Below, one piece after another: positions 1 through 64,000 of a DNA stretch of 64,000 nucleotides. Where the stretch lies: positions 124,001 to 188,000 of the forward strand of contig JAGXIL010000024.1 of NCBI GenBank assembly GCA_024635655.1, written 5' to 3'. The stretch comes from Gillisia sp. (GTDB lineage Bacteria > Bacteroidota > Bacteroidia > Flavobacteriales > Flavobacteriaceae). A program made the position numbers and the translations under genes. How positions within the stretch are numbered: position 1 is the stretch's first letter; each line of letters starts with the position of its first letter. The notes under the pieces were generated by a model. That model was given only the letters and a program-made list of their open reading frames with translations. It was not told where the DNA came from and did no database searches.

Positions 1-1
1 A

Positions 2-469
2 TATGAAGACGTTGAATTTCAATCGATATCAGGAAAATACCTTTTGAAATCAAATATACAGACGGGGATTTTTATGGTGGTGGTACTGGTGATATGGGGC
101 TTCTTTTTCTTTTACGGAGCCAATCCATATTCCCTCTGGCTTGCTTTATTTGCAATTCTGCTGTATTTCGCATTTCGTTTCTGGAATAATTATAAGCTTC
201 AGCAAAATTACGGATATGCACTCAGAGATAAGGATATTCTCTATCGCCGGGGGTTTATGGTAAGTTCTACTACTGTGGTTCCGTTCAACAGGGTGCAGCA
301 TGTCTCTGTTTCCAGAGATGTGCTGGATAAGATGCTGGATCTGTCTTCAGTGCAGGTATTTACAGCAGGAGGCAGTGGAAGTGATATTGGAATTCCGGGG
401 CTTAACCCGCAACTAGCTGTTCAGCTAAAGGATGCCCTTGCGGCTAAGCTTTCAGAAAATGGATCCTGA
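2..469 (+). CDS. PH domain-containing membrane protein, YdbS-like (5' partial)
   Basis: The reading frame is open to the left edge of the window, so the TTG start at 44 in the ORF track is not the real start. In-frame residues YEDVEFQSISGKYLL precede it. Two adjacent hydrophobic segments (GIFMVVVLVIWGFFFFYG and LWLALFAILLYFAFRF) are followed by a bacterial PH (bPH2) domain beginning near YALRDKDILYRRG with the family motif VPFNRVQHV. YdbS-type proteins sit in the inner membrane and are encoded next to a longer YdbT partner, as here, where the next gene overlaps this stop codon. The biochemical role of the pair is not established. Confident in the family; the N-terminus lies outside the window. 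Confidence 0.85.
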   Translation, partial: YEDVEFQSISGKYLLKSNIQTGIFMVVVLVIWGFFFFYGANPYSLWLALFAILLYFAFRFWNNYKLQQNYGYALRDKDILYRRGFMVSSTTVVPFNRVQHVSVSRDVLDKMLDLSSVQVFTAGGSGSDIGIPGLNPQLAVQLKDALAAKLSENGS

Positions 470-1979
470 AGCATTTAGCGTTCCGCAACGCCAGTCGATT
501 CTAGGAGTAGCGCTTATTTTTTCAACGACCCTTTACCGGTTTTTACGTGGATTCTGGGTATTAGGGGTTTATTTTATTCTGAGCAATCCTTCTTCAGCCA
601 CAATCCTAATGGTTTCATTGGGTTTAGTAGCGTTAGGGGTCCTGGCATTGGGATATAGCTGGTTGTATTACCGAAAATTTCTTTTTCATATCGATTACAC
701 AAATCAGGAATTTGTTTTGCAAAAAGGGGTTTTTTCTACTGAAGACATGGCTATTCCCTTTGATAAGATCCAACAGGTCTATTTAAAAAGATCCCTTTTA
801 CAGCGACTTATTAATGTATACAGCCTTGTTATAGAAACGGCGGGGAGCAAAGGGGACGAAGTAAATATCAAAGCCGTCACCAGGGAAGATGCCCAAAAAT
901 TATCCTCCATTTTAATTCAGGTAAAACAGGCACATCGCCCTCAGGAAGGTGGGGAGTATCTGGATTCTGAAGAAACTCCTTCTTCTGAGCACTCCAGATT
1001 ATGGACCCATAAACTTGATTTTCTTACCCTTCTGAAGATCGGAATAAGTACTAACTACATCAGAGGTCTTGCCTTGGTTATTGCATTTTTTACCACAATA
1101 TATAATGAGCTAAATTCATTTTTCAAGGATTATGCTGAAGAGGTGAGCGAATACTATAAGCAGGTACCGGCACCTACCGAATCCATTGGAGTTTTCCTGG
1201 TCCTGTTTTTTATTTTGCTCCTAATAAGCATTATTATTACAGTGGTGGAGGTATACCTGAAATACTATGGGTTGACCCTGGTCCAGACCCGGGAAAGCCT
1301 GGAATTGGAAATGGGATTAAAAACCAACACTAAAGTCTCCCTGAAACCACGGCGAGTGCAATTGATGCAGATAATTACAAATCCTGTTCAAAAGTATTTC
1401 AATTTATATGAAACCCGCATTGCCCTTGCCAGTAGTGAAAATGCCCTGCTCAAAAAAAAGATTCATATTCCCGGTTTAGGCAAGGATACGGTTGAAAAGG
1501 TGGCGTTGTTTTTATATGGAGATGTGGAAAGTAATTTTGAACAAATGTTTTCTCCACACAAGCTGATGTTAATAAGAAGGCTGTTTTTTGTTTTTTTACC
1601 AGTAGCCGTTAGTTTCCTGATCTTGCAGTGGTTTCCATATACCAGCCATGCCATTTGGACGGGACTGGCAATTGGCTTTACTATTATAGGAGGCATATAT
1701 CAATACATTAGATTCAGGTCATTGAAATTGATTTTTTCAGCAGAGTTTCTTCAGAAAAAACAAGGGGTTTGGAATGAGCGGGAAGAAAGGTTCGAATTGT
1801 TCAAAATGCAGTCTGTAACGGTAAGTCAACCCTTTTGGTACAAGAAGAGGAACCTTATCAATATTGTTTTTCACACAGCAGGGGGAGATGTTTCATTTAA
1901 AGCAGTAAATAAGGACATTTTGCCATATATCAATTATATTTTGTACAAAGTAGAATCTACGAACAGGAAGTGGATGTAG
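459..1979 (+). CDS. PH domain-containing membrane protein, YdbT-like, three PH repeats
   Basis: Around 506 residues with three bPH2-type regions, each preceded by hydrophobic hairpins. They start near FHIDYTNQEFVLQKG, YGLTLVQTRESLELEMG and LIFSAEFLQKKQG; the first carries IPFDKIQQVYLKRSLLQ, the same signature as the upstream gene. The ORF track starts at 432, but the ATG at 459 (MDPEAFS) fits better because it overlaps the upstream stop by only 11 bases, typical of translational coupling; 432 is not excluded. YdbS/YdbT pairs occur widely in bacteria and are assumed to act together in the cytoplasmic membrane. There is no sequence hint of enzymatic activity. Confidence 0.85.
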   Translation: MDPEAFSVPQRQSILGVALIFSTTLYRFLRGFWVLGVYFILSNPSSATILMVSLGLVALGVLALGYSWLYYRKFLFHIDYTNQEFVLQKGVFSTEDMAIPFDKIQQVYLKRSLLQRLINVYSLVIETAGSKGDEVNIKAVTREDAQKLSSILIQVKQAHRPQEGGEYLDSEETPSSEHSRLWTHKLDFLTLLKIGISTNYIRGLALVIAFFTTIYNELNSFFKDYAEEVSEYYKQVPAPTESIGVFLVLFFILLLISIIITVVEVYLKYYGLTLVQTRESLELEMGLKTNTKVSLKPRRVQLMQIITNPVQKYFNLYETRIALASSENALLKKKIHIPGLGKDTVEKVALFLYGDVESNFEQMFSPHKLMLIRRLFFVFLPVAVSFLILQWFPYTSHAIWTGLAIGFTIIGGIYQYIRFRSLKLIFSAEFLQKKQGVWNEREERFELFKMQSVTVSQPFWYKKRNLINIVFHTAGGDVSFKAVNKDILPYINYILYKVESTNRKWM

Positions 1980-2133
1980 TGCATATGAAAAACCTGGGGG
2001 GAAAGGCTTTCTGGACAAAGAATAAGTCATTGTAAATTAAAAAAAGTGGTCAGGGAAAAGAGCCGGGGCTGCTGCAATCGCCCATATCCGGTTAAGCCTT
2101 ATGGATAAAATAAGATTCAGAACATGATGTGCC

Positions 2134-2195
2134 GCTCCTCTGGAGCTCTTATTAATATATTCCGATGATTCTATAAATTTGGCGCCTCGCTGAGG
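2134..2195. repeat. Pair of short palindromes (REP-like element) in intergenic DNA
   Basis: The 387-base gap between the PH genes and the dehydrogenase holds no convincing gene. It contains two small hairpins 38 bases apart: GCTCC-TCT-GGAGC (2134-2146) and CCTC-GCT-GAGG (2185-2195). Both have three-base loops and sit in GC-richer sequence than their surroundings. Paired hairpins like this resemble repetitive extragenic palindromes. Only one copy is seen in this window, so the repetitive nature is inferred. The 71-residue minus-strand ORF across it is most likely chance. Confidence 0.45.
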
Positions 2196-2303
2196 ATGGA
2201 TTTTAGCAGAAAACAATCGATTCAAATAAATAAAAATGTTGCCGGACAACAAAAATTAAATTGGTCATTCTGAAAATCTTTTACCTAATAACTTTAAAAT
2301 AAG

Positions 2304-2344
2304 AAGCCACATACGCCCTAATAATTTTAGTGCATTCGTGGCTT
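2304..2344 (-). terminator. Possible terminator downstream of the E1 dehydrogenase
   Basis: A perfect 7-base inverted repeat AAGCCAC / GTGGCTT with a 27-base loop lies 22 bases after the stop of the minus-strand dehydrogenase. On that strand it is followed by CTTATTTTAAAG, a weak T-rich tail. The large loop makes this a moderate candidate. Confidence 0.4.
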
Positions 2345-2366
2345 ATATAGGTATATACATTATTCC

Positions 2367-4778
2367 TTATCTCAATTTTGGAAACTTCTGCGGATTTGAT
2401 TCGCGCATGATCTCGTATACTTTTTCGTAAATATCTTCAGCTGAAGGTTTAGAAAAATAATCGCCATCAGTTCCGTATGCCGGTCGGTGAGCTTTGGCGG
2501 CAAGAGTTTGCGGTTTACTGTCCAGATGTATATAAGCATTTTGTTCTTCTACAATTTTTTGCAGAATATAAGCTGATGCCCCTCCCGGAACGTCTTCGTC
2601 AATAACCAGTAATCGGTTGGTTTTTTCTATACTCTTTATGATGTCCTTACTAATATCAAAAGGCAGCAGGGACTGTATGTCTATAACTTCTGCATTAATA
2701 CCTACATCCTCCAGTTCGTAGGCTGCTTCTTCTACCAGTCTCAAGGTTGAGCCGTAGGAGACCAGCGTAATATCTGTTCCTTCTTTAATGGTTTCAACCA
2801 CCCCAAGAGGAGTTCTGAATTCTCCGATATTGGTAGGAAGTTTTTCTTTTAACCTATATCCATTAAGGCATTCTACTACCAGTGCAGGTTCATCTGCCTG
2901 TAGCAAGGTATTATAAAATCCGGCGGCTTTGGTCATATTACGGGGTACAAGAATATGCATTCCTCTTAAAAGATGCACCAGTGCCCCCATAGGTGATCCA
3001 CTGTGCCAGATCCCTTCGAGTCTGTGGCCACGGGTTCTTACAATTAGCGGCGCTTTTTGTTTTCCTTTTGTTCGGTACTGTAAGGTCGAAAGGTCATCAC
3101 TCATGATCTGTAAGGCATATAAAACGTAATCCAGATACTGGATCTCTGCAATAGGCCTTAAGCCTCGCATTGCCATTCCCAGGCCTTGTCCAAGAATAGT
3201 TGCTTCCCTTATGCCGGCATCTGCCACCCGCAGTTTTCCATATTTTTCCTGAAGACCTTCCAGTCCCTGGTTGACATCTCCAATTTCTCCGCTGTCTTCC
3301 CCGAAGATCAAAGTTTCCGGCCGGGTTTCAAAGATCTTGTCAAAATTGTTCCGAAGGATTATCCTTGCATCCACTTCCTGCGAATCTGAAGAATATGTAG
3401 GTTCTACAGCTTTCACCTGAAGGGCATTTTGATTTGATTCGCTGTAAAGGTTACTGCTGTATTCCGGTTGAGAATTCCGGGTGTATTCCTCAATCCAGTT
3501 GATCAGTTCTGTTTTGGCTTCACTTTCAGTACCAATTAAGAACCTGAGACTTTTTCTTGCTGCTACCAAAAGATCCTTTTTTAGCGGATCCTTAGTTTCT
3601 GAAACTTCTTTTTTTAAGGAAAGAATAGTTTCTTTGTTAGTAATATCCTCTGCTACTTTCTCGAGCAATGGGAGCAGTTCTTTTTGCTTAACCTTCATAG
3701 GATTGGCATAAGCTTCCCAGGCAGCTTTTTTACCATCGCGGACCAGCTTTTTTATATCCTTTTCCAATTCCTGTAATTCCTCTTCACTGGCAAAATTGTT
3801 CTCGATCACCCATTCCCGGAATTTTACATTACAATCAAACTCCCGTTCCCAGCTCAACCTTTCTTCATTTTTGTAGCGCTCGTGTGATCCTGAGGTGGAG
3901 TGGCCCTGAGGTTGAGTAAGTTCTTTAACATGTATAAGGACCGGGGAATGACTTTTACGTGCAATTTTAGAAGCTTTTTCATAAGCTTCAACAAGGGCTA
4001 CATAATCCCAGCCATTAACAATAATTATTTCGTATCCTTTATTTTCGTCATCTCGTTGAAAGCCTTTCAGGATCTCACTAATGTTTTCTTTTGTGGTCTG
4101 ATATTTTGCGTGGACAGAAATTCCGTATTCATCATCCCATACACTCATTACCATAGGTACTTGAAGCACCCCGGCTGCGTTTATGGTTTCCCAGAAATGT
4201 CCTTCACTGGTACTTGCATTACCTATAGTTCCCCATGCAATTTCATTTCCTTTATCTGAAAACCTGGCAGCATCTATTCCTTCTACATTCCTATATATCT
4301 TGGAGGCCTGGGCCAGACCTAAAAGCCTTGGCATTTGTCCTGCGGTAGGAGAAATATCTGCACTGGAGTTCTTTTGTTCCATCAAATTTTTCCAGGTTCC
4401 ATCCTCCTTTAAGCTATGGGTAGCAAAATGCCCGCCCATTTGTCTTCCTGCAGACATTGGTTCTTCCTCAATAGAGGTATTGGCATATAATCCTGCAAAG
4501 AACTGTTCAATATTAAGAGCGCCAATGGCCATCATTAAAGTTTGATCGCGGTAATATCCGGAACGAAAATCTCCATTTTTGAAGACTTTTGCCATGGCAA
4601 GTTGCGGTAGTTCCTTTCCATCACCAAAGATCCCGAATTTTGCTTTTCCTGTTAGCACTTCTCTTCTTCCCAAAAGACTACATTCCCTACTGGTAACGGC
4701 GATTTTATAATCATCAATAACCTGGATTTTGAAATCTTCAAAAGAAATGGACTCTTTGGTAGGTGTGTTGCTGTGCAT
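2367..4778 (-). CDS. 2-oxoacid dehydrogenase E1, fused alpha and beta subunits
   Basis: An 803-residue fusion. The N-terminal half (about residues 40-390) is an E1-alpha thiamine diphosphate domain with GNASTSEGHFWETINAAG in the cofactor-binding region. The C-terminal half (about 470-800) is an E1-beta transketolase-like domain with FGEDSGEIGDVNQGL, GIREATILGQGLGMAM and the C-terminal transketolase fold. The enzyme decarboxylates a 2-oxoacid, probably a branched-chain one, and passes the acyl group to an E2 lipoyl enzyme that is not in this window. Fused E1 proteins are usual in Bacteroidota. A linker of about 80 residues (390-470) joins the halves. It stands alone with its own promoter candidate. 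Pyruvate or 2-oxoglutarate as substrate cannot be excluded from sequence. Confidence 0.88.
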   Translation of the reverse strand: MHSNTPTKESISFEDFKIQVIDDYKIAVTSRECSLLGRREVLTGKAKFGIFGDGKELPQLAMAKVFKNGDFRSGYYRDQTLMMAIGALNIEQFFAGLYANTSIEEEPMSAGRQMGGHFATHSLKEDGTWKNLMEQKNSSADISPTAGQMPRLLGLAQASKIYRNVEGIDAARFSDKGNEIAWGTIGNASTSEGHFWETINAAGVLQVPMVMSVWDDEYGISVHAKYQTTKENISEILKGFQRDDENKGYEIIIVNGWDYVALVEAYEKASKIARKSHSPVLIHVKELTQPQGHSTSGSHERYKNEERLSWEREFDCNVKFREWVIENNFASEEELQELEKDIKKLVRDGKKAAWEAYANPMKVKQKELLPLLEKVAEDITNKETILSLKKEVSETKDPLKKDLLVAARKSLRFLIGTESEAKTELINWIEEYTRNSQPEYSSNLYSESNQNALQVKAVEPTYSSDSQEVDARIILRNNFDKIFETRPETLIFGEDSGEIGDVNQGLEGLQEKYGKLRVADAGIREATILGQGLGMAMRGLRPIAEIQYLDYVLYALQIMSDDLSTLQYRTKGKQKAPLIVRTRGHRLEGIWHSGSPMGALVHLLRGMHILVPRNMTKAAGFYNTLLQADEPALVVECLNGYRLKEKLPTNIGEFRTPLGVVETIKEGTDITLVSYGSTLRLVEEAAYELEDVGINAEVIDIQSLLPFDISKDIIKSIEKTNRLLVIDEDVPGGASAYILQKIVEEQNAYIHLDSKPQTLAAKAHRPAYGTDGDYFSKPSAEDIYEKVYEIMRESNPQKFPKLR

Positions 4779-4799
4779 TTATTTTTGTTTTGAATCTCA

Positions 4800-4830
4800 C
4801 AAATGTAACGAAATCTAATGTTAAAAACAA
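4800..4830 (-). promoter_or_regulatory. Bacteroidota-type promoter for the E1 gene
   Basis: Read on the minus strand: TTG (4830-4828), 20 bases, TACATTTG (4807-4800). This matches the TTG-N17-23-TAnnTTTG consensus known for Flavobacterium/Bacteroides. The -7 box lies 21 bases upstream of the ATG at 4778. Confidence 0.65.
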
Positions 4831-4994
4831 TTCAATATTTGGTTGTTAAAATTTTATATTATTAGATAATCGGGTATTAAATTGTGATATTCACAAAAAT
4901 AATATGTTATACCGTTATTTAGTAAGAATAATGTAATTGGCTCACGTTTTTATCCTTAAATTTATCAGCTTAACTAAATACTTATAAATATTTT

Positions 4995-7811
4995 CTAATA
5001 CCATTCCCGGGTAAATAACTTTAAGAGTGTACTTAAATCCAGGGTTACAATAAAACGTATTTTTTGATCGTAATTATCCTGCGCAATTTCCCAGCCTAAG
5101 TTGGAATATACAGGGAAAAAAATTTCAAAATAATCCTGTACTAAACTTGCCCGGATTCCGGAATCGTAAACCAATTTTGCAGTAGCTCCATGGTTCTTTA
5201 CCAAACCAGCATCCCCATAGGCGAAGATCCATTTATATATATTGGTACTTGCATTAACTGTGGTAAGCCATTGATTTGCAAACCCGGGTTCCAGCTGAGA
5301 TTTAAAACCTCCTTCTGCCGGAATAAGTTGCTGGCTGAAGAGTCCGCTTCCCTGGCTTCTTCCGTAGTAATTGTAATCAAATAAATAATCTGTAGGTCTA
5401 TCCAGGGCAAAACTGAAATAATCGTTATCTTTTTCTTCGTTGTAAAGAAAAGTTCCTGCGAACAGGCGTAAATTGATTTGTTGGTTATTCCTGAACAATT
5501 TACGGTATTCCATTTCCAGTGAGACTTTACTGAAGTTCTTTGCAAGTTCATAATCCAAACCACCCGCTATGTAATCTACCAGATTGGTGTCGCTATAATT
5601 ATAGCTTACATTAAATACATTGTAATTTGGCTGGTCAATGGGAAAAAGGGGATCCATATCCCGCTGTACATTTACATTTCGAAGGGTTAAGCTTTGGCGT
5701 TCATTATCCCTCAGGTATGGATTCCGGAAATAAAATCCAAGATAAGGAGTGAATTTCTCGTAAAAGAGGTCGTACCCATAGGAAAAGCGAACTCCGCCAA
5801 TCCCATATCGCAAGGCAAATAAATTATCATCGTCAAAATAATGAGTATTACTTACAGAAGCCGAACCAACCACAGTCTTACTTGTAAAACCATATTTGGG
5901 TGCCAGTTTAAAATCCAGGTTTCTGTTTAGAATAGTTTTGTTATACAATTTTGGGCCTACAGCCAAGCCATCATAAAGATTGAAAGTTGCTTCGGGCATA
6001 AAAAACAACTGGGAATAACGCGGATCTTCCACATCCTGAAGCAACCTGAACTGAACCGGTTTATCAAGAAAAGAAGTAATTCCTTTATAGTTATCCCGTT
6101 GGTTAATTTCAGGAATCTTACCTTCATAATTTAATGCCAGACGATCAACACCTTTTCTAGGAATAGTAATGGTGGGATCTTCTTGTGTGTCTTCAACCCA
6201 GGTCTTGAAAACTATTTGGTTATCTCTCAGGCCGTAAAGAGATACCGGCATGTTATTGTCTTTTTTGTTTTTGATCGTTACCCGCAGGGAATCTTTTGAT
6301 TTTTTAACCTTCTGGATTTTAAAATCCATCTTCCCACTGCTGGCAACATAATCATCAAAAAACCAGGAGAGATCTTTTTCAGAGTTTTTCTCTAATACAT
6401 TTTGAAAATCTTCTGCACTGGTGATCTTGAGTTTGTTTTCCTGATAAAATTCTTTAATTGACCTTTCAACAGCATCATTATCTACAAAATCTTCGACATA
6501 TTTTAATCCTGTACCGGCCTTATAAGCATTAGCAATGTTTTCATTGAATTTCACCAGCGAATCCTGGGCAGTGGTAAGGGGCTGGTCAATGTTCAACCGA
6601 GCCATATGCAGATACAGGAAAGGATACTGATCATTAAATTCAAGACTGGCAGCGTGAAACCATCTAATTCCAATAATGTTGCTTAGACTGCCAAGAATTT
6701 TCATATCCGGATAATTTTCATCTACATAATCCATCATCAATGAAATATGAATAGCATCATAAGCCCATTTTTCTTCCCGGGGATTCAAGAAAACTGAATT
6801 TTTTAAATAGTGGTCAGTAATGGTTTTAAGTTGCTTGATATCATATGCGAAACCATCTGGAAAGGGTCTTAAAAATTGAGGCAATTGGTTTAGACCATAA
6901 ACCGGGTTATTAAGATGCTCTTCCTCGGTGATCAACATTTTTTTGTGTGGGTAAGTCCCAAGCCTGGTCTCCAAAAATTTCAGAATCCTATTAAGAATAA
7001 TTCCCTTTATTCCCAGGATCAATCCATCATCTTTAATATTGGTTACTACTTCTACCGAATTTACTTCCAAAGATTCCAATCTATAAGTCCTGGAAAGGTA
7101 TAACTGAGAATTCACCTGATCTGTTCCCGAGAGATAGTTTGTTTTAAAACCATTCTCAGTTCTCATCTCATCATGATTAAGGTTTGAACTAATATAATAA
7201 GAAGGGCGGGTAGTAAGTTTAAGAGTAATATTGGAGGGAACTGTATACTGGTTGGCCAGATTCTTATTGCTGTATATTTGCCATCCTTCGTCATAAACCC
7301 CCGGATTTATATACCAATATTTTAATTTAAAATTTCCCAGATCATCATAACCATACCTGGTGAATTTATCTGAAGGGATCTTAACCTGATACAACAAATT
7401 CAAATAAACCTTATCCCCGGGAGTCAAAGGTTCTTTTAATTCAACCCTAACAAGGTCTGGAGAACTATCGGGCCTGTTCCAGGTAAAACCCTGGACGTTT
7501 TTATCTGTAATACTATAAATTTTGGTTGATCCTCTTTCTTCTTCTTTTGCAAAATGAAATCGTCTTAAATAATCTTCAGCAAATCTTTTTGCAAGGGGAG
7601 TGGATTTATCTTTAAAACTGTTTGCCCAATCATTGAGGAAAATCTCGTGCAAGGTATCATTACTGGTATTTTCATATACAAGTTCCTGCTGAATATTCAT
7701 CGTCCTCGTGGAATCGTTAAGAACAGCAGTAATATCTATAGTTGTTTGGCCATAGCTCAGGCCAAATCCCCAAACCCCCAGAAAAACAAGCAGATATTCT
7801 TTTATATTCAA
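4995..7811 (-). CDS. Degenerate M1-type peptidase fused to an outer-membrane beta-barrel
   Basis: 938 residues. A Sec signal peptide (to about LSYGQ) precedes an M1 aminopeptidase-like part: an N-terminal beta domain opening with DITAVLNDSTRTMNIQQEL, then a helical part to about residue 480. A C-terminal region (about 590-938) is rich in alternating aromatic strands such as FSYGYDLFYEKFTPYLGFYF and fits an outer-membrane barrel. Where M1 enzymes carry HEXXH followed by a glutamate, this protein has ITDHYLKNSVF and later AIHISLMMDY, so no zinc site is visible and it should be catalytically inactive. It is the third gene of a minus-strand run uvrA - LOG - this gene with a 59-base gap. A surface binding or scaffold role is an inference. 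Confidence 0.75.
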   Translation of the reverse strand: MNIKEYLLVFLGVWGFGLSYGQTTIDITAVLNDSTRTMNIQQELVYENTSNDTLHEIFLNDWANSFKDKSTPLAKRFAEDYLRRFHFAKEEERGSTKIYSITDKNVQGFTWNRPDSSPDLVRVELKEPLTPGDKVYLNLLYQVKIPSDKFTRYGYDDLGNFKLKYWYINPGVYDEGWQIYSNKNLANQYTVPSNITLKLTTRPSYYISSNLNHDEMRTENGFKTNYLSGTDQVNSQLYLSRTYRLESLEVNSVEVVTNIKDDGLILGIKGIILNRILKFLETRLGTYPHKKMLITEEEHLNNPVYGLNQLPQFLRPFPDGFAYDIKQLKTITDHYLKNSVFLNPREEKWAYDAIHISLMMDYVDENYPDMKILGSLSNIIGIRWFHAASLEFNDQYPFLYLHMARLNIDQPLTTAQDSLVKFNENIANAYKAGTGLKYVEDFVDNDAVERSIKEFYQENKLKITSAEDFQNVLEKNSEKDLSWFFDDYVASSGKMDFKIQKVKKSKDSLRVTIKNKKDNNMPVSLYGLRDNQIVFKTWVEDTQEDPTITIPRKGVDRLALNYEGKIPEINQRDNYKGITSFLDKPVQFRLLQDVEDPRYSQLFFMPEATFNLYDGLAVGPKLYNKTILNRNLDFKLAPKYGFTSKTVVGSASVSNTHYFDDDNLFALRYGIGGVRFSYGYDLFYEKFTPYLGFYFRNPYLRDNERQSLTLRNVNVQRDMDPLFPIDQPNYNVFNVSYNYSDTNLVDYIAGGLDYELAKNFSKVSLEMEYRKLFRNNQQINLRLFAGTFLYNEEKDNDYFSFALDRPTDYLFDYNYYGRSQGSGLFSQQLIPAEGGFKSQLEPGFANQWLTTVNASTNIYKWIFAYGDAGLVKNHGATAKLVYDSGIRASLVQDYFEIFFPVYSNLGWEIAQDNYDQKIRFIVTLDLSTLLKLFTREWY

Positions 7812-7870
7812 TTTGCTATTAAATTATAAATTAAAGCGGGGTGTATGCCGAAGATCTGAAAGTTGTAAGA

Positions 7871-8560
7871 TTAGAAATTCGGACTGAGATTGTATTCATC
7901 ATAAAACTTATCCAGAATTTCTATTACTTCATCCTCTGTATCTACAACATGGAGTAGATCAATGTCCCCGTCACTTATATTCTGAAAAGAATCTAAAAGA
8001 GTTGATCTTACCCAATCAATCATACCTCCCCAAAAATCTGACCCCACAAGAATAATTGGGAATTTATCGATCTTATTAGTTTGAATCAATGTAATTGCCT
8101 CAAACAGTTCATCCAGAGTACCGAACCCTCCTGGCATAACTACAAACCCCTGAGAATATTTTACAAACATAACTTTTCTCACAAAGAAATAATCAAAGTC
8201 AAGACTTTTATCCCTATCAATATAAGGGTTGTCGTGCTGTTCAAATGGGAGGTCAATATTAAGCCCCACAGAAGTTCCTCCTGCTAGATGGGCTCCTTTA
8301 TTACCGGCTTCCATTATTCCCGGCCCTCCGCCTGTTATAACTCCGTATCCGTGGTCAACTATTTTTTGAGCAATTCTTTCAGTTAATTTATAATACTTGT
8401 GATCAGGTTTTGTCCTTGCCGATCCGAAGATAGAAACGCAGGGGCCTATTTGGCTCAGCTTTTCATAGCCTTTTACAAATTCGCCCATGATCTTAAAAAT
8501 AGCCCAGGAATCATTTGTTTTAATTTCATTCCAGGCTTTATTTCCTTGTTTTGCTCTCAT
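7871..8560 (-). CDS. LOG family (TIGR00730) nucleotide 5'-monophosphate phosphoribohydrolase
   Basis: 229 residues, a Rossmann-like fold with the diagnostic motif PGGFGTLDELFEA (near residue 140) and the glycine-rich GVITGGGPGIMEAGNKGA loop. LOG enzymes cleave nucleoside 5'-monophosphates to the base and ribose 5-phosphate; in plants this activates cytokinins, and in bacteria the role is probably purine/pyrimidine nucleotide turnover. Cytoplasmic. It lies 27 bases downstream of uvrA and 59 bases upstream of the M1-like gene, so co-transcription is likely. The length is typical for the longer LOG clade of Bacteroidota. Confidence 0.88.
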   Translation of the reverse strand: MRAKQGNKAWNEIKTNDSWAIFKIMGEFVKGYEKLSQIGPCVSIFGSARTKPDHKYYKLTERIAQKIVDHGYGVITGGGPGIMEAGNKGAHLAGGTSVGLNIDLPFEQHDNPYIDRDKSLDFDYFFVRKVMFVKYSQGFVVMPGGFGTLDELFEAITLIQTNKIDKFPIILVGSDFWGGMIDWVRSTLLDSFQNISDGDIDLLHVVDTEDEVIEILDKFYDEYNLSPNF

Positions 8561-8587
8561 TCTTCAAGTATAAATAAACAGTATAAA

Positions 8588-11419
8588 TCAATGTAGTTCT
8601 TTTTTAAGATAAGATGCGGTAAAACTTTTCGGGTGTTTAGCCACCACTTCTGGAGTACCGTAGACAATTACTTCTCCTCCATTTTTTCCGCCTTCGTATC
8701 CTATGTCAATAATATGATCGGCCATTTTGATCACATCCATATTGTGTTCTATAATAAGAACGGTATTCCCTTTGTTGGCCAGTTCATTTAATACATCCAT
8801 CAATACCCTTATATCTTCAAAATGTAATCCTGTAGTGGGTTCATCGAGAATATAAAAAGTATTACCGGTGTCCCTTTTAGAAAGTTCTGTTGCCAGTTTT
8901 ATCCTTTGAGCCTCTCCACCAGATAGGGTAGTACTTTGCTGGCCTAAGGTAATGTATCCAAGGCCAACATCCTGAATAGTTTTAAGTTTTCGGTAAATTT
9001 TGGGTATGAGTTCAAAGAAAACAGTAGATTCATTTATGGTCATTTCCAGAACGTCAGAAATGGATTTTCCTTTATATCTAATTTCCAGTGTTTCCCTGTT
9101 GAAACGTTTTCCCTGGCAGGTTTCACATTCAACATAAACATCAGGAAGAAAGTTCATTTCAATAACTCTTAATCCTCCACCTTTACAAGTCTCACATCTT
9201 CCGCCTTTCACATTAAAGCTAAATCGTCCCGGTTTGTACCCGCGAATTAACGACTCCGGGGTCTTGGCAAAAAGGTTACGTATTTCAGAAAATACCCCGG
9301 TATAGGTAGCCGGATTTGACCGCGGCGTTCTTCCAATAGGGGTTTGGTTGATGTCAATGACCTTATCTATGTAGTCTAGACCTGTAATGCCTGTGTACGG
9401 CATAGGTATTTTTACTCCATTAAAATAGTGGGCATTCATGATAGGATATAGCGTCTCATTAATAAGCGTGGACTTTCCGCTTCCTGAGACTCCGGTTACC
9501 GCTATCATTTTTCCCAGCGGGATCTTTATGGAAACGTTTTTTAAATTATTGCCGGTTGCACCTTTCAGAATAATATTCTTCCCGTTTCCTTTCCTTCTCT
9601 TTTTTGGAACTTCGATTTCCTTGGTTCCATTTAAATAAGAGGCAGTAATGGTGTCGTGTTTTTTGATCTGGTCCGGGGTTCCCTGGCTTATGATCTCTCC
9701 GCCAAATTTACCCGCCCTGGGCCCTATATCAATCACATGGTCTGCACGTTCTATCATGTCCTTATCGTGCTCTACCACTATTATGGAGTTCCCAAGATCC
9801 CGGAGAGCCAGCAAAGAGTTTATTAATTTATCATTATCTCTCTGATGCAAACCTATACTGGGTTCATCCAGAATGTAGAGAACACCTACCAGCTGCGAAC
9901 CAATTTGGGTAGCAAGGCGAATACGTTGGGCTTCACCTCCTGAGAGAGACTTTGAACTTCGGTTAAGGGATAAATAGGTGAGTCCCACATCTACAAGAAA
10001 CTGAAGACGGGTTTGTATCTCTTTTATTATTTCTGCAGCGATTAAAAGTTGTTTTTCTGAAAGATGATCTTCTAGCACAGCAAACCAGGAGGCAAGATCG
10101 GTAATATCTTTATTGGCAAGGTCAGCAATATTTAATTCGTTGATCTTAAAATACAGAGATTCTTTGGTCAATCGTGTGCCGTGGCATTCAGGACACACAA
10201 TTTTATCCATATATTCTTTAGCCCATCTTCTAAGCGATGTAGAATCATTATTGTTGAAAGTGGTTTCTATGAATGTGGCCACTCCCTCAAAATCTATTTT
10301 AAACTCGCGGGTGATCCCCAGGGATTTTGATTCTTTAGTAAATTTTTCCTTTCCACCAAACAGGATCATATCCATAGCGGGTTGTGGAATTTTTTCTACC
10401 GGGTCATTCAGTTTAAAATCAAAACGTTCAGCAATTAGTTCCAGTTGAGAAAAAACCCAGTTCTTTTTCTGAGGGCCGTGAGGTGCTAAGGCACCATTTT
10501 TTATGGTCTTTGACCTGTCGGGGATAAGCTTGTCAACATTAACTTTGTGCAAAGTACCAATACCATTACAGGTAGGGCAGGCGCCTTTTGGCGAATTAAA
10601 GGAAAAATTATTGGGTTCGGGATTTGGATAAGAAATTCCGGTGGTTGGGCACATGAGATTTCTGCTGAAATACCTAATATCACCTGTTTCCTGTTCCAGG
10701 ACCATAAGTACATCGTCCCCATGGTACATTGCTGTTTTTATACTTTCTGAAAGCCGTTTTTGGGCTTCTGCATTTTCATCAATTTTAAGCCTGTCAACAA
10801 CAATTTCGATCTCGTGGACTTTATATCGGTCCAGCTTCATACCCTTAACCAGATCCCGTACTTCGCCATCTGCCCGAACTTTTAGAAATCCCTGTTTTGA
10901 AATTTGTTCAAAAAGTTCCCTGTAATGTCCTTTTCGAGACCGCACTACAGGAGCAAGAATACTGATTTTCTTATCCTTAAAATTCTCCACGATAAGCTCT
11001 TTGATCTGCTCATCATTATAGCTCACCATTTTTTCTCCGGTGTTAAAGCTATAAGCATCTGCGGCGCGGGCGAATAACAGCCTAAGGAAATCGTATATTT
11101 CAGTTATTGTACCAACGGTACTGCGCGGATTTTTGCTGGTTGTTTTTTGCTCAATGGCAATGACCGGAGACAATCCTTCGATTTTATCGACATCAGGACG
11201 CTCGAGACCACCTAAAAACTGACGGGCGTAAGCGGAAAATGTTTCGATATAACGACGCTGACCTTCTGCGTAAATTGTATCAAAGGCAAGAGAAGATTTT
11301 CCCGACCCCGATAAACCTGTAATTACAACTAATTTTTCCCGGGGAATGGAAACATCTATATTTTTTAAATTATGTACTCTGGCCCCTAAAACCTCAATGT
11401 TTTCTTCCTCTTTAGCCAT
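8588..11419 (-). CDS. uvrA: UvrABC excinuclease subunit A
   Basis: About 943 residues, the damage-recognition ATPase of nucleotide excision repair, which loads UvrB on DNA. It has two ABC ATPase halves: Walker A GLSGSGKSSLAF and GVSGSGKSTLINE, signatures SLSGGEAQRIRLATQ and TLSGGEAQRIKLATE, and Walker B regions YILDEPSIGLH and YILDEPTTGLH. The C-terminal zinc module is intact (CETCKGGG...CETCQGKR). The first zinc module reads CPTTG...CPTCNG, so one cysteine of the usual CPxC pair is replaced. The ORF track begins at a TTG (11431); the ATG at 11419 (MAKEEEN) is preferred because the -7 promoter box at 11437-11444 leaves almost no leader before 11431. First gene of the uvrA-LOG-M1-like run. Confidence 0.96.
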   Translation of the reverse strand: MAKEEENIEVLGARVHNLKNIDVSIPREKLVVITGLSGSGKSSLAFDTIYAEGQRRYIETFSAYARQFLGGLERPDVDKIEGLSPVIAIEQKTTSKNPRSTVGTITEIYDFLRLLFARAADAYSFNTGEKMVSYNDEQIKELIVENFKDKKISILAPVVRSRKGHYRELFEQISKQGFLKVRADGEVRDLVKGMKLDRYKVHEIEIVVDRLKIDENAEAQKRLSESIKTAMYHGDDVLMVLEQETGDIRYFSRNLMCPTTGISYPNPEPNNFSFNSPKGACPTCNGIGTLHKVNVDKLIPDRSKTIKNGALAPHGPQKKNWVFSQLELIAERFDFKLNDPVEKIPQPAMDMILFGGKEKFTKESKSLGITREFKIDFEGVATFIETTFNNNDSTSLRRWAKEYMDKIVCPECHGTRLTKESLYFKINELNIADLANKDITDLASWFAVLEDHLSEKQLLIAAEIIKEIQTRLQFLVDVGLTYLSLNRSSKSLSGGEAQRIRLATQIGSQLVGVLYILDEPSIGLHQRDNDKLINSLLALRDLGNSIIVVEHDKDMIERADHVIDIGPRAGKFGGEIISQGTPDQIKKHDTITASYLNGTKEIEVPKKRRKGNGKNIILKGATGNNLKNVSIKIPLGKMIAVTGVSGSGKSTLINETLYPIMNAHYFNGVKIPMPYTGITGLDYIDKVIDINQTPIGRTPRSNPATYTGVFSEIRNLFAKTPESLIRGYKPGRFSFNVKGGRCETCKGGGLRVIEMNFLPDVYVECETCQGKRFNRETLEIRYKGKSISDVLEMTINESTVFFELIPKIYRKLKTIQDVGLGYITLGQQSTTLSGGEAQRIKLATELSKRDTGNTFYILDEPTTGLHFEDIRVLMDVLNELANKGNTVLIIEHNMDVIKMADHIIDIGYEGGKNGGEVIVYGTPEVVAKHPKSFTASYLKKELH

Positions 11420-11436
11420 ATTTTTATTCAAGGGGG

Positions 11437-11444
11437 CAAAGGTA
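11437..11444 (-). promoter_or_regulatory. -7 promoter element upstream of uvrA
   Basis: Minus strand TACCTTTG matches the Bacteroidota -7 box TAnnTTTG and lies 17 bases before the ATG at 11419. No clear TTG is present at the -33 distance, so this is a half-match. It helps decide the uvrA start. Confidence 0.45.
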
Positions 11445-11852
11445 CTTAAACTGTTGCTAACTAAAAAGAAAGGCTTTACCTATAGGTGTTAATTTATGAT
11501 AAAAATGCTTTTTTACACGATGAAAAATTATTTTTTTGCCGTTTAAGTTAACTTTAATAGGAAATTATAATTTACTCCTAAAGTTTAGAGAAGCTTCCTT
11601 CTGACTTCCAGAAATCATATATCTTTAAATATTATTTTTCCCCCCAGAATTTTTGCGCCTACCCCCAAGAGGACAAAAATTTTTTATTATTCCCCCACCT
11701 GTTTAAACCCAATTTTCATGTCCGAAAGGACATTAATGATTTACCCCGGTTGTATTTAATGCCTTTAAGGATGAATAATTGTGTGTTGTCCCAATCACAT
11801 TTATATTTCCCCTTAGGCATAGTTGCTAACAGTTTAAAAAACTAAATAAGGG
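11445..11852. other. Intergenic leader region before the LuxR-type gene, with C-runs
   Basis: About 400 bases without a gene. It holds three runs of five to six C (11640-11645, 11662-11666, 11692-11696), with an inverted repeat AATTTTTG / CAAAAATT (11648-11655 / 11674-11681) around the second. No full-consensus promoter was found; TATCTTTA at 11620 matches the -7 box at seven of eight positions but has no -33 TTG. CCCCCACCTG at 11692 recurs as CCCCCACATG at 12951, in front of the first lipoprotein gene. Confidence 0.4.
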
Positions 11853-12869
11853 ATGAACACTGAGAAAAAACAATTGCTACTTATCAGCACCGATCCGGGA
11901 TTTATTGCTGAAATTAAAGAAGGTTTAAGTTTAACTTTTGAGATCAATATTGTGAATTCCATGCACTCGGGTTTTCACACCGCTCTTAACCTGTTGCCGG
12001 ACATTATATTAATTGATCAAACATCATTAAGTTTTAGAAGTCTTAAAAACCTGTCAAATTTTAAATCCACTCATTTTTTAAACAAATGCTGGCTTACGAT
12101 GTACGCCGAAGATTCTTCGAGAAATGAAATTGAAAAATCTTTTAAACCAACCCTGGACGAAGTTTTTTATTCCTCAATTACTCCCGTAGTATTATGCTCT
12201 AAAATTATCAACAGGGTGTGTTCTAATTCAACCTTGACCAATTACTGGAAAGATTCATTTTTAGGATTATTTAATCTTCTTTCCAATCCGGTAGTGCTGT
12301 TACAACAGGAATCTGTAATTTCTATGAATGACGCTTTTAAACAGATATTTAAAGTAGAGCAGGCCGAAGGGGTAAAACTCACAGATTTTGTTAAGTGTGA
12401 GAATAAAGCCAAAGTCAAAGAAAGCCTTAGGAGTTTTGCCCGGGGTAAACATATGAAAGCTGTGACTAAGACAGCACTGCGTTTAAACAACGATAAAGTA
12501 AGGAATGCCAAGATCAGTTTTTCCAAATTAGATAAAATGATCAATGGTCAATATATCATGATGATACATTTTTTTGACGAAGAAGAGTTAGTTACAGATA
12601 CTATAGGCAGCAATGCCGTTTCTGTTGAGAATTGTTTTGAAGAAAACACCAAGTTGACCCAGTACAATTTTACAAAAAGGGAGAAAGAGATCATACAATT
12701 ATTATGTAAAGGATATAAGACAAAAGAGATTTCAGAAACCTTATTCATATCCCCTAAAACTATTGAAAAACATCGTGCAAATATTATTAAAAGAACCAAT
12801 TCAGAAACCATACTTGAAAGTATAATTTATGCAATTAATCACAATTTAATAGACCTAAAAGTGGCGTAG
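11853..12869 (+). CDS. LuxR-family transcriptional regulator with degenerate receiver and PAS-like domain
   Basis: 338 residues. The N-terminus (about 5-120) resembles a response-regulator receiver: LLISTDPGF in place of the acidic pair, and DIILIDQTSL with a candidate phosphoacceptor aspartate. The usual C-terminal lysine of the fold is not evident (EVFYSSITP), so phosphorylation is doubtful. A PAS-like middle (about 135-245) is followed by a clear LuxR/GerE helix-turn-helix (about 267-335: FTKREKEIIQLLCKGYKTKE, SPKTIEKHRANIIKR). No sensor kinase lies nearby. It is immediately upstream of, and in the same direction as, three paralogous lipoproteins, which makes them plausible targets; this is inference from position. 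Confidence 0.82.
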   Translation: MNTEKKQLLLISTDPGFIAEIKEGLSLTFEINIVNSMHSGFHTALNLLPDIILIDQTSLSFRSLKNLSNFKSTHFLNKCWLTMYAEDSSRNEIEKSFKPTLDEVFYSSITPVVLCSKIINRVCSNSTLTNYWKDSFLGLFNLLSNPVVLLQQESVISMNDAFKQIFKVEQAEGVKLTDFVKCENKAKVKESLRSFARGKHMKAVTKTALRLNNDKVRNAKISFSKLDKMINGQYIMMIHFFDEEELVTDTIGSNAVSVENCFEENTKLTQYNFTKREKEIIQLLCKGYKTKEISETLFISPKTIEKHRANIIKRTNSETILESIIYAINHNLIDLKVA

Positions 12870-12887
12870 GGATGGGCTTTATGGATT

Positions 12888-12907
12888 TATAGGGGAAAAC
12901 CCCTATA
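12888..12907. promoter_or_regulatory. Perfect hairpin TATAGGGG-AAAA-CCCCTATA, with overlapping -7 box
   Basis: An 8-base perfect stem with an AAAA loop, 18 bases after the LuxR gene stop. No T-run follows, so it is a poor intrinsic terminator. The sequence TAGGTTTG (12906-12913) at its right edge fits the TAnnTTTG -7 box, so the palindrome could be an operator for the lipoprotein cluster promoter. No TTG is found at the -33 distance. Confidence 0.35.
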
Positions 12908-13077
12908 GGTTTGGATCAGCTTTGAATTTATATTTACACCATCATTTTTACCCCCACATGAATTTGATTTTTTATATAGGATATCCCATATTTTAGTTAC
13001 CGGTAAATTACCCATAAGGGTGCTTACATATATTTATTAACCATTCTAAATAATTATTAATTTAAAACAATTAACAA

Positions 13078-14544
13078 ATGAAAAAGTTTAAACTTTCCAT
13101 TGCCAGTTTGGCAGTGTTTGCGATGATCTTTACCTCTTGTAGTAAAGATGAAGTGGGACCAGACTTAGATTCTGATAAGGTAGCCTTATCTTTTGGTGCT
13201 ATTGTAAATGACCTTGTAACCAACAGGGCACAAACCAAACAAGCTATAGGTGATATACCTGCTTGTTCTAGTGATGATCCTGCTTACGTATCTGTTGTTC
13301 TTTCCAGAGATGGTGTGGATATCGTAGGGTCTGATGATGATCCGTTTGAAATTGATCTGGTAAACGGCCAGGTATTTACTGAAGAAGTTGAAGAACTTCA
13401 ATTAACTGCTGATATGTACTCTCTTGATCATTTTGCAGTATATAATGCTGATGATGAAGTGATCTGGGTTGCCCCCAGAGCAGGAAGTGAACTTGCAGGC
13501 TGGATTAACAACCCTTTACCACTTGCCATAGATCTTCAGAATGGAGTTAAAAAATACGTTGAAGTACCGGTATTATGTTTTGACAACAGAAATGTCAATG
13601 AGTATGGGTATTTGTTCTTTGAATTAGATGCAACAGAAGCTGTTGAATTCTGCTTCTTTGCTAACTATTGTCCTCCAAATGGACGTCACTATACCGCTAA
13701 TTACAGCGTAAGTATCTGGCAGGGAACGGATGCAACCGGAACACCACTTTACACAGATCATATGGCTGAAACAGGACAGTATGACAATGGGGATTATTTT
13801 GCAGATCCTACCTGTTTTGCATTGCCGAGCAATGATGATGTAAATGAGGAATATTTATACTATGAAGTAACCTTATTAGACTGGCCAAATAACTATGGTT
13901 CTGTTACTACAACTGTAGCCTATGGTACGCTAAGCATGCAGGACATCATGAACAATTTTGATGGAGCAAACAATGTGGATTACCAACATTTAAGATTTGG
14001 ATGTGATGGTGATGGTGGAATTCCTATTGGAAGTGGACCAGGTGAGGGTACTCCAGGTGATGGAAATGGTGGAACCCCAGGTGATGGAAATGGTGACGGT
14101 GACGGTGACGGTGACGGTGATGGTGACGGTGACGGTGATGATAACTGTGAAACAGCCTTTATGTTTGGAGAAGATTCTTTCAGGGAGCTTGGAATAGGTA
14201 ATCGCTGGGGATGGGCTACTGAATATACTGGAGGTACTACCGGAACCTTTACACATACATTATATGCAGCTGCCGGTAATAACAATACTGACAATGGTTA
14301 TGTAGCAGGTACTGTAACAGTAACTGTAAACGGAGATGATGTAAACGTGTCTATTGACCCTGCAGATGGCATTTCTTTAAATGAAGTCCATGTTTATCTT
14401 GAGGATGCGGCTCCTACCACAACAGCACCAGGACAGTATGGAAATACTGATGAAGATCCTAATGCTTCCGGAGAATCTTATGATTACACTTATAGTGGAG
14501 ATGGAGATTTCTGGATAATTGTTCACGCTGTTACTTGTGAATAA
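13078..14544 (+). CDS. Modular surface lipoprotein A (shared N-domain, GD linker, C-terminal module)
   Basis: 488 residues, family not recognised. A lipoprotein signal peptide ends in FTSC, and SKDE after the cysteine fits the Bacteroidota surface-export signal. Residues about 25-310 form a domain shared with the next two genes, marked by [33 protein letters not shown] and a final HLRFGC, with conserved cysteines. A flexible Gly-Asp linker (about 315-358) encoded by a GGTGAC microsatellite leads to a C-terminal module (CETAFMFGEDSF...WIIVHAVTCE) of a type seen in Bacteroidota secreted proteins. It is first of three tandem paralogues, has its own terminator, and lies 208 bases after the LuxR gene. 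Probably surface exposed; the ligand is unknown. Confidence 0.75.
   Translation: MKKFKLSIASLAVFAMIFTSCSKDEVGPDLDSDKVALSFGAIVNDLVTNRAQTKQAIGDIPACSSDDPAYVSVVLSRDGVDIVGSDDDPFEIDLVNGQVFTEEVEELQLTADMYSLDHFAVYNADDEVIWVAPRAGSELAGWINNPLPLAIDLQNGVKKYVEVPVLCFDNRNVNEYGYLFFELDATEAVEFCFFANYCPPNGRHYTANYSVSIWQGTDATGTPLYTDHMAETGQYDNGDYFADPTCFALPSNDDVNEEYLYYEVTLLDWPNNYGSVTTTVAYGTLSMQDIMNNFDGANNVDYQHLRFGCDGDGGIPIGSGPGEGTPGDGNGGTPGDGNGDGDGDGDGDGDGDGDDNCETAFMFGEDSFRELGIGNRWGWATEYTGGTTGTFTHTLYAAAGNNNTDNGYVAGTVTVTVNGDDVNVSIDPADGISLNEVHVYLEDAAPTTTAPGQYGNTDEDPNASGESYDYTYSGDGDFWIIVHAVTCE
14092..14139 (+). repeat. GGTGAC hexanucleotide microsatellite encoding a Gly-Asp linker
   Basis: About eight in-frame GGTGAC/GGTGAT units. 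Because the unit is six bases, slippage would change linker length without breaking the frame. It separates the shared domain from the C-terminal module of lipoprotein A. Confidence 0.85.
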
Positions 14545-14556
14545 ATAAACTTAAAC

Positions 14557-14592
14557 AATCTGTCCGGGAGTTTCTTCCGGGCAGATTTTTTT
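14557..14592 (+). terminator. Intrinsic terminator after lipoprotein A
   Basis: Stem AATCTGTCCGG / CCGGGCAGATT with one G-T wobble and a nine-base loop, followed directly by a run of seven T. Located 12 bases after the stop codon. Confidence 0.85.
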
Positions 14593-14730
14593 CTTTAAAA
14601 AACTCTTGTACTTATAAATGTCCTGATTTGGGTGGTGAAACTTTTTCATCAAACTCCCACAGGGATAACTATGTACTAATAACTCAATCATAGAAGAAGA
14701 ATTTTTATATGATCAAAAACTATTTTCACA

Positions 14731-16155
14731 ATGAAAAATTTAAAATCCTCCTTAAGCTTTATAGCAATAATTGCTTTGCTTTTTACTTCTTGTAGTAAAG
14801 AAAATGACGGTTTGGATAGTCCAGACGCAGATAAGGTCAATTTGACCTTTGGAGCTATTGTCAATGACCTTGTCACCAACAGATCTGCAGAAAAACAATC
14901 TATTGGTGATATACCAGAATGTTCCAGTGACACACCTGCCTTTGTTGAGGTGGTAGTAAGCCAGAATGGAACCAACCAGGTGGGATCTTTAACTAACCCT
15001 TTCCGGATTGATCTTGTATCTGGACAAATATTCACAGAAGAAGTTGATGAGCTTGAGTTAGTTCCGGGTAATTACACGCTGGACCATTTTACAGTGCACA
15101 ATTCAGCCGGGGATATTATTTGGGTAGCACCTAAATCTAACAGTGACCTTGCAGGTTTTGTAGAGAGTGCATTACCATTAAATATTGACCTTAATGCCGG
15201 TGTTAAGAAGTATGTCGACGTTTCGGTATTATGTTTTGATAACAGAAATGTTAATGAATACGGTTATATATTCTTTGAACTTGACACAACTCAGGCAATA
15301 GAATTCTGTGTTTTCGGAAACTTCTGTCCTCCATCTGGTCGCCACTACCCTGCTTCATATAGCGTTAGCGTATGGTATGGTACAAGTGCTGCCGGAACTC
15401 CATTATATACTGAAGTGTCAAATGTAACAGGTACTTATGACAACGGAGATTTCTATGCTGATCCGTTATGTTTCGCTTTGCCAGATCTTGATGGCCTGGA
15501 TGAATACTATTTTGAAATCACTTTACAATCAAATTCTGAGTATGGAGAGGTTGAAGAAACTGTAATTCGAAGAGGGGTTATTAATGATGATGAGGTGAGA
15601 AACTTCTTTGATGGTGAAAACAATCTTGATTACTACCATTTCAGACAAGGTTGTGATGGGGTAGATTCTCCACCGATCTTGCAAAATCCTGAAGTACAGG
15701 CAGAGTATTATAAAACCTGTTTGTATCCTATAAATGGTTCGGGGGCGATAGCTTTGGCTTATTTTGAGCTGCAGAATAATGTTTTGAGCACCACCGTATT
15801 GGCTTCAGGAATGGAACCAAACAGGGAACATCCACAGCATATCCATGGATTTACCGATGGAACTGATGCTGTATGTCCTCCTGCTTCAGCCGACACCGAT
15901 GGTGATGGCCTAATTAGTTTGGCAGAAGGAGTGCCGTTCTATGGCGGAGTTTTATTGGCATTGGAAGATGAAGCCGGAAATTATCCTACAGCCGATTCAC
16001 ATGGGAATTATATGTTCCAAAGATCATTTAATGTAGGTTCCTTGTCTTTACCTAACCTTGAAAGGACTGCAGTGGTAGCCCACGGGCTCACAGTAGGAGG
16101 GGAGTATGAAGCAACCCTGCCTGTAGCCTGCGGTGAAGTTGCAAAAATTGATTAA
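14731..16155 (+). CDS. Modular surface lipoprotein B (shared N-domain, CHRD-like C-terminal module)
   Basis: 474 residues, paralogue of the flanking genes over about residues 20-310 ([45 protein letters not shown]). The signal peptide ends in FTSC followed by SKEND. The C-terminal 150 residues differ completely from the neighbours: TTVLASGMEPNREHPQHIHG and a calcium-loop-like DTDGDGLISLAEG resemble CHRD-type or superoxide-dismutase-like secreted modules, with the His-rich HPQHIHG conserved in that group. No catalytic assignment can be made from sequence. It carries its own strong terminator, so it is probably a separate transcript from lipoprotein A. Confidence 0.75.
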   Translation: MKNLKSSLSFIAIIALLFTSCSKENDGLDSPDADKVNLTFGAIVNDLVTNRSAEKQSIGDIPECSSDTPAFVEVVVSQNGTNQVGSLTNPFRIDLVSGQIFTEEVDELELVPGNYTLDHFTVHNSAGDIIWVAPKSNSDLAGFVESALPLNIDLNAGVKKYVDVSVLCFDNRNVNEYGYIFFELDTTQAIEFCVFGNFCPPSGRHYPASYSVSVWYGTSAAGTPLYTEVSNVTGTYDNGDFYADPLCFALPDLDGLDEYYFEITLQSNSEYGEVEETVIRRGVINDDEVRNFFDGENNLDYYHFRQGCDGVDSPPILQNPEVQAEYYKTCLYPINGSGAIALAYFELQNNVLSTTVLASGMEPNREHPQHIHGFTDGTDAVCPPASADTDGDGLISLAEGVPFYGGVLLALEDEAGNYPTADSHGNYMFQRSFNVGSLSLPNLERTAVVAHGLTVGGEYEATLPVACGEVAKID

Positions 16156-16157
16156 TT

Positions 16158-16207
16158 AAAATCAATAAAAAGGCTGAAGAATAATCTTCAGCCTTTTTAT
16201 TGATTTT
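16158..16207. terminator. Strong 23-base-pair terminator after lipoprotein B
   Basis: Perfect 23-base inverted repeat (AAAATCAATAAAAAGGCTGA... and its complement) with an ATAA loop; the GC core AGGCTGAAGA/TCTTCAGCCT is followed by TTTTT. It is symmetrical, so it could work in both directions. Confidence 0.9.
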
Positions 16208-16234
16208 GATTTACCCTACTAACCAATATTTTTA
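16205..16234 (+). promoter_or_regulatory. Candidate promoter for lipoprotein C
   Basis: TTTG (16205-16208), 18 bases, TATTTTTA (16227-16234): seven of eight matches to TAnnTTTG, 16 bases before the ATG at 16251. It overlaps the edge of the preceding terminator. Confidence 0.4.
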
Positions 16235-16250
16235 ATTTAATACTAAAATT

Positions 16251-17978
16251 ATGAGAAATTTTAAAAGGTACTTAAGTTTTGTAGCAGTTTTCGCTATGCT
16301 TTTTACCTCCTGTTCAAAAGAAGAATCCGGAGTAAATGTTGATTCTGAAAAAGCAACATTGACTTTTGGAGCAATAGTAAATGATTTAGTAACTAACAGA
16401 TCTGCAGATAAACAATCTGAAGGTGACATTCCTGATTGTTCAAATGATACTCCCACTTATATTGAGATAGTTCTCATGCAGGGGGATGAATACATTTTAG
16501 GAACTACAGAAGATCCTTATCAGGTAGATTTAGCTGCGGGAGAAGTTTTCACCGTGGAAGATGAAAATCTGGAATTAGTCGCGGGCAATTATTCCCTGGT
16601 TCATTTTTCTGTTTACAATAATGATGATGAGCTCATTTGGATTGCACCAAGAGCAGGAAGTGATCTGGCGGGATATATGGACCGCACCCTGCCAATGGCA
16701 ATCGATCTAAATGCAGGAGTTAAAAAATATGTTGATGTTCCGGTATTGTGTTTCGATAATAGAGAAATTAATCAATATGGTTATTTATTCTTTGAAGTAA
16801 ATACTAATACAGCCATACAGTACTGCTTTTTCGCAAATTACTGTGCTGATGACGGAAGACATTACTCCGCCGCTTACACTGTTAGTATTTGGGCCGGTAA
16901 TGATTCTACAGGAACACCACTTTATTTAGATGTGGCAAACAATACAGGACAGTATAGCAACGGAGATTATTTTGCTACTCCATTATGTTTTGCTCTTCCA
17001 GACAATGAAGGTGATCTGAATGAGGATTACTTATATTATGAGGTAACACTTAGCGACTGGGATGGGGTATATGGAGATGTAGATCCTATGGTTATGAGTG
17101 GTACCCTTAGTAAGCAGGATATCATGGATACCTGGGAAGGTGATGATGACAGCAACTATAATCACTTAAGATTTGGCTGCGCGGCAGATGATGACAATGG
17201 TAATGGAGGTGGTGCTGTAGATTCTGATGGAGATGGCATCCCGGATACTGAGGATGAGTGTCCTAATGAAGCCGGTCCAGCATCTAATAATGGATGTCCT
17301 GAAACTACACCGGTAGATTCTGATGGAGATGGCATTCCGGATACTGAGGATGAGTGTCCTGATGAAGCCGGTCCAGCATCTAATAATGGATGTCCTGAAA
17401 CTACCCCGGTAGATTCTGATGGAGATGGGATCCCTGATACTGAAGATGAATGTCCTAACGAGGCAGGTCCTGCATCTAATAATGGATGTCCCGAAACTAC
17501 GCCAGTAGATTCTGATGGAGATGGCATTCCGGATACTGAAGATGCATGTCCAAATGAAGCCGGTCCTGCATCCAATAATGGATGCCCTGTAGATACAGAT
17601 GATTGTATTGACGAAAGTGGTAATGTGGTTACATTTGAGGAAACCGTGGACATCTCTGGTTTCCCCGTAGGTATTGATCCATTCTATCCTTTATTTTTAA
17701 ATGGAGAAGAAGTAGGAACTATTACTTTTGATCTTACTGTTGGTGATAATTTGGTAGTGAGGGTTGACATGTTTGACGGTTCAGAAGAAAATCAATTTAG
17801 GGATTATACTGTCACTACCGCTGAACTAACCTTATCCAATATTGATGACGATCCTCTCTGTGTATCTAATATAAATGCAAATGAATTTGCTATAACCTGG
17901 GATAGAGAGAACGATACAGATCTTAATTATCCTTTAGAAGTTAGTTTCCGGGCTAACGTTATAATAACAACGGAATAA
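16251..17978 (+). CDS. Modular surface lipoprotein C (shared N-domain, thrombospondin type 3 repeats)
   Basis: 575 residues. The lipoprotein signal ends in FTSC followed by SKEE. Residues about 20-310 are the domain shared with lipoproteins A and B ([46 protein letters not shown]). It is followed by four thrombospondin type 3 repeats, unit [20 protein letters not shown], which bind calcium and form a rigid stalk. A C-terminal beta-rich module of about 130 residues (from [15 protein letters not shown]) is unrecognised and has no counterpart in the other two genes. No terminator directly follows; the first good one is 340 bases downstream. Surface display with calcium-dependent stiffness is inferred. 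Confidence 0.78.
17220..17588 (+). repeat. Four 96-base tandem repeats encoding TSP3 units
   Basis: Units start at 17220, 17316, 17412 and 17508; the last is cut short at ASNNGCP. The copies are nearly identical at the protein level and differ by scattered mostly silent bases, which suggests recent expansion or gene conversion. A change in copy number would keep the frame. Confidence 0.92.
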
Positions 17979-18321
17979 AAATTGAAGAAAATAGATCACT
18001 TTGCAGATCTCGGAGGGTCACTGATGGCTCAGGTTTGCAAAGTTGTCTATTATATATACAAATATATTCTAAAGTTGTTAATGATCAAAACGGAATGGAC
18101 ACATAACCCTGGCAGGCGATTGTTGCATAACCCTTTTAACCTGGGGACTACGAATACGATCACCTGGATTTAGAAATATTAATATTATGGGTTCAGGATG
18201 CAGACTGTTAATTTACCAATTGCAGATGGAAAAATTGTGTAAAATAGGTACTATAAATTAGCTGCAATAGAAAAATCTTAGCGATTGGTCAACCGGGGGG
18301 ATGACCAATTTGCCGAGGAGG
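17979..18321 (+). other. Untranslated stretch between lipoprotein C and its terminator, possible long 3' tail
   Basis: No convincing gene. The 63-residue ORF at 17982 starts with TTG, has no recognisable features and is treated as chance. A hairpin ATTGGTCA / TGACCAAT (18284-18291 / 18302-18309) with a GGGGGG loop precedes the terminator at 18322. This could be a long 3' UTR or encode a small RNA ending at that terminator. Confidence 0.3.
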
Positions 18322-18350
18322 CTGTCCGGAGAAATCCGGGCAGTTTTTTT
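18322..18350 (+). terminator. Intrinsic terminator, nine-base stem with GAAA loop
   Basis: CTGTCCGGA-GAAA-TCCGGGCAG followed by TTTTTTT. The stem sequence resembles the terminator after lipoprotein A (TGTCCGG / CCGGGCA). The remaining roughly 350 bases up to the astacin gene are AT-rich and show nothing except the leader hairpin listed separately. Confidence 0.85.
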
Positions 18351-18648
18351 ATTTAAACGTTAATGATATGTTAATATTTTATCAATTTATTTATGTGAGT
18401 TGAGCTTCCAAATGTGAAAAGTTAAAATTTTAATTCCTTTTCCTCTTATGAGGATTAAGTTTTTGAATAAAGGTTTTCATTTTTAAATAACACATAGTTA
18501 TACATAAAATTTTGTCTTTTATGTTATAAAGGATAAGAGATAACTCCTGAAGATTCTTGTGATGCTTCTTTGAAATAAAGATCGGGTTGTTAATTTTTTT
18601 TGGAATGGACTTTGAATTACTTCAAATCGTTTAACTAAATTTTAACCT

Positions 18649-18675
18649 GGAACAGAAAGAAAAATAAACTGTTCC
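18649..18675 (+). promoter_or_regulatory. Leader hairpin GGAACAG / CTGTTCC upstream of astacin A
   Basis: A 7-base perfect inverted repeat with a 13-base A-rich loop, ending 21 bases before the start codon. The same element, preceded by CCTG, recurs upstream of the paralogue at 23086 in otherwise different sequence, suggesting a shared regulatory site or RNA structure. Confidence 0.5.
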
Positions 18676-18696
18676 TTAAAAATCTCACCCTAACTA

Positions 18697-19716
18697 ATGA
18701 GAAGAATCGCATTATTTTGTTTTCTACCGACATTAGCTCTTGTGTCTTGTAGTAAAGATCTAACCCCTGATCAGGAAGAGCAATTAATCACCAATGAAAC
18801 ACAGGCAAACGTTGAGGTAGCTTACCCGGGAGAAACAGGGAAAGTTTCCGAATATTATTATGCTGGCCAACAAATTTCAGTCGAGGAAATTAACGGAGAT
18901 TATATTTATGAGGGCGATATCATGCTACCACCCGACATGCTTTCTTTGGATCCCGTGAAACTTGTATACGAGCAAGGAGAAACCCCCTCTAATAAAAGCG
19001 TAGGAAGAACTTCTGGCAGATGGCCAAATAATACCGTTTATTATAGTATTGACAGCAACCTTGCTTCCAAAGAACGTGTTACAGATGCTATTAAGCACTG
19101 GGAAGCCAATACCAGTCTTAATTTTGTTCAAAGAAGCTCACAGTCCAACTATATCTATTTTACTTCAGGATCAGGCTGTTCTTCCTATATAGGAATGATT
19201 GGAGGTAAGCAGAACATTACTCTTGCTACCAATTGTACAACAGGAAGTACCATCCATGAAATTGGCCATGCCGTTGGTCTATGGCATGAGCAATCCCGCG
19301 CCGATAGGGATAATCATATAAAGATCAATTATGAAAATATTCAAACTGGTATGGAGCATAACTTTAAAACCTATAAGGAAAGCGGTTATGATGGTAAAGA
19401 ATTCACCAGTTATTTAGATTTCGGTTCTATAATGATGTATGGTCCCTATACTTTTTCAAAAAATGGTAACGCAACCATAGTAAAGGCGAATGGGAGTAAC
19501 TATTCCGTTCAGCGCACATCGCTTTCTACAGGGGATACACAAGGTATAAATAGTATGTATCCCAGTGATACAACCACAAGCCCTACATATATCAATGGAG
19601 AGTATTATACTCTTTATGGACTTACCGTTCTTAGATACTATGACAACTGGTATTACAGCGGACCTTATGGAATGAAACAAGTTGTTCTCCAAGGAACGGT
19701 GTGGTATTACGCATAA
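18697..19716 (+). CDS. Astacin-like (M12A) metalloprotease lipoprotein, copy A
   Basis: 339 residues. The lipoprotein signal peptide ends in LVSC followed by SKD, indicating a membrane-anchored, probably surface-exposed protein. A propeptide-like region (about 25-105) precedes the catalytic domain with the complete astacin zinc signature HEIGHAVGLWHEQSRADRD (near residue 186) and the Met-turn SIMMYGPYTF. It should hydrolyse peptide bonds in extracellular proteins, as flavastacin-type enzymes do. A C-terminal tail of about 40 residues, rich in Tyr and Trp (YYTLYGLTVLRYYDNWYY), is shared with copy B. Standalone, with a clean terminator. It is the first gene of a duplicated block (see findings). 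Confidence 0.92.
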   Translation: MRRIALFCFLPTLALVSCSKDLTPDQEEQLITNETQANVEVAYPGETGKVSEYYYAGQQISVEEINGDYIYEGDIMLPPDMLSLDPVKLVYEQGETPSNKSVGRTSGRWPNNTVYYSIDSNLASKERVTDAIKHWEANTSLNFVQRSSQSNYIYFTSGSGCSSYIGMIGGKQNITLATNCTTGSTIHEIGHAVGLWHEQSRADRDNHIKINYENIQTGMEHNFKTYKESGYDGKEFTSYLDFGSIMMYGPYTFSKNGNATIVKANGSNYSVQRTSLSTGDTQGINSMYPSDTTTSPTYINGEYYTLYGLTVLRYYDNWYYSGPYGMKQVVLQGTVWYYA

Positions 19717-19742
19717 TCGCCTTTTATAGTAAAATAATAGTT

Positions 19743-19771
19743 AAGGTCCAGCTTAAGAGCTGGACCTTTTT
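19743..19771 (+). terminator. Intrinsic terminator after astacin A
   Basis: Perfect 11-base stem AAGGTCCAGCT / AGCTGGACCTT, loop TAAG, followed by T residues. The rest of the gap to 20067 shows no gene. Confidence 0.92.
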
Positions 19772-20067
19772 CATTTTAAAAGAGAAGGACACGGTGAGTT
19801 GTTGTGGAATGGGTGGGGGAAATCGGAATAATAAATCACACTTACTGTGAAATATTTCTACACAATTTATTTTATAATTTTTATTATAAATTTATGGTAA
19901 ATAAATTTTTTAAATAAGTTGAATTTTGGACATAAATAGGTGCTTTCCCCCAATGTTATAGTTGTTCTGGACCAGACGATAATTGTAATACCACATTTCC
20001 CGCAGCAATTTTTTTTAGCCTCTGGGTTTTTTAGATGTATTTTGGGTAAAGGAAATTTAATCTAATT

Positions 20068-20652
20068 CTACAGTCTTGGAATTCTTTCCAGTGCAAACCT
20101 TTCCAGATCCTTAAAGAATATTTTGAACTCATTTTCAAATTCAGGATAAAACATTTTTAGCTCGTGAACAGCAAGATCCATTTTCGACTTGTTCCCCGTT
20201 CGTTGATCCATTTGCATTAGAATTTTACCAATGCCTTCTATAGTTGCATAATCCAATAACCAATTATCGCGGATCATATAGGGTAGAAACTGCTGTACCT
20301 TCAAAGGAAGTACTTTATAATTTTTATTCAGCGAATTATAGAAGTTTTGCACATATTGATCTAAAGGAATGGCAGAATAATCTTTCCAGTTGGCTGCAAG
20401 ATAATGGTCATATAATATATCAACAATAACAGTGCTGTAATGGCTGTAGACGGGAAAAAGACGACGCACACTTTTTCTCACTACGGAGTGCGTATCTGTA
20501 AAAGTATCTATAGCACGATGCAGAATGATACCTTCTTGTATTTTAGGAGGAAAGGAAAGATATTTTTTTCCTTTGACAGAATCGGCAATGAAATTTCCTA
20601 TTTGTAATTCTTCATCATCACCGGAAAGATAGATATGGGCTAAAAAATTCAT
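20068..20652 (-). CDS. acpH: Acyl carrier protein phosphodiesterase (AcpH/DUF479 family)
   Basis: 194 residues, matching the usual length of the AcpH family. The start MNFLAHIYLSGDDEELQIGNF and the conserved block GIILHRAIDTFTDTH are characteristic; the His/Asp residues of this HD-like fold are present. The enzyme removes the 4'-phosphopantetheine group from holo-ACP, acting in the cytoplasm on lipid metabolism. It stands alone on the minus strand between astacin A and glmM. No matching remnant is seen at the equivalent place in the second copy of the duplicated block. Confidence 0.88.
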   Translation of the reverse strand: MNFLAHIYLSGDDEELQIGNFIADSVKGKKYLSFPPKIQEGIILHRAIDTFTDTHSVVRKSVRRLFPVYSHYSTVIVDILYDHYLAANWKDYSAIPLDQYVQNFYNSLNKNYKVLPLKVQQFLPYMIRDNWLLDYATIEGIGKILMQMDQRTGNKSKMDLAVHELKMFYPEFENEFKIFFKDLERFALERIPRL

Positions 20653-20703
20653 TTTCCCAAGTTACTAATTATAAGGGACCATCACTTTTATTTCCTATAA
20701 ATT

Positions 20704-20735
20704 TTGGTAGGCTGTTGCATAGGCTTGTATATTTG
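20704..20735 (+). promoter_or_regulatory. Consensus promoter upstream of glmM
   Basis: TTG (20704-20706), 21 bases, TATATTTG (20728-20735): a full match to TTG-N17-23-TAnnTTTG. It implies a 5' leader of about 120 bases before the ATG at 20863. Confidence 0.7.
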
Positions 20736-20804
20736 TATTTTTTATGATGAATATAATAGATTTTATAGTGATTATTAAAACGAGCAACCATAAAAAATCA
20801 GCAA

Positions 20805-20825
20805 CCTCCTTTGTCTATTAGGAGG
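20805..20825 (+). promoter_or_regulatory. Leader hairpin CCTCCT-N9-AGGAGG in the glmM 5' region
   Basis: A 6-base inverted repeat pairs an AGGAGG sequence, which looks like a strong Shine-Dalgarno site, with CCTCCT. Directly after it, at 20826, begins a 28-codon ORF (starting MNIKKFIHNKIIHEF) that runs out of frame across the glmM start and ends at 20912. It may be a regulated leader; no known riboswitch or ribozyme was recognised. Confidence 0.4.
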
Positions 20826-20862
20826 ATGAACATTAAAAAATTTATACATAATAAAATAATAC

Positions 20863-22248
20863 ATGAGTTTAATAAAATCTATTTCAGGAATACGTGGAAC
20901 AATAGGAGGTAAGCCCGGAGATAACCTTACACCTATAGATACCGTTAAATTTGCAGCAGCTTATGGCACCTGGTTAAAAAATGAATATCCCGGTAAAAAT
21001 TTGAAGGTGGTGATAGGAAGGGATGCAAGAATTTCCGGAGCAATGGTTCAAAATTTAGTAATGAACACGCTTATAGGCATGGGAATAGACATTGTAGATG
21101 TAGGTCTCTCTACCACCCCCACCGTTGAGGTTGCTGTTACAATGGAAAATGCAGATGGAGGAATTGTTATTACCGCAAGTCATAACCCTAAACAGTGGAA
21201 TGCTTTGAAGTTACTTAACCATAAAGGAGAGTTCCTAAACGGGGAAGAAGGAGAGAAAATATTAAAAAGTGCAGATAAGGAAAATTTCCAATTTTCTGAT
21301 GTGGATGATCTTGGAAGAATTACCATCGTGGAAGATTATATTGAACTGCATATAGAGGAAGTACTGAAACTTCGGCTTGTAGATCTAAATTTGGTTGCCA
21401 AATCTAAGTTTAAGGTGGTGGTAGATGCAGTAAATTCAACAGGTGGATTGGCAATTCCTGCGTTACTGGAAAGAATGGGCGTGGAGGTTGTGAAATTGCA
21501 TTGTGACCCAAATGGACATTTCCCTCATAATCCGGAGCCTTTAAAAGAACATTTGGGAGATATTATGGAATTGGTGGTCAAGGAAAAAGCCCACTTGGGA
21601 ATTGTTGTAGACCCAGATGTAGATCGCTTGGCAATAATAGACGAAAAAGGTCAAATGTTTGGTGAAGAATACACATTAGTGGCATGTGCAGATTTTGTTC
21701 TTGGTAAGACTCCGGGATCAACAGTGAGCAATCTTTCCTCCTCCAGGGCCTTAAAAGATCTTACTAATGGTTATGGCCAACAATACTACGCTAGTGCGGT
21801 AGGGGAAGTCAATGTTGTACAGCTTATGAAAGATCGTGATGCGATAATAGGGGGAGAAGGTAATGGTGGAATTATATATCCTGAAGCACATTATGGCAGG
21901 GACAGCCTTGTAGGTGTAGCCTTATTTCTCACCTACCTCGCAGAGCGCAAAGAACCAGTTTCAGTTCTTAAAGAAGGTTACCCGACATATTTTATGAGTA
22001 AAAATAAAATTGAACTTACTGCAAATCTTGATGTAGATGCTATTTTAACAGAAGTGCAGGAAAATTATAAAGCAGAAGAAACCTCCACAATAGACGGGGT
22101 AAAAATAGATTTTCCTGAAAATTGGGTTCATCTTAGAAAATCCAATACTGAACCCATTATACGCATCTACACGGAAGCTAAAACTCAGGTCAAAGCTGAT
22201 GAGCTGGCCCAAAATATGATTTTCGAGATTCAGAAAATTATAACCTAG
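20863..22248 (+). CDS. glmM: Phosphoglucosamine mutase / phosphohexomutase
   Basis: 461 residues, full length. Interconverts glucosamine 6-phosphate and 1-phosphate for UDP-GlcNAc, feeding peptidoglycan and the downstream polysaccharide locus. The phosphoserine loop TASHNPKQWNALK is near residue 104, the metal site is DPDVDRLAIID, the sugar-specificity loop GEGNGGIIYPE, and the phosphate-binding loop RKSNTEPIIRIY. It could also act on mannose or glucose phosphates, as related Bacteroidota mutases do. A second, 5'-truncated copy lies at 24290-24768. This intact copy is followed not by an intact acyltransferase but by a decayed one, so it belongs to a duplicated segment. Confidence 0.92.
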   Translation: MSLIKSISGIRGTIGGKPGDNLTPIDTVKFAAAYGTWLKNEYPGKNLKVVIGRDARISGAMVQNLVMNTLIGMGIDIVDVGLSTTPTVEVAVTMENADGGIVITASHNPKQWNALKLLNHKGEFLNGEEGEKILKSADKENFQFSDVDDLGRITIVEDYIELHIEEVLKLRLVDLNLVAKSKFKVVVDAVNSTGGLAIPALLERMGVEVVKLHCDPNGHFPHNPEPLKEHLGDIMELVVKEKAHLGIVVDPDVDRLAIIDEKGQMFGEEYTLVACADFVLGKTPGSTVSNLSSSRALKDLTNGYGQQYYASAVGEVNVVQLMKDRDAIIGGEGNGGIIYPEAHYGRDSLVGVALFLTYLAERKEPVSVLKEGYPTYFMSKNKIELTANLDVDAILTEVQENYKAEETSTIDGVKIDFPENWVHLRKSNTEPIIRIYTEAKTQVKADELAQNMIFEIQKIIT

Positions 22249-22361
22249 TTAATCAAATTCGTTTTCTGTGCTATTTAAATTTTAAGATATTTCAAAAGAT
22301 AACTCATTAAAAGTACCTACTTAGAGAAATTAAAGTAAGACCTAATTTTTTATATGACAAT

Positions 22362-22382
22362 GCCCCAAAAAGTTTTTGGGGC
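22362..22382. terminator. Perfect palindrome GCCCCAAAAA-G-TTTTTGGGGC
   Basis: A 10-base perfect inverted repeat around one base, 113 bases after the glmM stop. No long T-run follows on the plus strand. It could terminate glmM or the remnant acyltransferase reading toward it. Confidence 0.45.
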
Positions 22383-22384
22383 TC

Positions 22385-22700
22385 TTCGATAATAACAACG
22401 TGCAGAAAAACCAATAGTTCTATCTAAATCTTTGGTTTAATTATTAGATCCGGTAAAACCGGAACACTGTTTTCCAAAAAATCCCACCAGTATTTAGTGC
22501 AGTTTGTTTTAGATAGATTTGCCAGCGTTCCATATATAAACATAAATTCCACTTTCGTCCTTTTTCGCAATAAGTCTGATGGTCGCTTCATGGTGGAAAA
22601 TAGGTTTTACGCTTATACCCCACTCTACTTTCTCATGTAAATTTTTCAAATGTGGATTCGTTTTTTTGAATTTTTTAAAACCACCACTATTATTTTAAAA
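22385..22700 (-). pseudogene. Decayed LpxL-type acyltransferase fragment
   Basis: Minus-strand translations in shifting frames align with the middle of the intact acyltransferase at 24765. GGFKKFKKTNPHLKNL matches GGFGIYKKVKNPYFDKL; HEAT matches the VEAT of IPTVEAT; IYGTLANLS with KYWWDFLENSVPV matches VYGMVADQS with RFWMDFMNIKVPV; FTGSNN, a stop, then TKDLD matches FTGSEKLAKDLD. At least two frame changes and a stop interrupt it. It covers roughly residues 135-240 of the intact protein; the ends are gone. It lies convergent to glmM, as the intact gene does to the glmM fragment. Confidence 0.8.
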
Positions 22701-23006
22701 TGCCCTACTTTTATAAAGTTAAAAATAAGTTAATTTTAACATAATATGTTTTAAATATTTTTGTAAGTTAGTCGAATCTTAAGAAAGAAAAAGTAAACCA
22801 ATCTTCCCCCCGATGGTTTATTTCTTTGAAAATAAGGTAATATGCGAGGTTTTTGAATTTAATTATCATAATAATTAATAGTAATGATAATTATACATTT
22901 TAGTTGGCCTCTAATAATCTCTAAAAGCCTTTAATTATTTTAAAGGAATTTTATGTTAATATTTTATAACGAAACCAAAATTGATTAATCTATTTATTAA
23001 CCCCTG
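22701..23006. other. AT-rich intergenic region, no gene seen
   Basis: Very AT-rich sequence between the acyltransferase remnant and astacin B. TATTTTTG at 22756-22763 matches the -7 box but is 320 bases from the astacin start and has no -33 TTG. Nothing else could be supported. Confidence 0.4.
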
Positions 23007-23038
23007 GAACAGAATTTTAAAAGGAAAAAAATCTGTTC
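23007..23038 (+). promoter_or_regulatory. Leader hairpin GAACAG / CTGTTC upstream of astacin B
   Basis: A 6-base inverted repeat with a 20-base A-rich loop, preceded by CCCCTG. It corresponds to the GGAACAG/CTGTTCC hairpin upstream of astacin A, ending here 47 bases before the start. Conservation of both arms with divergent loops argues for function. Confidence 0.5.
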
Positions 23039-23053
23039 TTATTAAATTTTAAT

Positions 23054-23081
23054 CACCAAACCCCCAAACCCCAAACCCCCA
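23054..23081 (+). repeat. C-rich short tandem repeat in astacin B leader
   Basis: CCAAACCCCCAAACCCCAAACCCCCAAG: three near-copies of an AAACCCC(C) unit directly before the start codon. Absent from the astacin A leader. Confidence 0.6.
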
Positions 23082-23085
23082 AGTT

Positions 23086-24120
23086 ATGAGAAAAACACAC
23101 CTACTGTTTTTGCTACCGGCCCTGACTTTCCTATCCTGTAGTGAAGATGCAACAAACGAAGAATTAAAATTAGAAGTAGCGTTGATCAAAGGCACAGAAG
23201 AAATTTCTGCCAATGTAGAAGCCGCCTACCCACAAATGAGAGGTAACATTTCAGAAGTTTATTTTGCAGGACAAAAAATTGCTGTCGAAGAAATTAATGG
23301 TGATTTCATCTATGAAGGTGACATTCTATTTTCACCCGATATGCTTTCCGTCAACCCAGTGAAACTGGTATACGAACAGGGTGAAGTTCCGGATAATCAA
23401 AAAAGTGTGGGAAGAACATCTGCAAGATGGCCTGACAACACGGTTTACTATTCTATAGATAGTAATTTACCCGATAAAACCCGTGTTACTGATGCCATTA
23501 AACATTGGACAGCCAATACCTCGGTAAAATTTGTAGAACGCACCACCCAGTCCAATTACGTTTATTTCACCCCGGGAACTGGTTGTTCTTCTTATATTGG
23601 AATGATAGGAGGAAAGCAGAATATTAATCTAGCCACCAATTGTACCACTGGTAGTACGATACACGAAATAGGCCATGCGACAGGCCTTTGGCACGAACAA
23701 AGCCGTGTGGACAGAGATAGCCATATTAAAATTCAGTGGGATAACATCCAAACAGGATTGGAACATAATTTTAAAACTTATGAAGACATGGGATTTGATG
23801 GAGAGGAATTTACCTCACACCTGGATTTCATGTCAATTATGATGTATCCCCCTAATGCTTTTTCTAAAAACGGGGAACCCACTATTACCAAGGCAGATGG
23901 AAGTTCCTATTCTGTACAGAGAACTTCTTTATCCTCGGGCGATATGGAGGGCATCAATACGATGTACCCTTCATCTACTACCACAGTAGAGTATAAAAAT
24001 GGAGAATATTACACCATATTCGGTTTAACAGTTCTTCGGTTTTATGATTCCTGGTATTACAATGGTCCTTATGGTTGGAAAAAAGTGATACTAAAAAATG
24101 ATGTATGGTATTACGCTTAA
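23086..24120 (+). CDS. Astacin-like (M12A) metalloprotease lipoprotein, copy B
   Basis: 344 residues, homologous to copy A over its whole length. The lipobox is FLSC followed by SED. The zinc motif HEIGHATGLWHEQSRVDRD (near residue 192) and the Met-turn SIMMYPPNAF are complete, and the Tyr/Trp-rich C-terminal tail is present, so the enzyme should be active. The many substitutions relative to copy A are spread evenly, so this is not a very recent duplication. It sits upstream of a truncated glmM, as copy A sits upstream of the intact glmM. Expected to be a surface-attached endopeptidase. Confidence 0.92.
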   Translation: MRKTHLLFLLPALTFLSCSEDATNEELKLEVALIKGTEEISANVEAAYPQMRGNISEVYFAGQKIAVEEINGDFIYEGDILFSPDMLSVNPVKLVYEQGEVPDNQKSVGRTSARWPDNTVYYSIDSNLPDKTRVTDAIKHWTANTSVKFVERTTQSNYVYFTPGTGCSSYIGMIGGKQNINLATNCTTGSTIHEIGHATGLWHEQSRVDRDSHIKIQWDNIQTGLEHNFKTYEDMGFDGEEFTSHLDFMSIMMYPPNAFSKNGEPTITKADGSSYSVQRTSLSSGDMEGINTMYPSSTTTVEYKNGEYYTIFGLTVLRFYDSWYYNGPYGWKKVILKNDVWYYA

Positions 24121-24144
24121 AAAATTATAACAAAATTATTTTAG

Positions 24145-24175
24145 AACAGTCCGGAATTTTTCGGGCTGTTTTTTT
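24145..24175 (+). terminator. Intrinsic terminator after astacin B
   Basis: Stem AACAGTCCG / CGGGCTGTT with one G-T pair and an eight-base loop, followed by TTTTTTT. Confidence 0.85.
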
Positions 24176-24289
24176 ATTTTAGTATTGAATTTTTGAAACT
24201 TGGTCAAACTGGGGAAAGAATCTGGCATAAATATCATCTAATCTTATAACACCTTTTCGTCCTCCGGGTTCTATTGGATCTCACCAGTA

Positions 24290-24768
24290 TCCATTGCCTA
24301 CACTACTAGGCCGAGAGGGTAGGGGAGGTTAATGTTGTTCACCTAAAGAAAGATAATAATGCGGTAATTGGAGGTGAAGGAAACGGAGGGATTATATATC
24401 CTGAATCTCATTACGGTCGTGACAGCCTGGTAGGAGTTGCTCTTTTCTTAACTTATCTGGCAGGTAAAAGAAAGGCGGTTTCAGCATTAAGAGAGGAATA
24501 CCCTGCTTACTTTATGAGCAAAAACAAAATAGCGCTTACACCGGGGCTGGATGTTGACAATATCCTTCTTCAAGTACAGGAAAACCACAGGAAAGAAGAA
24601 ATATCGACTATTGATGGAGTTAAAATTGATTTTCCGGAAAATTGGGTTCATTTAAGAAAATCTAATACAGAACCCATTATACGAATTTACACTGAAGCTA
24701 AAAGCCAGGAAGAAGCAGACAATCTTGCTCATAAGATGATCCGGGAAATAAAGGAGATCATTGCCTAG
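24290..24768 (+). pseudogene. 5'-truncated glmM copy
   Basis: From about 24318 the frame reads VGEVNVVHLKKDNNAVIGGE and continues to the natural glmM C-terminus (RKSNTEPIIRIYTEAKSQEE), matching about the last 150 residues of the intact gene. The mutase active-site serine and metal-binding parts are missing, so it cannot be functional. DNA similarity to the intact copy can be traced back to about 24290, and a short trace (CTCCGGG) occurs near 24258, pointing to deletion of the 5' part. The ORF track shows only the last 84 residues. It differs from the intact copy at many positions. Its end overlaps the convergent acyltransferase stop by four bases. Confidence 0.88.
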
Positions 24769-25670
24769 TCTATAATCACACTGTGCCGGGGAAGGGGCTC
24801 ATTGCGGTGTTTCCATCGCTTATGGGTCCAGAGATAATATTCGGGGGCTTTTCTTATTTGTTTTTCAAGAAGTTGAAAAAAGGTTTTGGTAATGTGAAAA
24901 TCAGGTTCCTCTTTGGGATTTTCTGTTATAGTAATGAACGAGGCACGATAGTATCCGCGTTTGATTTTTTCCACGTTGAGATAAACCACTGCCATGTCCA
25001 GATCTTTAGCTAATTTTTCTGACCCGGTAAAAACAGGAACCTTTATATTCATAAAATCCATCCAAAACCGGGCTCTGTCAATTTTCGGAGATTGATCTGC
25101 TACCATTCCATAAACCCCCAAAATTTTATTAGCTTCATTTCTAGTAATGGTTCTTGTGGCTTCAACAGTGGGAATAAGGATTCCGTTATATCTGCCTCTT
25201 ATATCCCTTGCTAATTTGTCAAAGTATGGATTCTTTACTTTTTTGTAAATACCAAATCCACCGTAATCAATACCAAATAATTGTAAGGCGTTCATCCATT
25301 CATAACTGGCATAATGCCCGCACATAAGAATGATACTTTGATTTTCAGCCCTTATCCTAAGGATCTCCTCCTTATTAGTAAATTCAAAACGCTTTTTTAT
25401 TTCAGTATCTGAAATGGTAATACTTTTTACCATTTCTAAGAACATATCAACCATATGGCTGTAAAAGCATTTTCTGATTTTTTTCAATTCCCTGTTCGAT
25501 TTTTCAGGAAAAACAAGTTGAAGGTTTTCCATCACCGTCTTTTTTCTATACCCCAAAATATAATATACCAAAATAAAGATCAAGTCTGAAAAAAGGTAAA
25601 ACAGCCGGAAGGGGAGGTAGGAAATAAGGAGCAAAATGGGATAGACCAACCAGTAAACTAATCTTTGCAT
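24765..25670 (-). CDS. Lipid A biosynthesis (LpxL/HtrB-type) acyltransferase
   Basis: About 301 residues. An N-terminal membrane segment (VYPILLLISYLPFRLFYLFS) is followed by the catalytic H-x4-E motif in CGHYASYEW (near residue 119). Members transfer an acyl chain from acyl-ACP to lipid A or related lipids at the inner membrane. The ORF track begins at 25721, but the ATG at 25670 (MQRLVYWLVYP) is preferred: it matches the family's usual N-terminus, and a -7 promoter box lies at 25693-25686, between the two candidate starts. A decayed second copy is at 22385-22700. Convergent with, and slightly overlapping, the glmM fragment. Confidence 0.88.
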   Translation of the reverse strand: MQRLVYWLVYPILLLISYLPFRLFYLFSDLIFILVYYILGYRKKTVMENLQLVFPEKSNRELKKIRKCFYSHMVDMFLEMVKSITISDTEIKKRFEFTNKEEILRIRAENQSIILMCGHYASYEWMNALQLFGIDYGGFGIYKKVKNPYFDKLARDIRGRYNGILIPTVEATRTITRNEANKILGVYGMVADQSPKIDRARFWMDFMNIKVPVFTGSEKLAKDLDMAVVYLNVEKIKRGYYRASFITITENPKEEPDFHITKTFFQLLEKQIRKAPEYYLWTHKRWKHRNEPLPRHSVIID

Positions 25671-25685
25671 GGGGAAAACTTTAGG

Positions 25686-25704
25686 CAAATATATGGTATA
25701 TTTG
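25686..25704. promoter_or_regulatory. Symmetric divergent promoter, CAAATATA-TGG-TATATTTG
   Basis: A perfect 8-base inverted repeat in which each arm is a full TAnnTTTG -7 box, one pointing to the acyltransferase (minus) and one to the rhomboid gene (plus). The boxes lie 15 and 19 bases from the two preferred start codons. No clear -33 TTG is seen on either side, so an activator may be needed, or one dyad-binding protein could control both directions. Confidence 0.5.
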
Positions 25705-25723
25705 GCACTAAAGTTAAGCATCT

Positions 25724-26371
25724 ATGGGAGATTTGGGTTTGGTGACCATCGTGATCATTTTGATAAATGTTATTGCATCTTATAAAGGTTTTGGTGATGT
25801 AAGTTTCTTTGAAAAATATAAATTTAATATTGGAGAAATTAAAAAGGGAGCGAAGTATCAAATTTTTACCTCAGGTTTTTTACATGTGGATACGTCTCAT
25901 TTATTTGTAAATATGCTTACCCTTTATTTTTTCGCCAATGTGGTCATTTATGATCTGGGTTCCATTGGTTTTGTAATAGTTTATCTTGCCAGTTTAATAT
26001 TGGGAAATCTTTTAAGCTATTTCTTTCACAAAGATGAAGATTCTTATTCTGCAGTAGGAGCCAGTGGAGCTGTGATGGGAATCCTTTATTCGGCTATTTT
26101 GTTGAGACCCGATATGATGTTGGGGCTATTTTTTATCATTCCTATCCCCGCATATGTTTTTGGAATTGGATATTTACTTTACACTATTTACGGCATGAGA
26201 CGTAGGGCCGATAATATAGGTCATGATGCACATTTTGGAGGGGCCGTAGGTGGTTATGTTCTCACGCTTTTACTTGCCCCCTGGATTTTTCAGCATCATT
26301 TACTAATGGTGATACTTTTGGCAATTCCTATTTTAATTTTATTTATTCTGCAAAAAACCGGGAAAATTTAA
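25724..26371 (+). CDS. Rhomboid family intramembrane serine protease
   Basis: 215 residues with about six membrane segments. The catalytic serine is in GASGAVMGI (near residue 113) and the histidine in AHFGGAVGGY (near 169). HLFVNMLTLYFFANVV provides the conserved asparagine/histidine region of the oxyanion site. Cleaves transmembrane helices within the inner membrane; the substrate is unknown. The start at 25724 fits the divergent promoter. Followed after 50 bases by a SIMPL-domain gene. Confidence 0.92.
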   Translation: MGDLGLVTIVIILINVIASYKGFGDVSFFEKYKFNIGEIKKGAKYQIFTSGFLHVDTSHLFVNMLTLYFFANVVIYDLGSIGFVIVYLASLILGNLLSYFFHKDEDSYSAVGASGAVMGILYSAILLRPDMMLGLFFIIPIPAYVFGIGYLLYTIYGMRRRADNIGHDAHFGGAVGGYVLTLLLAPWIFQHHLLMVILLAIPILILFILQKTGKI

Positions 26372-26421
26372 ATTGGTATTCTTTTTGGTTTAGGAAATTT
26401 CTACATTATCCTTGTGAATTT

Positions 26422-27108
26422 ATGAAATATATTATCGTTTTTATTGCTCTGGTAAGTAACCTAAGCTTATTGGCTCAGAATAATTCTGACTTTCAACCTC
26501 AAGTCCTGGTAACCGGAGAGGGTGCTGTGAATGTCTCTCCAGATCAGGTTATTATTAATTCTCGTATTGAACATGAAGGAGATGATGTGGCTGAAGTAAA
26601 AAAGAAAAATGATGAAGTGGTGGACAGGGTTATAAAATATTTGAGATCTGAAGGTATTCCCGATAAAAATATTAGAACTAATTACCTAAATCTGAACAAA
26701 AATTATAATTACAACGATAAAATCTATAGTTATTCAGCCAATCAAGCCATAGCCATTAAACTCGAGAATCTTGCAGATTATGAAAAGATCATGAGCGGAT
26801 TGTTGGATGTAGGTCTTAATCGTATAGACGGGGTGGAATTTCAATCTTCAAAAATAGAAGAGTATACTTCTGAAGCCCGAAAAAAAGCAATTTTGGATGC
26901 TAAAAGGAAAGCCGAAGAATACGTTGCTCCTTTAAATCAAACTATTGGGAAAGCCATAAATATATCTGAATTGGAAAAAAATAATTTTCAGCCTATGTAT
27001 AAAACTGAAATGCTTCAATCCCGTGCTGATGGAGGGGAGCAGGAAAGTATATCCCCCGGCAAAATGGAAATTAATGTAAAAGTTACGGTAGGATTTATTT
27101 TGAATTAA
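26422..27108 (+). CDS. SIMPL (DUF541) domain periplasmic protein
   Basis: 228 residues: signal peptide MKYIIVFIALVSNLSLLAQ followed by a SIMPL domain (VTGEGAVNVSPDQVIINSRI, ARKKAILDAKRKAEEYVAPL). Homologues such as YggE/BP26 form periplasmic oligomers and are linked to stress resistance. It may be read with the rhomboid gene, or from its own promoter candidate TTG-N19-TATCCTTG (26385-26414; seven of eight at -7), which would leave almost no leader. Function beyond the family is unknown. Confidence 0.88.
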   Translation: MKYIIVFIALVSNLSLLAQNNSDFQPQVLVTGEGAVNVSPDQVIINSRIEHEGDDVAEVKKKNDEVVDRVIKYLRSEGIPDKNIRTNYLNLNKNYNYNDKIYSYSANQAIAIKLENLADYEKIMSGLLDVGLNRIDGVEFQSSKIEEYTSEARKKAILDAKRKAEEYVAPLNQTIGKAINISELEKNNFQPMYKTEMLQSRADGGEQESISPGKMEINVKVTVGFILN

Positions 27109-27120
27109 ATCAAAATATAA

Positions 27121-27152
27121 GATGCCGCAAAAAGTAATTTTTATGCGGCATC
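27121..27152. terminator. Hairpin between convergent SIMPL and TlpA-like genes
   Basis: Nine-base perfect stem GATGCCGCA / TGCGGCATC with a 14-base loop whose A and T tracts can extend pairing. Located between two convergent stop codons, fitting a bidirectional terminator. Confidence 0.7.
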
Positions 27153-27172
27153 TCAATAAAGATCAAAAAGAT

Positions 27173-28288
27173 CTAATTTTCTAAAAGTTGTTTTATTGTA
27201 GGTTCTAATTGTTCTCCTCGAACATTTTTTGCTACAATTACTCCGTTTTCATCTAGTATAAAGGCTGCAGGAATAGCTTTGATACCATATTTTTGCGCAA
27301 TGGGCTCCTGCCAGAACTGGAGGTGAGAAATTTGCGGCCAGTCCAGGTTGTCATCTTCAATAGCCTTGATCCATCTATCCTTTTGCCCTTCCCTGTCTAA
27401 AGAGATCCCTATTACATTAAAACCCTGATCGTGGTACTTCTCGTATACCCGAACAATATTAGGATTTTCATCCCTGCAAGGGCGACACCAGGCAGCCCAA
27501 AAATCTATTAAAGTTACTTTTCCCAAAAGGTCTTCAAGAGCCAATTCCTTCCCTTCAGGATTAGGACCGGAAAAGGTTGGGGCTTTGACTCCTATTTCTG
27601 TAGCACTTCCCTTTTCCAGATCTGCTTGTAAGGATTGTGCCAAAGAAGTTTGCTTTAGATCATCAGAAAGAAGGTTGAAATGCTCCCTTATTTCTCCGGC
27701 GGGTACATTCATATTTTGCATGTCTGTGAGGATCAAAACAGAAACAAAGGCATCCGGTTTTTCCTTTACCAGCTTTTTCTTAAAATTTATATCATTATCT
27801 CTAAGAGCTTCTTCCTCCTGCTGTAATTTGACCATAGTTGCAGAATCTGGGGAAGAGGCCATCTGCTGTCTCATTTCATTCCTTACCTTAACTACACGTT
27901 GATTAAGGTCTTTTAGATGCTGTATGTAACTATTTAAAACTTTATTTTGTTTTCCGCCTGTTACTTTAGAGCTTTGGAGACTATCTTTGTAGATTTCAAA
28001 ATGGATAGGTTCATTTTCAGATATAAAAATAACATTTCCATTAGTTTCATCAACAGTCAAAAAACTTAAATTTGGAGCATCAACATCGGGAAGATCCAAA
28101 TAAAATTTTCCGTCTTTAATTGCTACGGAATCAATTTTTTCAGGTTGATCATTTTGATCCAGTGTTGAGACATAAATCATTTTTCCTTCTTCAACGTTAT
28201 CAATATTACCGGAAACAGCAAATCCATCAGTGTCTTTATCACACCCTAAAAGAGCAAAGAGACTCAAAAAAGTGAATATATATTTCAT
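27173..28288 (-). CDS. TlpA-like thioredoxin lipoprotein with DUF4369
   Basis: 371 residues. An N-terminal DUF4369 region (FAVSGNIDNVEEGKMIYVST) and a helical linker lead to a thioredoxin fold with the redox motif WCRPC near residue 265 (DFWAAWCRPCRDENPNIV). The ORF track start at 28366 is too early: the ATG at 28288 gives a proper lipoprotein signal peptide, MKYIFTFLSLFALLGC followed by DKD, and a -7 box lies upstream of it. Likely a disulfide reductase anchored to a membrane; Bacteroidota have many such paralogues with uncertain substrates. Confidence 0.88.
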   Translation of the reverse strand: MKYIFTFLSLFALLGCDKDTDGFAVSGNIDNVEEGKMIYVSTLDQNDQPEKIDSVAIKDGKFYLDLPDVDAPNLSFLTVDETNGNVIFISENEPIHFEIYKDSLQSSKVTGGKQNKVLNSYIQHLKDLNQRVVKVRNEMRQQMASSPDSATMVKLQQEEEALRDNDINFKKKLVKEKPDAFVSVLILTDMQNMNVPAGEIREHFNLLSDDLKQTSLAQSLQADLEKGSATEIGVKAPTFSGPNPEGKELALEDLLGKVTLIDFWAAWCRPCRDENPNIVRVYEKYHDQGFNVIGISLDREGQKDRWIKAIEDDNLDWPQISHLQFWQEPIAQKYGIKAIPAAFILDENGVIVAKNVRGEQLEPTIKQLLEN

Positions 28289-28305
28289 AAAATAATTAAT
28301 TTTTG

Positions 28306-28313
28306 CAAAAATA
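28306..28313 (-). promoter_or_regulatory. -7 promoter element for the TlpA-like gene
   Basis: Minus strand TATTTTTG fits TAnnTTTG and lies 17 bases before the ATG at 28288, supporting that start over the longer ORF. No -33 TTG is obvious. Confidence 0.4.
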
Positions 28314-28421
28314 CATAACTCCCCTTTGTAACCGGGAGGAAGTTTGTAAAATAATGTTAATTTCAACCTGTATAACTTTAGGAGGCTTTAGAAATATTAA
28401 ATTTATAGAATATTACCCATT

Positions 28422-30791
28422 ATGAAGAACCAATTAGAGGATTTTCCTTTAGAAATAAAAATAAGTTTTCATAAGATCATTGAGCAATATAAACAGCAGC
28501 TGGAAAATGAGCAGAGCAGTATTGCCAAAAATTACAAAGAGGAAGTCATTGAATATGTTTCTGCATTCCCTAAACTTATTGAAGGCATAGATGATCCTCA
28601 GGACCTCAGAAAATTTCAGGATCCCATAAGAATATTATTGAATGATCTCTTTCCGGTCATCTTGACTGATAATGAAATAAAAACTGCATCCATACCTTTT
28701 CACAACATTATTTTTAATTCTTCCAGGAGGTTTAGAAAGATATTAGAAGACGCCGGCCCGGATTATAGGCTTGAAATGAGAAATATGGATGAGACTATGT
28801 ACTTCATCTTTGGATGTGTACTTATTTTAAATCATCATTATGGATACAATATTGACTTTTCCCGGCCCCTGTATTACGATATACCTGATGAAAACGGGAT
28901 AATCAAACATTACCGCCTTGCACTAAATGCAGATTTTATTGAAATATTACCAGGCAAAACGGCCATAGAGATCACAGAAAAGGATGTTGATCTACTTACT
29001 CAAAATATTGAAGATTTAGCACTCTGGAAAAAGTTGTTTCCTCCCAAAAGCTGGATCTTCAAAGGATTTACAATTTTAAATTTAACCGATGTTACCGTAG
29101 ATGATGCTATCTCTGAACTTAAAGCTACACTTTTACACCAGGAATCATCAACCCCGGGAGAGCTTGTGAAATTTCAGGAGATATTTCGCTCAATTTATAA
29201 AATCCAGGATCTACGGGTAGGATTTACCATTTTTAATAAAAGGGAAATGGTGTTTGAACGTATGAATAATAAAGATGCTAAAAGTTTTATTCTTCATAAA
29301 GAATTAGTGAGTGATTGTAATACAGGGGTTTGCGAGGACTCTTTCAATAAATTAGTTAATCAACAGAGTTATTTTACGATCTCAAATGTTGAAAATTACG
29401 CAAAAGCGACTGGCAACAATTTACTTTCCCAAAACCTGCAAAAGAATAATGTAAAGAGTTGCATTCTTGCGCCTATTGCCAATGGGAATGAACTTTTGGG
29501 AGTATTGGAGTTGGTATCTCAAAGGAAAAATGATCTCAACAGTATAAACGCTATTAAGCTGGATGACATTTTACCTTATATAGTAACCGCGGTGGAGCGC
29601 AATAAAAGTGAGTTTGAAAATAGGGTTAAAGCAGTAATACAAAGCGAATGTACCTCCATTCACCCAAGTGTACTGTGGATCTTTGAAAACGAAGCTAAAA
29701 GGTTTATCAGGGATATGGAGCAGGATGGATTAGCTTCTTTTAAAGATATTACTTTCAAGGATGTTTATCCCCTTTATGGACAAATAGATATCGTTGGTTC
29801 TTCTGAAGCTAGAAATAACGCAATTCAAAAGGATCTTTTACATCAATTGGACGTATTAGAAGAAATTATTGCAGATGCTTATAACAAAGAAAAGTTGCCA
29901 ATTTATGATCAGGTAAGTTTCCGGATCAAAGATTTTAAAGAAGAACTTGAGGATAGTTTGAACGCGGCGAGTGAACAAAAGGTTTTAAATCTCCTTCAGC
30001 GTGAGATAAATCCTATCATGGAGCATATCGGTAAGCAAACAAAAGAACTCCAGGAAATGGTTCAGAAATATGAGGCCGAGTTAAATCCTGAAACCGGAGT
30101 GGTCTACAACCACAGGAAACAATATGATGAAACCGTGCAAAGAATAAATCGTACTATGGCCAGGTTTATTGATAGAAAACAAATAGAAGCCCAAAAAATA
30201 TACCCTCACTATTTTGAAAGGTATAAAACAGATGGGGTAGACCATAATATCTATATAGGAGCCTCTCTCACATATAACAAGCCTTTTAATAAGGTTTACC
30301 TTTACAATCTAAGACTGTGGCAATTGAGCACTATGTGCGAAATGGAAAACAGGTTTTACCAAATACAAAAGTCAACTCCTATAAAATTGGATGCTGCATC
30401 ACTTATATTGGTTTTTAACAGCACCCTTTCTATTCGATACAGAATGGATGAGAAAAAGTTTGATGTTGATGGTACATACAACGCCAGGTACGAAATAATT
30501 AAAAAGAGGATTGACAAGGCTTATATTAAAGATACCGAGGAAAGGATCACAGTAAAGGGAAAAATTGCTATTGTTTACTCCCAGAGCTCAGATGAACGGG
30601 AATATTTAAGGTATGTAAAATACCTTCAAACCAAAAAATATCTAGGTGATGATGTTGAACTTCTGGAACTTGAAGATGTACAGGGAGTTGTGGGGCTAAA
30701 AGCTATAAGAGTAAGTGTGCTCTATACCCCTGATGAGAAAGCCCCAGATCTCACTATAACTTATGATGAATTAGTTAATTATTCTAATTAA
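28422..30791 (+). CDS. GAF domain-containing protein, large Bacteroidota family
   Basis: 789 residues, no signal peptide or membrane segment, so cytoplasmic. About residues 245-395 look like a GAF domain (LRVGFTIFNKREMVFERMNN, SCILAPIANGNELLGVLELV). Helical regions flank it, including a coiled-coil-like part near residues 520-600. No kinase, cyclase or output domain is recognised, so it is probably a stand-alone sensor or scaffold. Its stop is two bases from the stop of the convergent HD-PycTM gene. No close promoter consensus was found in the 130 bases shared with the divergent TlpA-like gene. Confidence 0.72.
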   Translation: MKNQLEDFPLEIKISFHKIIEQYKQQLENEQSSIAKNYKEEVIEYVSAFPKLIEGIDDPQDLRKFQDPIRILLNDLFPVILTDNEIKTASIPFHNIIFNSSRRFRKILEDAGPDYRLEMRNMDETMYFIFGCVLILNHHYGYNIDFSRPLYYDIPDENGIIKHYRLALNADFIEILPGKTAIEITEKDVDLLTQNIEDLALWKKLFPPKSWIFKGFTILNLTDVTVDDAISELKATLLHQESSTPGELVKFQEIFRSIYKIQDLRVGFTIFNKREMVFERMNNKDAKSFILHKELVSDCNTGVCEDSFNKLVNQQSYFTISNVENYAKATGNNLLSQNLQKNNVKSCILAPIANGNELLGVLELVSQRKNDLNSINAIKLDDILPYIVTAVERNKSEFENRVKAVIQSECTSIHPSVLWIFENEAKRFIRDMEQDGLASFKDITFKDVYPLYGQIDIVGSSEARNNAIQKDLLHQLDVLEEIIADAYNKEKLPIYDQVSFRIKDFKEELEDSLNAASEQKVLNLLQREINPIMEHIGKQTKELQEMVQKYEAELNPETGVVYNHRKQYDETVQRINRTMARFIDRKQIEAQKIYPHYFERYKTDGVDHNIYIGASLTYNKPFNKVYLYNLRLWQLSTMCEMENRFYQIQKSTPIKLDAASLILVFNSTLSIRYRMDEKKFDVDGTYNARYEIIKKRIDKAYIKDTEERITVKGKIAIVYSQSSDEREYLRYVKYLQTKKYLGDDVELLELEDVQGVVGLKAIRVSVLYTPDEKAPDLTITYDELVNYSN

Positions 30792-30793
30792 AC

Positions 30794-31978
30794 TTAAGCT
30801 AGGTAAAATGCAATTACAAAGCTTACCACAGATACTATAATTCCTATCATAAATACCGTATAGGTAAGACGTAACAGCATATATTTTCTTTGTAAAACAA
30901 TTCCTAAAAGATGAAGATCCAGCATCATTGATTCGTATACGTAATCCTTATCCTTAATTAATTTGGTAATTCCCCATTTAAACTGCTCAAACGGCATTTT
31001 GTGGAAATTACCAAAAAACAGAAGATTTACCTCCCTTTTTTCCACCTGGTCCTTAGTAAATTCACCGGAGGTTACATTTGGCCTGGTAGACATGATGGAA
31101 AGAATGATAGAGGCTACACTAAAAACTACAAGTATTAATGTAGGGATCAACAGGTGCTTATTGGTCACTGAGTCCAACTGGGGAATAAGATTAGCCAGCG
31201 CCAGAGAAATAATAATAGCATTTACAGATAAAAGAATGTTGGCTTTAGTATCTGCAATATCACTCAGTTTTATGTGATTTCTAAGGGTTACCCTAAAAAG
31301 TGTTTGAATACTTCTTTCCGGATTATTGTTTTTAAACTCTGCTTTTAATCTTGCTTTGGTTTCTTCCTTCTTTAATTTTTGTTCCGTTTTATTCTGTTTT
31401 TCAAGTAAGGAAGAAAGATTTTGGTCTTTACCCGGTTTCCAGTTTTTCACAGCATAAGGAGTATAGTAGTTATGCTTTTCAGTAAAGAGTTTAATATTTT
31501 CATCCAACCATTCTTCGGAGGTATAATTGTGAATATTCATTAATTGAAGTTCCTGTCTTAAAAATTCACTGGTATCTTCAAAGTATTCCTTGGCAAGATG
31601 TGAACTGTCTGCGTCACGAATGATCTTCTCAAGCTTTGTGTTTGGAGTAGAGCTGAATTTAGTTGCACCTATGCATTCCTCAACCATTTCTATAACATCA
31701 TCTGCCACCTGGTTACGGGATAAAAAATCCTTTGCAATTTTAATGCTTTCTTCTTCGTGGCCGTCAAATTTTACCGTGTAGCCTGTATCATGGAACAAGG
31801 CAGCGAGTAGTAAAGCCTGTTCTTCTTTAACATTTAATTCAGAATTCTCAATTAATTCTTTAGTACTTTTAACAACCCTTTGTGTATGGTTGTAATTATG
31901 GTATATAAAGGTATTTGGTAAGTTTTTTTTAAACAATTCCAGAATGAAATTATCTGCTTTATTAATTATGTCAGTCAT
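30794..31978 (-). CDS. HD-domain phosphohydrolase fused to a PycTM (Pycsar effector-type) membrane domain
   Basis: 394 residues. The N-terminal HD domain has its metal ligands: H31 in HNYNHTQRV, H63-D64 in LFHDTGY, H74, and D122 in IIRDADSSHL. A basic coiled-coil linker (about 190-225) leads to a PycTM/DUF5706-type module with membrane segments ILLSVNAIIISLALANLI, LLIPTLILVVFSVASIILSI and a C-terminal one ending IAFYLA. PycTM modules alone are effectors of Pycsar anti-phage systems, where they respond to cCMP or cUMP and damage membranes. HD domains often hydrolyse nucleotides. No nucleotide cyclase is adjacent. A role in nucleotide signalling is inferred; such fusions are common in Bacteroidota and untested as far as I know. 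Confidence 0.82.
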   Translation of the reverse strand: MTDIINKADNFILELFKKNLPNTFIYHNYNHTQRVVKSTKELIENSELNVKEEQALLLAALFHDTGYTVKFDGHEEESIKIAKDFLSRNQVADDVIEMVEECIGATKFSSTPNTKLEKIIRDADSSHLAKEYFEDTSEFLRQELQLMNIHNYTSEEWLDENIKLFTEKHNYYTPYAVKNWKPGKDQNLSSLLEKQNKTEQKLKKEETKARLKAEFKNNNPERSIQTLFRVTLRNHIKLSDIADTKANILLSVNAIIISLALANLIPQLDSVTNKHLLIPTLILVVFSVASIILSIMSTRPNVTSGEFTKDQVEKREVNLLFFGNFHKMPFEQFKWGITKLIKDKDYVYESMMLDLHLLGIVLQRKYMLLRLTYTVFMIGIIVSVVSFVIAFYLA

Positions 31979-32034
31979 TAACGGGTGATTAATTAGTTGG
32001 CCAAATTACAAAAAAAAACCCCGCCCCTAATTGA

Positions 32035-35000
32035 ATGAAAAAAAATAACATATTTCTAACGTTCCTCTCCTTGCTTGTTTTATATGGATGTGCCACTTCA
32101 GATCCTAAATACAGAGAGGGAGAACCCACAGACAATTTTTCCTACCCGTCCAACAAAAAGATTGAAAAGTCATTTTACCTTATCGGGGATGGTGGATATT
32201 CACCACCCGGAGGTACTTCAGAGGGGTTGATCGCTTTTAAGGATTTCCTGGATTCAGTCAAAGTCACTGCAAATTACACCATATTTTTAGGCGATAATAT
32301 CTATCCTGACGGTATGCCGTTGGAAGATAGTCCCGATCGCGAAGCAGCAGAATATCGACTGGATGCTCAGCTCGATGCTATTGAAAAGTATGACGGAAAT
32401 GTAATTTTTATTCCGGGTAATCATGATTGGTATAATAAAGGTATACCCGGTGTCGAGCGCCAGGAGGAGTATCTTGAAGAACGTTTGGGTGACCAGCTTA
32501 TTTGGTCTCCCAAAACCGGTTGCGGTTTGGAAATCGTAGACATAAGTGATGATATCCAGCTTATAGTTATTGATTCTCAATGGTACTTGACAGATTGGGA
32601 TAATCATCCACTCGTCAATAAAGATTGTGCTGAAATTAAAACCAGGGAAGCCATGTTCCTGGAAGTTGAATCTGAACTGAAAAAGAGTCAAAATAAAACG
32701 GTAATCATCGCTCTGCACCATCCGCTTTTTACCAACGGGGTGCATGGGGGGCAATATAATTTTGATCAGCATCTTTTTCCTTCACAAAAGAAAATACCTG
32801 TGCCCATACTGGGTTCACTGGCTACTTTAATTAGAACCACCGGTGGAGTATCAATTCAGGATGCTCAAAACGAACGTTACAAATCTCTTGTTAAGAGGCT
32901 TCAAACTATTGGGAATAATGCTGAGAGACTAATTTTTGTTTCGGGGCACGAGCACTCGATACAGTACATTGAACATGATAATATTAAACAAATAGTTTCC
33001 GGATCGGGATCTAAGGCAAGTTATGCGACCCTTAGCGATGATGGCCTTTTTGCTTACCCGGGACAAGGTTTCGCGGTCTATGATGTTTTTGAGGACGGAT
33101 CGTCCTGGGCAAGTTTTTATGGCAACGAAAATAACAAAGCCAAGCTCCTTTACCAAAAAGAGGTACATCCTGCACCTGAATATTTTAATACATCCGTTTT
33201 ACCCGAAAGTTTCGCTGAGACCGTTACCACTTCAATTTATCCATTAGATGAAACAGATAAAGGAGATGTTTTTACGACCTTATGGGGAGAAAGGTACAGA
33301 GAGATCTACGGAGAAGAAATTGAATTTAAAACAGCAGATCTGGATACATTGTACGGGGGACTTACACCTATGAGAATGGGTGGCGGACACCAAACTATTT
33401 CCTTAAGAGTTAAAGACAGCCTGGACAGGGAATACAATTTGAGGCGGATCAAAAAAAGTGCGGTGCAGTATATACAAGCGGTAGCTTTTAAGGATAAACC
33501 TGTTGAAGAACAGTTTGAAAATACAGTAGCAGAAGATTTGCTGAAAGATCTATATACCGCTTCGCATCCCTTTGCTTTCTTAGCAGTGCCTACTTTGGCA
33601 GCGGCTGTTAATGTAAATTATACAAATCCTGAAATCTATTACTTACCAAAACAAAAGGGACTGGAAAGATACAACGTAGTTCATGGAGATGATGTGTATA
33701 TGATTGAGGAACGTCCCGAAGAAAACTGGAAAGGAGCTAACAATTTTGGAAATGCCAATCATGATATTGTTAGTACTTCAGGAATGTTTGAGCGGCTTAG
33801 AAGGGATGAGAAGTATGCATTAAATGAAGAAGCCTATGTGAGGGCAAGAATATTTGATATGCTCGTAGGAGATTGGGACAGGCATCAGGATCAATGGCGT
33901 TGGGCAGAAATTGAAGATGAGGAAGGCAATCGCACCTTTGAACCTATTCCAAGGGACAGGGATCAGGTGTTTTCAAACTATGATGGTGCCTTTTTTGGAA
34001 CCTTGCGTGCTTTGGCAGGTTTCTCAAAACAATTTGGAGTTTATGGTGAGGATATAGAAGATGTAAAGTGGTTTAATATTGCTGCTATAGGGCTGGACAG
34101 GGAACTAACCCAAAATGTGGGTAAAGATACCTGGCTGGAGCAGGCAAAATTTATCCAGGAAAATCTTTCTGACGAAGTGATAAGAGAAGCTTTTGAAACA
34201 TTGCCTCCTGAAACCAGAGGAGAGGTTACAGAATCTATAGTAGAAGATCTTAAAGGCAGAAGAGAAAATATTGTGGACATCACAAAAAGATATTATGACC
34301 ATATGGCCAAACTGGCTGTAGTTACGGGAACAGATAAAGACGATTTTGTGGAGATCACAAGATTGCCAAATGGTGAAACTAAGATAAAAATTTCCAGAAT
34401 TAAAGATGGGGAAAAATCTGATGTGGTAAGTGATAAGATATATAAGAAAGATGAGACGGAAGAGATCTGGGTTTATGGTTTAGATGACGATGATATTTTT
34501 GAAGTGACAGGAGATGAAAAGCAGGATCTGATATTTATAAGGGCAATAGGGGGTCATAATAATGATGTTTACAGAGTGGCAGACAATAGTGGGCGCAAAG
34601 TTAAGATCTATGATCACAGGACGAGACCTAATACTGTAGAATCAGCGGGTAATGCAAAGGTACGGCTGCGGGATAATTATGAACAAAATACATTTGATAA
34701 GGATAAAAAGGTTTTTAACTCCGGAACATTTACTCCCGGTTTCGGGTATAATCCTGATGATGGATTTAAAATAGGGCTACAAAATTCATTTGTCACCAAT
34801 GGGTTTAAACGAAATCCTTTTACTGCCAAACATACACTTGCGGCAGGATATTACTTCGCCACCAGTGGTTTTGACCTTGCATATAGAGGAGAGTTTGCAT
34901 ACATTCTGGGTAATTTTAATTTGGCAATTGGAGCATATTATTCAAGTCCCAATTCTGCAAATAACTTCTTTGGTTTTGGAAACGAAACTCAAAACTTTGA

Positions 35001-35763
35001 TGATGAACTGGATTTCGATTATAACAGAACAAGAATCGGTCTTTATGGAGCTGAGGTAGGCTTTGTAAGGAAAACACCTTTTGGAAGTTATTTTGGATAT
35101 ATGGCCAATTTTGAGGGAATAAAAGTTGATGATACAGATGGCAGATTTATTACTGAAGAATTTGAACCACAGGATCCGGAATTCTTTGAAAGAAAATTCT
35201 TCGGAGGTTTAGAAGGTACTTACCGCTACGAAAGTTATGATAATACTTTAAACCCAAGCCGCGGAATGAAATTTGAAATGGTAGCAGGAGGTAAAGCAAA
35301 TCTTGAAGAAGTGAATGATAACTTTGGATATTTTAAACCATATCTTGAATTTTACAATGCCTTAACGCGGAACAGAAAATTAGTTTTAAATACCAGAACT
35401 CAGGCACATTTTAATATAGGAGATGATTATGAATTTTACCAGGCAGCTGTCCTGGGTGGCAATACAGGCCTAAGAGGTTACAGATGGCAACGTTTTACCG
35501 GAAAAACGGCTTTTGCTGCCGGAGCAGACCTTCGGTATAGTTTTAATCAGTTCAAAACTTCTTTTCTGCCCTTTCAAATAGGAATATTCGGAGGTTACGA
35601 CGTTGGAAGGGTTTGGGTGAAAAATGACATTAGTAATGAATGGCACGATAGTTACGGTGGCGGATTTTGGGTAAATAGTGCAGAAGCTGTAAGTGGAACT
35701 TTCAGCTTGTTTGGGAGCGAAGATGGACTCCGGTTTTCTTTTGGATTTGGCCTTAGCTTTTAG
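32035..35763 (+). CDS. Lipoprotein: metallophosphoesterase, kinase-like middle region, outer-membrane barrel
   Basis: 1242 residues. The signal peptide ends at the lipobox LYGC. A calcineurin-like phosphoesterase follows (about 45-340) with the metal ligands GDGGY, GDNIYPDG, GNHDWY, HHPLF and GHEH. Residues about 440-660 contain MGGGHQTISLRV, YNLRRIKKS, DDVYMIEERP, GDWDRHQDQWRW and IPRDRDQVF, which read like the glycine loop, lysine region, hinge, catalytic loop and metal aspartate of an atypical HipA/CotH/Fam20-like kinase. From about 890 to the terminal phenylalanine (GFGLSF) it is a BamA/surface-antigen type beta-barrel. It should sit in the outer membrane. The phosphoesterase and barrel calls are firm; the kinase-like reading is an inference. 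Confidence 0.8.
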   Translation: MKKNNIFLTFLSLLVLYGCATSDPKYREGEPTDNFSYPSNKKIEKSFYLIGDGGYSPPGGTSEGLIAFKDFLDSVKVTANYTIFLGDNIYPDGMPLEDSPDREAAEYRLDAQLDAIEKYDGNVIFIPGNHDWYNKGIPGVERQEEYLEERLGDQLIWSPKTGCGLEIVDISDDIQLIVIDSQWYLTDWDNHPLVNKDCAEIKTREAMFLEVESELKKSQNKTVIIALHHPLFTNGVHGGQYNFDQHLFPSQKKIPVPILGSLATLIRTTGGVSIQDAQNERYKSLVKRLQTIGNNAERLIFVSGHEHSIQYIEHDNIKQIVSGSGSKASYATLSDDGLFAYPGQGFAVYDVFEDGSSWASFYGNENNKAKLLYQKEVHPAPEYFNTSVLPESFAETVTTSIYPLDETDKGDVFTTLWGERYREIYGEEIEFKTADLDTLYGGLTPMRMGGGHQTISLRVKDSLDREYNLRRIKKSAVQYIQAVAFKDKPVEEQFENTVAEDLLKDLYTASHPFAFLAVPTLAAAVNVNYTNPEIYYLPKQKGLERYNVVHGDDVYMIEERPEENWKGANNFGNANHDIVSTSGMFERLRRDEKYALNEEAYVRARIFDMLVGDWDRHQDQWRWAEIEDEEGNRTFEPIPRDRDQVFSNYDGAFFGTLRALAGFSKQFGVYGEDIEDVKWFNIAAIGLDRELTQNVGKDTWLEQAKFIQENLSDEVIREAFETLPPETRGEVTESIVEDLKGRRENIVDITKRYYDHMAKLAVVTGTDKDDFVEITRLPNGETKIKISRIKDGEKSDVVSDKIYKKDETEEIWVYGLDDDDIFEVTGDEKQDLIFIRAIGGHNNDVYRVADNSGRKVKIYDHRTRPNTVESAGNAKVRLRDNYEQNTFDKDKKVFNSGTFTPGFGYNPDDGFKIGLQNSFVTNGFKRNPFTAKHTLAAGYYFATSGFDLAYRGEFAYILGNFNLAIGAYYSSPNSANNFFGFGNETQNFDDELDFDYNRTRIGLYGAEVGFVRKTPFGSYFGYMANFEGIKVDDTDGRFITEEFEPQDPEFFERKFFGGLEGTYRYESYDNTLNPSRGMKFEMVAGGKANLEEVNDNFGYFKPYLEFYNALTRNRKLVLNTRTQAHFNIGDDYEFYQAAVLGGNTGLRGYRWQRFTGKTAFAAGADLRYSFNQFKTSFLPFQIGIFGGYDVGRVWVKNDISNEWHDSYGGGFWVNSAEAVSGTFSLFGSEDGLRFSFGFGLSF

Positions 35764-35802
35764 ATAAGTTCCCTGATTACTTTCAGAAGATATTAGATAA
35801 CT

Positions 35803-35829
35803 GCCCCTTTTTTTAGAAGGGGCTTTTTT
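35803..35829 (+). terminator. Intrinsic terminator after the phosphoesterase-barrel gene
   Basis: Stem GCCCCTT / AAGGGGC with a seven-base loop, followed by TTTTTT; 39 bases after the stop. The remaining bases up to the next gene show only the minus-strand terminator listed separately. Confidence 0.85.
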
Positions 35830-36090
35830 ATGAAAGTGAAAGAACCCGTTTCAAGAATAATTTTTTCTCATCTTTATTTTGGAAAGGAAAAGCATTTATT
35901 TTATTAATAAATTCTTTTCTCAAAGAAATACAGATTCTGAATATCACCTTACTGTTTTCTCAAACTCATTTAGACTTATTTAAAAAGAAATAGAGATTAA
36001 GCCTTTTGATTTTTTAAGGAGAAGAGAAGAGCTGCTGAGATTGTACCGGAGCAGTTTAATTGATTTTTGGATATTCAGGGGCTAAAAGAT

Positions 36091-36122
36091 AAAAGTCCAT
36101 CCAGGATGAGGATGGAACTTTT
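36091..36122 (-). terminator. Terminator of the dps-mscS unit
   Basis: On the minus strand, arms AAAAGTTCCATCC and GGATGGACTTTT (one bulged base) are followed by ATCTTTT, 61 bases after the mscS stop. Confidence 0.7.
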
Positions 36123-36182
36123 ATGGATTTATATCCCAGGCTTTTTTTCAAAAAGAATTGTTTTACCTGTTTTTTTATGTTA

Positions 36183-37070
36183 CTAATTCTCTTCTCCAGG
36201 TTTATTAATGGAAAGTTTATTGGTAAAATCAATAGTTCTGATAGGAAATGGAATATTAATATCATTTTCATCAAACCTTTTCTTAAGAGCAATAATGGCT
36301 TTATTTTTTGCCTGAAGGATATCTCTTTGCTTATTGACATCTGTCCAAAAGCGGACTACAAAATTTATAGAACTATCAGCAAATTCTTTGTACATAAACT
36401 CAACCTCCTCATTTCCTCTTTGAGGGAAAAGGTTTTGCATGGTTTTGATAGTAAGGTCCTGTACAAATTCCAGATCAGAGTTATATGCAACTCCGCAATC
36501 CAGCATTACCCTTGAGCGGCTCGTGCGGCTAAAGTTTTTAAAGGGCTCTTCAATAATCTTTGAATTTGGGATCACAACCAAATTATTATCAGATTCCTTT
36601 ATTACAATGCTTCGCAAATTTATTTCGGTAACAAAACCGGCATAATCATTTGTTTCGATCCAATCTCCAATCTGTAGTTCCGGTAAGAAACTCAAGATCA
36701 CACCAGAAAAGGTGTTATTGAGGGTTCCCTGCAGGGCCAAACCTATTGCTAAACCAACTACCCCGGCACCGGCAAGTACAGATGTTAAAATTGTATTCAG
36801 GTTCAGAATTCCTAAGGCAACAAAAAATCCTATAAGAATAATAATGACCTTAAAAACCTTTACTGTAATTTCTCGTATGGAATCTTGCCGAACTTTTAAT
36901 CTCAGAATTCTGTTTAATCCTTTAGCGGCCAATTTGGCTGCTATAATAAACAGAAAAAATACTAAAATGGCCGTAATAAAATTGGGTAAGCCAAGAATTA
37001 AAGAATCTAACCAACCGGCTAATTTTTCCCATAAATTATTAAAGGACTCATTAATGTCAAACTCTTCCAA
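36183..37070 (-). CDS. mscS: Small-conductance mechanosensitive channel (MscS family)
   Basis: 295 residues with three N-terminal membrane segments. The pore helix and beta-domain are typical: GVVGLAIGLALQGTLNNTFSG, then LQIGDWIETNDYAGFVTEI and VVIPNSKIIEEPFKNFSR. It opens under membrane tension to release solutes in the inner membrane. Its length matches the short MscS type. It is 26 bases downstream of dps on the same strand, so the two are probably co-transcribed, consistent with a stress-response unit. Confidence 0.93.
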   Translation of the reverse strand: MEEFDINESFNNLWEKLAGWLDSLILGLPNFITAILVFFLFIIAAKLAAKGLNRILRLKVRQDSIREITVKVFKVIIILIGFFVALGILNLNTILTSVLAGAGVVGLAIGLALQGTLNNTFSGVILSFLPELQIGDWIETNDYAGFVTEINLRSIVIKESDNNLVVIPNSKIIEEPFKNFSRTSRSRVMLDCGVAYNSDLEFVQDLTIKTMQNLFPQRGNEEVEFMYKEFADSSINFVVRFWTDVNKQRDILQAKNKAIIALKKRFDENDINIPFPIRTIDFTNKLSINKPGEEN

Positions 37071-37096
37071 GTGCAGTATTTTAGATTAAATGAAGA

Positions 37097-37588
37097 TTAC
37101 GCTGGTTTGTGATTTTGGCTGGTTTTCATTTTCCAGGCATCCAACATCCAGCTTGTTTTTTCCAGTTCCCGGATATAAGCGCCAATGAGGTCAATAGTCC
37201 CTTCATCTCCACCTTTTTCAGCTGCATCTATTACTTTTCGCATTTGATTAAGTATTACCCCATGATCGTCAAGAAGAATTTCTATCATTTTAGTATCAGA
37301 GAGATCTGATGAAGATTCTTTTAAGTTGGAAGATTTTAGGTAATCACTTAAATTACTTGTTGGCTGGAATCGCAAGGTTAATATTCGCTCTGCAATTTCA
37401 TCTACCTTTAATTTTGCATCATCATATAATTCCTCGAATTTTTCGTGAAGATCAAAGAAATTTTTTCCGATAACATTCCAGTGAAAATTTCTAAGTTTTT
37501 GATAATAAATGTGATAATCTGCAAGCAACGTATTAAGCTCCTGAACAGTCTTATTCGTTTTTTCTTCATCTAATCCTAAGTAGCTCAT
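37097..37588 (-). CDS. dps: Dps-family DNA-binding ferritin-like protein
   Basis: 163 residues, a four-helix ferritin-like fold. The Dps ferroxidase ligands are visible in NFHWNVIGKNFFDLHEKFEELYDDAK, and the second conserved block in LDDHGVILNQMRKVIDAAEKGGDEGT. Dodecameric Dps oxidises and stores iron and protects DNA in starvation and oxidative stress. A full-consensus promoter lies just upstream. Followed by mscS on the same strand. Confidence 0.93.
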   Translation of the reverse strand: MSYLGLDEEKTNKTVQELNTLLADYHIYYQKLRNFHWNVIGKNFFDLHEKFEELYDDAKLKVDEIAERILTLRFQPTSNLSDYLKSSNLKESSSDLSDTKMIEILLDDHGVILNQMRKVIDAAEKGGDEGTIDLIGAYIRELEKTSWMLDAWKMKTSQNHKPA

Positions 37589-37620
37589 AGTTTTTATTTA
37601 TTATTTCTAATTATTCCATA

Positions 37621-37651
37621 CAAAAATACAATAGCACCGACGGTTATGCAA
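37621..37651 (-). promoter_or_regulatory. Consensus promoter upstream of dps
   Basis: Minus strand TTG (37651-37649), 20 bases, TATTTTTG (37628-37621): a full match to the Bacteroidota promoter consensus, with the -7 box 32 bases before the ATG. Confidence 0.7.
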
Positions 37652-37688
37652 TTTTGTCGAGTTTTTTTAGTACTATTTTAACGGGGGA

Positions 37689-38009
37689 TTAATCTACTGG
37701 CCGGTTTGATTTTAAATTAAGTTTATCCAGCATTCCTTTAGATATTTGGCCTCCCGAGATGCCATAACCATCTACCAGTACCCCTTTTTTACCATTATCA
37801 GTGGTAATAGCGTAAAGAATAGCATTGTCGTCGGGATTACTTGGTCCTTCAAATCTTAAGACTTTATCAACATTAAATTGATTGATACTATAAGTCTCTT
37901 CTTCCGATTTAATTTCTATTTTTTCGTCGAGAAGATTAAAATCATATTCATATCCTTCCTCGAGTTTCAATTTATTAATTGCCTGAGATAGTGTTCCGTA
38001 GTCTTTCAT
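37689..38009 (-). CDS. Small conserved protein annotated in relatives as phosphoribosylpyrophosphate synthetase
   Basis: 106 residues. The pattern MKDYGTLSQAINKLKLEEGY, FNVDKVLRFEGPSNPDDNAILYA, GVLVDGYG is typical of a small Bacteroidota family commonly labelled phosphoribosylpyrophosphate synthetase. It is about a third of the size of real Prs and lacks the Prs PRPP loop, so that label is probably wrong. Likely a soluble cytoplasmic protein of unknown function. It lies between dps and a small membrane protein gene, on the same strand as both. Confidence 0.7.
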   Translation of the reverse strand: MKDYGTLSQAINKLKLEEGYEYDFNLLDEKIEIKSEEETYSINQFNVDKVLRFEGPSNPDDNAILYAITTDNGKKGVLVDGYGISGGQISKGMLDKLNLKSNRPVD

Positions 38010-38103
38010 TTGTTGATTTGTTTAATCGTTTAAGATACTCTTGCTTTTGAAGATTCCCAAGGAGAAATCTCTCTTTAGTATAAGTTTAACGCGGGTTGAG
38101 CCT

Positions 38104-38241
38104 TTATCGGTTTTTGCCAGATTTTCTAAAAAATCCGAAGGGGATGGCAAAGAAAATAAACAAATACCAGCCCGTGACCAGACCAATTATAGTTATGGCC
38201 GCAGCTACAAAGTAGAACCAGTACATTCTCAAGAATCTCAT
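38104..38241 (-). CDS. Small membrane protein, 45 residues (not in the ORF track)
   Basis: A complete minus-strand frame starting MRFLRMYWFYFVAAAITIIG and ending FGFFRKSGKNR. It has one or two hydrophobic segments, an aromatic N-terminal interface and a basic C-terminal tail, which is coherent for a one-gene membrane peptide. The ATG at 38241 lies four bases downstream of the GT10 stop, so it may be read with that gene. The 73-residue plus-strand ORF at 38041 overlaps it and looks like its shadow. Function unknown. Confidence 0.55.
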   Translation of the reverse strand: MRFLRMYWFYFVAAAITIIGLVTGWYLFIFFAIPFGFFRKSGKNR

Positions 38242-38245
38242 GGGA

Positions 38246-39250
38246 TCAAGATTTTTCTTTAGAAGGTAATAAGAAACTATAAAACTTCCTGATTTTTAAA
38301 TATTTCTTTTTAGTCAATAAAAGGTCCTTTAGATTTTTCTCATAGTTTTTTGCGGCTCCATGCAATGGTCTTTTTCCAACGTTTGTCTTATCCTTATTGA
38401 AAATTTGCTGTAAAAATTCGAGAAGTTTCTTGCTTTTCAAATTATCGGGAATAGCATTATTTTTAAAGGCGGGTTCATTTATCATAGAAAGATAAAGTTC
38501 CTCGTTTTGATCTATTTCTTTTACTTTAAGAATAACTTCATCAAAGCTTTCATAATCGTGGCAATTAATAAAAGCTGCAGGGTTGAAATCCTTTGCTACA
38601 TCCGGATTTCCCCAGTATATAGGAATGGTATTGGAAATAAAAGCGTGCATTATTTTTTCTGTAGTATAACCGGGAGAATACGAATTTTCAAAGGCAATAG
38701 AGAATTTACATTGGGATTGGAAATCAATTTTAGTAAACATCCAGTCGCTGGCAAATCGTTCCCCAACGGGTATGGAAATATTATTTAAATGAGTGCCGGG
38801 TGAGGAAACCGGTCTATAGGCACTAAGAAGGTGGAAAAAATTATCCCGTGTGGGATCTGCATTTGAATTTGAGTAAATAAAATTGCAAAAGTAATTTTCA
38901 GCATGAATATCCTGCAGGGAAATTTTTGGAACTTTAGTTAATTGCTCAAATTGGCCATAATAAAATGCGAAGTTAGGATACCTTAAATATCTGTCCTCAA
39001 ATTGAATATAATCAAAACCAATGGCATAATCACAAAGATTAAAATCGGGTTTTAAATTTTCACCGGTGTAGAAAATACGTACGCAATCATAATTTAAAAA
39101 TTCCCTGCCGTAACAGGAATAAATAAGATAATCTGGGCTAGCTTTATTTAATTCTATTTTATATGATTCAGATAAAAGGTCAAGGAAATAGTTGTCTTTA
39201 GGTTCAAACCCGGGATAAAAATCTGTAAACCACAATTTTATTGTTTTCAT
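38246..39250 (-). CDS. GT10 family (alpha-1,3-type) fucosyltransferase
   Basis: 334 residues. The GT10 donor-binding block is clear: FSIAFENSYSPGYTTEKIMH followed by IPIYWGNPDVAKDFNP. GT10 enzymes transfer fucose from GDP-fucose, usually to GlcNAc in alpha-1,3 or 1,4 linkage; they are cytoplasmic and act before export of the glycan. No GDP-fucose synthesis genes are in the window. It marks the left border of the polysaccharide locus and is transcribed away from the main gene array. Specificity within the family cannot be read from sequence. Confidence 0.88.
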   Translation of the reverse strand: MKTIKLWFTDFYPGFEPKDNYFLDLLSESYKIELNKASPDYLIYSCYGREFLNYDCVRIFYTGENLKPDFNLCDYAIGFDYIQFEDRYLRYPNFAFYYGQFEQLTKVPKISLQDIHAENYFCNFIYSNSNADPTRDNFFHLLSAYRPVSSPGTHLNNISIPVGERFASDWMFTKIDFQSQCKFSIAFENSYSPGYTTEKIMHAFISNTIPIYWGNPDVAKDFNPAAFINCHDYESFDEVILKVKEIDQNEELYLSMINEPAFKNNAIPDNLKSKKLLEFLQQIFNKDKTNVGKRPLHGAAKNYEKNLKDLLLTKKKYLKIRKFYSFLLPSKEKS

Positions 39251-39463
39251 AATTTGCTTAAGAATAAACTAGCAGTAGGACTTTCAGCATTCAAGTCCCA
39301 ATATGTTTTGGGTTTTTATATAAATAGTATTGGATATTCCATTTGTCCAATAAAAATTGGATTTGTTTTTATTACTAAGGCAAAGTAATAATTTTATTTA
39401 AACAAAATGAGGGGGATTAGGGAAGTATTCCATATTATCATTCAATAACTGATGAGGCAAAAA

Positions 39464-39745
39464 AATCAATAATAGGCGGTGCAGGTTTTTAGAATCCCAC
39501 GTAGTGCGGTTATTTGTATATGAATCTTCTTGATATAATATTTGTTAACCTGACTCCCACCTATGCGGGAAAATTTGAGAATTTAGAAGATATAGAAGAA
39601 GCTTTAATTTACACCTTTCATAAAGCAGATATAAACCATGCAACTCTCAGTTTCCTGAAAAGTTGATTCTTTGTAAAGATAGATTGGTGAAAATTTTACT
39701 AACGGAACTTACCGAAATTTCTATGAGGAGCAGTATAGAAAACAG
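39464..39745 (+). pseudogene. Decayed rmlB (dTDP-glucose 4,6-dehydratase) remnant with internal deletion
   Basis: The 548-base gap between the two fucosyltransferase genes holds a broken plus-strand rmlB. GGCGGTGCAGGTTTT, then after a one-base loss CACGTAGTGCGGTTATTTGT, mirrors the GGAGFIGSHVVRLFV start of the intact gene at 50654. The frame from 39520 gives VNLTPTYAGKFENLEDIEEA and YTFHKADIN, matching YNLDELTYAGNLENVKDIE and YTFLKADIN. It then jumps to ENFTNGTYRNFYEEQY, matching the RmlB C-terminus KNVTSGKYQEYYDKQY. About 270 central residues are missing. Confidence 0.78.
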
Positions 39746-39798
39746 AATATAAGGATTTTAGCAAATTTCGCAGATAGGTGGAAGGAGATTTTCCCGGT

Positions 39799-40734
39799 TT
39801 ACCATAAAACCCAGGAATCATAATCCAGACAAAAACATTTTTCTTCTCCAATTCTCATTCCCATAAAACCTCCGGGGTTTGAGCTGTAGGTTCCTATAAA
39901 CTTATCAGCCTCGGCACAAATATCAAGGCTGGCAAAAAGCTTTAGGTGCTGAAGGTACTTTTTATCTTTGTCCAATTTTGTAAATTCTGAATGATCATAT
40001 CCTCGTTCAGCAGGTGAACAAAGCGTATAGAAATCCCAATCTCCATAGGACTTTTCGAGTTCTTCAATTACAGAGAAGGAGTCGGTTAATATAAATGCTG
40101 CTTTTTCAGTGTATACGCCCATTGCTTTCTCCATATACTTGTGGACAGAATATGTTTTTGTTTCTTTGATTTTATCTCCTTCCCTTATGTGAATGCTTAG
40201 GAAATTCTTCGGCATCACAACAGTTTTTTTATAATTTTCTACTAGTTTTTGACTAATGGTATTGTAATGCCAAATCATTTGAATGATTGTTTTGGTAGCC
40301 TCAAGTAATGGAGCATCAATAAGTTTTAATTCTGGAAAAGTAAATCTTTTATTAGCAAATTCCTCAGTTCGAAAATTTTCCCATAAATCCTGAGTTAAAA
40401 AATCGTCTCCGGATAAATATTTTAAAACTATTGGTGGATAGGATTTAGCATTTCTCATTTGATAAGCTCTCCTGTTATATCTGCTATGCAGAAAAAAAGT
40501 TTTTTCTTCACAAAAAGGTTCGAAAAAATCTGTCCAACCCCTGGAAAGTGCAAAATTTCCTTTTTTTGAATACAGAGAAAAGTTAATTTGGTTTTCAAGA
40601 CAGTATATCATTGCTAACACCATATTATTGAATTCCGAAAAAAAACCGGCCTCAGCTCCAAGGTGAAAGGTTACTTTTTTCTGAAATGAATTATTTAACC
40701 GGGTGTAGCTGTTTAATAATTCTGCTCTATTCAT
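39799..40734 (-). CDS. Putative alpha-1,6-type fucosyltransferase (FUT8/NodZ-like)
   Basis: 311 residues, soluble. FLSIHIREGDKIKETKTYSV carries the H-x-R-x-GD/TD donor motif of the NodZ/FUT8/O-FucT group. AAFILTDSFSVIEELEKSYG and DKFIGTYSSNPGGFMGMR match the downstream conserved blocks of that fold. It would transfer fucose from GDP-fucose to a sugar acceptor in the cytoplasm. It is transcribed toward the rmlB remnant and divergently from the wzx operon. The GT family number is less certain than the fold; another GDP-sugar donor is possible. Confidence 0.65.
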   Translation of the reverse strand: MNRAELLNSYTRLNNSFQKKVTFHLGAEAGFFSEFNNMVLAMIYCLENQINFSLYSKKGNFALSRGWTDFFEPFCEEKTFFLHSRYNRRAYQMRNAKSYPPIVLKYLSGDDFLTQDLWENFRTEEFANKRFTFPELKLIDAPLLEATKTIIQMIWHYNTISQKLVENYKKTVVMPKNFLSIHIREGDKIKETKTYSVHKYMEKAMGVYTEKAAFILTDSFSVIEELEKSYGDWDFYTLCSPAERGYDHSEFTKLDKDKKYLQHLKLFASLDICAEADKFIGTYSSNPGGFMGMRIGEEKCFCLDYDSWVLW

Positions 40735-40841
40735 TAAGTTTGGCTTAGTAATTATTGTAACTATAAATTTATATGATTAAAATATCTTCTTCCAAAACAA
40801 AGAAGGGAAAAATAATTCACACCGCTACTCTTAATAAAAAT

Positions 40842-40869
40842 TGAAGGATGACACTAAATTATAAATTTG
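40842..40869 (+). promoter_or_regulatory. Candidate promoter of the polysaccharide operon
   Basis: TTG (40842-40844), 17 bases, TAAATTTG (40862-40869): full match at -7 with spacing at the short end of the known range. It predicts a leader of about 110 bases before wzx. Confidence 0.5.
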
Positions 40870-40985
40870 GTTTTTATTCCTGATGTTAAAGCTTTCTAAG
40901 CTATACTTCAAGAACTAACTCTAAAAAGGATACATTCGTAAAAAATAATTGGTTTAATTAATCCTGTGATATAGATCTTTATTAG

Positions 40986-42422
40986 ATGTCCTTAAAAAAG
41001 AAAGCAGCCATAAGTCTGGTTTGGACCTATACTCAACAATTCGGAAATCAGTTAATAGGTTTTGTTGTTTCCCTTATTTTAGCCAGGGTCTTATTACCGG
41101 AGGAATTTGGACTTATTGGTATGATAACAGTTGTAGTGGCTGTAGGAAATGTGCTTTTGGACGGAGGACTCACAAAATCTTTAATTCGTGAACCCGACTG
41201 TGATCAGGACGATTATTCCACAGTATTTTCTTTTCATCTCTTTGCCAGTATCTTCATTTATCTTATTGTTTACCTTATCGCTCCTTTTATAGCTGATTTC
41301 TATGAGCAGCCGGAGCTTACCGCTATTACAAGAATATATAGTTTATCTATAATTATTACCTCTTTCTCAGTTGTTCAAATGGCGAGGCTAACTAAAATAA
41401 TGGACTTCAAAACACTGGCCATTATTGCTATTCCGGCTTCTATTGTGGGAGGGGTTGTGGGAGTGGGGATGGCCTATACAGGTTTTGGAGTATGGAGCCT
41501 TGTATGGAGCAGCCTGGTAACCTCTACGGTTAGTACCGTACATTTGTGGATATATTCAGATTGGATACCTAGTATACAGTTTAATAAAAAGAAATTTCAA
41601 AAACATTTTAACTTTGGTTATAAGTTGACATTATCTGATTTTTTGAACAGAATTTTTAACAACATTTTTTTAATTGTAATTGGAAAGTATTTTTCGGCTG
41701 CTCAACTTGGTTTTTACACCCGGGCCGAAACTATGAAACAACTTCCCGTAGTGAATATTACAAATGCTTTAAATAAAGTAACTTACCCTTTATTTGTAAC
41801 TATTCAAGATGATGATGTAAGGTTAAAAAGGGTTTATAAAAAACTTATGCTTATGGTGATGTTTATTGTCACACCAATTTTAATCTTCCTCGCCGTTTTG
41901 GCAGAGCCTGTTTTTGTTTTTCTTTTTACAGACAAATGGTTACCTGCAGTTCCTTATTTTCAAATCCTGTGTATAACCGGAATCCTATTTCCATTACATT
42001 CCTATAACCTTACAATTTTAAATGTCAAGGGACGCAGTGATCTCTTTTTAAAACTGGAAGTTATAAAGAAAATTATAATCGTGCTCACCATTGCAGTGGC
42101 GATTCCATTTGGAATTATAGCCTTATTGTACGGGCAGGTAATCATTTCTATTGTCGCATTTTTTATAAATGCCCGCTATACTAAAAGATTTATTAGCTAC
42201 ACCGGCTGGGAGCAGTTAAAAGATGTTATTCCGATACTCATTTTAGCAGTTTTTGCCGGTTCAGCAATATTTTTTCTTGATAATTTTGGTCTTCAGGATC
42301 AAACTTACATTATAAGGATTGTTTTGGGAGGGCTTATGGGGACTGCAATTTATTTGTTGATTGCTTATCTTCTAAAATTTAGCAGTCTTTCAGAATTCAC
42401 AAATTTAATACTCAAAAAGTGA
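40986..42422 (+). CDS. wzx: Lipopolysaccharide/EPS flippase, Wzx (MOP superfamily, WzxC-like)
   Basis: 478 residues with 12-14 predicted membrane segments. The N-terminus SLKKKAAISLVWTYTQQFGN and the block ARVLLPEEFGLIGMITVV are typical of WzxC-like translocases. It flips undecaprenyl-linked oligosaccharides across the inner membrane, so the locus probably uses a Wzx/Wzy route. It is the first gene of the long plus-strand array, and its stop overlaps the GTG start of the next gene (GTGA), implying coupling. A Wzy polymerase has not been clearly identified; the large membrane proteins at 43521 and 58382 are candidates. Confidence 0.9.
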   Translation: MSLKKKAAISLVWTYTQQFGNQLIGFVVSLILARVLLPEEFGLIGMITVVVAVGNVLLDGGLTKSLIREPDCDQDDYSTVFSFHLFASIFIYLIVYLIAPFIADFYEQPELTAITRIYSLSIIITSFSVVQMARLTKIMDFKTLAIIAIPASIVGGVVGVGMAYTGFGVWSLVWSSLVTSTVSTVHLWIYSDWIPSIQFNKKKFQKHFNFGYKLTLSDFLNRIFNNIFLIVIGKYFSAAQLGFYTRAETMKQLPVVNITNALNKVTYPLFVTIQDDDVRLKRVYKKLMLMVMFIVTPILIFLAVLAEPVFVFLFTDKWLPAVPYFQILCITGILFPLHSYNLTILNVKGRSDLFLKLEVIKKIIIVLTIAVAIPFGIIALLYGQVIISIVAFFINARYTKRFISYTGWEQLKDVIPILILAVFAGSAIFFLDNFGLQDQTYIIRIVLGGLMGTAIYLLIAYLLKFSSLSEFTNLILKK

Positions 42423-43492
42423 TCCCCGTAACAAAAACTTTTTTACCTCCTTTGGAGGAATATCAGCAACATCTAAAGGAGATCTGGAACAGCAATCAGG
42501 TAGCCAATGGGGGAAAATTATTATTTGATCTTCAGCGGGAGCTTAAAGGTTTTCTTGGCGTTGATAATATGATTCTTACCGCCAACGGTACCCTTCCTCT
42601 TCAAATTGCATTAAAGGTGCTGGGGGAAAAGGGAGAAGTAATTACAACTCCTTTTAGTTATGTGGCCACCACATCTACTATAGTCTGGGAAAACTGTATT
42701 CCTGTATTTGTAGACATTCATCCTGAATTTCTTACGATAGATGAAACAAAAATTGAAGCGGCTATTACAGATAAAACCACTACTATACTTGCAACTCATG
42801 TTTTTGGCAATCCTTGCAACGTTGAGCAAATAGAAATAATAGCTAAAAAACACAATTTAAAAGTGATATATGATGCTGCACATTGTTTTGGAGTAAAGTA
42901 TAACGGGGAATCATTGTTTAACTATGGTGATATAAGCACCTGTAGTTTTCATGCCACTAAAATTTTTCATACAGGGGAGGGTGGTGCTATGTTCTGTAAG
43001 GATGAAGATCTTTATAAAAAATTATTCTACAGCCATAATTTCGGACATAAAGGAGAGGAGGATTTTCATGGTTTGGGCATAAATGCCAAAATGAGTGAGT
43101 TGCAGGCAGCTATGGGGTTAGCGGTGTTGCCTTATGTAGAAAATCTCATCAATAACCGAAAAATAATTATAGAGAATTATGATTGTCTTTTAAATTTCGA
43201 AAAGTTAAGGAAGATAACTATACGTAAGCAATCGGAATGGAACTACAGTTATTATCCGGTAATTTTCGAAAATGAAGAGAAGTTACTGATGGTTCAAAAA
43301 GCTTTAAATAATAAAAAAATATACCCAAGGAGATATTTCTATCCATCATTAAACAATTTGAATTATGTAGCATTTCAGGAAATGAAAATTTCGGAAGATA
43401 TTTCCAATAGTATATTATGTTTGCCGTTATTTACTGGCATAAGAAAATCGGAAGTAGAAATCATATCTGGAATTATAAATAATATTGTTTAA
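42419..43492 (+). CDS. VioA-type PLP aminotransferase (DegT/DnrJ/EryC1/StrS family), copy 1
   Basis: 357 residues. The start is GTG, overlapping the wzx stop by four bases. The PLP lysine is in SFHATKIFHTGEGG (near residue 181), preceded by VIYDAAHCFGVKYNG. The N-terminus MIPVTKTFLPPLEEYQ is the pattern of VioA-like enzymes that aminate C4 of dTDP-4-keto-6-deoxyglucose, the product of RmlB, giving a 4-amino-4,6-dideoxyhexose. RmlA and RmlB are both in this locus, which supports this substrate. A close paralogue is at 53505; the two may make different amino sugars or be redundant. Confidence 0.85.
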   Translation: MIPVTKTFLPPLEEYQQHLKEIWNSNQVANGGKLLFDLQRELKGFLGVDNMILTANGTLPLQIALKVLGEKGEVITTPFSYVATTSTIVWENCIPVFVDIHPEFLTIDETKIEAAITDKTTTILATHVFGNPCNVEQIEIIAKKHNLKVIYDAAHCFGVKYNGESLFNYGDISTCSFHATKIFHTGEGGAMFCKDEDLYKKLFYSHNFGHKGEEDFHGLGINAKMSELQAAMGLAVLPYVENLINNRKIIIENYDCLLNFEKLRKITIRKQSEWNYSYYPVIFENEEKLLMVQKALNNKKIYPRRYFYPSLNNLNYVAFQEMKISEDISNSILCLPLFTGIRKSEVEIISGIINNIV

Positions 43493-43520
43493 TACAATCG
43501 CTGGTAAATAAAAAATAAAT

Positions 43521-45128
43521 TTGAAAGACTTCTTTTGTTCCCCCCATAAACTCAATAAAAAATTATTTGTAAAGGTTTTTCTGATAATTTCAATATGTTA
43601 TTTTTTTTCCTCCATTTTTTTTGGACTTGATTTTACTGACAGTTTTTATCATCTCAATCAGGCATTATACCCTGCTGATGGAATTAACATATATTCTTTT
43701 TTTCTGAGCTCCGTTGTTATTAAGGGTATTATATCATTGGCGGGTCCGGAAATAATTTATCTGCGATTTTTAAACTCCTTATTATTATTTTTCTCAGTTG
43801 TAATGCCGTTTTTTTTAATCAAAGTGGAAAAACCGCGTGCTGAAATTTATTTATATATTGCTTGTTGTTTATTTTTATTCGCACCCTTTAATGTCAATAT
43901 TTTAGGATATGACAGCCTGAGCATTTTTATACTTTCATTTATATTTTCGGTTACAGTTTTATATTTACAAAAGCCAGGATTTATTTTTGTGTTATTGTTA
44001 TCCACGTTAAGTGCAGTAGCTGTTTTAGTAAGGCTACCCAATTTATTAGTTATACCAATCATTTTTTTAGTTATACTTTATTCCGATAAAATTAATAAAG
44101 GATATTTCACCGGGAAATTATCTGCTATTTACCTATTAATAACTATTTTAATTATTTTCTTCGGCTACTCGATGTACTACTCCAGCCCTGAAGATTTTTT
44201 CCGGCCTTCCAGTAAATCTTCTTACCATAACCTGCAGATTTTATTTAATAATTATTTTCAGCATGGAATAAAAATGTTTCTTCTTTTATTTCTACTATTA
44301 GGTGGTTATTTTATTTATAGAACTAAAAGAGACAAGGTATCCAAATATCTTTTATATGCTGTTGCAGGTGCTATTCTTTTAATTCTTATGGGGTTGTTTG
44401 TAATTCGTACCAAATATTCTCAAAATTATTCACTGTTTCTCACATCCATGGCAATATCCATGGTTATTGTAACTATTATTCAAAACAACAAAGAATGGAT
44501 AAGTCCCAGACATTTGGTTCTATATCTATATATTTTATTTTTATTTATTAATCCTTTTGGCTCAAATACCGGGCTTTTGAAAGCAACCTCCTTATTTTTA
44601 TTGCTTCCCTTTGTTTTAAGTTTCAGCAATTTTAAAATTAATTCCTATTGGATTTTAACGGCCATAGTTTTATTGCCTTTTGCCTTAATTGAAAAATTAT
44701 CTATTATCTATGAGGATAGGGGGATTTCTGCTTTAAATACGACGATAAATATTGATCTATTCAATAATATAAGCACCACAGAAACAAGAGCAGATTTTCT
44801 GGAAAGAATTGATGCTGAAATCAAAGAACTAAAAAACCGTAATGTGCAGATTTATTTTTATGGAGACAAAAGTCATATTTTCCATTACCAGTTTCCTGAA
44901 ACCAATTTAAATATAGCCTCTTTTTTCCAGCCTATAGATAATTTAATGTACTTTTCAAAAATAGATGAAAAAATAAAAAATAAAGAACAGGTGGCAATTT
45001 TTATGGTTGATTCGTACCCCGGAAACCAAACCGGATCACAACCAAATGTAATAGGGGAGAAACTTATTCAAGAAGGATTTAAAAAGATTGAGATGGCATC
45101 CTTTTCCTACTTTTTAAAAAGTAACTAA
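43521..45128 (+). CDS. Multi-pass membrane protein, possible GT-C glycosyltransferase or polymerase
   Basis: 535 residues with about 10-12 membrane segments and a soluble C-terminal domain of about 120 residues (from NNISTTETRADFLER). The first periplasmic loop contains FGLDFTDSFYHL, an acidic motif in the position typical of GT-C enzymes that use polyprenyl-phosphate sugars. No characterised family is recognised with confidence; an O-antigen polymerase is the alternative. The start is TTG: a stop lies 12 bases upstream in frame and no early in-frame ATG exists. Its position inside the polysaccharide operon supports a role in assembly. Confidence 0.6.
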   Translation: MKDFFCSPHKLNKKLFVKVFLIISICYFFSSIFFGLDFTDSFYHLNQALYPADGINIYSFFLSSVVIKGIISLAGPEIIYLRFLNSLLLFFSVVMPFFLIKVEKPRAEIYLYIACCLFLFAPFNVNILGYDSLSIFILSFIFSVTVLYLQKPGFIFVLLLSTLSAVAVLVRLPNLLVIPIIFLVILYSDKINKGYFTGKLSAIYLLITILIIFFGYSMYYSSPEDFFRPSSKSSYHNLQILFNNYFQHGIKMFLLLFLLLGGYFIYRTKRDKVSKYLLYAVAGAILLILMGLFVIRTKYSQNYSLFLTSMAISMVIVTIIQNNKEWISPRHLVLYLYILFLFINPFGSNTGLLKATSLFLLLPFVLSFSNFKINSYWILTAIVLLPFALIEKLSIIYEDRGISALNTTINIDLFNNISTTETRADFLERIDAEIKELKNRNVQIYFYGDKSHIFHYQFPETNLNIASFFQPIDNLMYFSKIDEKIKNKEQVAIFMVDSYPGNQTGSQPNVIGEKLIQEGFKKIEMASFSYFLKSN

Positions 45129-45218
45129 AATTTTAGAAGCTAAGGGGGAAATTCTTTGGTTAATTAGATTTTAAATATTCTTTATGAGTTCTATTTAAAT
45201 CTCTAATTTTAGAAATAC

Positions 45219-45226
45219 TATCTTTG
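45219..45226 (+). promoter_or_regulatory. -7 promoter element before the wbpP-like gene
   Basis: TATCTTTG followed by CC fits TAnnTTTG, 30 bases before the ATG at 45256. The expected -33 TTG is missing. It suggests an internal promoter in the long array. Confidence 0.4.
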
Positions 45227-45255
45227 CCGCCAATATTTGTTAAAATTTCTTCTTA

Positions 45256-46257
45256 ATGATTAAAGAACAATTCAAAAAATTAAGTTCTTCAAAAATTTTA
45301 GTTACAGGAGGTGCCGGTTTTATTGGTTCCAATCTTTGCGAACAACTTATTAGTCTGGGAGCTACTGTTACATGCCTGGATAATTTCGCCACCGGAAAAA
45401 GAGAAAATCTTGCTGCTATTATAAATAATCCTGCCTTCGGCTTATTAGAAGGGGATATACGTGATCTGGAAACCTGTCATAAAGCTGCGGAAGGAGTAGA
45501 TTTTATACTGCACCAGGCTGCTTTGGGATCTGTTCCAAGATCGTTAAAAGATCCTATCACCAGTAATGATGTAAATGTATCGGGGTTTTTAAATATGTTG
45601 GTTGCTGCCCGCGATGCCGGAGTAAAGCGTTTTATTTATGCAGCCAGTTCTTCTACATACGGTGATTCTGAAAATTTACCGAAGGTAGAAGATGTGATCG
45701 GAAAACCACTGTCTCCATATGCCATTACAAAATATGTAAATGAGTTATATGCTGATATCTTCAAAGATTCCTATGATCTCAATACCATTGGTTTGAGATA
45801 TTTCAATGTATTTGGAAGAAAACAAGATCCCAATGGCGCTTATGCGGCAGTGATCCCAAAATTTGTTATTCAGCTAATGAATCATAAATCTCCGGTAATA
45901 AACGGCGACGGAACCTATTCCCGTGACTTTACATATATCGATAATGTCATTCAAATGAATCTTTTGGCTCTTACCACCGAAAATCAGGATGCGTTAAATG
46001 AGGTTTATAATACAGCAGTAGGTGACCGAACAAATTTACTGGAGCTTACTACACTATTGAAGAAATTTCTATCAAAATATGATACGGAAATCGCCTCCAT
46101 TGAAATAAAACATGGGCCTAACAGGGCCGGTGATATCCCTCACTCCTTGGCATCTATTGATAAAGCCAAATTAAAATTAGGATATGATCCGGAGTTTAAA
46201 ATAGAGGACGGACTTAAGGAAGCAGTAGATTGGTATTGGGAAAATTTGCAGAAGTAA
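45256..46257 (+). CDS. UDP-N-acetylglucosamine 4-epimerase-type SDR enzyme (WbpP/TviC-like)
   Basis: 333 residues, an extended short-chain dehydrogenase. NAD motif ILVTGGAGFIGSN near residue 15, catalytic serine region AASSSTYGDS, and the Y-x3-K pair in SPYAITKYVNE. The N-terminal extension before the Rossmann motif and HQAALGSVPRSLKDP are typical of WbpP/TviC, which interconvert UDP-GlcNAc(A) and UDP-GalNAc(A). It is followed directly by a WbpO/TviB-like dehydrogenase, the usual partner for making UDP-GalNAcA. Confidence 0.88.
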   Translation: MIKEQFKKLSSSKILVTGGAGFIGSNLCEQLISLGATVTCLDNFATGKRENLAAIINNPAFGLLEGDIRDLETCHKAAEGVDFILHQAALGSVPRSLKDPITSNDVNVSGFLNMLVAARDAGVKRFIYAASSSTYGDSENLPKVEDVIGKPLSPYAITKYVNELYADIFKDSYDLNTIGLRYFNVFGRKQDPNGAYAAVIPKFVIQLMNHKSPVINGDGTYSRDFTYIDNVIQMNLLALTTENQDALNEVYNTAVGDRTNLLELTTLLKKFLSKYDTEIASIEIKHGPNRAGDIPHSLASIDKAKLKLGYDPEFKIEDGLKEAVDWYWENLQK

Positions 46258-46329
46258 TATTTCTTTTTTACAACAAATTGATGATTTAAATTCATCAAAA
46301 ACTATTAATAGAACACAAGAAATCGCATA

Positions 46330-47613
46330 ATGAATAAAGACATTAAAATAGCAGTTATAGGCCTTGGGTATGTAGGTTTACCACTTGCAAGGTTATTTGC
46401 CACCAAATTTTCGGTAATAGGATTTGATATTAATCAGGGCCGGGTAAGAGAATTAAAGAACGGGCATGATAGTACCCTTGAGGTAGAAGATGATTTATTG
46501 AAATCTGCATTGGTAGATCAACCCTCAGACGATATAGGTTTATATTGTACCACAACCCTTGAAGATATAAAGGACTGCAACTATTATGTTATTACTGTTC
46601 CAACTCCCGTAGACAAGAACAATCGCCCGGACCTTACTCCTTTATATAAGAGTAGTGAGAGTGTGGGAAAAGTCTTGAAGAAGGGAGATATTGTAATCTA
46701 TGAATCTACTGTATATCCGGGTGTAACAGAAGACGAATGTGTTCCCGTTCTGGAAAAGGTAAGCGGGCTTAAATTTAATGAAGATTTCTTCGCTGGTTAC
46801 TCTCCTGAGAGGATCAATCCGGGAGACAAGGAGCATACTGTAGAGAAAATATTGAAAGTAACAGCGGGATCTACGCCGGAAATCGGCAAAAAAGTAAACG
46901 ATCTTTACGCCCAGGTAATAACAGCGGGAACTCACTTGGCACCTACCATTAAGGTAGCCGAAGCTGCTAAAGTTATAGAAAATTCACAGAGAGATATAAA
47001 TATTGCCTTTGTAAATGAACTGGCAAAGATATTCAATATGATGGAGATCGATACCCAGGATGTACTGGAAGCAGCAGGCACAAAATGGAATTTCCTTCCT
47101 TTCAAACCGGGACTTGTAGGAGGACATTGTATAGGAGTGGATCCATATTATCTGGCTCAAAAGGCCCAGGAGCTTGGATATCATCCGGAAATTATCCTTG
47201 CGGGGAGAAGAATGAATGACAGCATGGGATCATATGTTTCCAGTGAAGTAGTAAAATTAATGCTTCAAAATGATATAAAAGTTAAGGGATCCAAAATCCT
47301 GGTGATGGGAATAACTTTTAAGGAAAATTGTCCTGATGTAAGAAATACCAAGGTGGTTGACGTCATTAAAAATCTTAAGGAATACGGTACCGAGGTAACC
47401 ATTTTTGATCCCCTGGCTAATCCTGAAGAAGTTAAACATGAATATGGATTGACTACTACCAGAACATTACCATCTGAAAAATATGATGCAGTTGTTTTAG
47501 CAGTGGCCCACAAGGAATTTTTAAACCTGGATTTTGACGCCATGAAAAATGGCAATACCGTGGTATATGATGTTAAAGGGGTTTTGGGCGACAGGTGTGA
47601 TAAGAAACTTTAA
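46330..47613 (+). CDS. UDP-N-acetyl-hexosamine 6-dehydrogenase (WbpO/TviB-like)
   Basis: 427 residues, a nucleotide-sugar dehydrogenase oxidising C6 of a UDP-HexNAc to the uronate with NAD. N-terminal Rossmann motif IAVIGLGYVGLPLARLFA, central substrate-binding part with the catalytic cysteine in GGHCIGVDPYYL (near residue 264), and C-terminal domain with GITFKENCPDVRNTK. The sequence type is WbpO/TviB rather than UDP-glucose dehydrogenase, which is present separately at 48167. Together with the upstream epimerase it should supply an acidic amino sugar. Confidence 0.9.
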   Translation: MNKDIKIAVIGLGYVGLPLARLFATKFSVIGFDINQGRVRELKNGHDSTLEVEDDLLKSALVDQPSDDIGLYCTTTLEDIKDCNYYVITVPTPVDKNNRPDLTPLYKSSESVGKVLKKGDIVIYESTVYPGVTEDECVPVLEKVSGLKFNEDFFAGYSPERINPGDKEHTVEKILKVTAGSTPEIGKKVNDLYAQVITAGTHLAPTIKVAEAAKVIENSQRDINIAFVNELAKIFNMMEIDTQDVLEAAGTKWNFLPFKPGLVGGHCIGVDPYYLAQKAQELGYHPEIILAGRRMNDSMGSYVSSEVVKLMLQNDIKVKGSKILVMGITFKENCPDVRNTKVVDVIKNLKEYGTEVTIFDPLANPEEVKHEYGLTTTRTLPSEKYDAVVLAVAHKEFLNLDFDAMKNGNTVVYDVKGVLGDRCDKKL

Positions 47614-47634
47614 TTTTGTTACTTGGGAATTAGG

Positions 47635-47679
47635 GATTGGTGAATCGGAGATTGGTTAATTTAGGATTGGTAAATTTTG
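47635..47679 (+). repeat. 15-base tandem repeat (GATTGGTNAATNNNN) x3 before the S23 gene
   Basis: GATTGGT occurs at 47635, 47650 and 47665 with a strict 15-base period, each followed by a variant of (G/T/A)AAT. The complementary motif (TTAACCAA) is repeated on the other side of the S23 gene, so the two arrays are in opposite orientation. Confidence 0.75.
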
Positions 47680-47709
47680 TAATTTATAAAAGCCTCAAAA
47701 ATAATTTAT

Positions 47710-48081
47710 ATGGCTTCTAATTTCGAGACATTAGATTGCTGGAAAGAATGCTACAGTTTAAAGCTTTTTATAAAAAGGGAAATTTTAATCAATCTGCCGA
47801 AAAACGAACGTTATGATTTATATTCTCAATTATTGAGATCAGCGAGGTCTGGTACTGCAAACATAGCCGAAGGATGGGGAAGATATCATTATAAAGAGAA
47901 TATTAAATTCCTAATCAACGCAAGAGGATCAGTAGCTGAAATCTTAGACCATGGAATTGAGGCAAAAGATTGTAATTATATTTCAGAAGATGTGCTTGAA
48001 GCACTTCGGAATAAGGTGGAATCATGTCTCAGGTTAATAAATGGTTATATCAAATATTTAAGGAATAGAAATAAGGAATAA
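47710..48081 (+). CDS. Four-helix-bundle protein (S23 / 23S rRNA intervening-sequence protein family)
   Basis: 123 residues, all helical. FETLDCWKECYSLKLFIKRE, LLRSARSGTANIAEGWGRY and FLINARGSVAEILDHGIEA are the family's landmark blocks. The family was first found encoded in intervening sequences of 23S rRNA genes, but in Bacteroidota it is scattered through genomes, often inside polysaccharide loci. Its molecular function is not established. Here it interrupts a run of sugar-nucleotide genes and is bracketed by oppositely oriented short repeats, which suggests it arrived as a small mobile unit. Not expected to act in sugar synthesis. Confidence 0.9.
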   Translation: MASNFETLDCWKECYSLKLFIKREILINLPKNERYDLYSQLLRSARSGTANIAEGWGRYHYKENIKFLINARGSVAEILDHGIEAKDCNYISEDVLEALRNKVESCLRLINGYIKYLRNRNKE

Positions 48082-48129
48082 ATGGAAGTTAATTCTTTAA
48101 TAGTTTGACTCGGATATTAAATTTTCCAG

Positions 48130-48153
48130 TTAACCAATTAACCAATTAACCAA
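48130..48153 (+). repeat. TTAACCAA x3 tandem repeat after the S23 gene
   Basis: Three perfect 8-base units followed by a partial TTAACAA, immediately before the ugd start. Its complement, TTGGTTAA, matches the GATTGGTNAA units on the other side of the S23 gene. Confidence 0.85.
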
Positions 48154-48166
48154 TTAACAAATACTG

Positions 48167-49561
48167 ATGAAAATAAAAAACATATGCTGCATAGGTGCAG
48201 GTTACGTAGGAGGTCCTACTATGGCCGTAATCGCTCAAAAATGCCCTAAAATAAATGTCACTGTTGTAGATATTAACCAGAAAAGGATCGATGCCTGGAA
48301 TGATGAGGATGTGGAAAACATTCCTATCTATGAGCCAGGTCTTTCTGATGTGGTGAAAGAGGCGAGAGGCAGAAATTTGTTTTTTTCAACAGATGTTGAC
48401 TCCGCCATTGAAAATGCAGATATGATCTTTATTTCAGTAAATACGCCCACTAAAACTTACGGAATAGGAAAGGGAATGGCTGCCGACCTTAAATTTATTG
48501 AACTGTGTGCACGACAAATTGCGAGAGTATCAAAAAATGACAAAATAGTAATTGAGAAATCCACTTTACCGGTAAGAACAGCGGCAGCTCTTAAAAATAT
48601 TCTTGACAATACAGGGAACGGCGTGAAATTTCAGATCCTTTCAAATCCTGAATTTTTGGCTGAAGGTACAGCGGTTCAGGATTTAATGAATCCTGACAGG
48701 GTATTGATAGGGGGAGATATAGACACAAATAAAGGGAAAGAGGCTGTTGAGGCGTTAGTTGATATATATGCGACCTGGATTCCTAAGGAAAACATACTTA
48801 CCACTAATGTTTGGTCTTCAGAATTATCAAAATTAACAGCCAATGCTTTTTTAGCCCAACGTGTTTCAAGTATAAACGCCATGAGTGAGCTTTGTGAAAA
48901 AACCGGGGCTGATGTAGATGAAGTAGCAAGAGCGGTAGGCAAGGATTCCAGAATTGGATCTAAATTCCTGAAATCGTCAGTTGGTTTTGGTGGTTCTTGT
49001 TTCCAAAAGGATATCCTTAACCTGGTATATATATCTAAAACCTTTGGTTTAAATGAAGTAGCCGATTACTGGGAGCAGGTGATCATTATGAATGATCATC
49101 AAAAAAGAAGATTTGCTGAGAAAATCGTGAAAACCTTGTTCAACACAGTTTCTGGAAAAAAGATTGCCATTCTAGGCTGGGCTTTTAAAAAGGACACCAA
49201 CGATACGCGGGAATCTGCTGCCATTTACGTTACAGATTACCTTCTCAATGAGCAAGCCGAAATCGTGGTATACGACCCTAAGGTAAATCCGGAACAAATA
49301 TATGCCGATCTGGATTATCTTTCTTACCGAAGTGATGAAGAAAACAGGAAGGCTGTTACCATTGTTAGTTCAGCTGAAGAAGCTTGTAAGGATGCGCATG
49401 CAGTAGCTGTTTTAACGGAATGGGAGGAATTTAATGTTCTTGACTGGGAGAAAATATACGAGGATATGCTAAAACCGGCATTTTTATTTGATGGAAGAAG
49501 GATATTAGATCGCAGATCCAAAGAAAATATAGGTTTTGAATTTTATGCTATTGGTAGTTAG
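48167..49561 (+). CDS. ugd: UDP-glucose 6-dehydrogenase
   Basis: 464 residues, of the long eukaryote-like UGDH type. Rossmann motif [18 protein letters not shown], catalytic cysteine in [14 protein letters not shown] (near residue 277), lysine/asparagine region [15 protein letters not shown], and C-terminal domain with [15 protein letters not shown]. Oxidises UDP-glucose to UDP-glucuronate with two NAD. The next gene is a UDP-glucuronate 4-epimerase, so the pair provides UDP-GlcA and UDP-GalA. Cytoplasmic. Confidence 0.94.
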
Positions 49562-49635
49562 ATTCCTTGCTGAATTCAGGAAGATATTTAATAATACGAA
49601 TTTAATTTAAGCTTTGATTCGGGAAACGAAATAGA

Positions 49636-50652
49636 ATGAAAAAAATTTTGGTCACCGGAGCTGCCGGGTTTATTGGTTATCACCTCGCTAAAAAGTTACT
49701 CGATCTAGGTTATGAGGTTGTAGGTATTGATAATATCAACAATTATTATGACATTGACCTCAAATATAACCGTCTAAACGAACTGGGAATAAACAGGGAA
49801 GATGCTGAAAATTTCCACCAGACAGTATATAGCAGCAAAGATCAAAATTTTTTATTTATTCGGGTAAACCTAGAAGACAGGGATGTTCTTCCCAAGATTT
49901 TTGCTGAACATAAATTTGAACAGGTTTGTAATCTTGCTGCACAGGCAGGGGTTAGGTACAGCCTTGAAAATCCTGAGGCTTATATAGACAGTAACGTAGT
50001 CGGGTTTTTAAATCTTCTTGAATGCTGCCGGAATTATAAGGTCAAGCATCTAATCTATGCCAGCAGTTCCAGTGTTTATGGGCAAAATGAAAAAGTGCCT
50101 TTTTCTGTTGAAGATAATGTAGACCACCCCATCAGTTTATATGCTGCCACAAAAAAGAGTAATGAATTAATGGCTCATACCTATAGTCACTTATATGATT
50201 TTAAGACTACTGGCCTAAGATTTTTTACTGTATACGGTCCCTGGGGCAGACCCGATATGGCAATGTTCTTGTTCACAGATGCAATAATCAAAGGACGGCC
50301 TATTAAGGTATTTAATAATGGCGAACTGGAGCGGGATTTTACATATATCGATGATATTGTTCAAGGGATGGTAAAAATTGTAAATCCTGTAAAGGAAAAC
50401 AGAAGCAGTAATTATTCTTTGTATAATATAGGGAACAGCAAGCCTGTAAAGCTTATGGATTTTATTAAAGAAATTGAGAAGCAGTTAGGTGTGGAGGCGA
50501 AAAAAGAGATGTATCCAATGCAACCAGGAGATGTAAGCAGAACCTGGGCCGATGTGGATTCATTAAAGGAGGATTTTGATTACAATCCCAATACTCCGGT
50601 ATCAAAGGGGGTAAAAAATTTTATAAGCTGGTTTAAAAATTATTATAACTAA
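49636..50652 (+). CDS. UDP-glucuronate 4-epimerase (CapI/LspL-type)
   Basis: 338 residues, extended SDR. NAD motif ILVTGAAGFIGYHLAKKL, the family-typical loop VVGIDNINNYYDIDLKYNRL, AAQAGVRYSLENP, and the catalytic S and Y-x3-K in YASSSSVYGQN and SLYAATKKSNE. Interconverts UDP-glucuronate and UDP-galacturonate. Directly after ugd and one base before rmlB, so part of the same transcript. Confidence 0.92.
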   Translation: MKKILVTGAAGFIGYHLAKKLLDLGYEVVGIDNINNYYDIDLKYNRLNELGINREDAENFHQTVYSSKDQNFLFIRVNLEDRDVLPKIFAEHKFEQVCNLAAQAGVRYSLENPEAYIDSNVVGFLNLLECCRNYKVKHLIYASSSSVYGQNEKVPFSVEDNVDHPISLYAATKKSNELMAHTYSHLYDFKTTGLRFFTVYGPWGRPDMAMFLFTDAIIKGRPIKVFNNGELERDFTYIDDIVQGMVKIVNPVKENRSSNYSLYNIGNSKPVKLMDFIKEIEKQLGVEAKKEMYPMQPGDVSRTWADVDSLKEDFDYNPNTPVSKGVKNFISWFKNYYN

Positions 50653-50653
50653 A

Positions 50654-51697
50654 ATGAAAATATTAATTACAGGAGGAGCGGGTTTTATAGGATCACACGT
50701 AGTTCGGTTATTTGTTACTAAATATCCTGAATATCAAATATATAACCTGGATGAGCTTACGTATGCAGGAAATCTTGAGAACGTAAAAGATATTGAACAT
50801 TCGTCCAACTATACTTTTTTAAAAGCTGATATAAATGATGCTGAAAAAATGGTCAACCTGTTCAAGAAGTATAATTTTGATAAGGTTATTCATTTAGCAG
50901 CTGAATCTCATGTTGATCGGTCTATTACAGATCCTCTGGCATTTGTGAGGACCAATGTAATTGGGACTATCAATTTGCTTAACGCAGCAAAGGATCATTG
51001 GAAGGATGATTTGGAGAATAAATTATTTTACCATATCAGTACGGATGAAGTTTATGGAACCCTGGGGGAAACCGGTTTATTTACAGAAACCACTGCTTAC
51101 GATCCTAATTCCCCTTACTCCGCATCTAAAGCCAGTTCAGATCATTTTGTACGGGCTTATGGCGAAACTTATGGCCTTCCTTTCATAATTTCTAATTGCT
51201 CCAATAATTACGGGCCTAATCAATTTCCTGAAAAATTAATACCCTTATTTTTTAATAATATTATTTCTAATAAAGCTTTGCCCGTTTACGGGGATGGGAA
51301 ATACACCAGGGACTGGCTTTATGTTATTGATCATGCACACGCTATTGATCTTGTCTTTCACAAGGGAGAGAATAAATCAACCTATAATATTGGTGGATTT
51401 AATGAATGGCAAAATTTGGATCTCATCAAACTTCTTTGTGAGATTATGGATAAAAGACTGGGAAGAGCAAAAGGGGAATCGGCAAAACTGATCACCTACG
51501 TAAAAGACCGCCCTGGTCATGATAAACGTTATGCTATTGATGCAACAAAGATCAACACGGAGCTTGGCTGGAAACCTTCTGTAACTTTTGAGGAAGGCCT
51601 CGAAAAAACTGTAGACTGGTATCTTGAAAACCCGGAATGGTTGAAAAACGTTACTTCCGGCAAATATCAGGAATATTATGATAAGCAGTATGTTTAA
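50654..51697 (+). CDS. rmlB: dTDP-glucose 4,6-dehydratase
   Basis: 347 residues. NAD motif ILITGGAGFIGSHVVRLF, the RmlB-specific NLDELTYAGNLENV and AAESHVDRSITDP, the active-site STDEVYG and YSASKASSDH, and the C-terminus NVTSGKYQEYYDKQYV. Converts dTDP-glucose, supplied by the RmlA at 55532, to dTDP-4-keto-6-deoxyglucose, the substrate of VioA-type aminotransferases. No RmlC or RmlD is found in the window, so the product is probably an amino-dideoxy sugar rather than rhamnose. A broken second rmlB lies at 39464. Confidence 0.95.
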   Translation: MKILITGGAGFIGSHVVRLFVTKYPEYQIYNLDELTYAGNLENVKDIEHSSNYTFLKADINDAEKMVNLFKKYNFDKVIHLAAESHVDRSITDPLAFVRTNVIGTINLLNAAKDHWKDDLENKLFYHISTDEVYGTLGETGLFTETTAYDPNSPYSASKASSDHFVRAYGETYGLPFIISNCSNNYGPNQFPEKLIPLFFNNIISNKALPVYGDGKYTRDWLYVIDHAHAIDLVFHKGENKSTYNIGGFNEWQNLDLIKLLCEIMDKRLGRAKGESAKLITYVKDRPGHDKRYAIDATKINTELGWKPSVTFEEGLEKTVDWYLENPEWLKNVTSGKYQEYYDKQYV

Positions 51698-51919
51698 TTT
51701 AAAAGAGAAGAAGTCTTTTTAAGTATCTCAGAAGAAGCTTCAATAATTCTTTTCTTAGGCTTTTCATTCTGCCAATAAATAAATAAGGGTATTAATTAAT
51801 TTCCTGTCGAAATAGAATGCCTTTTTCTCAGCTACTTTATCTTTCAGTAAATAGTGATCAGCTTTAAATTGTTTTATTACCTCAGCAAAGCGAAAATTAA
51901 GATCACTCTTCGAACCCAT
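51694..51919 (-). pseudogene. Small frameshifted gene with a tetranucleotide repeat at the break
   Basis: From the ATG at 51919 the minus strand reads MGSKSDLNFRFAEVIKQFKA and stops at 51764 (51 residues). A second frame continues naturally as WQNEKPKKRIIEASSEIL and then KKTSSLLN, to a stop at 51694-51696. The switch falls on three copies of AATA (51774-51785; TATT on the coding strand). With two copies the whole stretch would be a single 73-residue frame. No family was recognised; the composition is that of a soluble helical protein. It is convergent with rmlB and overlaps its stop. Confidence 0.5.
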
Positions 51920-52632
51920 AATTTATATCCTTTGTCATATAATTTGGTTTAATAAAACTCAACAGAATTTTAATTATTTAAATAATCCAATCTTATATTA
52001 CCCAAAAATTTTCGTCTGCCGGAATTCTCTTTGTTTTCTATACTTATGAAATAAGATAGGCTTTATAGCCAGGAAAAATTAGTCCGGTAAATACTTAATC
52101 CATTGCTACAAAAAAATTTAATGTTGCACGTTGAGTAGTTGAAGTCACTTATATTTCTTCATTGATGTAATACCAAACTGTTCTGGTGTTAAGGGTGTCA
52201 ATGACCATTTCCAACAGGGAATGATCAGCACTAAATAAAGCATATTTCCACCGGAAAATTTTCATCTATACTATTTCACTTACAGTTACTGAAAAGATAT
52301 TTTAGTAATACCTATTTTATAATTTTGAGGAAGGTTGAGATTTGAAGTTGTGTAAAATATTTGTTCCCCTGTAAATATAAAAGTTGGTGTGCATTTATAA
52401 GTTTCCACATCTAAATTATTACAACCCCTCACACATATTATGTTGGTTGAGAACTAATTATATATCAAAATGCAATCTTTGGTATAGTAAATTTTCGAGC
52501 CGCCGGCATTCATAAACTTTTATTAAAAAAAAGAAAAGAAATGGGAATTTGTTATTATCCCCATATATTTAATCGTTTTAACGGGACTTAGTTCTAGTAA
52601 AAATCATTTTTCAGACTGCCATTTAATTAATT
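51920..52632. other. AT-rich gap in the polysaccharide locus, with one short ORF
   Basis: About 700 bases with no recognisable gene and no full promoter consensus. The only coherent frame is a 38-codon minus-strand ORF at 52149-52265, listed separately. Given the rmlB remnant elsewhere in the locus, this gap is probably the site of an old deletion or gene loss. Confidence 0.4.
52149..52265 (-). CDS. Short ORF, 38 residues, unrecognised
   Basis: Starts MKIFRWKYALFSADHSLLEM and ends NTRTVWYYINEEI. It reads like real protein sequence with balanced composition, but matches no family I recognise. It could be a small gene or the last fragment of a decayed one. Confidence 0.25.
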   Translation of the reverse strand: MKIFRWKYALFSADHSLLEMVIDTLNTRTVWYYINEEI

Positions 52633-53457
52633 ATGATATCAAAGGCTTTTAATCATCTAGGAACATCTTTAGATTCTCAAAAATGTATTGTGAAATGGTC
52701 AAGTGGGAAATTTACTTCCAAAAATATTGGAGATGTGCTTAATGTTTACCTTTTTAAAGAGGTATTTGGAAAAGATATCGTAAGTTATAAAGAGGTTATT
52801 AATTTAGGTTTTCCCCCGGTTTATTCTTTCATTGGGAGTGTTCTGGACAATTCAGCAGTTCGAAACCTAACCGTAATGGGCTCAGGTTTCAAGAGCGAAT
52901 CTTCACCTCTTAATATTCTTCCAAAAAAAGTAATTTCCTGCCGCGGTCCATTAACCAGAGAAAAATTGTTGCAATTGGGAGTAAAGGAGGTACCTGAAGT
53001 TTATGGCGACCCTGCAATTTTACTTCCTGAATTCTATAATCCTCAAATGGAGAAGAGGTATACAATGGGTATTATTCCTCATTATGTAGACAAGGACACG
53101 GAAATTGTCAAAAAATGGAGGAGTAATAGTGACGTAAAAATAATAGATGTTTTTTCCAATATTGAAACTTTTGTAAAAGATATTAAATCCTGTGAATTTA
53201 CTGTTTCCAGCTCTCTTCACGGGGTAATTTTGTCTCATGCTTATGGGATACCTTCTGCCTGGGTGAAGCTTAGTGAGGATCTTGCCGGTGGCGGCTTTAA
53301 GTTTCAGGATTATTTTAGATCTCTTAATTTAGAAAAAACTTTTGTAAATATTGAGCAGGTTTCCACCTTAAATGATTGGGAGAGTCAGACTTTCAAACCG
53401 GAAATGGAATTCCAGACAAAAAAATTACTGAAGATTTTTAAAGAAGTAAATGTTTAA
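52633..53457 (+). CDS. Polysaccharide pyruvyl transferase family protein
   Basis: 274 residues. Family hallmarks are NIGDVLNVYLFKEVFG near the start, CRGPLTREKLLQLGV, and the C-terminal SSSLHGVILSHAYGIPSAWV. These enzymes transfer pyruvate from phosphoenolpyruvate to a sugar of the lipid-linked repeat unit as a ketal, adding a negative charge. Cytoplasmic. It follows the 935-base gap after rmlB and starts a second cluster of modification genes. Confidence 0.9.
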   Translation: MISKAFNHLGTSLDSQKCIVKWSSGKFTSKNIGDVLNVYLFKEVFGKDIVSYKEVINLGFPPVYSFIGSVLDNSAVRNLTVMGSGFKSESSPLNILPKKVISCRGPLTREKLLQLGVKEVPEVYGDPAILLPEFYNPQMEKRYTMGIIPHYVDKDTEIVKKWRSNSDVKIIDVFSNIETFVKDIKSCEFTVSSSLHGVILSHAYGIPSAWVKLSEDLAGGGFKFQDYFRSLNLEKTFVNIEQVSTLNDWESQTFKPEMEFQTKKLLKIFKEVNV

Positions 53458-53504
53458 AAATTTTTACTTCTTCTAATTGCATTGAATTAAAAAAGTAGTA
53501 AGAG

Positions 53505-54587
53505 ATGATACCGGTCACAAAACCTTATTTACCTCCAGTTGAGGATTATCAAAAATATATTCAGGGAATTTGGCAACGGCAATGGCTTACCAATAACGGG
53601 CCTTTGGTGAATAAACTAGAATTAAAGCTTAAAAATCACCTTAATATTGACCATTTCTTATATCTGGGAAATGGAACTGTTGCGTTGCAAATTGCCATAA
53701 AAGCTTTAGGATTAAAAGGAGAAATTATAACGACACCATTTTCTTACGTAGCAACAACAAGCAGTATTGTTTGGGAAGGATGTAAACCAGTATTTGTAGA
53801 TATAGATGAAGAAACTTTAAATCTTGATCCTGAAAAAATTGAGCAGGCGATAACTGCAGAAACAACTGCAATAATTGCCACCCATTGTTTCGGAAATGCC
53901 TGCGACATTGATTCTATTCAGAATATTGCTAAAAAATACAATTTGAAAGTAATATATGATGCAGCGCATTGTTTTGGTACTACATATAAAGGAAAAAGTA
54001 TCTTGGATTATGGTGACGTGAGCACAATTAGCTTCCACGCTACCAAATTAATGCATACTACAGAAGGGGGAGGTGTAATTACCAAGGATCCAAAAATTGT
54101 AAAAAGAATGGCGTACATGAGAAATTTTGGCCATGACAGTCCGTTCAAATTTAATGGAGTGGGCATAAATGGTAAAAATTCTGAATTTCATGCTGCTATG
54201 GGATTGTGTGTCCTTGAAAATATTTCGGAAATTCTTGAAAGACGAAAAGAGCAAAGTAAATACTACGATGTGATTTTGAAAAATTTGCAGGTTAGGAAAC
54301 CTACCATTACGGAGAACTGTGGTTACAACTATGCTTATTATCCTATTATATTTGAAAATAAAGAAATGGTCGTCAAAACTCAAAAGGCATTGGAAAAAAA
54401 TAACATTTTTCCCAGAAGATATTTTTATCCTTCCTTAAGCACTTTGGATTATGTGGAAAACCCCGGTACGCCGGTATCAGATAAAATTTCTTCTTCTATT
54501 CTTTGCTTACCGTTGTATTACGATTTAAGCGCCGAAGAGCAGGATTTCATTGCGCGGATTATGATTAGAACCCAGAACTATGAATAG
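53505..54587 (+). CDS. VioA-type PLP aminotransferase (DegT/DnrJ/EryC1/StrS family), copy 2
   Basis: 360 residues, a paralogue of the gene at 42419. N-terminus MIPVTKPYLPPVEDYQKYIQ, PLP lysine in SFHATKLMHTTEGGG (near residue 181), and the conserved VIYDAAHCFGTTYKG. Expected to aminate C4 of dTDP-4-keto-6-deoxyglucose. This copy has the WLTNNGP sequence usual in VioA-like enzymes, where copy 1 has QVANGGK. The downstream sulfotransferase start overlaps its stop by eight bases. Confidence 0.87.
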   Translation: MIPVTKPYLPPVEDYQKYIQGIWQRQWLTNNGPLVNKLELKLKNHLNIDHFLYLGNGTVALQIAIKALGLKGEIITTPFSYVATTSSIVWEGCKPVFVDIDEETLNLDPEKIEQAITAETTAIIATHCFGNACDIDSIQNIAKKYNLKVIYDAAHCFGTTYKGKSILDYGDVSTISFHATKLMHTTEGGGVITKDPKIVKRMAYMRNFGHDSPFKFNGVGINGKNSEFHAAMGLCVLENISEILERRKEQSKYYDVILKNLQVRKPTITENCGYNYAYYPIIFENKEMVVKTQKALEKNNIFPRRYFYPSLSTLDYVENPGTPVSDKISSSILCLPLYYDLSAEEQDFIARIMIRTQNYE

Positions 54588-55458
54588 ATATACTTCTCTT
54601 TTTGTTTTGGGAAATCCTCGCTCCGGCACCTCGCTCCTGAGGATTATGTTAGACAATCATGCAAAAATCTCTATTCCTCCCGAGTCTGGATATATTCAAT
54701 GGTGGAGCGAAAAATACGGAGACTGGAGCCATAGCGATTCACTCAATGAAGATAAGGTAAACTCTTTTATAACTGATCTTGCATCATCCCGTAAAATAGA
54801 AACCTGGAAGTTGAATTACGGTCAATTGCAATCATTGATATTTGAGGTTCAGCCGAATAACTACATGGAATTATCTCAGGCCGTTATCCTTCAATATGCG
54901 GGGCAAAATGATAAACGCCCATTAGTAATGGGAGATAAAAATAATTATTATCTCCAGCACCTGGATGTTATAAAAAAATATTTCTCTAAAGCTAAATTTC
55001 TGGCTATTATCCGTGATGGTAGGGATGTAGCATGCTCCTATCAAGGTTTGAAATATTTAGAATCAGATTCACCTTACAAACCCGTACTTCCTTCTTCTAT
55101 TCCTCTTATAGCAGAGGAATGGAATAAAAATAATAAGATGATTCTGGATTACTTTAGTAGTCTTCAGGATCATCAACATCTGTGGATAAGATACGAAGAC
55201 CTCGTTATAAACACCGAGGAAACCTTAGGTGAGGTATGCGACTTTTTAGGGCTTGATTTTGATTCACAAATGCTTGAATATTATAAAACGGAAAACGAAC
55301 CTTTGGAGACAATTGCCTGGAAAAAGAAAACGAAAAAGAAACCGGACGCGAATAACATTGGTAAATATAAAGTAGAATTAAGTGAAAGGGATATTCAAAA
55401 ATTTGAAAAAGAGAGTAAATCTATATTAACCAGCTTTAATTATAAATTACGGGAATAA
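54580..55458 (+). CDS. Sulfotransferase family protein
   Basis: 292 residues, soluble. The 5'-phosphosulfate loop LGNPRSGTSLLRIMLDNH is at the N-terminus. FLAIIRDGRDVACSYQGLKY is the 3'-phosphate-binding block, and WIRYEDLVINTEETLGEVCDFL is a third family signature. It transfers sulfate from PAPS to a hydroxyl, here most likely on the polysaccharide repeat unit. It overlaps the aminotransferase by eight bases, indicating translational coupling. Sulfated polysaccharides are typical of marine bacteria. No PAPS synthesis genes are nearby. Confidence 0.9.
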   Translation: MNRYTSLFVLGNPRSGTSLLRIMLDNHAKISIPPESGYIQWWSEKYGDWSHSDSLNEDKVNSFITDLASSRKIETWKLNYGQLQSLIFEVQPNNYMELSQAVILQYAGQNDKRPLVMGDKNNYYLQHLDVIKKYFSKAKFLAIIRDGRDVACSYQGLKYLESDSPYKPVLPSSIPLIAEEWNKNNKMILDYFSSLQDHQHLWIRYEDLVINTEETLGEVCDFLGLDFDSQMLEYYKTENEPLETIAWKKKTKKKPDANNIGKYKVELSERDIQKFEKESKSILTSFNYKLRE

Positions 55459-55531
55459 ATGATTTTTATCTCTTTAAGGTTAGATTTTCTTAAAAAACAC
55501 GTGTGGCTATAAAAAATTATAAAAATACGAA

Positions 55532-56389
55532 ATGAAAGGAATTATACTTGCCGGAGGTTCGGGATCGCGGTTATATCCTATTACTATTGCAGTAAGTAAA
55601 CAATTGCTTCCTGTTTATGATAAACCCATGATCTATTATCCTCTGTCGGTTTTAATGTTGGCAGGAATAAAAGATATTTTAATTATTACAACTCCTCATG
55701 ACCAATCCTCATTTAAAAAGTTGCTGGGTAATGGAAGCCAGGTGGGATGTAGATTTACATATGCTATACAGGAGGAACCAAAAGGTTTAGCCGAAGCTTT
55801 TATAATAGGAGAGGAATTTATAGGAAATGACAAAGTAGCTTTGATCCTAGGTGATAACATTTTTTATGGGAATGGTTTAGGCTCTCTTTTGAGAAGTAAA
55901 ATTGATATTAATGGGGCTTCTATTTTTGCGTATCCAGTTAAGGACCCGGGGAGATATGGAGTAGTGGAATTTGACGAAGACAAAAAGGCGATTAGTATTG
56001 AAGAAAAACCTGCAGTCCCTAAATCTCGATTTGCTGTACCCGGTCTCTATTTTTACGACAACAAAGTTGTAAAATATGCAAAACAGGTTACTCCATCAGC
56101 AAGAGGAGAAAAAGAGATCTCAACTATTAATCAAATGTATTTGATGGCTGGTGAACTTGAAGTGGGGGTAATGACAAGAGGAATGAGTTGGTTTGACACA
56201 GGAACTGTAGAATCCCTGGATGATGCAACAGAATTTATTAGGGTCCTGCAAAACAGGCAAAGTACGATGATAGGTTGTATAGAAGAAGTAGCTCTTATTT
56301 ATAAATTTATTGGAAAGGAAAAAATGCATACTGCCATAGAAAAATACGGCAAAAGTAAATACGGTGAGTATTTAAGAGACCTAATTTAG
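55532..56389 (+). CDS. rmlA: Glucose-1-phosphate thymidylyltransferase
   Basis: 285 residues. The nucleotidyltransferase signature GIILAGGSGSRLYPIT, the sequence SKQLLPVYDKPMIYYPLSVL, the metal aspartate in LILGDNIFYG and SIEEKPAVPKSRFAVPGLYF identify RmlA. Makes dTDP-glucose from glucose 1-phosphate and dTTP, the first step toward the RmlB product. Unusually, it is separated from rmlB by about 3.8 kb. Confidence 0.95.
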   Translation: MKGIILAGGSGSRLYPITIAVSKQLLPVYDKPMIYYPLSVLMLAGIKDILIITTPHDQSSFKKLLGNGSQVGCRFTYAIQEEPKGLAEAFIIGEEFIGNDKVALILGDNIFYGNGLGSLLRSKIDINGASIFAYPVKDPGRYGVVEFDEDKKAISIEEKPAVPKSRFAVPGLYFYDNKVVKYAKQVTPSARGEKEISTINQMYLMAGELEVGVMTRGMSWFDTGTVESLDDATEFIRVLQNRQSTMIGCIEEVALIYKFIGKEKMHTAIEKYGKSKYGEYLRDLI

Positions 56390-56430
56390 CCTTTGCCTGT
56401 AAATCTAAAATAATTAAATATAAATGTAAA

Positions 56431-57402
56431 ATGACATTATATTCTATTGTAATTCCTGTTTATAAAAGTACCAAAAGCCTGGAAACAATCGCTTCACAGG
56501 TTAATGACCTGCAGAAGGAAAAAGGTTACAACTTTGAAATAATTTTCGTTAATGATAGTCCCTTTTTTTTAGACACGGAGACTACGCTCTCTAATTTAGT
56601 GGTGAGATATGAAAATGTTCAGGCCTTTTCTTTAAAGAAAAACCAGGGGCAGCAGTTCGCCGTATTATGTGGACTTAAAAAAGCAAAAGGTGATTTCATT
56701 TTAACAATGGATGATGACCTTCAACATCCAGTTAAGGAAATTCCGAAATTAATTAAAGCTTTTCATGCTGATCCTCAGGTTGAAGCAATTTTTGCAGTGC
56801 CAAATTTTAAAAAGAGAAAGCACGATGCCTGGAGAAACTTTGGTAGTTATCTTTTAAACAAAATGGATGTTATTTTTTTGAAAAAGCCAGAAGGTTTATA
56901 CAAATCCTCCTTTAGGATTATGTCTGTAGAACTATGCAATACAATAGTTAATAATTATAACGCCATGCCTGCTGTTTCCAGTCTTATCATCAACAGCACT
57001 AACAATATTAAGAATATTGAAATTGAACATAATAGCCGGGAGTATGGGAAAAGTAATTATACAGTCCGAAAATTAATTAATCATTCCCTTAATAATCTTC
57101 TTCATTATTCATCTGTTCCTTTAAAAGCAATAGGCCTTGTGGGTATTTTAGTTTTTATAGCATCTGTTTTATTTATTATTTATATAGTTGTGAGAAAAAT
57201 GATTGTGGGTACAAACTTCCCCGGGTACGCATCCATAGTTTCCTTAGTGAGTTTTTTTGGTGGCCTAAACCTTCTTGCAGTAGGCATTATTGGAGAGTAT
57301 CTTATTAGAATTTTGAGAGAACAGCAAAAACCAAAACTGGATGATCTTCTGAAAGAAAGTCAAGCTCCGGATCGTCTCAGTGCCTTACAAAAACAGTTTT
57401 AA
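56431..57402 (+). CDS. GT2 glycosyltransferase, polyprenyl-phosphate sugar synthase type (GtrB/ArnC-like)
   Basis: 323 residues. GT-A domain with SIVIPVYKSTKSLETIA, the metal-binding MDDDLQHP and the acceptor-loop region, then two C-terminal membrane segments (LVGILVFIASVLFIIYIV and SLVSFFGGLNLLAVGIIG). This topology is that of enzymes that load a sugar from a nucleotide donor onto undecaprenyl phosphate. The next two genes are membrane proteins, the second a GT-C candidate that could use such a lipid-linked sugar in the periplasm. The sugar is not predictable; the ArnC/VioA link suggests an amino sugar is possible. Confidence 0.85.
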   Translation: MTLYSIVIPVYKSTKSLETIASQVNDLQKEKGYNFEIIFVNDSPFFLDTETTLSNLVVRYENVQAFSLKKNQGQQFAVLCGLKKAKGDFILTMDDDLQHPVKEIPKLIKAFHADPQVEAIFAVPNFKKRKHDAWRNFGSYLLNKMDVIFLKKPEGLYKSSFRIMSVELCNTIVNNYNAMPAVSSLIINSTNNIKNIEIEHNSREYGKSNYTVRKLINHSLNNLLHYSSVPLKAIGLVGILVFIASVLFIIYIVVRKMIVGTNFPGYASIVSLVSFFGGLNLLAVGIIGEYLIRILREQQKPKLDDLLKESQAPDRLSALQKQF

Positions 57403-57482
57403 TAAACTTTTAACCCGAGAATCTCCTATAAAAAAGGTTACAGTCACGGCGGAATTTTTTTCAATAAAAAAGTAAAAAATTG

Positions 57483-58355
57483 ATGAAACATTTTAATATT
57501 AAACTTATTCTGAAAGTAATTTTTTCAGTAGGTTTAATAGTTTTTTTGTTCTTTAACCTTGATTTCGACAAGATTCTTTTAATTGAAGTTGGTGTTCTTC
57601 TTCCTTTTTTTATTTCATTGCTAATTACTACTATCTCTTTAAGTTTAATGAGTTATAGATGGCAATTATTAATTTGTCATTTTCTTGAAAAATCTCTTTC
57701 TTATTTAACTTTATGGAAGTACTACTTTATAGGTGCTTTTTTCAATATTTTCCTTCCCGGTGCGATAGGAGGTGATGTTGTGCGCACACAAAGATTATCC
57801 AAACATGCAGATATTACAATAAAGTCTGCTGGTATTCTTACGTTGTCTGAACGCTTGATTGGTACCTACGGCTTATTGATCCTGTTATCCTTTAGTATGT
57901 TATTCCTGAATTTTCCTAAAGATTTAGGTTTAACCAATTATTTGCCATTATGGATATTTAAATCTTCCCCTGTCATCGTCCTTGTATGTATCCCGCTTTT
58001 TAAATGGCTTCTTTCAAAATTCTCAATAGAATCCTCCTACAGGTTATTTATTAAAATTATTGCCCTTTCATTTATAGCACAAATGGGGGATGTTATAATT
58101 GCGTATATTTTCAGCCATTATTTTGGCTTAGACCTACCTTTTTCCGCTTTTTTGTTTATAATGCCTTTAGTCTATTTTGTTACCGTTTTGCCGATTTCTT
58201 TGGGAGGTCTGGGCGTAAGAGAAGGAGCCTTTTCAGGGTTAATGGTCCTTTACGGAGTTGACACCTCCATAGCAATAATTATTTCTTTATTAATGTATTT
58301 AACAAAGGTAGGAATTGGCATCTTAGGGTATATTATCTATCTAAGAGAAAAATAA
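57483..58355 (+). CDS. Lysylphosphatidylglycerol synthetase TM region / UPF0104 flippase-like membrane protein
   Basis: About 290 residues with eight or so membrane segments. FFNIFLPGAIGGDVVRTQRL is the hallmark of the UPF0104/AglD-like family, and VTVLPISLGGLGVREGAFSG is its second conserved block. The catalytic MprF domain is absent. In polysaccharide loci such proteins are suspected to move lipid-linked sugars across the membrane. The ATG at 57483 is preferred to the TTG three bases earlier in the ORF track. It lies between the GT2 and GT-C candidate genes, consistent with a three-gene decoration module. Confidence 0.85.
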   Translation: MKHFNIKLILKVIFSVGLIVFLFFNLDFDKILLIEVGVLLPFFISLLITTISLSLMSYRWQLLICHFLEKSLSYLTLWKYYFIGAFFNIFLPGAIGGDVVRTQRLSKHADITIKSAGILTLSERLIGTYGLLILLSFSMLFLNFPKDLGLTNYLPLWIFKSSPVIVLVCIPLFKWLLSKFSIESSYRLFIKIIALSFIAQMGDVIIAYIFSHYFGLDLPFSAFLFIMPLVYFVTVLPISLGGLGVREGAFSGLMVLYGVDTSIAIIISLLMYLTKVGIGILGYIIYLREK

Positions 58356-58381
58356 TTACAGTATATGAAAAAATATAAGCT

Positions 58382-59977
58382 ATGAGACGCAGGATAGAAA
58401 AGCTCACGTATTTACTTTATTTTTTGAGTTATTTTTTGATGCTTATTAATCCAGGGGTTTACTGGGATGACTGGACCATCTTTAATATGGATGCCAAAGG
58501 AATAATGAGTCAATACTATGGAAATGGTAATCTTCCAAATGGGTACTTTCATTTATTACTCAAGGAATTTTCCGGTTCTCCGCTTCTGTATCATGCATTG
58601 GCTTTTGTTTTTAAACTGGTAGGAATATTTACCCTTTTTAGAATACTGGAAAAATTTAGCCTATCACATAAAGAGACAATGTTCTGGAAGATTTCCATTT
58701 TAATTTATAGCATTTTTCCGCATTATGATACGCTTATTACAATGATCATGCTTAATAGTACACTGCGTTTGTTCTTATTTATTGTTGCAACATTCTGTTT
58801 GGTAAAGTATTTATTTGAGAGGAAGATAATTTACAGAATCTTAAGTTTAATTCTTTTTTTCCTTTCCTTTTTCACAAACTCTTTTTTAGTTTTTTATCTT
58901 TTTCCTTTTCTATTCATTTTAACCATTGGTGACTCTAATTTATTTTTGCAAAAAAAGTTCTATTCCAGTGGTGCTTTTGTGAAATTTATTTTTTTACGAG
59001 CAGTTAAATATCTTGATTTCCTTCTACTGCCTTTTCTATTTTGGTTTATACGGCAACAGTTTTTTATGCCTTCTGCTCATTATGAACAGATAGGATATAA
59101 TGAAGTAAAACTTGAATCTCTCCTGCAAATACCTTATAAGTTTGTGGTGTTGGTTTATATTTTTGTTGCAGATCTTTTGCCCTTTATAAACGAGGCTCTT
59201 CAGTACTTGGAACTTTGGATATTGTTTGCAATAGCAGCATATGTCAGCTATTTAGTTCTTTCAAAAATAAATCTGGATTTTAAAATTTCGTGGAAGATGC
59301 TTGTTTTGGGAATTATTTTATTTCTTGCAGGAGCTTTTCCTTACCTGATGGTAAATAAATATCCTACTTATCTTGATTACATGTCACGCCATCAACTACT
59401 GGTTGGTTTTGGTGCAAGCTTAAGCTTTTGTGCAATTATTTTTCTTCTGCAATCTTCTATTGCTAAACGTGTGCTATTGTCTGGCAGTATTGCAGCTTTT
59501 GTTTGTATTAACGTTTTTATCCAGTTTAGTTTTTTTAAAGGATATATGAAGCAGGAAGTTTTTCAAAATTATTTTACTGCGGAAAATATTAGCAGCGATA
59601 TTTCTAAAACTATCATATTAGAGGATGCCACTGTGGATTTCACCCAAAAGGGAAATCCTGTAAAGTTTTATGCTTTTGCAGGCATGTTAAAACGTTTAAA
59701 TGAAAAAGAAAACATTGTTTTAGCAACAGAAAAGGATCTAAATAGCTATTTAAAAAATGAATTATTTTCTATTATCAAACCATACAATTATCAATATAAT
59801 TTATCAGATTACCAATATGTTGACCCATATCAAAAACTTGTAGTAAATTATACTGAAAAGGAGAAACCTCTGTTTCCCATTTTTACTTACTACGGACAAT
59901 TTTTTTCCGGAAATAAAAATGCATGGAATGGCCATTTTCAGTTCAGATTAGAGTCACTGCCAAAAGGTGAAATTTAA
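58382..59977 (+). CDS. Multi-pass membrane protein, GT-C glycosyltransferase candidate
   Basis: 531 residues, about 11-12 membrane segments and a C-terminal soluble part of about 120 residues. The first periplasmic loop has GVYWDDWTIFNMD, an acidic motif like those in GT-C enzymes. No specific family is recognised. The organisation (loop motif, many helices, C-terminal soluble tail) parallels the gene at 43521. Placement after a polyprenyl-phosphate sugar synthase and a flippase-like gene suggests it adds one sugar to the glycan in the periplasm. A Wzy polymerase is the alternative. Confidence 0.6.
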   Translation: MRRRIEKLTYLLYFLSYFLMLINPGVYWDDWTIFNMDAKGIMSQYYGNGNLPNGYFHLLLKEFSGSPLLYHALAFVFKLVGIFTLFRILEKFSLSHKETMFWKISILIYSIFPHYDTLITMIMLNSTLRLFLFIVATFCLVKYLFERKIIYRILSLILFFLSFFTNSFLVFYLFPFLFILTIGDSNLFLQKKFYSSGAFVKFIFLRAVKYLDFLLLPFLFWFIRQQFFMPSAHYEQIGYNEVKLESLLQIPYKFVVLVYIFVADLLPFINEALQYLELWILFAIAAYVSYLVLSKINLDFKISWKMLVLGIILFLAGAFPYLMVNKYPTYLDYMSRHQLLVGFGASLSFCAIIFLLQSSIAKRVLLSGSIAAFVCINVFIQFSFFKGYMKQEVFQNYFTAENISSDISKTIILEDATVDFTQKGNPVKFYAFAGMLKRLNEKENIVLATEKDLNSYLKNELFSIIKPYNYQYNLSDYQYVDPYQKLVVNYTEKEKPLFPIFTYYGQFFSGNKNAWNGHFQFRLESLPKGEI

Positions 59978-60092
59978 AACAAGAATTACAATGTTAAATT
60001 TTATAATATATTTATAATACTAAAATGCCTCAACCCTAAGCATATGATTAAATTCGCGTGCTTAATGAATCACACTTTAATATGAAACAATA

Positions 60093-61280
60093 TTGGATAT
60101 TTTAGAGCTCATTGGTAGAGATAGAATGTTTTTTGATGCGGATATTCATGCGCACCAAGACGAACTGCAGGAGATTATATCCAGTTCTTCATTTCTTGTT
60201 TTAGGAGGGGCCGGCTCGATTGGACAGGCAGTAACCAAGGAGATCTTCAATAGAAATCCTAAAAGGTTACATGTGGTTGATATTAGCGAAAACAATCTTG
60301 TTGAACTAGTCCGGGATCTGCGAAGTTCACAGGGGTATATATCAGGAGATTTTAAAACTTTTGCGCTGGATATAGGTTCGCTGGAATATGAATCCTTTAT
60401 TGAAAAGGGGTACGGCTATGATTATGTTCTTAATCTTTCGGCTCTTAAACATGTGCGAAGTGAAAAGGATCCCTGGACTTTAATGAGGATGATTGAGGTA
60501 AACATCTTTAATACAGACAAAACCATTCAGCAATCAATAGAACAGAATGCAAAGAAATATTTCTGTGTTTCTACTGATAAGGCAGCAAATCCCGTGAATA
60601 TGATGGGAGCCTCAAAGCGTATTATGGAAATGTTCCTTATGAGAAGAAGCAGGGAAATAAACATATCAACGGCTAGGTTCGCCAATGTGGCGTTTTCTGA
60701 TGGATCCTTGCTGCACGGTTTTAACCAAAGAATCCAGAAAAGACAGCCAATTGTTGCTCCAAATGATGTTAAGAGGTATTTTGTTACGCCAAAAGAATCA
60801 GGGGAACTATGTTTAATGTCATGTATTTTTGGAGAGAATAGGGATATATTTTTCCCAAAACTAAACGAAAACCTGCACCTGATTTCTTTTGCAGAAATTG
60901 CTGTAAAATATCTAAAACAACTGGGATACGAACCTTACTTGTGTGAAACAGAAGATGAAGCCCGGGAATTAGTAAAAGTGTTACCGGAACAAAAAAAATG
61001 GCCCTGTCTTTTTACTGAAAGTGATACTACCGGAGAAAAGGATTTTGAAGAATTTTTTACTAAAAATGAAGAACTTGATCTAAACCGCTTTTTGAATTTA
61101 GGGGTGATAAAAAATGGGTTGCAGGTAGAGGAACAGAAACTCACACGTTTTGAAAAAGAAATTTCCTCTCTTCGAAAATCCAAAAAATGGTCAAAAGAAC
61201 AAATTGTAGATCTTTTCAATTTTATGATCCCACAGTTTGGGCATGAGGAAAAGGGGAAATATCTGGATAGTAAAATGTAA
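60093..61280 (+). CDS. UDP-N-acetylglucosamine 4,6-dehydratase-type enzyme (nonulosonate pathway)
   Basis: 395 residues. SDR Rossmann motif FLVLGGAGSIGQAVTKEIF, LNLSALKHVRSEKDP, the catalytic CVSTDKAANPVNMMGASKRI and TARFANVAFSDGSLL. It belongs to the polysaccharide biosynthesis CapD/LegB-like group that makes 4-keto-6-deoxy-HexNAc. With the following NeuD-like, NeuB and NeuC genes it fits a legionaminic-type pathway; the expected 4-aminotransferase is not next to it. The start is probably the TTG at 60093: an in-frame stop lies 15 bases upstream, and the conserved DILELIGRDRMFF begins right after it. The next ATG is 12 codons in. Confidence 0.82.
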   Translation: MDILELIGRDRMFFDADIHAHQDELQEIISSSSFLVLGGAGSIGQAVTKEIFNRNPKRLHVVDISENNLVELVRDLRSSQGYISGDFKTFALDIGSLEYESFIEKGYGYDYVLNLSALKHVRSEKDPWTLMRMIEVNIFNTDKTIQQSIEQNAKKYFCVSTDKAANPVNMMGASKRIMEMFLMRRSREINISTARFANVAFSDGSLLHGFNQRIQKRQPIVAPNDVKRYFVTPKESGELCLMSCIFGENRDIFFPKLNENLHLISFAEIAVKYLKQLGYEPYLCETEDEARELVKVLPEQKKWPCLFTESDTTGEKDFEEFFTKNEELDLNRFLNLGVIKNGLQVEEQKLTRFEKEISSLRKSKKWSKEQIVDLFNFMIPQFGHEEKGKYLDSKM

Positions 61281-61346
61281 GATTAATTAAGGAACAGAAA
61301 CCAAGATCAAAATTATTATAGGTTAAAATTGTAAAAATTCTAATGA

Positions 61347-61970
61347 ATGCGTAAAGAAACAGTGGCTTTGGTTGGGTATTCAGAGCATGGGATCGTAGTT
61401 GCTGAAGCTGCCCTTGAACAAGGTTTAAGGCTTAAATACTATACTGAAGTTAAGGAAAGGGAAGTAAATCCTTTTGATCTTGAATATTTAGGTAATGAAA
61501 GAGAAGGTAATTTTTTAGGTTGGGATTCTGAGATTGTATTTGTGCTGGGTATTGGAGATAACAAGATCAGAAAAAGATCAGCCGAACTGATAAGATCAAA
61601 GAAAAAAGAAGTCCTTAATGTAATACATCCATTGGGATCAATTTCAAAAAAAGTTGAGATTGGATATGGAAATTTTATATCAAAGGGAGTACTAATAAAT
61701 CCTTTAGTGGAGATTGGTGATTTTTGCATTTTAAATACCGGAAGTATAGTTGAACACGAGTGTGTAATTGGTAATGCGGTACATATTGCACCTGGAGCTG
61801 TTTTGGCGGGCACTGTAAAAGTTGGTGATTATACATTTATTGGAGCCAATGCCGTAATAAAGCAAGGGGTACAAATTGGAAGCAATGTCATTATTGGAGC
61901 AGGAACTGTAGTACTTCACGATGTAGAGGATAACGAGAAAATAGTGGGAAATCCAGGAAGAGTAATATGA
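61347..61970 (+). CDS. NeuD/PglD-like sugar acetyltransferase
   Basis: 207 residues. A small N-terminal Rossmann-like domain (VALVGYSEHGIVVAEAALEQ) is followed by a left-handed beta-helix with hexapeptide repeats (IGYGNFISKGVLINPLVEIG, VHIAPGAVLAGTVKVGDYTF). PglD and NeuD use acetyl-CoA to acetylate amino sugars or sialic acids. Next to a 4,6-dehydratase and NeuB it probably N-acetylates the 4-amino sugar intermediate or O-acetylates the product. Its stop overlaps the neuB start by four bases (ATGA). Confidence 0.85.
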   Translation: MRKETVALVGYSEHGIVVAEAALEQGLRLKYYTEVKEREVNPFDLEYLGNEREGNFLGWDSEIVFVLGIGDNKIRKRSAELIRSKKKEVLNVIHPLGSISKKVEIGYGNFISKGVLINPLVEIGDFCILNTGSIVEHECVIGNAVHIAPGAVLAGTVKVGDYTFIGANAVIKQGVQIGSNVIIGAGTVVLHDVEDNEKIVGNPGRVI

Positions 61971-62977
61971 TAAAGAGAGTTATAATAATTGCTGAGGCCG
62001 GAGTTAATCATAATGGTAGTTTAGATAGAGCAAAGGAACTTATTGATGTGGCCGCAGATGCCGGAGTGGATTACGTAAAGTTTCAGACATTTAAAGCAGA
62101 TAAAATGGTAACCCGGTCTGCAAAAAGAGCAGCTTATCAAAATTCGAATACCGGCGATGCTGATTCTCAACACGAGATGCTGAAAAAACTTGAGCTTTCT
62201 GAAGAGATGCACGTGGAGTTGATAAGGCATTGCGATCAAAGGTCGGTAAAGTTTCTTTCCACAGGATTTGATCTGGAAAGTCTTGAATTTCTTAATTCTA
62301 TAGGATTAGAACTTTTTAAGATCCCTTCTGGTGAAATTACAAATCTTCCATATTTGCGAAAGATAGCCGGCTTCCGAAAACCTATAGTGATGTCAACTGG
62401 AATGGCGACCATGGAAGAAGTAGAAAATGCTTTTGATATCCTTGTGAAGGAGGGCGTGAATAAAGACGATATTACCATTGTTCATTGCAACACAGAATAT
62501 CCCACTCCTATGGAAGATGTCAATTTAAAAGCAATGAATTATATAGGTAAAAAACTTTTCGTTAACACCGGTTATTCAGACCACACGCTGGGAATAGAAG
62601 TTCCTATAGCAGCTGTTGCTTTAGGAGCCCGGGTTATTGAAAAACATTTCACACTTAGCAGGGACTTACCCGGTCCAGATCATAGGGCTTCATTAGAACC
62701 TGTAGAATTAGCAGCTATGGTAAAAGCCATTCGAAATATTGAAAAAGCGACAAGCGGTAGCGGGATAAAAGAGCCATCAGCTTCAGAAAAAAAGAACAAA
62801 GAAATAGTAAGAAAGAGTATCGTTGCAAAAGTTCAAATTTTAAAGGGAGAGACTTTTTCAGAGGAAAATATTTCTCTTAAGAGGCCGGGAATGGGGTTGT
62901 CTCCCATGCTATGGGATGAGGTTCTGGGAAAAAAAGCTCAAAAAGATTTCATTGAAGATGAATTTATAAAAATATAA
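61967..62977 (+). CDS. neuB: N-acetylneuraminate/legionaminate synthase
   Basis: 336 residues. A TIM-barrel synthase starting IIIAEAGVNHNGSLDRAKEL, with KFQTFKADKMVT, FKIPSGEITNLPYLR and YSDHTLGIEVPIAAVALGA, then a C-terminal antifreeze-like SAF domain (RKSIVAKVQILKGETFSEEN). It condenses a HexNAc with phosphoenolpyruvate to a nine-carbon nonulosonic acid. Coupled to the upstream acetyltransferase by ATGA overlap. Whether the product is sialic or legionaminic acid cannot be fixed; the 4,6-dehydratase upstream favours a 6-deoxy nonulosonate. Confidence 0.93.
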   Translation: MIKRVIIIAEAGVNHNGSLDRAKELIDVAADAGVDYVKFQTFKADKMVTRSAKRAAYQNSNTGDADSQHEMLKKLELSEEMHVELIRHCDQRSVKFLSTGFDLESLEFLNSIGLELFKIPSGEITNLPYLRKIAGFRKPIVMSTGMATMEEVENAFDILVKEGVNKDDITIVHCNTEYPTPMEDVNLKAMNYIGKKLFVNTGYSDHTLGIEVPIAAVALGARVIEKHFTLSRDLPGPDHRASLEPVELAAMVKAIRNIEKATSGSGIKEPSASEKKNKEIVRKSIVAKVQILKGETFSEENISLKRPGMGLSPMLWDEVLGKKAQKDFIEDEFIKI

Positions 62978-62980
62978 TAA

Positions 62981-63931
62981 ATGGAAATCAGAAATTACAA
63001 ACAGGGAGATGAAGTAAAAATCCTGCACCTGTTTGAAATAGTTTTTGGTAAGAAGATGTCTATGGAATATTGGAAATGGAGATTCTTAAATAATCCTTTT
63101 TCAAAAGACATGTTAATCCATTTAATGTGGGAGGATGAAAATTTAATAGGCCAATATGCACTCTCACCCGTGGAGATGAAAGTGGATGGAAAAAAAAAGA
63201 AGGCAGCCCTGGCAATGAGTTTAATGACTCATCCGGATTATCAGGGCATGGGAGTATTTGCGAAATTAGGCCACAGTCTGCACGAGGAATTAAAAAGCAA
63301 ATACGGTTACCATATGATCTTTGCATTTCCTAATAACAAAACGCATTCTCATTATGGGTTTGTAAAAAACCTGGGATGGAAGGATATTGCCATTATTCCT
63401 ATGATGAGCGTAAAGTCACAGGATCTAAGGTTTAAGATTGGAGATAAAACGAATTATTCTTTGCTGGATTCTTTTGACGGAGTAGAGGATGAATGTAATA
63501 ATTCCAACAAGCCGGTAAGGATCAACTATACCCCCGAATATCTACAATGGAGATATATGGATAATCCTTCGACAGCTTATAAGATAATTAGGCTGGATAA
63601 CAAAAATGGATTTGCAGTGTATAAAGTAATTTCGTCCTTCAGTGGAGATGGGAATTATGAAATAGACCTCATGGAAGTCGTGTTTGGCAATGATCCCCGT
63701 TTACTTTCTGAAATTTTAAATGCTATTATTGATATTGAACAGGACATAAAACTTAATAGTTTCAATATATGGAAATCAATTTTTGCTGAAGATCATATAT
63801 GGTATGAGAAACTTGGTTTCAAGATAAGTCAGCCTCTTAATTATTTGAGCTATCTTGATTTTGAGGATCAGGCCTTGGTTTCTGATTTCAGGAACTGGGA
63901 AATTGGAATGGGTTACTCAGATGTATTTTAG
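62981..63931 (+). CDS. GNAT family N-acetyltransferase
   Basis: 316 residues. N-terminal GNAT fold with MSLMTHPDYQGMGVFAKLG, the acetyl-CoA-binding block; AFPNNKTHSHYGFVKNLGW is also typical of this larger Bacteroidota group. The C-terminal half (from about residue 170) is a second alpha/beta domain of unknown role, as in double-GNAT proteins. It starts three bases after neuB and ends two bases before the neuC-like start, so it is inside the nonulosonate operon. It may acylate the amino sugar. Confidence 0.82.
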   Translation: MEIRNYKQGDEVKILHLFEIVFGKKMSMEYWKWRFLNNPFSKDMLIHLMWEDENLIGQYALSPVEMKVDGKKKKAALAMSLMTHPDYQGMGVFAKLGHSLHEELKSKYGYHMIFAFPNNKTHSHYGFVKNLGWKDIAIIPMMSVKSQDLRFKIGDKTNYSLLDSFDGVEDECNNSNKPVRINYTPEYLQWRYMDNPSTAYKIIRLDNKNGFAVYKVISSFSGDGNYEIDLMEVVFGNDPRLLSEILNAIIDIEQDIKLNSFNIWKSIFAEDHIWYEKLGFKISQPLNYLSYLDFEDQALVSDFRNWEIGMGYSDVF

Positions 63932-63933
63932 AT

Positions 63934-64000
63934 ATGACGAAAAAAAGAAAAGTTATTGCAGTAACAGGTGCAAGGTCAGAATACGATCTTCTATACAGCG
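63934..64000 (+). CDS. neuC: NeuC/LegG-like UDP-GlcNAc 2-epimerase (hydrolysing), 3' truncated by window end
   Basis: Only the first 22 codons are visible. They start MTKKRKVIAVTGARSEYDLL, the characteristic N-terminus of hydrolysing UDP-HexNAc 2-epimerases. The position two bases after the GNAT gene and close to neuB supports NeuC, which makes ManNAc or its 6-deoxy equivalent for NeuB. The rest of the protein lies outside the window, so active-site residues cannot be checked. Confidence 0.7.
   Translation, partial: MTKKRKVIAVTGARSEYDLLYS

Follow-up and report, generated by a model that had tools for sequence, protein, structure and literature searches.

An inactive M1-peptidase fold joined to a predicted Omp85-like outer-membrane barrel in Flavobacteriaceae

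The window analysed here is a stretch of 64,000 nucleotides from a Gillisia sp. contig (JAGXIL010000024.1). Near its beginning, on the reverse strand, lies the gene of a protein with an M1-type domain and a barrel, whose features are collected in Table 1. Since the open frame comprises only 942 codons, the true start lies at or near the TTG codon of the 938-codon ORF. Gln22 is invariant in the orthologue alignment A2 (50 rows), and a cleavage before this residue agrees with the Bacteroidetes Q-rule for signal peptides (PMC5837995). No cysteine is present in the protein (count 0), and thus it is not a lipoprotein. The closest named relatives are from Gillisia species (66-72% identical). Beside this gene, positions 2367-4778 (reverse strand) encode a 2-oxo-acid dehydrogenase E1 (803 aa) in which the alpha and beta parts are fused into a single chain. 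Two overlapping genes occupy positions 44-1979 of the forward strand, and the longer of them (432-1979) has three matches to bPH_2 (bacterial PH). Another forward-strand gene (13078-14544) encodes a protein with a long GDGDGDGD run in the middle of its sequence, and the antisense frames are open across this repeat.

Table 1. Features of the M1-barrel gene and its product (positions in the window)
Feature	Position	Strand	Basis
Complete gene, 938 aa, TTG start: inactive M1-fold domain and Omp85-like barrel	4995..7811	-	ORF; orthologues
Signal peptide, residues 1-21, predicted cleavage before Gln22	7749..7811	-	sequence; Bacteroidetes Q-rule; Q22 invariant
M1 N-terminal beta domain, residues 22-258	7038..7748	-	AlphaFold2 model; Foldseek
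Former catalytic (thermolysin-like) and helical region of the M1 fold, residues 259-490	6342..7037	-	model, Foldseek, alignment with active relatives
YGLNQLP (305-311) replacing the GMEYP (GXMEN) exopeptidase motif; Glu to Asn308	6879..6899	-	alignment
K329-T-I-T-D333 replacing HEXXH	6813..6827	-	alignment
Asp352 replacing the third zinc ligand Glu (WMDEG to WAYDA)	6756..6758	-	alignment
Ala429 at the catalytic Tyr position	6525..6527	-	alignment
Beta-sandwich linker domain, residues 491-596	6024..6341	-	model secondary structure
Omp85-like outer-membrane barrel, residues 597-938	4998..6023	-	barrel-model Foldseek; profile comparison with TamL/BamA
Long loop between strands 11 and 12 (Omp85 L6 position), DRPTDYLFDYNYYGRS...SGLFSQQ...AEGGFKS, the most conserved stretch	5277..5438	-	model, conservation

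The M1 model of Pfam (PF01433) scored 13.8 bits against the 938-aa protein, below the curated cut-off of 27.7 bits, and sequence searches against solved structures gave no relative of it. The AlphaFold2 model of the full protein, calculated with 50 orthologues in the input, had a pLDDT of 82.8 and a pTM of 0.81. When this model was searched with Foldseek, IRAP, ERAP1 and ERAP2 were matched over about 600 columns (E values from 6e-18 to 1e-15). As modelled, the N-terminal part is a non-catalytic M1-aminopeptidase fold. An initial sequence-only reading of this DNA had proposed the M1 layout, and the structure prediction confirmed that the fold is present. The window protein shares its N-terminal fold with the three aminopeptidases, whereas the zinc and exopeptidase sites are missing and a barrel replaces the C-terminal helical domain. 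TAF2-type M1 pseudoenzymes also retain the M1 fold as a non-catalytic scaffold, as the window protein does; however, TAF2 is a nuclear subunit of TFIID and has no barrel.

The position of the former active site was taken from an alignment, rather than a superposition, with relatives that share the architecture and still have the zinc site. Six positions are invariant in the active forms (37/37), and all six are substituted in the window protein. The Glu of GXMEN is replaced by Asn308, the His, Glu and His of HEXXH by Lys329, Thr330 and Asp333, the third ligand Glu by Asp352 and the catalytic Tyr by Ala429. At the GMEYP position, where all 37 active forms have Glu, 63 of the 72 Flavobacteriaceae orthologues have Asn. 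The two His and the Glu of HEXXH are likewise present in 37/37 active forms each, whereas Lys329 occupies the place of the first His in 69/72 Flavobacteriaceae and in every one of the 50 rows of A2; in the sister families, it is mostly not retained. The third-ligand position (Glu in 37/37 active forms) is Asp in 47, Gly in 15 and Glu in 6 of the 72, and the catalytic Tyr is also found in 37/37 active forms. Trp349 is retained in 70/72 Flavobacteriaceae orthologues. No HEXXH was found at the site in the 80 named orthologues (0/80). The replacement of the HEXXH-E site noticed in the sequence-only reading is real, and both motifs that it pointed to align with HEVGH and WMDEG of the active relatives. 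Its proposal of peptide binding is weakened as far as the aminopeptidase mode is concerned, since the GXMEN Glu, which holds the substrate N-terminus, and the catalytic Tyr have also been lost.

We also searched residues 259-490 for an alternative zinc site. No position was His, Cys, Asp or Glu in at least 85% of the 72 Flavobacteriaceae orthologues. Judged from these alignments, a conserved alternative zinc site is unlikely, given that neither a conserved ligand-capable cluster nor any cysteine is present. Of the two findings that the sequence-only reading had named as refuting it, an absent M1 fold and an alternative zinc site, neither was made. Tyr430 was considered as a retained catalytic Tyr; however, it is one position off, and the aligned column is Ala429. 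A HERGH string near residue 88 in two loci (L010 and L151) is outside the site and is a chance match. A genome-wide loss or an assembly error was rejected, since HEXXH is retained in all six further M1 proteins that the genome encodes.

A full orthologue was found in about 145 of the 151 Flavobacteriaceae genomes (rows with strong matches), a count that depends on incomplete genomes. Together with the HEXXH count, this result shows that the observation is not due to chance and that the loss is conserved in this family; the sequence-only reading had put forward such a check for Flavobacteriia. Searches of the phylum and the order recovered both active and inactive relatives. The active homologues elsewhere in Bacteroidota (L065-L072, L115 and L122-L135) are of the same length class (about 930-1070 aa) and domain order, and can be aligned end to end with the window protein. 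They retain GMEYP, HEVGH, the third Glu and the catalytic Tyr (37/37), whereas the window clade has lost all of them. In a tree of 78 proteins, made by a quick method with the zinc-site columns left out and containing a few long branches, the inactive proteins grouped together in a single clade (SH-aLRT 99), and a single change of state was needed. This clade holds Flavobacteriaceae (f1, so named because of its named relatives) and five sister families coded f2, f51, f52, f55 and f60; as a guess, f2 may be Weeksellaceae. The sister of the inactive clade is an active protein of family f53 (L115), which retains HEIGH and has the same E1 dehydrogenase gene downstream, 70 bp away. This placement and the shared E1 gene support orthology of the active and inactive forms rather than convergence. 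The sequence comparisons indicate that the whole active site was lost once, ancestrally, before Flavobacteriaceae and the five sister families.

Some proteins of f55 (L110, L116 and others) retain only the first zinc His, in the form HARAE. This is an intermediate state, as expected under stepwise decay. A Flavobacteriaceae-type inactive copy with the uvrA-LOG-E1 synteny (L106, on G483:C33) was assigned to f63 and falls inside Flavobacteriaceae; its contig is probably misbinned. A partial f59 sequence (L136), which has HEVGH, was counted as lost by a position filter in the identity and residue counts and is absent from the tree, and the conclusions are unaffected.

The constraint on the domains was compared between the two clades. 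Among pairs with 20-30% identity in the barrel, the mean identity of the catalytic core was 54% in the active clade versus 16% in the inactive clade. Branch lengths were then fitted for each domain on one fixed tree, and the ratio of tree lengths (inactive/active) was taken relative to the barrel. By this measure, the core was 5.0-fold faster in the inactive clade, the N-terminal domain 4.75-fold and the helical region 2.0-fold. On the stem of the inactive clade, there were 1.24 changes per site in the core versus 0.05 in the barrel. Therefore, constraint was relaxed on the peptidase part but maintained on the barrel. Conservation is now highest in the L6-like loop (FSFALDRPTDYLFDY and LFSQQLIPAEGGFKS); next come the C-terminal barrel and, from the former active site, PVYGLNQLPQFLRPF. 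In Flavobacteriaceae, the surface of the former active site is again conserved (G306, N308, P311, K329 and W349). After the loss, constraint thus shifted away from the peptidase part and onto the barrel and the L6-like loop.

The models place a transmembrane barrel of 15-16 strands, 15 long ones and a short last one, in the C-terminal third, as the sequence-only reading had suspected for the outer membrane; its likeness to Omp85 had not been seen. When the barrel-only model was searched with Foldseek, 50 of the 50 PDB matches listed were Omp85/TpsB proteins (TamA, Sam50, BamA, FhaC and Toc75), BamA of F. johnsoniae among them. Since the TM-scores to solved Omp85 barrels were moderate (0.37-0.49), a second, independent test was performed by sequence-profile comparison. 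With hhalign, the profile of 138 family barrels aligned with TamL-type proteins of Flavobacteriaceae and relatives over 295 columns (E value 3.1e-5, for a single comparison), and with a mixed Omp85 set at an E value of 2.1e-4; reversed-sequence controls gave 0.15-0.2, with 0.15 for the TamL-type set. These values come from the diverse alignment; a narrow alignment of the barrel was uninformative. In the profile comparison, the strand motif YGDAG of the barrel was aligned with FaDaGN of TamL, and the long loop between strands 11 and 12 is at the position of Omp85 L6. PF01103, the Omp85 model of Pfam, did not match the barrel, and the literal (V/I)RG(F/Y) motif is absent from the L6-like loop, which holds YYGRS...SQQ...EGGFK. 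A POTRA domain is also absent, and in the model its place is occupied by the M1 fold. The models and profiles identify the barrel as a divergent Omp85-type barrel.

TamA/TamL, BamA, Sam50 and FhaC thus have the barrel fold and the long strand 11-12 loop in common with the window protein, and the profile similarity is to TamL. However, the window protein differs from them by the M1 fold at its N-terminus and by the lack of POTRA, RGF/Y and a PF01103 match. Several accepted Omp85/TpsB subfamilies likewise have no N-terminal POTRA. An enzyme-type domain precedes the Omp85 barrel in PlpD, a patatin-Omp85 protein, and in the "Metallo" (PF00149) Omp85 proteins, as in the window protein (PMC4104836). 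PlpD has patatin and POTRA and "Metallo" has PF00149, whereas the window protein has the M1 fold instead. The ten subfamilies of the 2014 Omp85 census contain no M1 fusion (PMC4104836). We found no description of the M1-Omp85 architecture in the literature searched, which lacked most subscription journals, and its novelty is provisional.

The combination of a peptidase-shaped domain with an Omp85-like barrel suggests that an enzyme was turned into a part for membrane assembly or transport. Our preferred reading, to which we give a probability of about 45%, is that of an Omp85-like protein for assembly or translocation at the outer membrane, in which the M1 fold, lying in the periplasm, has become a docking scaffold comparable to POTRA. 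The protein would be exported by Sec and cleaved by signal peptidase I before Gln22. By analogy with BamA and TamA, the M1 domain would hang in the periplasm below the barrel, where those proteins have their POTRA domains, and the barrel would assemble or translocate envelope proteins, or perhaps lipids, like other Omp85 proteins. In the ancestor, the M1 domain presumably trimmed or degraded peptides at the mouth of the barrel. It may now dock clients or partners through the rebuilt surface of the former active site (YGLNQLP, Lys329 and Trp349). A wider claim is more doubtful, namely that these proteins are a novel Omp85-like assembly or translocation class of Bacteroidota in which M1 replaces POTRA, the peptidase having died in the ancestor of Flavobacteriaceae and the five related families and become a client-docking domain, and that the class is a lineage-specific factor distinct from BAM and TAM. 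The M1-barrel gene is missing from many small genomes of the order, and therefore the protein is not a universally required assembly factor. A required component of T9SS was rejected as its role, since many complete genomes (for example, f55 g337 and f56) have SprA but not this gene. A subunit of the F. johnsoniae BAM complex was also rejected, since no reported subunit is described as a peptidase-type protein (PMC12611786).

Other roles were weighed against this assembly role. The barrel might be a pore or receptor for peptide uptake or gating, with an M1 fold that still binds peptides without cutting them, the peptide binding suggested in the sequence-only reading. The strong conservation of the former active-site region in Flavobacteriaceae (YGLNQLP, K329 and W349) would fit this; however, nothing is left of the zinc ligands, of the catalytic Tyr or of the Glu to which the peptide N-terminus binds, and the conserved neighbours are genes for cytosolic enzymes (uvrA, LOG and the E1 dehydrogenase), not uptake genes. 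To our knowledge, Omp85 barrels do not serve as peptide uptake porins. We consider uptake improbable. Slightly less probable still is a plain structural protein or scaffold of the outer membrane with no role in transport, the M1 fold of which merely recruits other periplasmic proteins. The loss of all catalytic residues from a retained fold, and strong conservation with no identifiable catalytic site, are in line with such a scaffold, whereas the very high conservation of the L6-like loop exceeds the need of a plain anchor.

A surface passenger is given the same low standing as the structural scaffold. In this case, the M1-fold domain would reach the cell surface by way of its own barrel and act there as a binding protein (an adhesin or peptide catcher), and the enzyme form would have been a surface peptidase. 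PlpD, with its similar layout of an enzyme fold followed by a barrel, delivers its own enzyme domain to the surface through the Omp85 barrel (PMC4104836). However, PlpD has POTRA and the window protein does not, and after the loss the barrel and the L6-like loop are the most constrained parts and the M1 domain the least, which is the reverse of a working passenger. Very unlikely is an enzyme with a rebuilt site that is zinc-free or differently coordinated, for example, around Lys329: the near-constancy of this residue in Flavobacteriaceae speaks for it, but K329 is mostly not retained in the sister families, and residues 259-490 contain no conserved His/Cys/Asp/Glu cluster.

E. coli and Bacteroidota are known to assemble their outer membranes differently (PMC12611786), and the conserved M1-barrel gene is a candidate for an unrecognised part of this process in Bacteroidota. 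The M1 peptidase fold with an Omp85-like barrel adds a phylum-wide, apparently undescribed architecture to the superfamily that builds outer membranes. The family is also a natural experiment: catalysis was lost once in an ancestor, an active sister has the same gene next to it, and constraint has measurably shifted from the enzyme to the barrel.

The surroundings of the gene were compared at 80 loci. Among the named loci with enough flank, LOG precedes the M1-barrel gene in 76/76 and uvrA does so in 70/70. The co-orientation with uvrA and LOG pointed out in the sequence-only reading is correct, and the order is stable in Flavobacteriaceae; what had been called an odd combination is a stable vertical synteny that carries little functional weight. 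In f2 and in the active relatives, no uvrA-LOG pair was detected next to the gene, and the same is mostly true of the sister families, so that the order says little about the function of the M1-barrel protein. A functional link to uvrA and LOG was thus rejected, and the arrangement was taken as inherited order. The fused E1 dehydrogenase gene follows within 500 bp in 64/77 loci; as this linkage is present even in the active sister L115, it looks older than that of uvrA and LOG. In some genera (L163, L169, L190, L212 and L218), LOG and the M1-barrel gene are separated by an inserted gene of about 1.2 kb. It encodes an exported protein of the endonuclease/exonuclease/phosphatase family, and the L163 copy has a type 9 secretion tail.

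Follow-up and report, generated by a model that had tools for sequence, protein, structure and literature searches.

The window, that is, the whole 64,000-nucleotide stretch of a Gillisia sp. contig that was analyzed, carries an open reading frame at 32035..35763 (+) that encodes a protein of 1242 aa. Pfam, NCBIfam, and an AF2 model (residues 43-1242; pLDDT 88.6, pTM 0.84) divide this single frame into a lipobox, a phosphatase, a kinase-fold domain, a stalk, and an Omp85-like barrel. Together with Foldseek, these analyses showed that a preliminary description, made from sequence alone, was correct in its layout of lipoprotein, calcineurin-like phosphatase, kinase-like region, and barrel. The signal peptide and lipobox LYGC with Cys19 (32035..32091, +) are followed at positions +2 to +6 by ATSDP, which lacks the acidic surface-export pattern. 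The calcineurin-like metallophosphatase spans residues 45-372 (32167..33150, +; PF00149, E 3.2e-8). Foldseek matches it to GAP50 (3tgh, TMt 0.60), and all seven metal-site residues that we checked (D52, D87, N129-H130, H229, H305, and H307) are present. PF00149 (residues 63-244, 34.7 bits against a cut-off of 21.5) is the only Pfam hit on the protein, to which NCBIfam adds a partial Omp85-barrel match below cut-off (NF047779, residues 1039-1224).

Residues 391-758 (33205..34308, +) form the kinase-fold domain, identified by AF2, Foldseek against the PDB, and hhalign to CotH; no Pfam or NCBIfam model covers this region, and no meaningful match was obtained even at E 10. The adjoining stalk (residues 759-880; 34309..34674, +) likewise has no Pfam match and is rich in beta structure, with many short strands and repeated GxDxDDxF-like turns. 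These turns (GTDKDDF, GLDDDDIF, and GGHNNDVY) resemble calcium-binding RTX repeats. POTRA domains were detected neither by Pfam nor in the AF2 model, and their position is held by the stalk and the kinase fold. The C-terminal Omp85-type barrel (34714..35760, +) is supported by the partial NF047779 match, by Foldseek hits to BamA and TamA (TamA barrel, TMt 0.75), and by a count of 16 long strands in the model, with an LRGY motif (residues 1146-1149) between strands 11 and 12.

The preliminary description had placed a kinase-like core at 33370-34010, which corresponds to residues 446-659. Its five quoted peptides all lie in frame and in the stated order within the one reading frame (MGGGHQTISLRV from residue 448, YNLRRIKKS at 467-475, DDVYMIEERP at 552-561, GDWDRHQDQWRW at 612-623, and IPRDRDQVF at 638-646). 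We gathered homologues from whole genomes and named genomes, aligned them, and then predicted residues 391-779 with AF2 (pLDDT 89.9, pTM 0.89). The model shows the two lobes of a kinase fold, so that the claim passed its structural check; it also passed the second check, as the DRH and DRD aspartates are conserved across homologues. A chance occurrence of kinase-like motifs was rejected on both structure and conservation.

All 50 of the listed best Foldseek matches in the PDB were kinase-fold proteins, with CotH at rank 1 (5jd9, E 2.1e-4), followed by ADCK3, Rio2, HipA (1.9e-3), CtkA, Fam20C, and classical protein kinases. CotH, HipA, CtkA, and Fam20C are thus among the structural matches, and PI4K, which had also been suggested, is absent from the 50. 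TM-scores to every single solved kinase remained below 0.5 (CtkA, 0.49 by target), which marks the domain as a divergent member or family. Single-sequence searches of the PDB and Pfam were blind to it, and only the family profile and the fold search revealed it. Searched against PDB sequences, the family profile found CtkA as its top match (E 0.043), aligning the CtkA catalytic loop DTLLGNFDRHNGNWGF with DMLVGDWDRHQDQWRW.

For a closer comparison, CotH and HipA profiles were built from genomes of the same phylum. The kinase-fold domain aligned with CotH over 204 columns (score 45.6, E 1.2e-4; reversed control 14.7) and with HipA at a score of 31.0 (E 0.004; reversed control 17.3). As a yardstick, CotH and HipA score 45.7 against each other, so the domain lies about as far from CotH as CotH does from HipA. 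Two of 12 column-shuffled controls scored absurdly high over 3-10 columns at the template end, a short-alignment artefact, and the reversed, unrelated, and other shuffled controls were at or near noise. We therefore rest on the 204-column alignment and the reversed controls and treat the E-values with caution. The interval from the catalytic loop to the metal-binding Asp is also shared: GDWDRH...PRDRD in the window protein (GDWDRHQDQWRWAEIEDEEGNRTFEPIPRDRD) and GNWDxx...PYDYD in a CotH (GNWDNYSFNKNNFYLYHSPDDGRFVVIPYDYD) each span 32 residues. The kinase activity of Bacillus subtilis CotH is abolished when D228 or D251 is substituted (PMC7821199).

By profile cut-offs, the domain belongs neither to CotH nor to HipA proper. 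The CotH family PF08757 did not match the window protein up to E 10 and was not among the 25 families returned when 33 members were searched at E 1; the HipA family PF07804 gave no match above cut-off and appeared in only two of the 33 members (best E 0.02). Since no curated CotH or HipA profile passed, we refer to the domain as CotH-like rather than CotH. In summary, residues 391-758 are predicted by the model to be a divergent kinase-fold domain with two lobes.

Conservation of the kinase landmarks was shown directly in the alignments. In a set of 199 homologues that covers all architectures, no substitution occurs at D608, G651, or R742, and R616 (99.5%) and D613 (98%) come close. The glycine-rich loop GGG 449-451 (33379..33387, +), flanked in the model by the N-lobe strands 444-449 and 456-460, is 92-95% conserved. 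The candidate beta3 basic residues are R470, located in a strand, and K474 (33442..33456, +; 96% and 98%), and the candidate alpha-C acidic residue is D505 in helix 498-509 (33547..33549, +; 94.5%). All three are conserved; the assignment of the beta3 Lys between R470 and K474 remains unresolved, and pairing with D505 was not measured. In the catalytic loop GDWDRHQDQW (residues 612-621; 33868..33897, +), which aligns with DRHNGNW of CtkA and GNWD of CotH, the catalytic Asp D615 reaches 97% and the metal-side residue Q620 94.5%; the latter is a Gln at +5 after the catalytic Asp, not the usual Asn. The metal-binding DRD 641-643 occupies the DFG-like position (33955..33963, +), aligns with PYDYD of CotH, and is conserved at 93.5% (D641) and 95.5% (D643).

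In 55 homologues, D613-W-D615-R-H, D641-R-D643, GGG 449-451, and K474 are invariant. Invariant positions make up 11.7% of the kinase domain in the 55-row full-length alignment, compared with 4.3% of the phosphatase and 5.2% of the barrel. This alignment is pattern-biased: loci L051-L129 were retrieved with patterns including WDRHx[DK]QW, which biases conservation upward there. Loci found by whole-domain similarity gave the same conservation picture.

Topology was inferred from the barrel. In the AF2 model, the longest loops, three in number and among them the one that carries LRGY after strand 11, lie on one side as in BamA, which would place the N-terminal side of the barrel in the periplasm. 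An automatic pattern found a lipobox in 131 of 163 full-length homologues, and only one of these 131 has two or more acidic residues at +2 to +6. From the barrel topology and the missing surface-export signal, we infer that the phosphatase and kinase-fold domains most likely face the periplasm. Surface exposure is less likely than this location.

The kinase-fold domain was present in 114 of 297 sampled genomes across the phylum Bacteroidota, and the fetched loci showed five arrangements: the fused phosphatase-kinase-stalk-barrel form; kinase-stalk-barrel proteins of about 870 aa; kinase-stalk proteins, mostly lipoproteins; a standalone kinase domain of about 430 aa in Flavobacteriaceae, with one N-terminal membrane helix and a CF[ED]C end; and, in two genomes, three adjacent genes for kinase-stalk, phosphatase, and barrel. 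One of these three-gene sets (L163) is consecutive with gaps of about 20 bases. The stalk travels with the kinase domain in nearly all members that are not inner-membrane proteins. No homologue of the kinase-fold protein was found in viral contigs.

Several further observations were made at these loci. A standalone membrane-anchored copy with the CF[ED]C (CxxC) tail lies on the same contig as the window (L036, G000:C56:15426-16322). In another genome of the genus (G013), the fused gene (L021) and the standalone gene (L037) are each split into two open frames, by sequencing error or by real decay. Directly upstream of the three-gene set in L163 (153-3445) is an apparent ABC transporter, judged by eye to comprise an ATPase and two apparent permeases. 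In L162, a further Omp85-like barrel protein with an unidentified N-terminal part of ~340 aa (7703-9559, -) sits beside two tandem kinase-stalk-barrel genes.

Upstream of the 1242-aa gene, a divergently oriented and separate gene encodes a membrane protein with an HD domain and PycTM (30794..31978, -; PF01966, 5e-10; PF18967, 1e-33). Of 80 related loci, 53 have an HD-PycTM protein beside the homologue, as do 5 of 20 distant loci. This pattern suggests a link in function more than a defense cassette, a reading that we offer only as a possibility; PycTM denotes a Pycsar-effector-like element. A 789-aa protein without Pfam match (window 28422-30791, +) is a neighbor in 41 of the 80 homologous loci, and, after HD-PycTM, a second neighbor family without Pfam match occurs in 31 of 80. 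Three distant loci are flanked by SdiA-regulated/phytase-like beta-propeller proteins, which may or may not belong to this second family.

Each copy was then scored on the seven phosphatase metal-site residues and on the kinase landmarks. The decay statistics use loci outside the pattern-retrieved set L051-L129; lower-ranked loci were chosen for diversity and for multi-copy genomes, so the counts are not natural frequencies. Both motifs were intact in 79 full-length copies of this whole-domain-similarity set, and 22 had lost the phosphatase motif and kept the kinase motif (one further copy was cut short). The reverse state, kinase lost and phosphatase kept, was found in two copies, and both motifs were lost in another two. 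In the tree, phosphatase losses with the kinase motif kept fall in about five clades.

Six genomes (Marixanthomonas, three Aequorivita, a Flavobacteriaceae MAG, and G027) carry complementary neighboring copies. In each pair, one copy combines a dead phosphatase motif with the complete kinase motif (GGGHQT, GDWDRHxDQW, PRDRDQ); the other copy keeps the phosphatase motif intact, and its kinase motif is broken (GDWDREPxHW, NRDDAF, and similar, without GGG). Whole-genome searches of five of the six genomes recovered two or three copies each, with a membrane-anchored single domain also present in one, and three copies were found in the sixth. Among the copies recovered, no full-length one retains both motifs. 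Kinase-dead copies form one clade (support 1.0) that is sister to phosphatase-dead copies (support 0.755). The most plausible history of the pairs is therefore a single ancient duplication, after which the two copies lost complementary motifs and both were retained; they count as one event, not six.

Most simply read, this reciprocal decay means that the two activities are both required and that different molecules can provide them, an inference drawn from the motifs. It speaks against the intact form being merely a pseudokinase or scaffold, and together with the phosphatase-only losses in about five clades it provides the strongest evidence that both active sites matter. Degenerate kinase domains do occur in distant kinase-stalk-barrel proteins; the family therefore includes pseudokinases, and the fold can serve without the motif.

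In the genome of the window itself, a second full-length copy has a decayed phosphatase motif (L038, G000:C43:1-7500). Next to it, a further copy begins and is truncated where the contig ends; the visible part of its phosphatase motif is intact, and this may be another complementary pair.

On balance, we favor, with moderate confidence, a catalytically competent, periplasm-facing phosphotransfer enzyme anchored in the outer membrane. The basis for this is mixed: the fold is predicted; residue conservation, architectures, and reciprocal decay are shown; and catalysis, side, substrate, and donor are inferred. In this model, the calcineurin-like phosphatase and the CotH/HipA-type kinase-fold domain would be borne on the beta-rich stalk where other Omp85 proteins carry POTRA domains. 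The site for a phosphate donor and metal would be enclosed by the GGG loop, the strand with R470/K474, Q620, and D641/D643, and D615 would serve to transfer phosphate to a protein, glycan, or lipid of the envelope that is presented where the barrel opens to the periplasm. The phosphatase would take phosphate off that molecule or one related to it. Several points weigh against this explanation, namely that no activity has been shown, that the residue at +5 is Gln, that the beta3 Lys is unresolved, that TM-scores are low, that motif-less members exist, and that no periplasmic source of ATP is known.

A bolder reading, which we regard as rather less probable than its negation, is an outer-membrane phosphorylation switch that is widespread in Bacteroidota. 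Kinase and phosphatase would oppose each other at the periplasmic mouth of an Omp85 pore and act on an envelope substrate, with the two activities partitioned between neighboring paralogues in one lineage. As the compartment is without ATP, such a switch would require an unrecognized phosphate donor.

Three rival explanations were weighed. The kinase fold could be a pseudokinase scaffold that replaces POTRA and binds a ligand or client at the base of the Omp85 barrel without any transfer, leaving the phosphatase as the sole enzyme. The absence of ATP from the periplasm, the POTRA position adjoining the barrel, the clearly degenerate members in several distant families, and the Gln at +5 all speak for it. 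Against it, the full catalytic set is kept in most members, including those with a decayed phosphatase, and tandem pairs that lose the kinase motif in one copy retain it in the neighboring one, which a pure scaffold would not need. We consider it unlikely; the pseudokinase alternative raised in the preliminary description is thus disfavored for the window protein and most of the family, and truly degenerate members exist elsewhere in the phylum. A possible alternative, overlapping our preferred explanation in anatomy and differing in the reaction, is an enzyme that performs AMPylation or glutamylation, or uses a non-ATP donor (lipid-linked, polyphosphate). Kinase-fold enzymes with switched chemistry exist (SelO, SidJ). 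This reading suits the ATP-poor periplasm inferred from topology and the divergent residues at beta3 and +5, but we saw no sequence hallmark of such enzymes, and the catalytic loop and DxD match CotH, which is a phosphotransferase.

Self-secretion resembling Type Vd, in which the barrel exports both domains to the cell surface to act on external targets, possibly with extracellular ATP, also appears improbable. As in PlpD, an N-terminal passenger precedes an Omp85-type barrel (PMC4104836, PMC11116518). However, the window protein has no POTRA, and its N-terminal lipid anchor shows no surface-export pattern. In addition, the kinase-stalk part of the three-gene form is a separate lipoprotein and not a barrel passenger, and the standalone form sits behind an inner-membrane helix. 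Surface export of the domains was thus considered and disfavored on the grounds of the lipid anchor and of the three-gene and standalone forms.

BamA, TamA, TpsB, and other Omp85 proteins are known to use POTRA domains when they insert or export proteins. In the window protein, a kinase fold with catalytic residues under selection takes that place, and a phosphatase lies alongside. If the preferred phosphotransfer explanation is true, the occurrence in 114 of 297 genomes would make phosphate-based modification at the outer membrane a common and unstudied trait of Bacteroidota, and the bolder reading would place a phosphorylation switch on one lipid-anchored flavobacterial outer-membrane protein, in a compartment thought to be ATP-free. 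The question of whether a kinase-fold enzyme can act in the periplasm, and with which donor, becomes testable, and the reciprocally decayed pairs offer a natural genetic separation of kinase and phosphatase activities. Since neither Pfam nor NCBIfam has a model for the domain, a large family here could be given a name.

The fusion of a phosphatase to an Omp85 barrel is already known. Heinz & Lithgow (2014) defined a 'Metallo' Omp85 subfamily by PF00149, described there as a metalloprotease domain (PMC4104836). That subfamily and the window protein share the fusion of PF00149 to the barrel, but the inter-domain region was not recognized as a kinase fold, and the word 'kinase' does not occur in the text of that paper. 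Papers from 2025 on TamL and the Bacteroidota BAM complex do not mention kinases, and our searches of the open-licence literature turned up neither this domain, nor any kinase fold in an Omp85 protein, nor the reciprocal decay.

Among known kinase-fold proteins, CotH (5jd9/5jda) is the closest, providing the best fold match and the same GxWD...DxD motif with 32-residue spacing. The window domain differs in its lack of a PF08757 match, its Gln at +5, its fusion to a phosphatase and a barrel, and its setting, CotH working in the spore coat. HipA and CtkA (2wiu, 3akk) share the kinase fold, whereas the window protein is exported and has no toxin-antitoxin context. Fam20C (5yh0, 4kqb) is a kinase fold in an extracytoplasmic space and a moderate match (E about 1e-2), but its domain architecture is not shared. 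On the barrel side, the window protein has 16 strands and the RGY motif in loop 6 in common with BamA and TamA (4k3c, 4n74), and the 'noNterm' Omp85 subfamily likewise lacks POTRA domains (PMC4104836). In the window protein, the POTRA domains of BamA and TamA are replaced by the stalk, the kinase fold, and the phosphatase.
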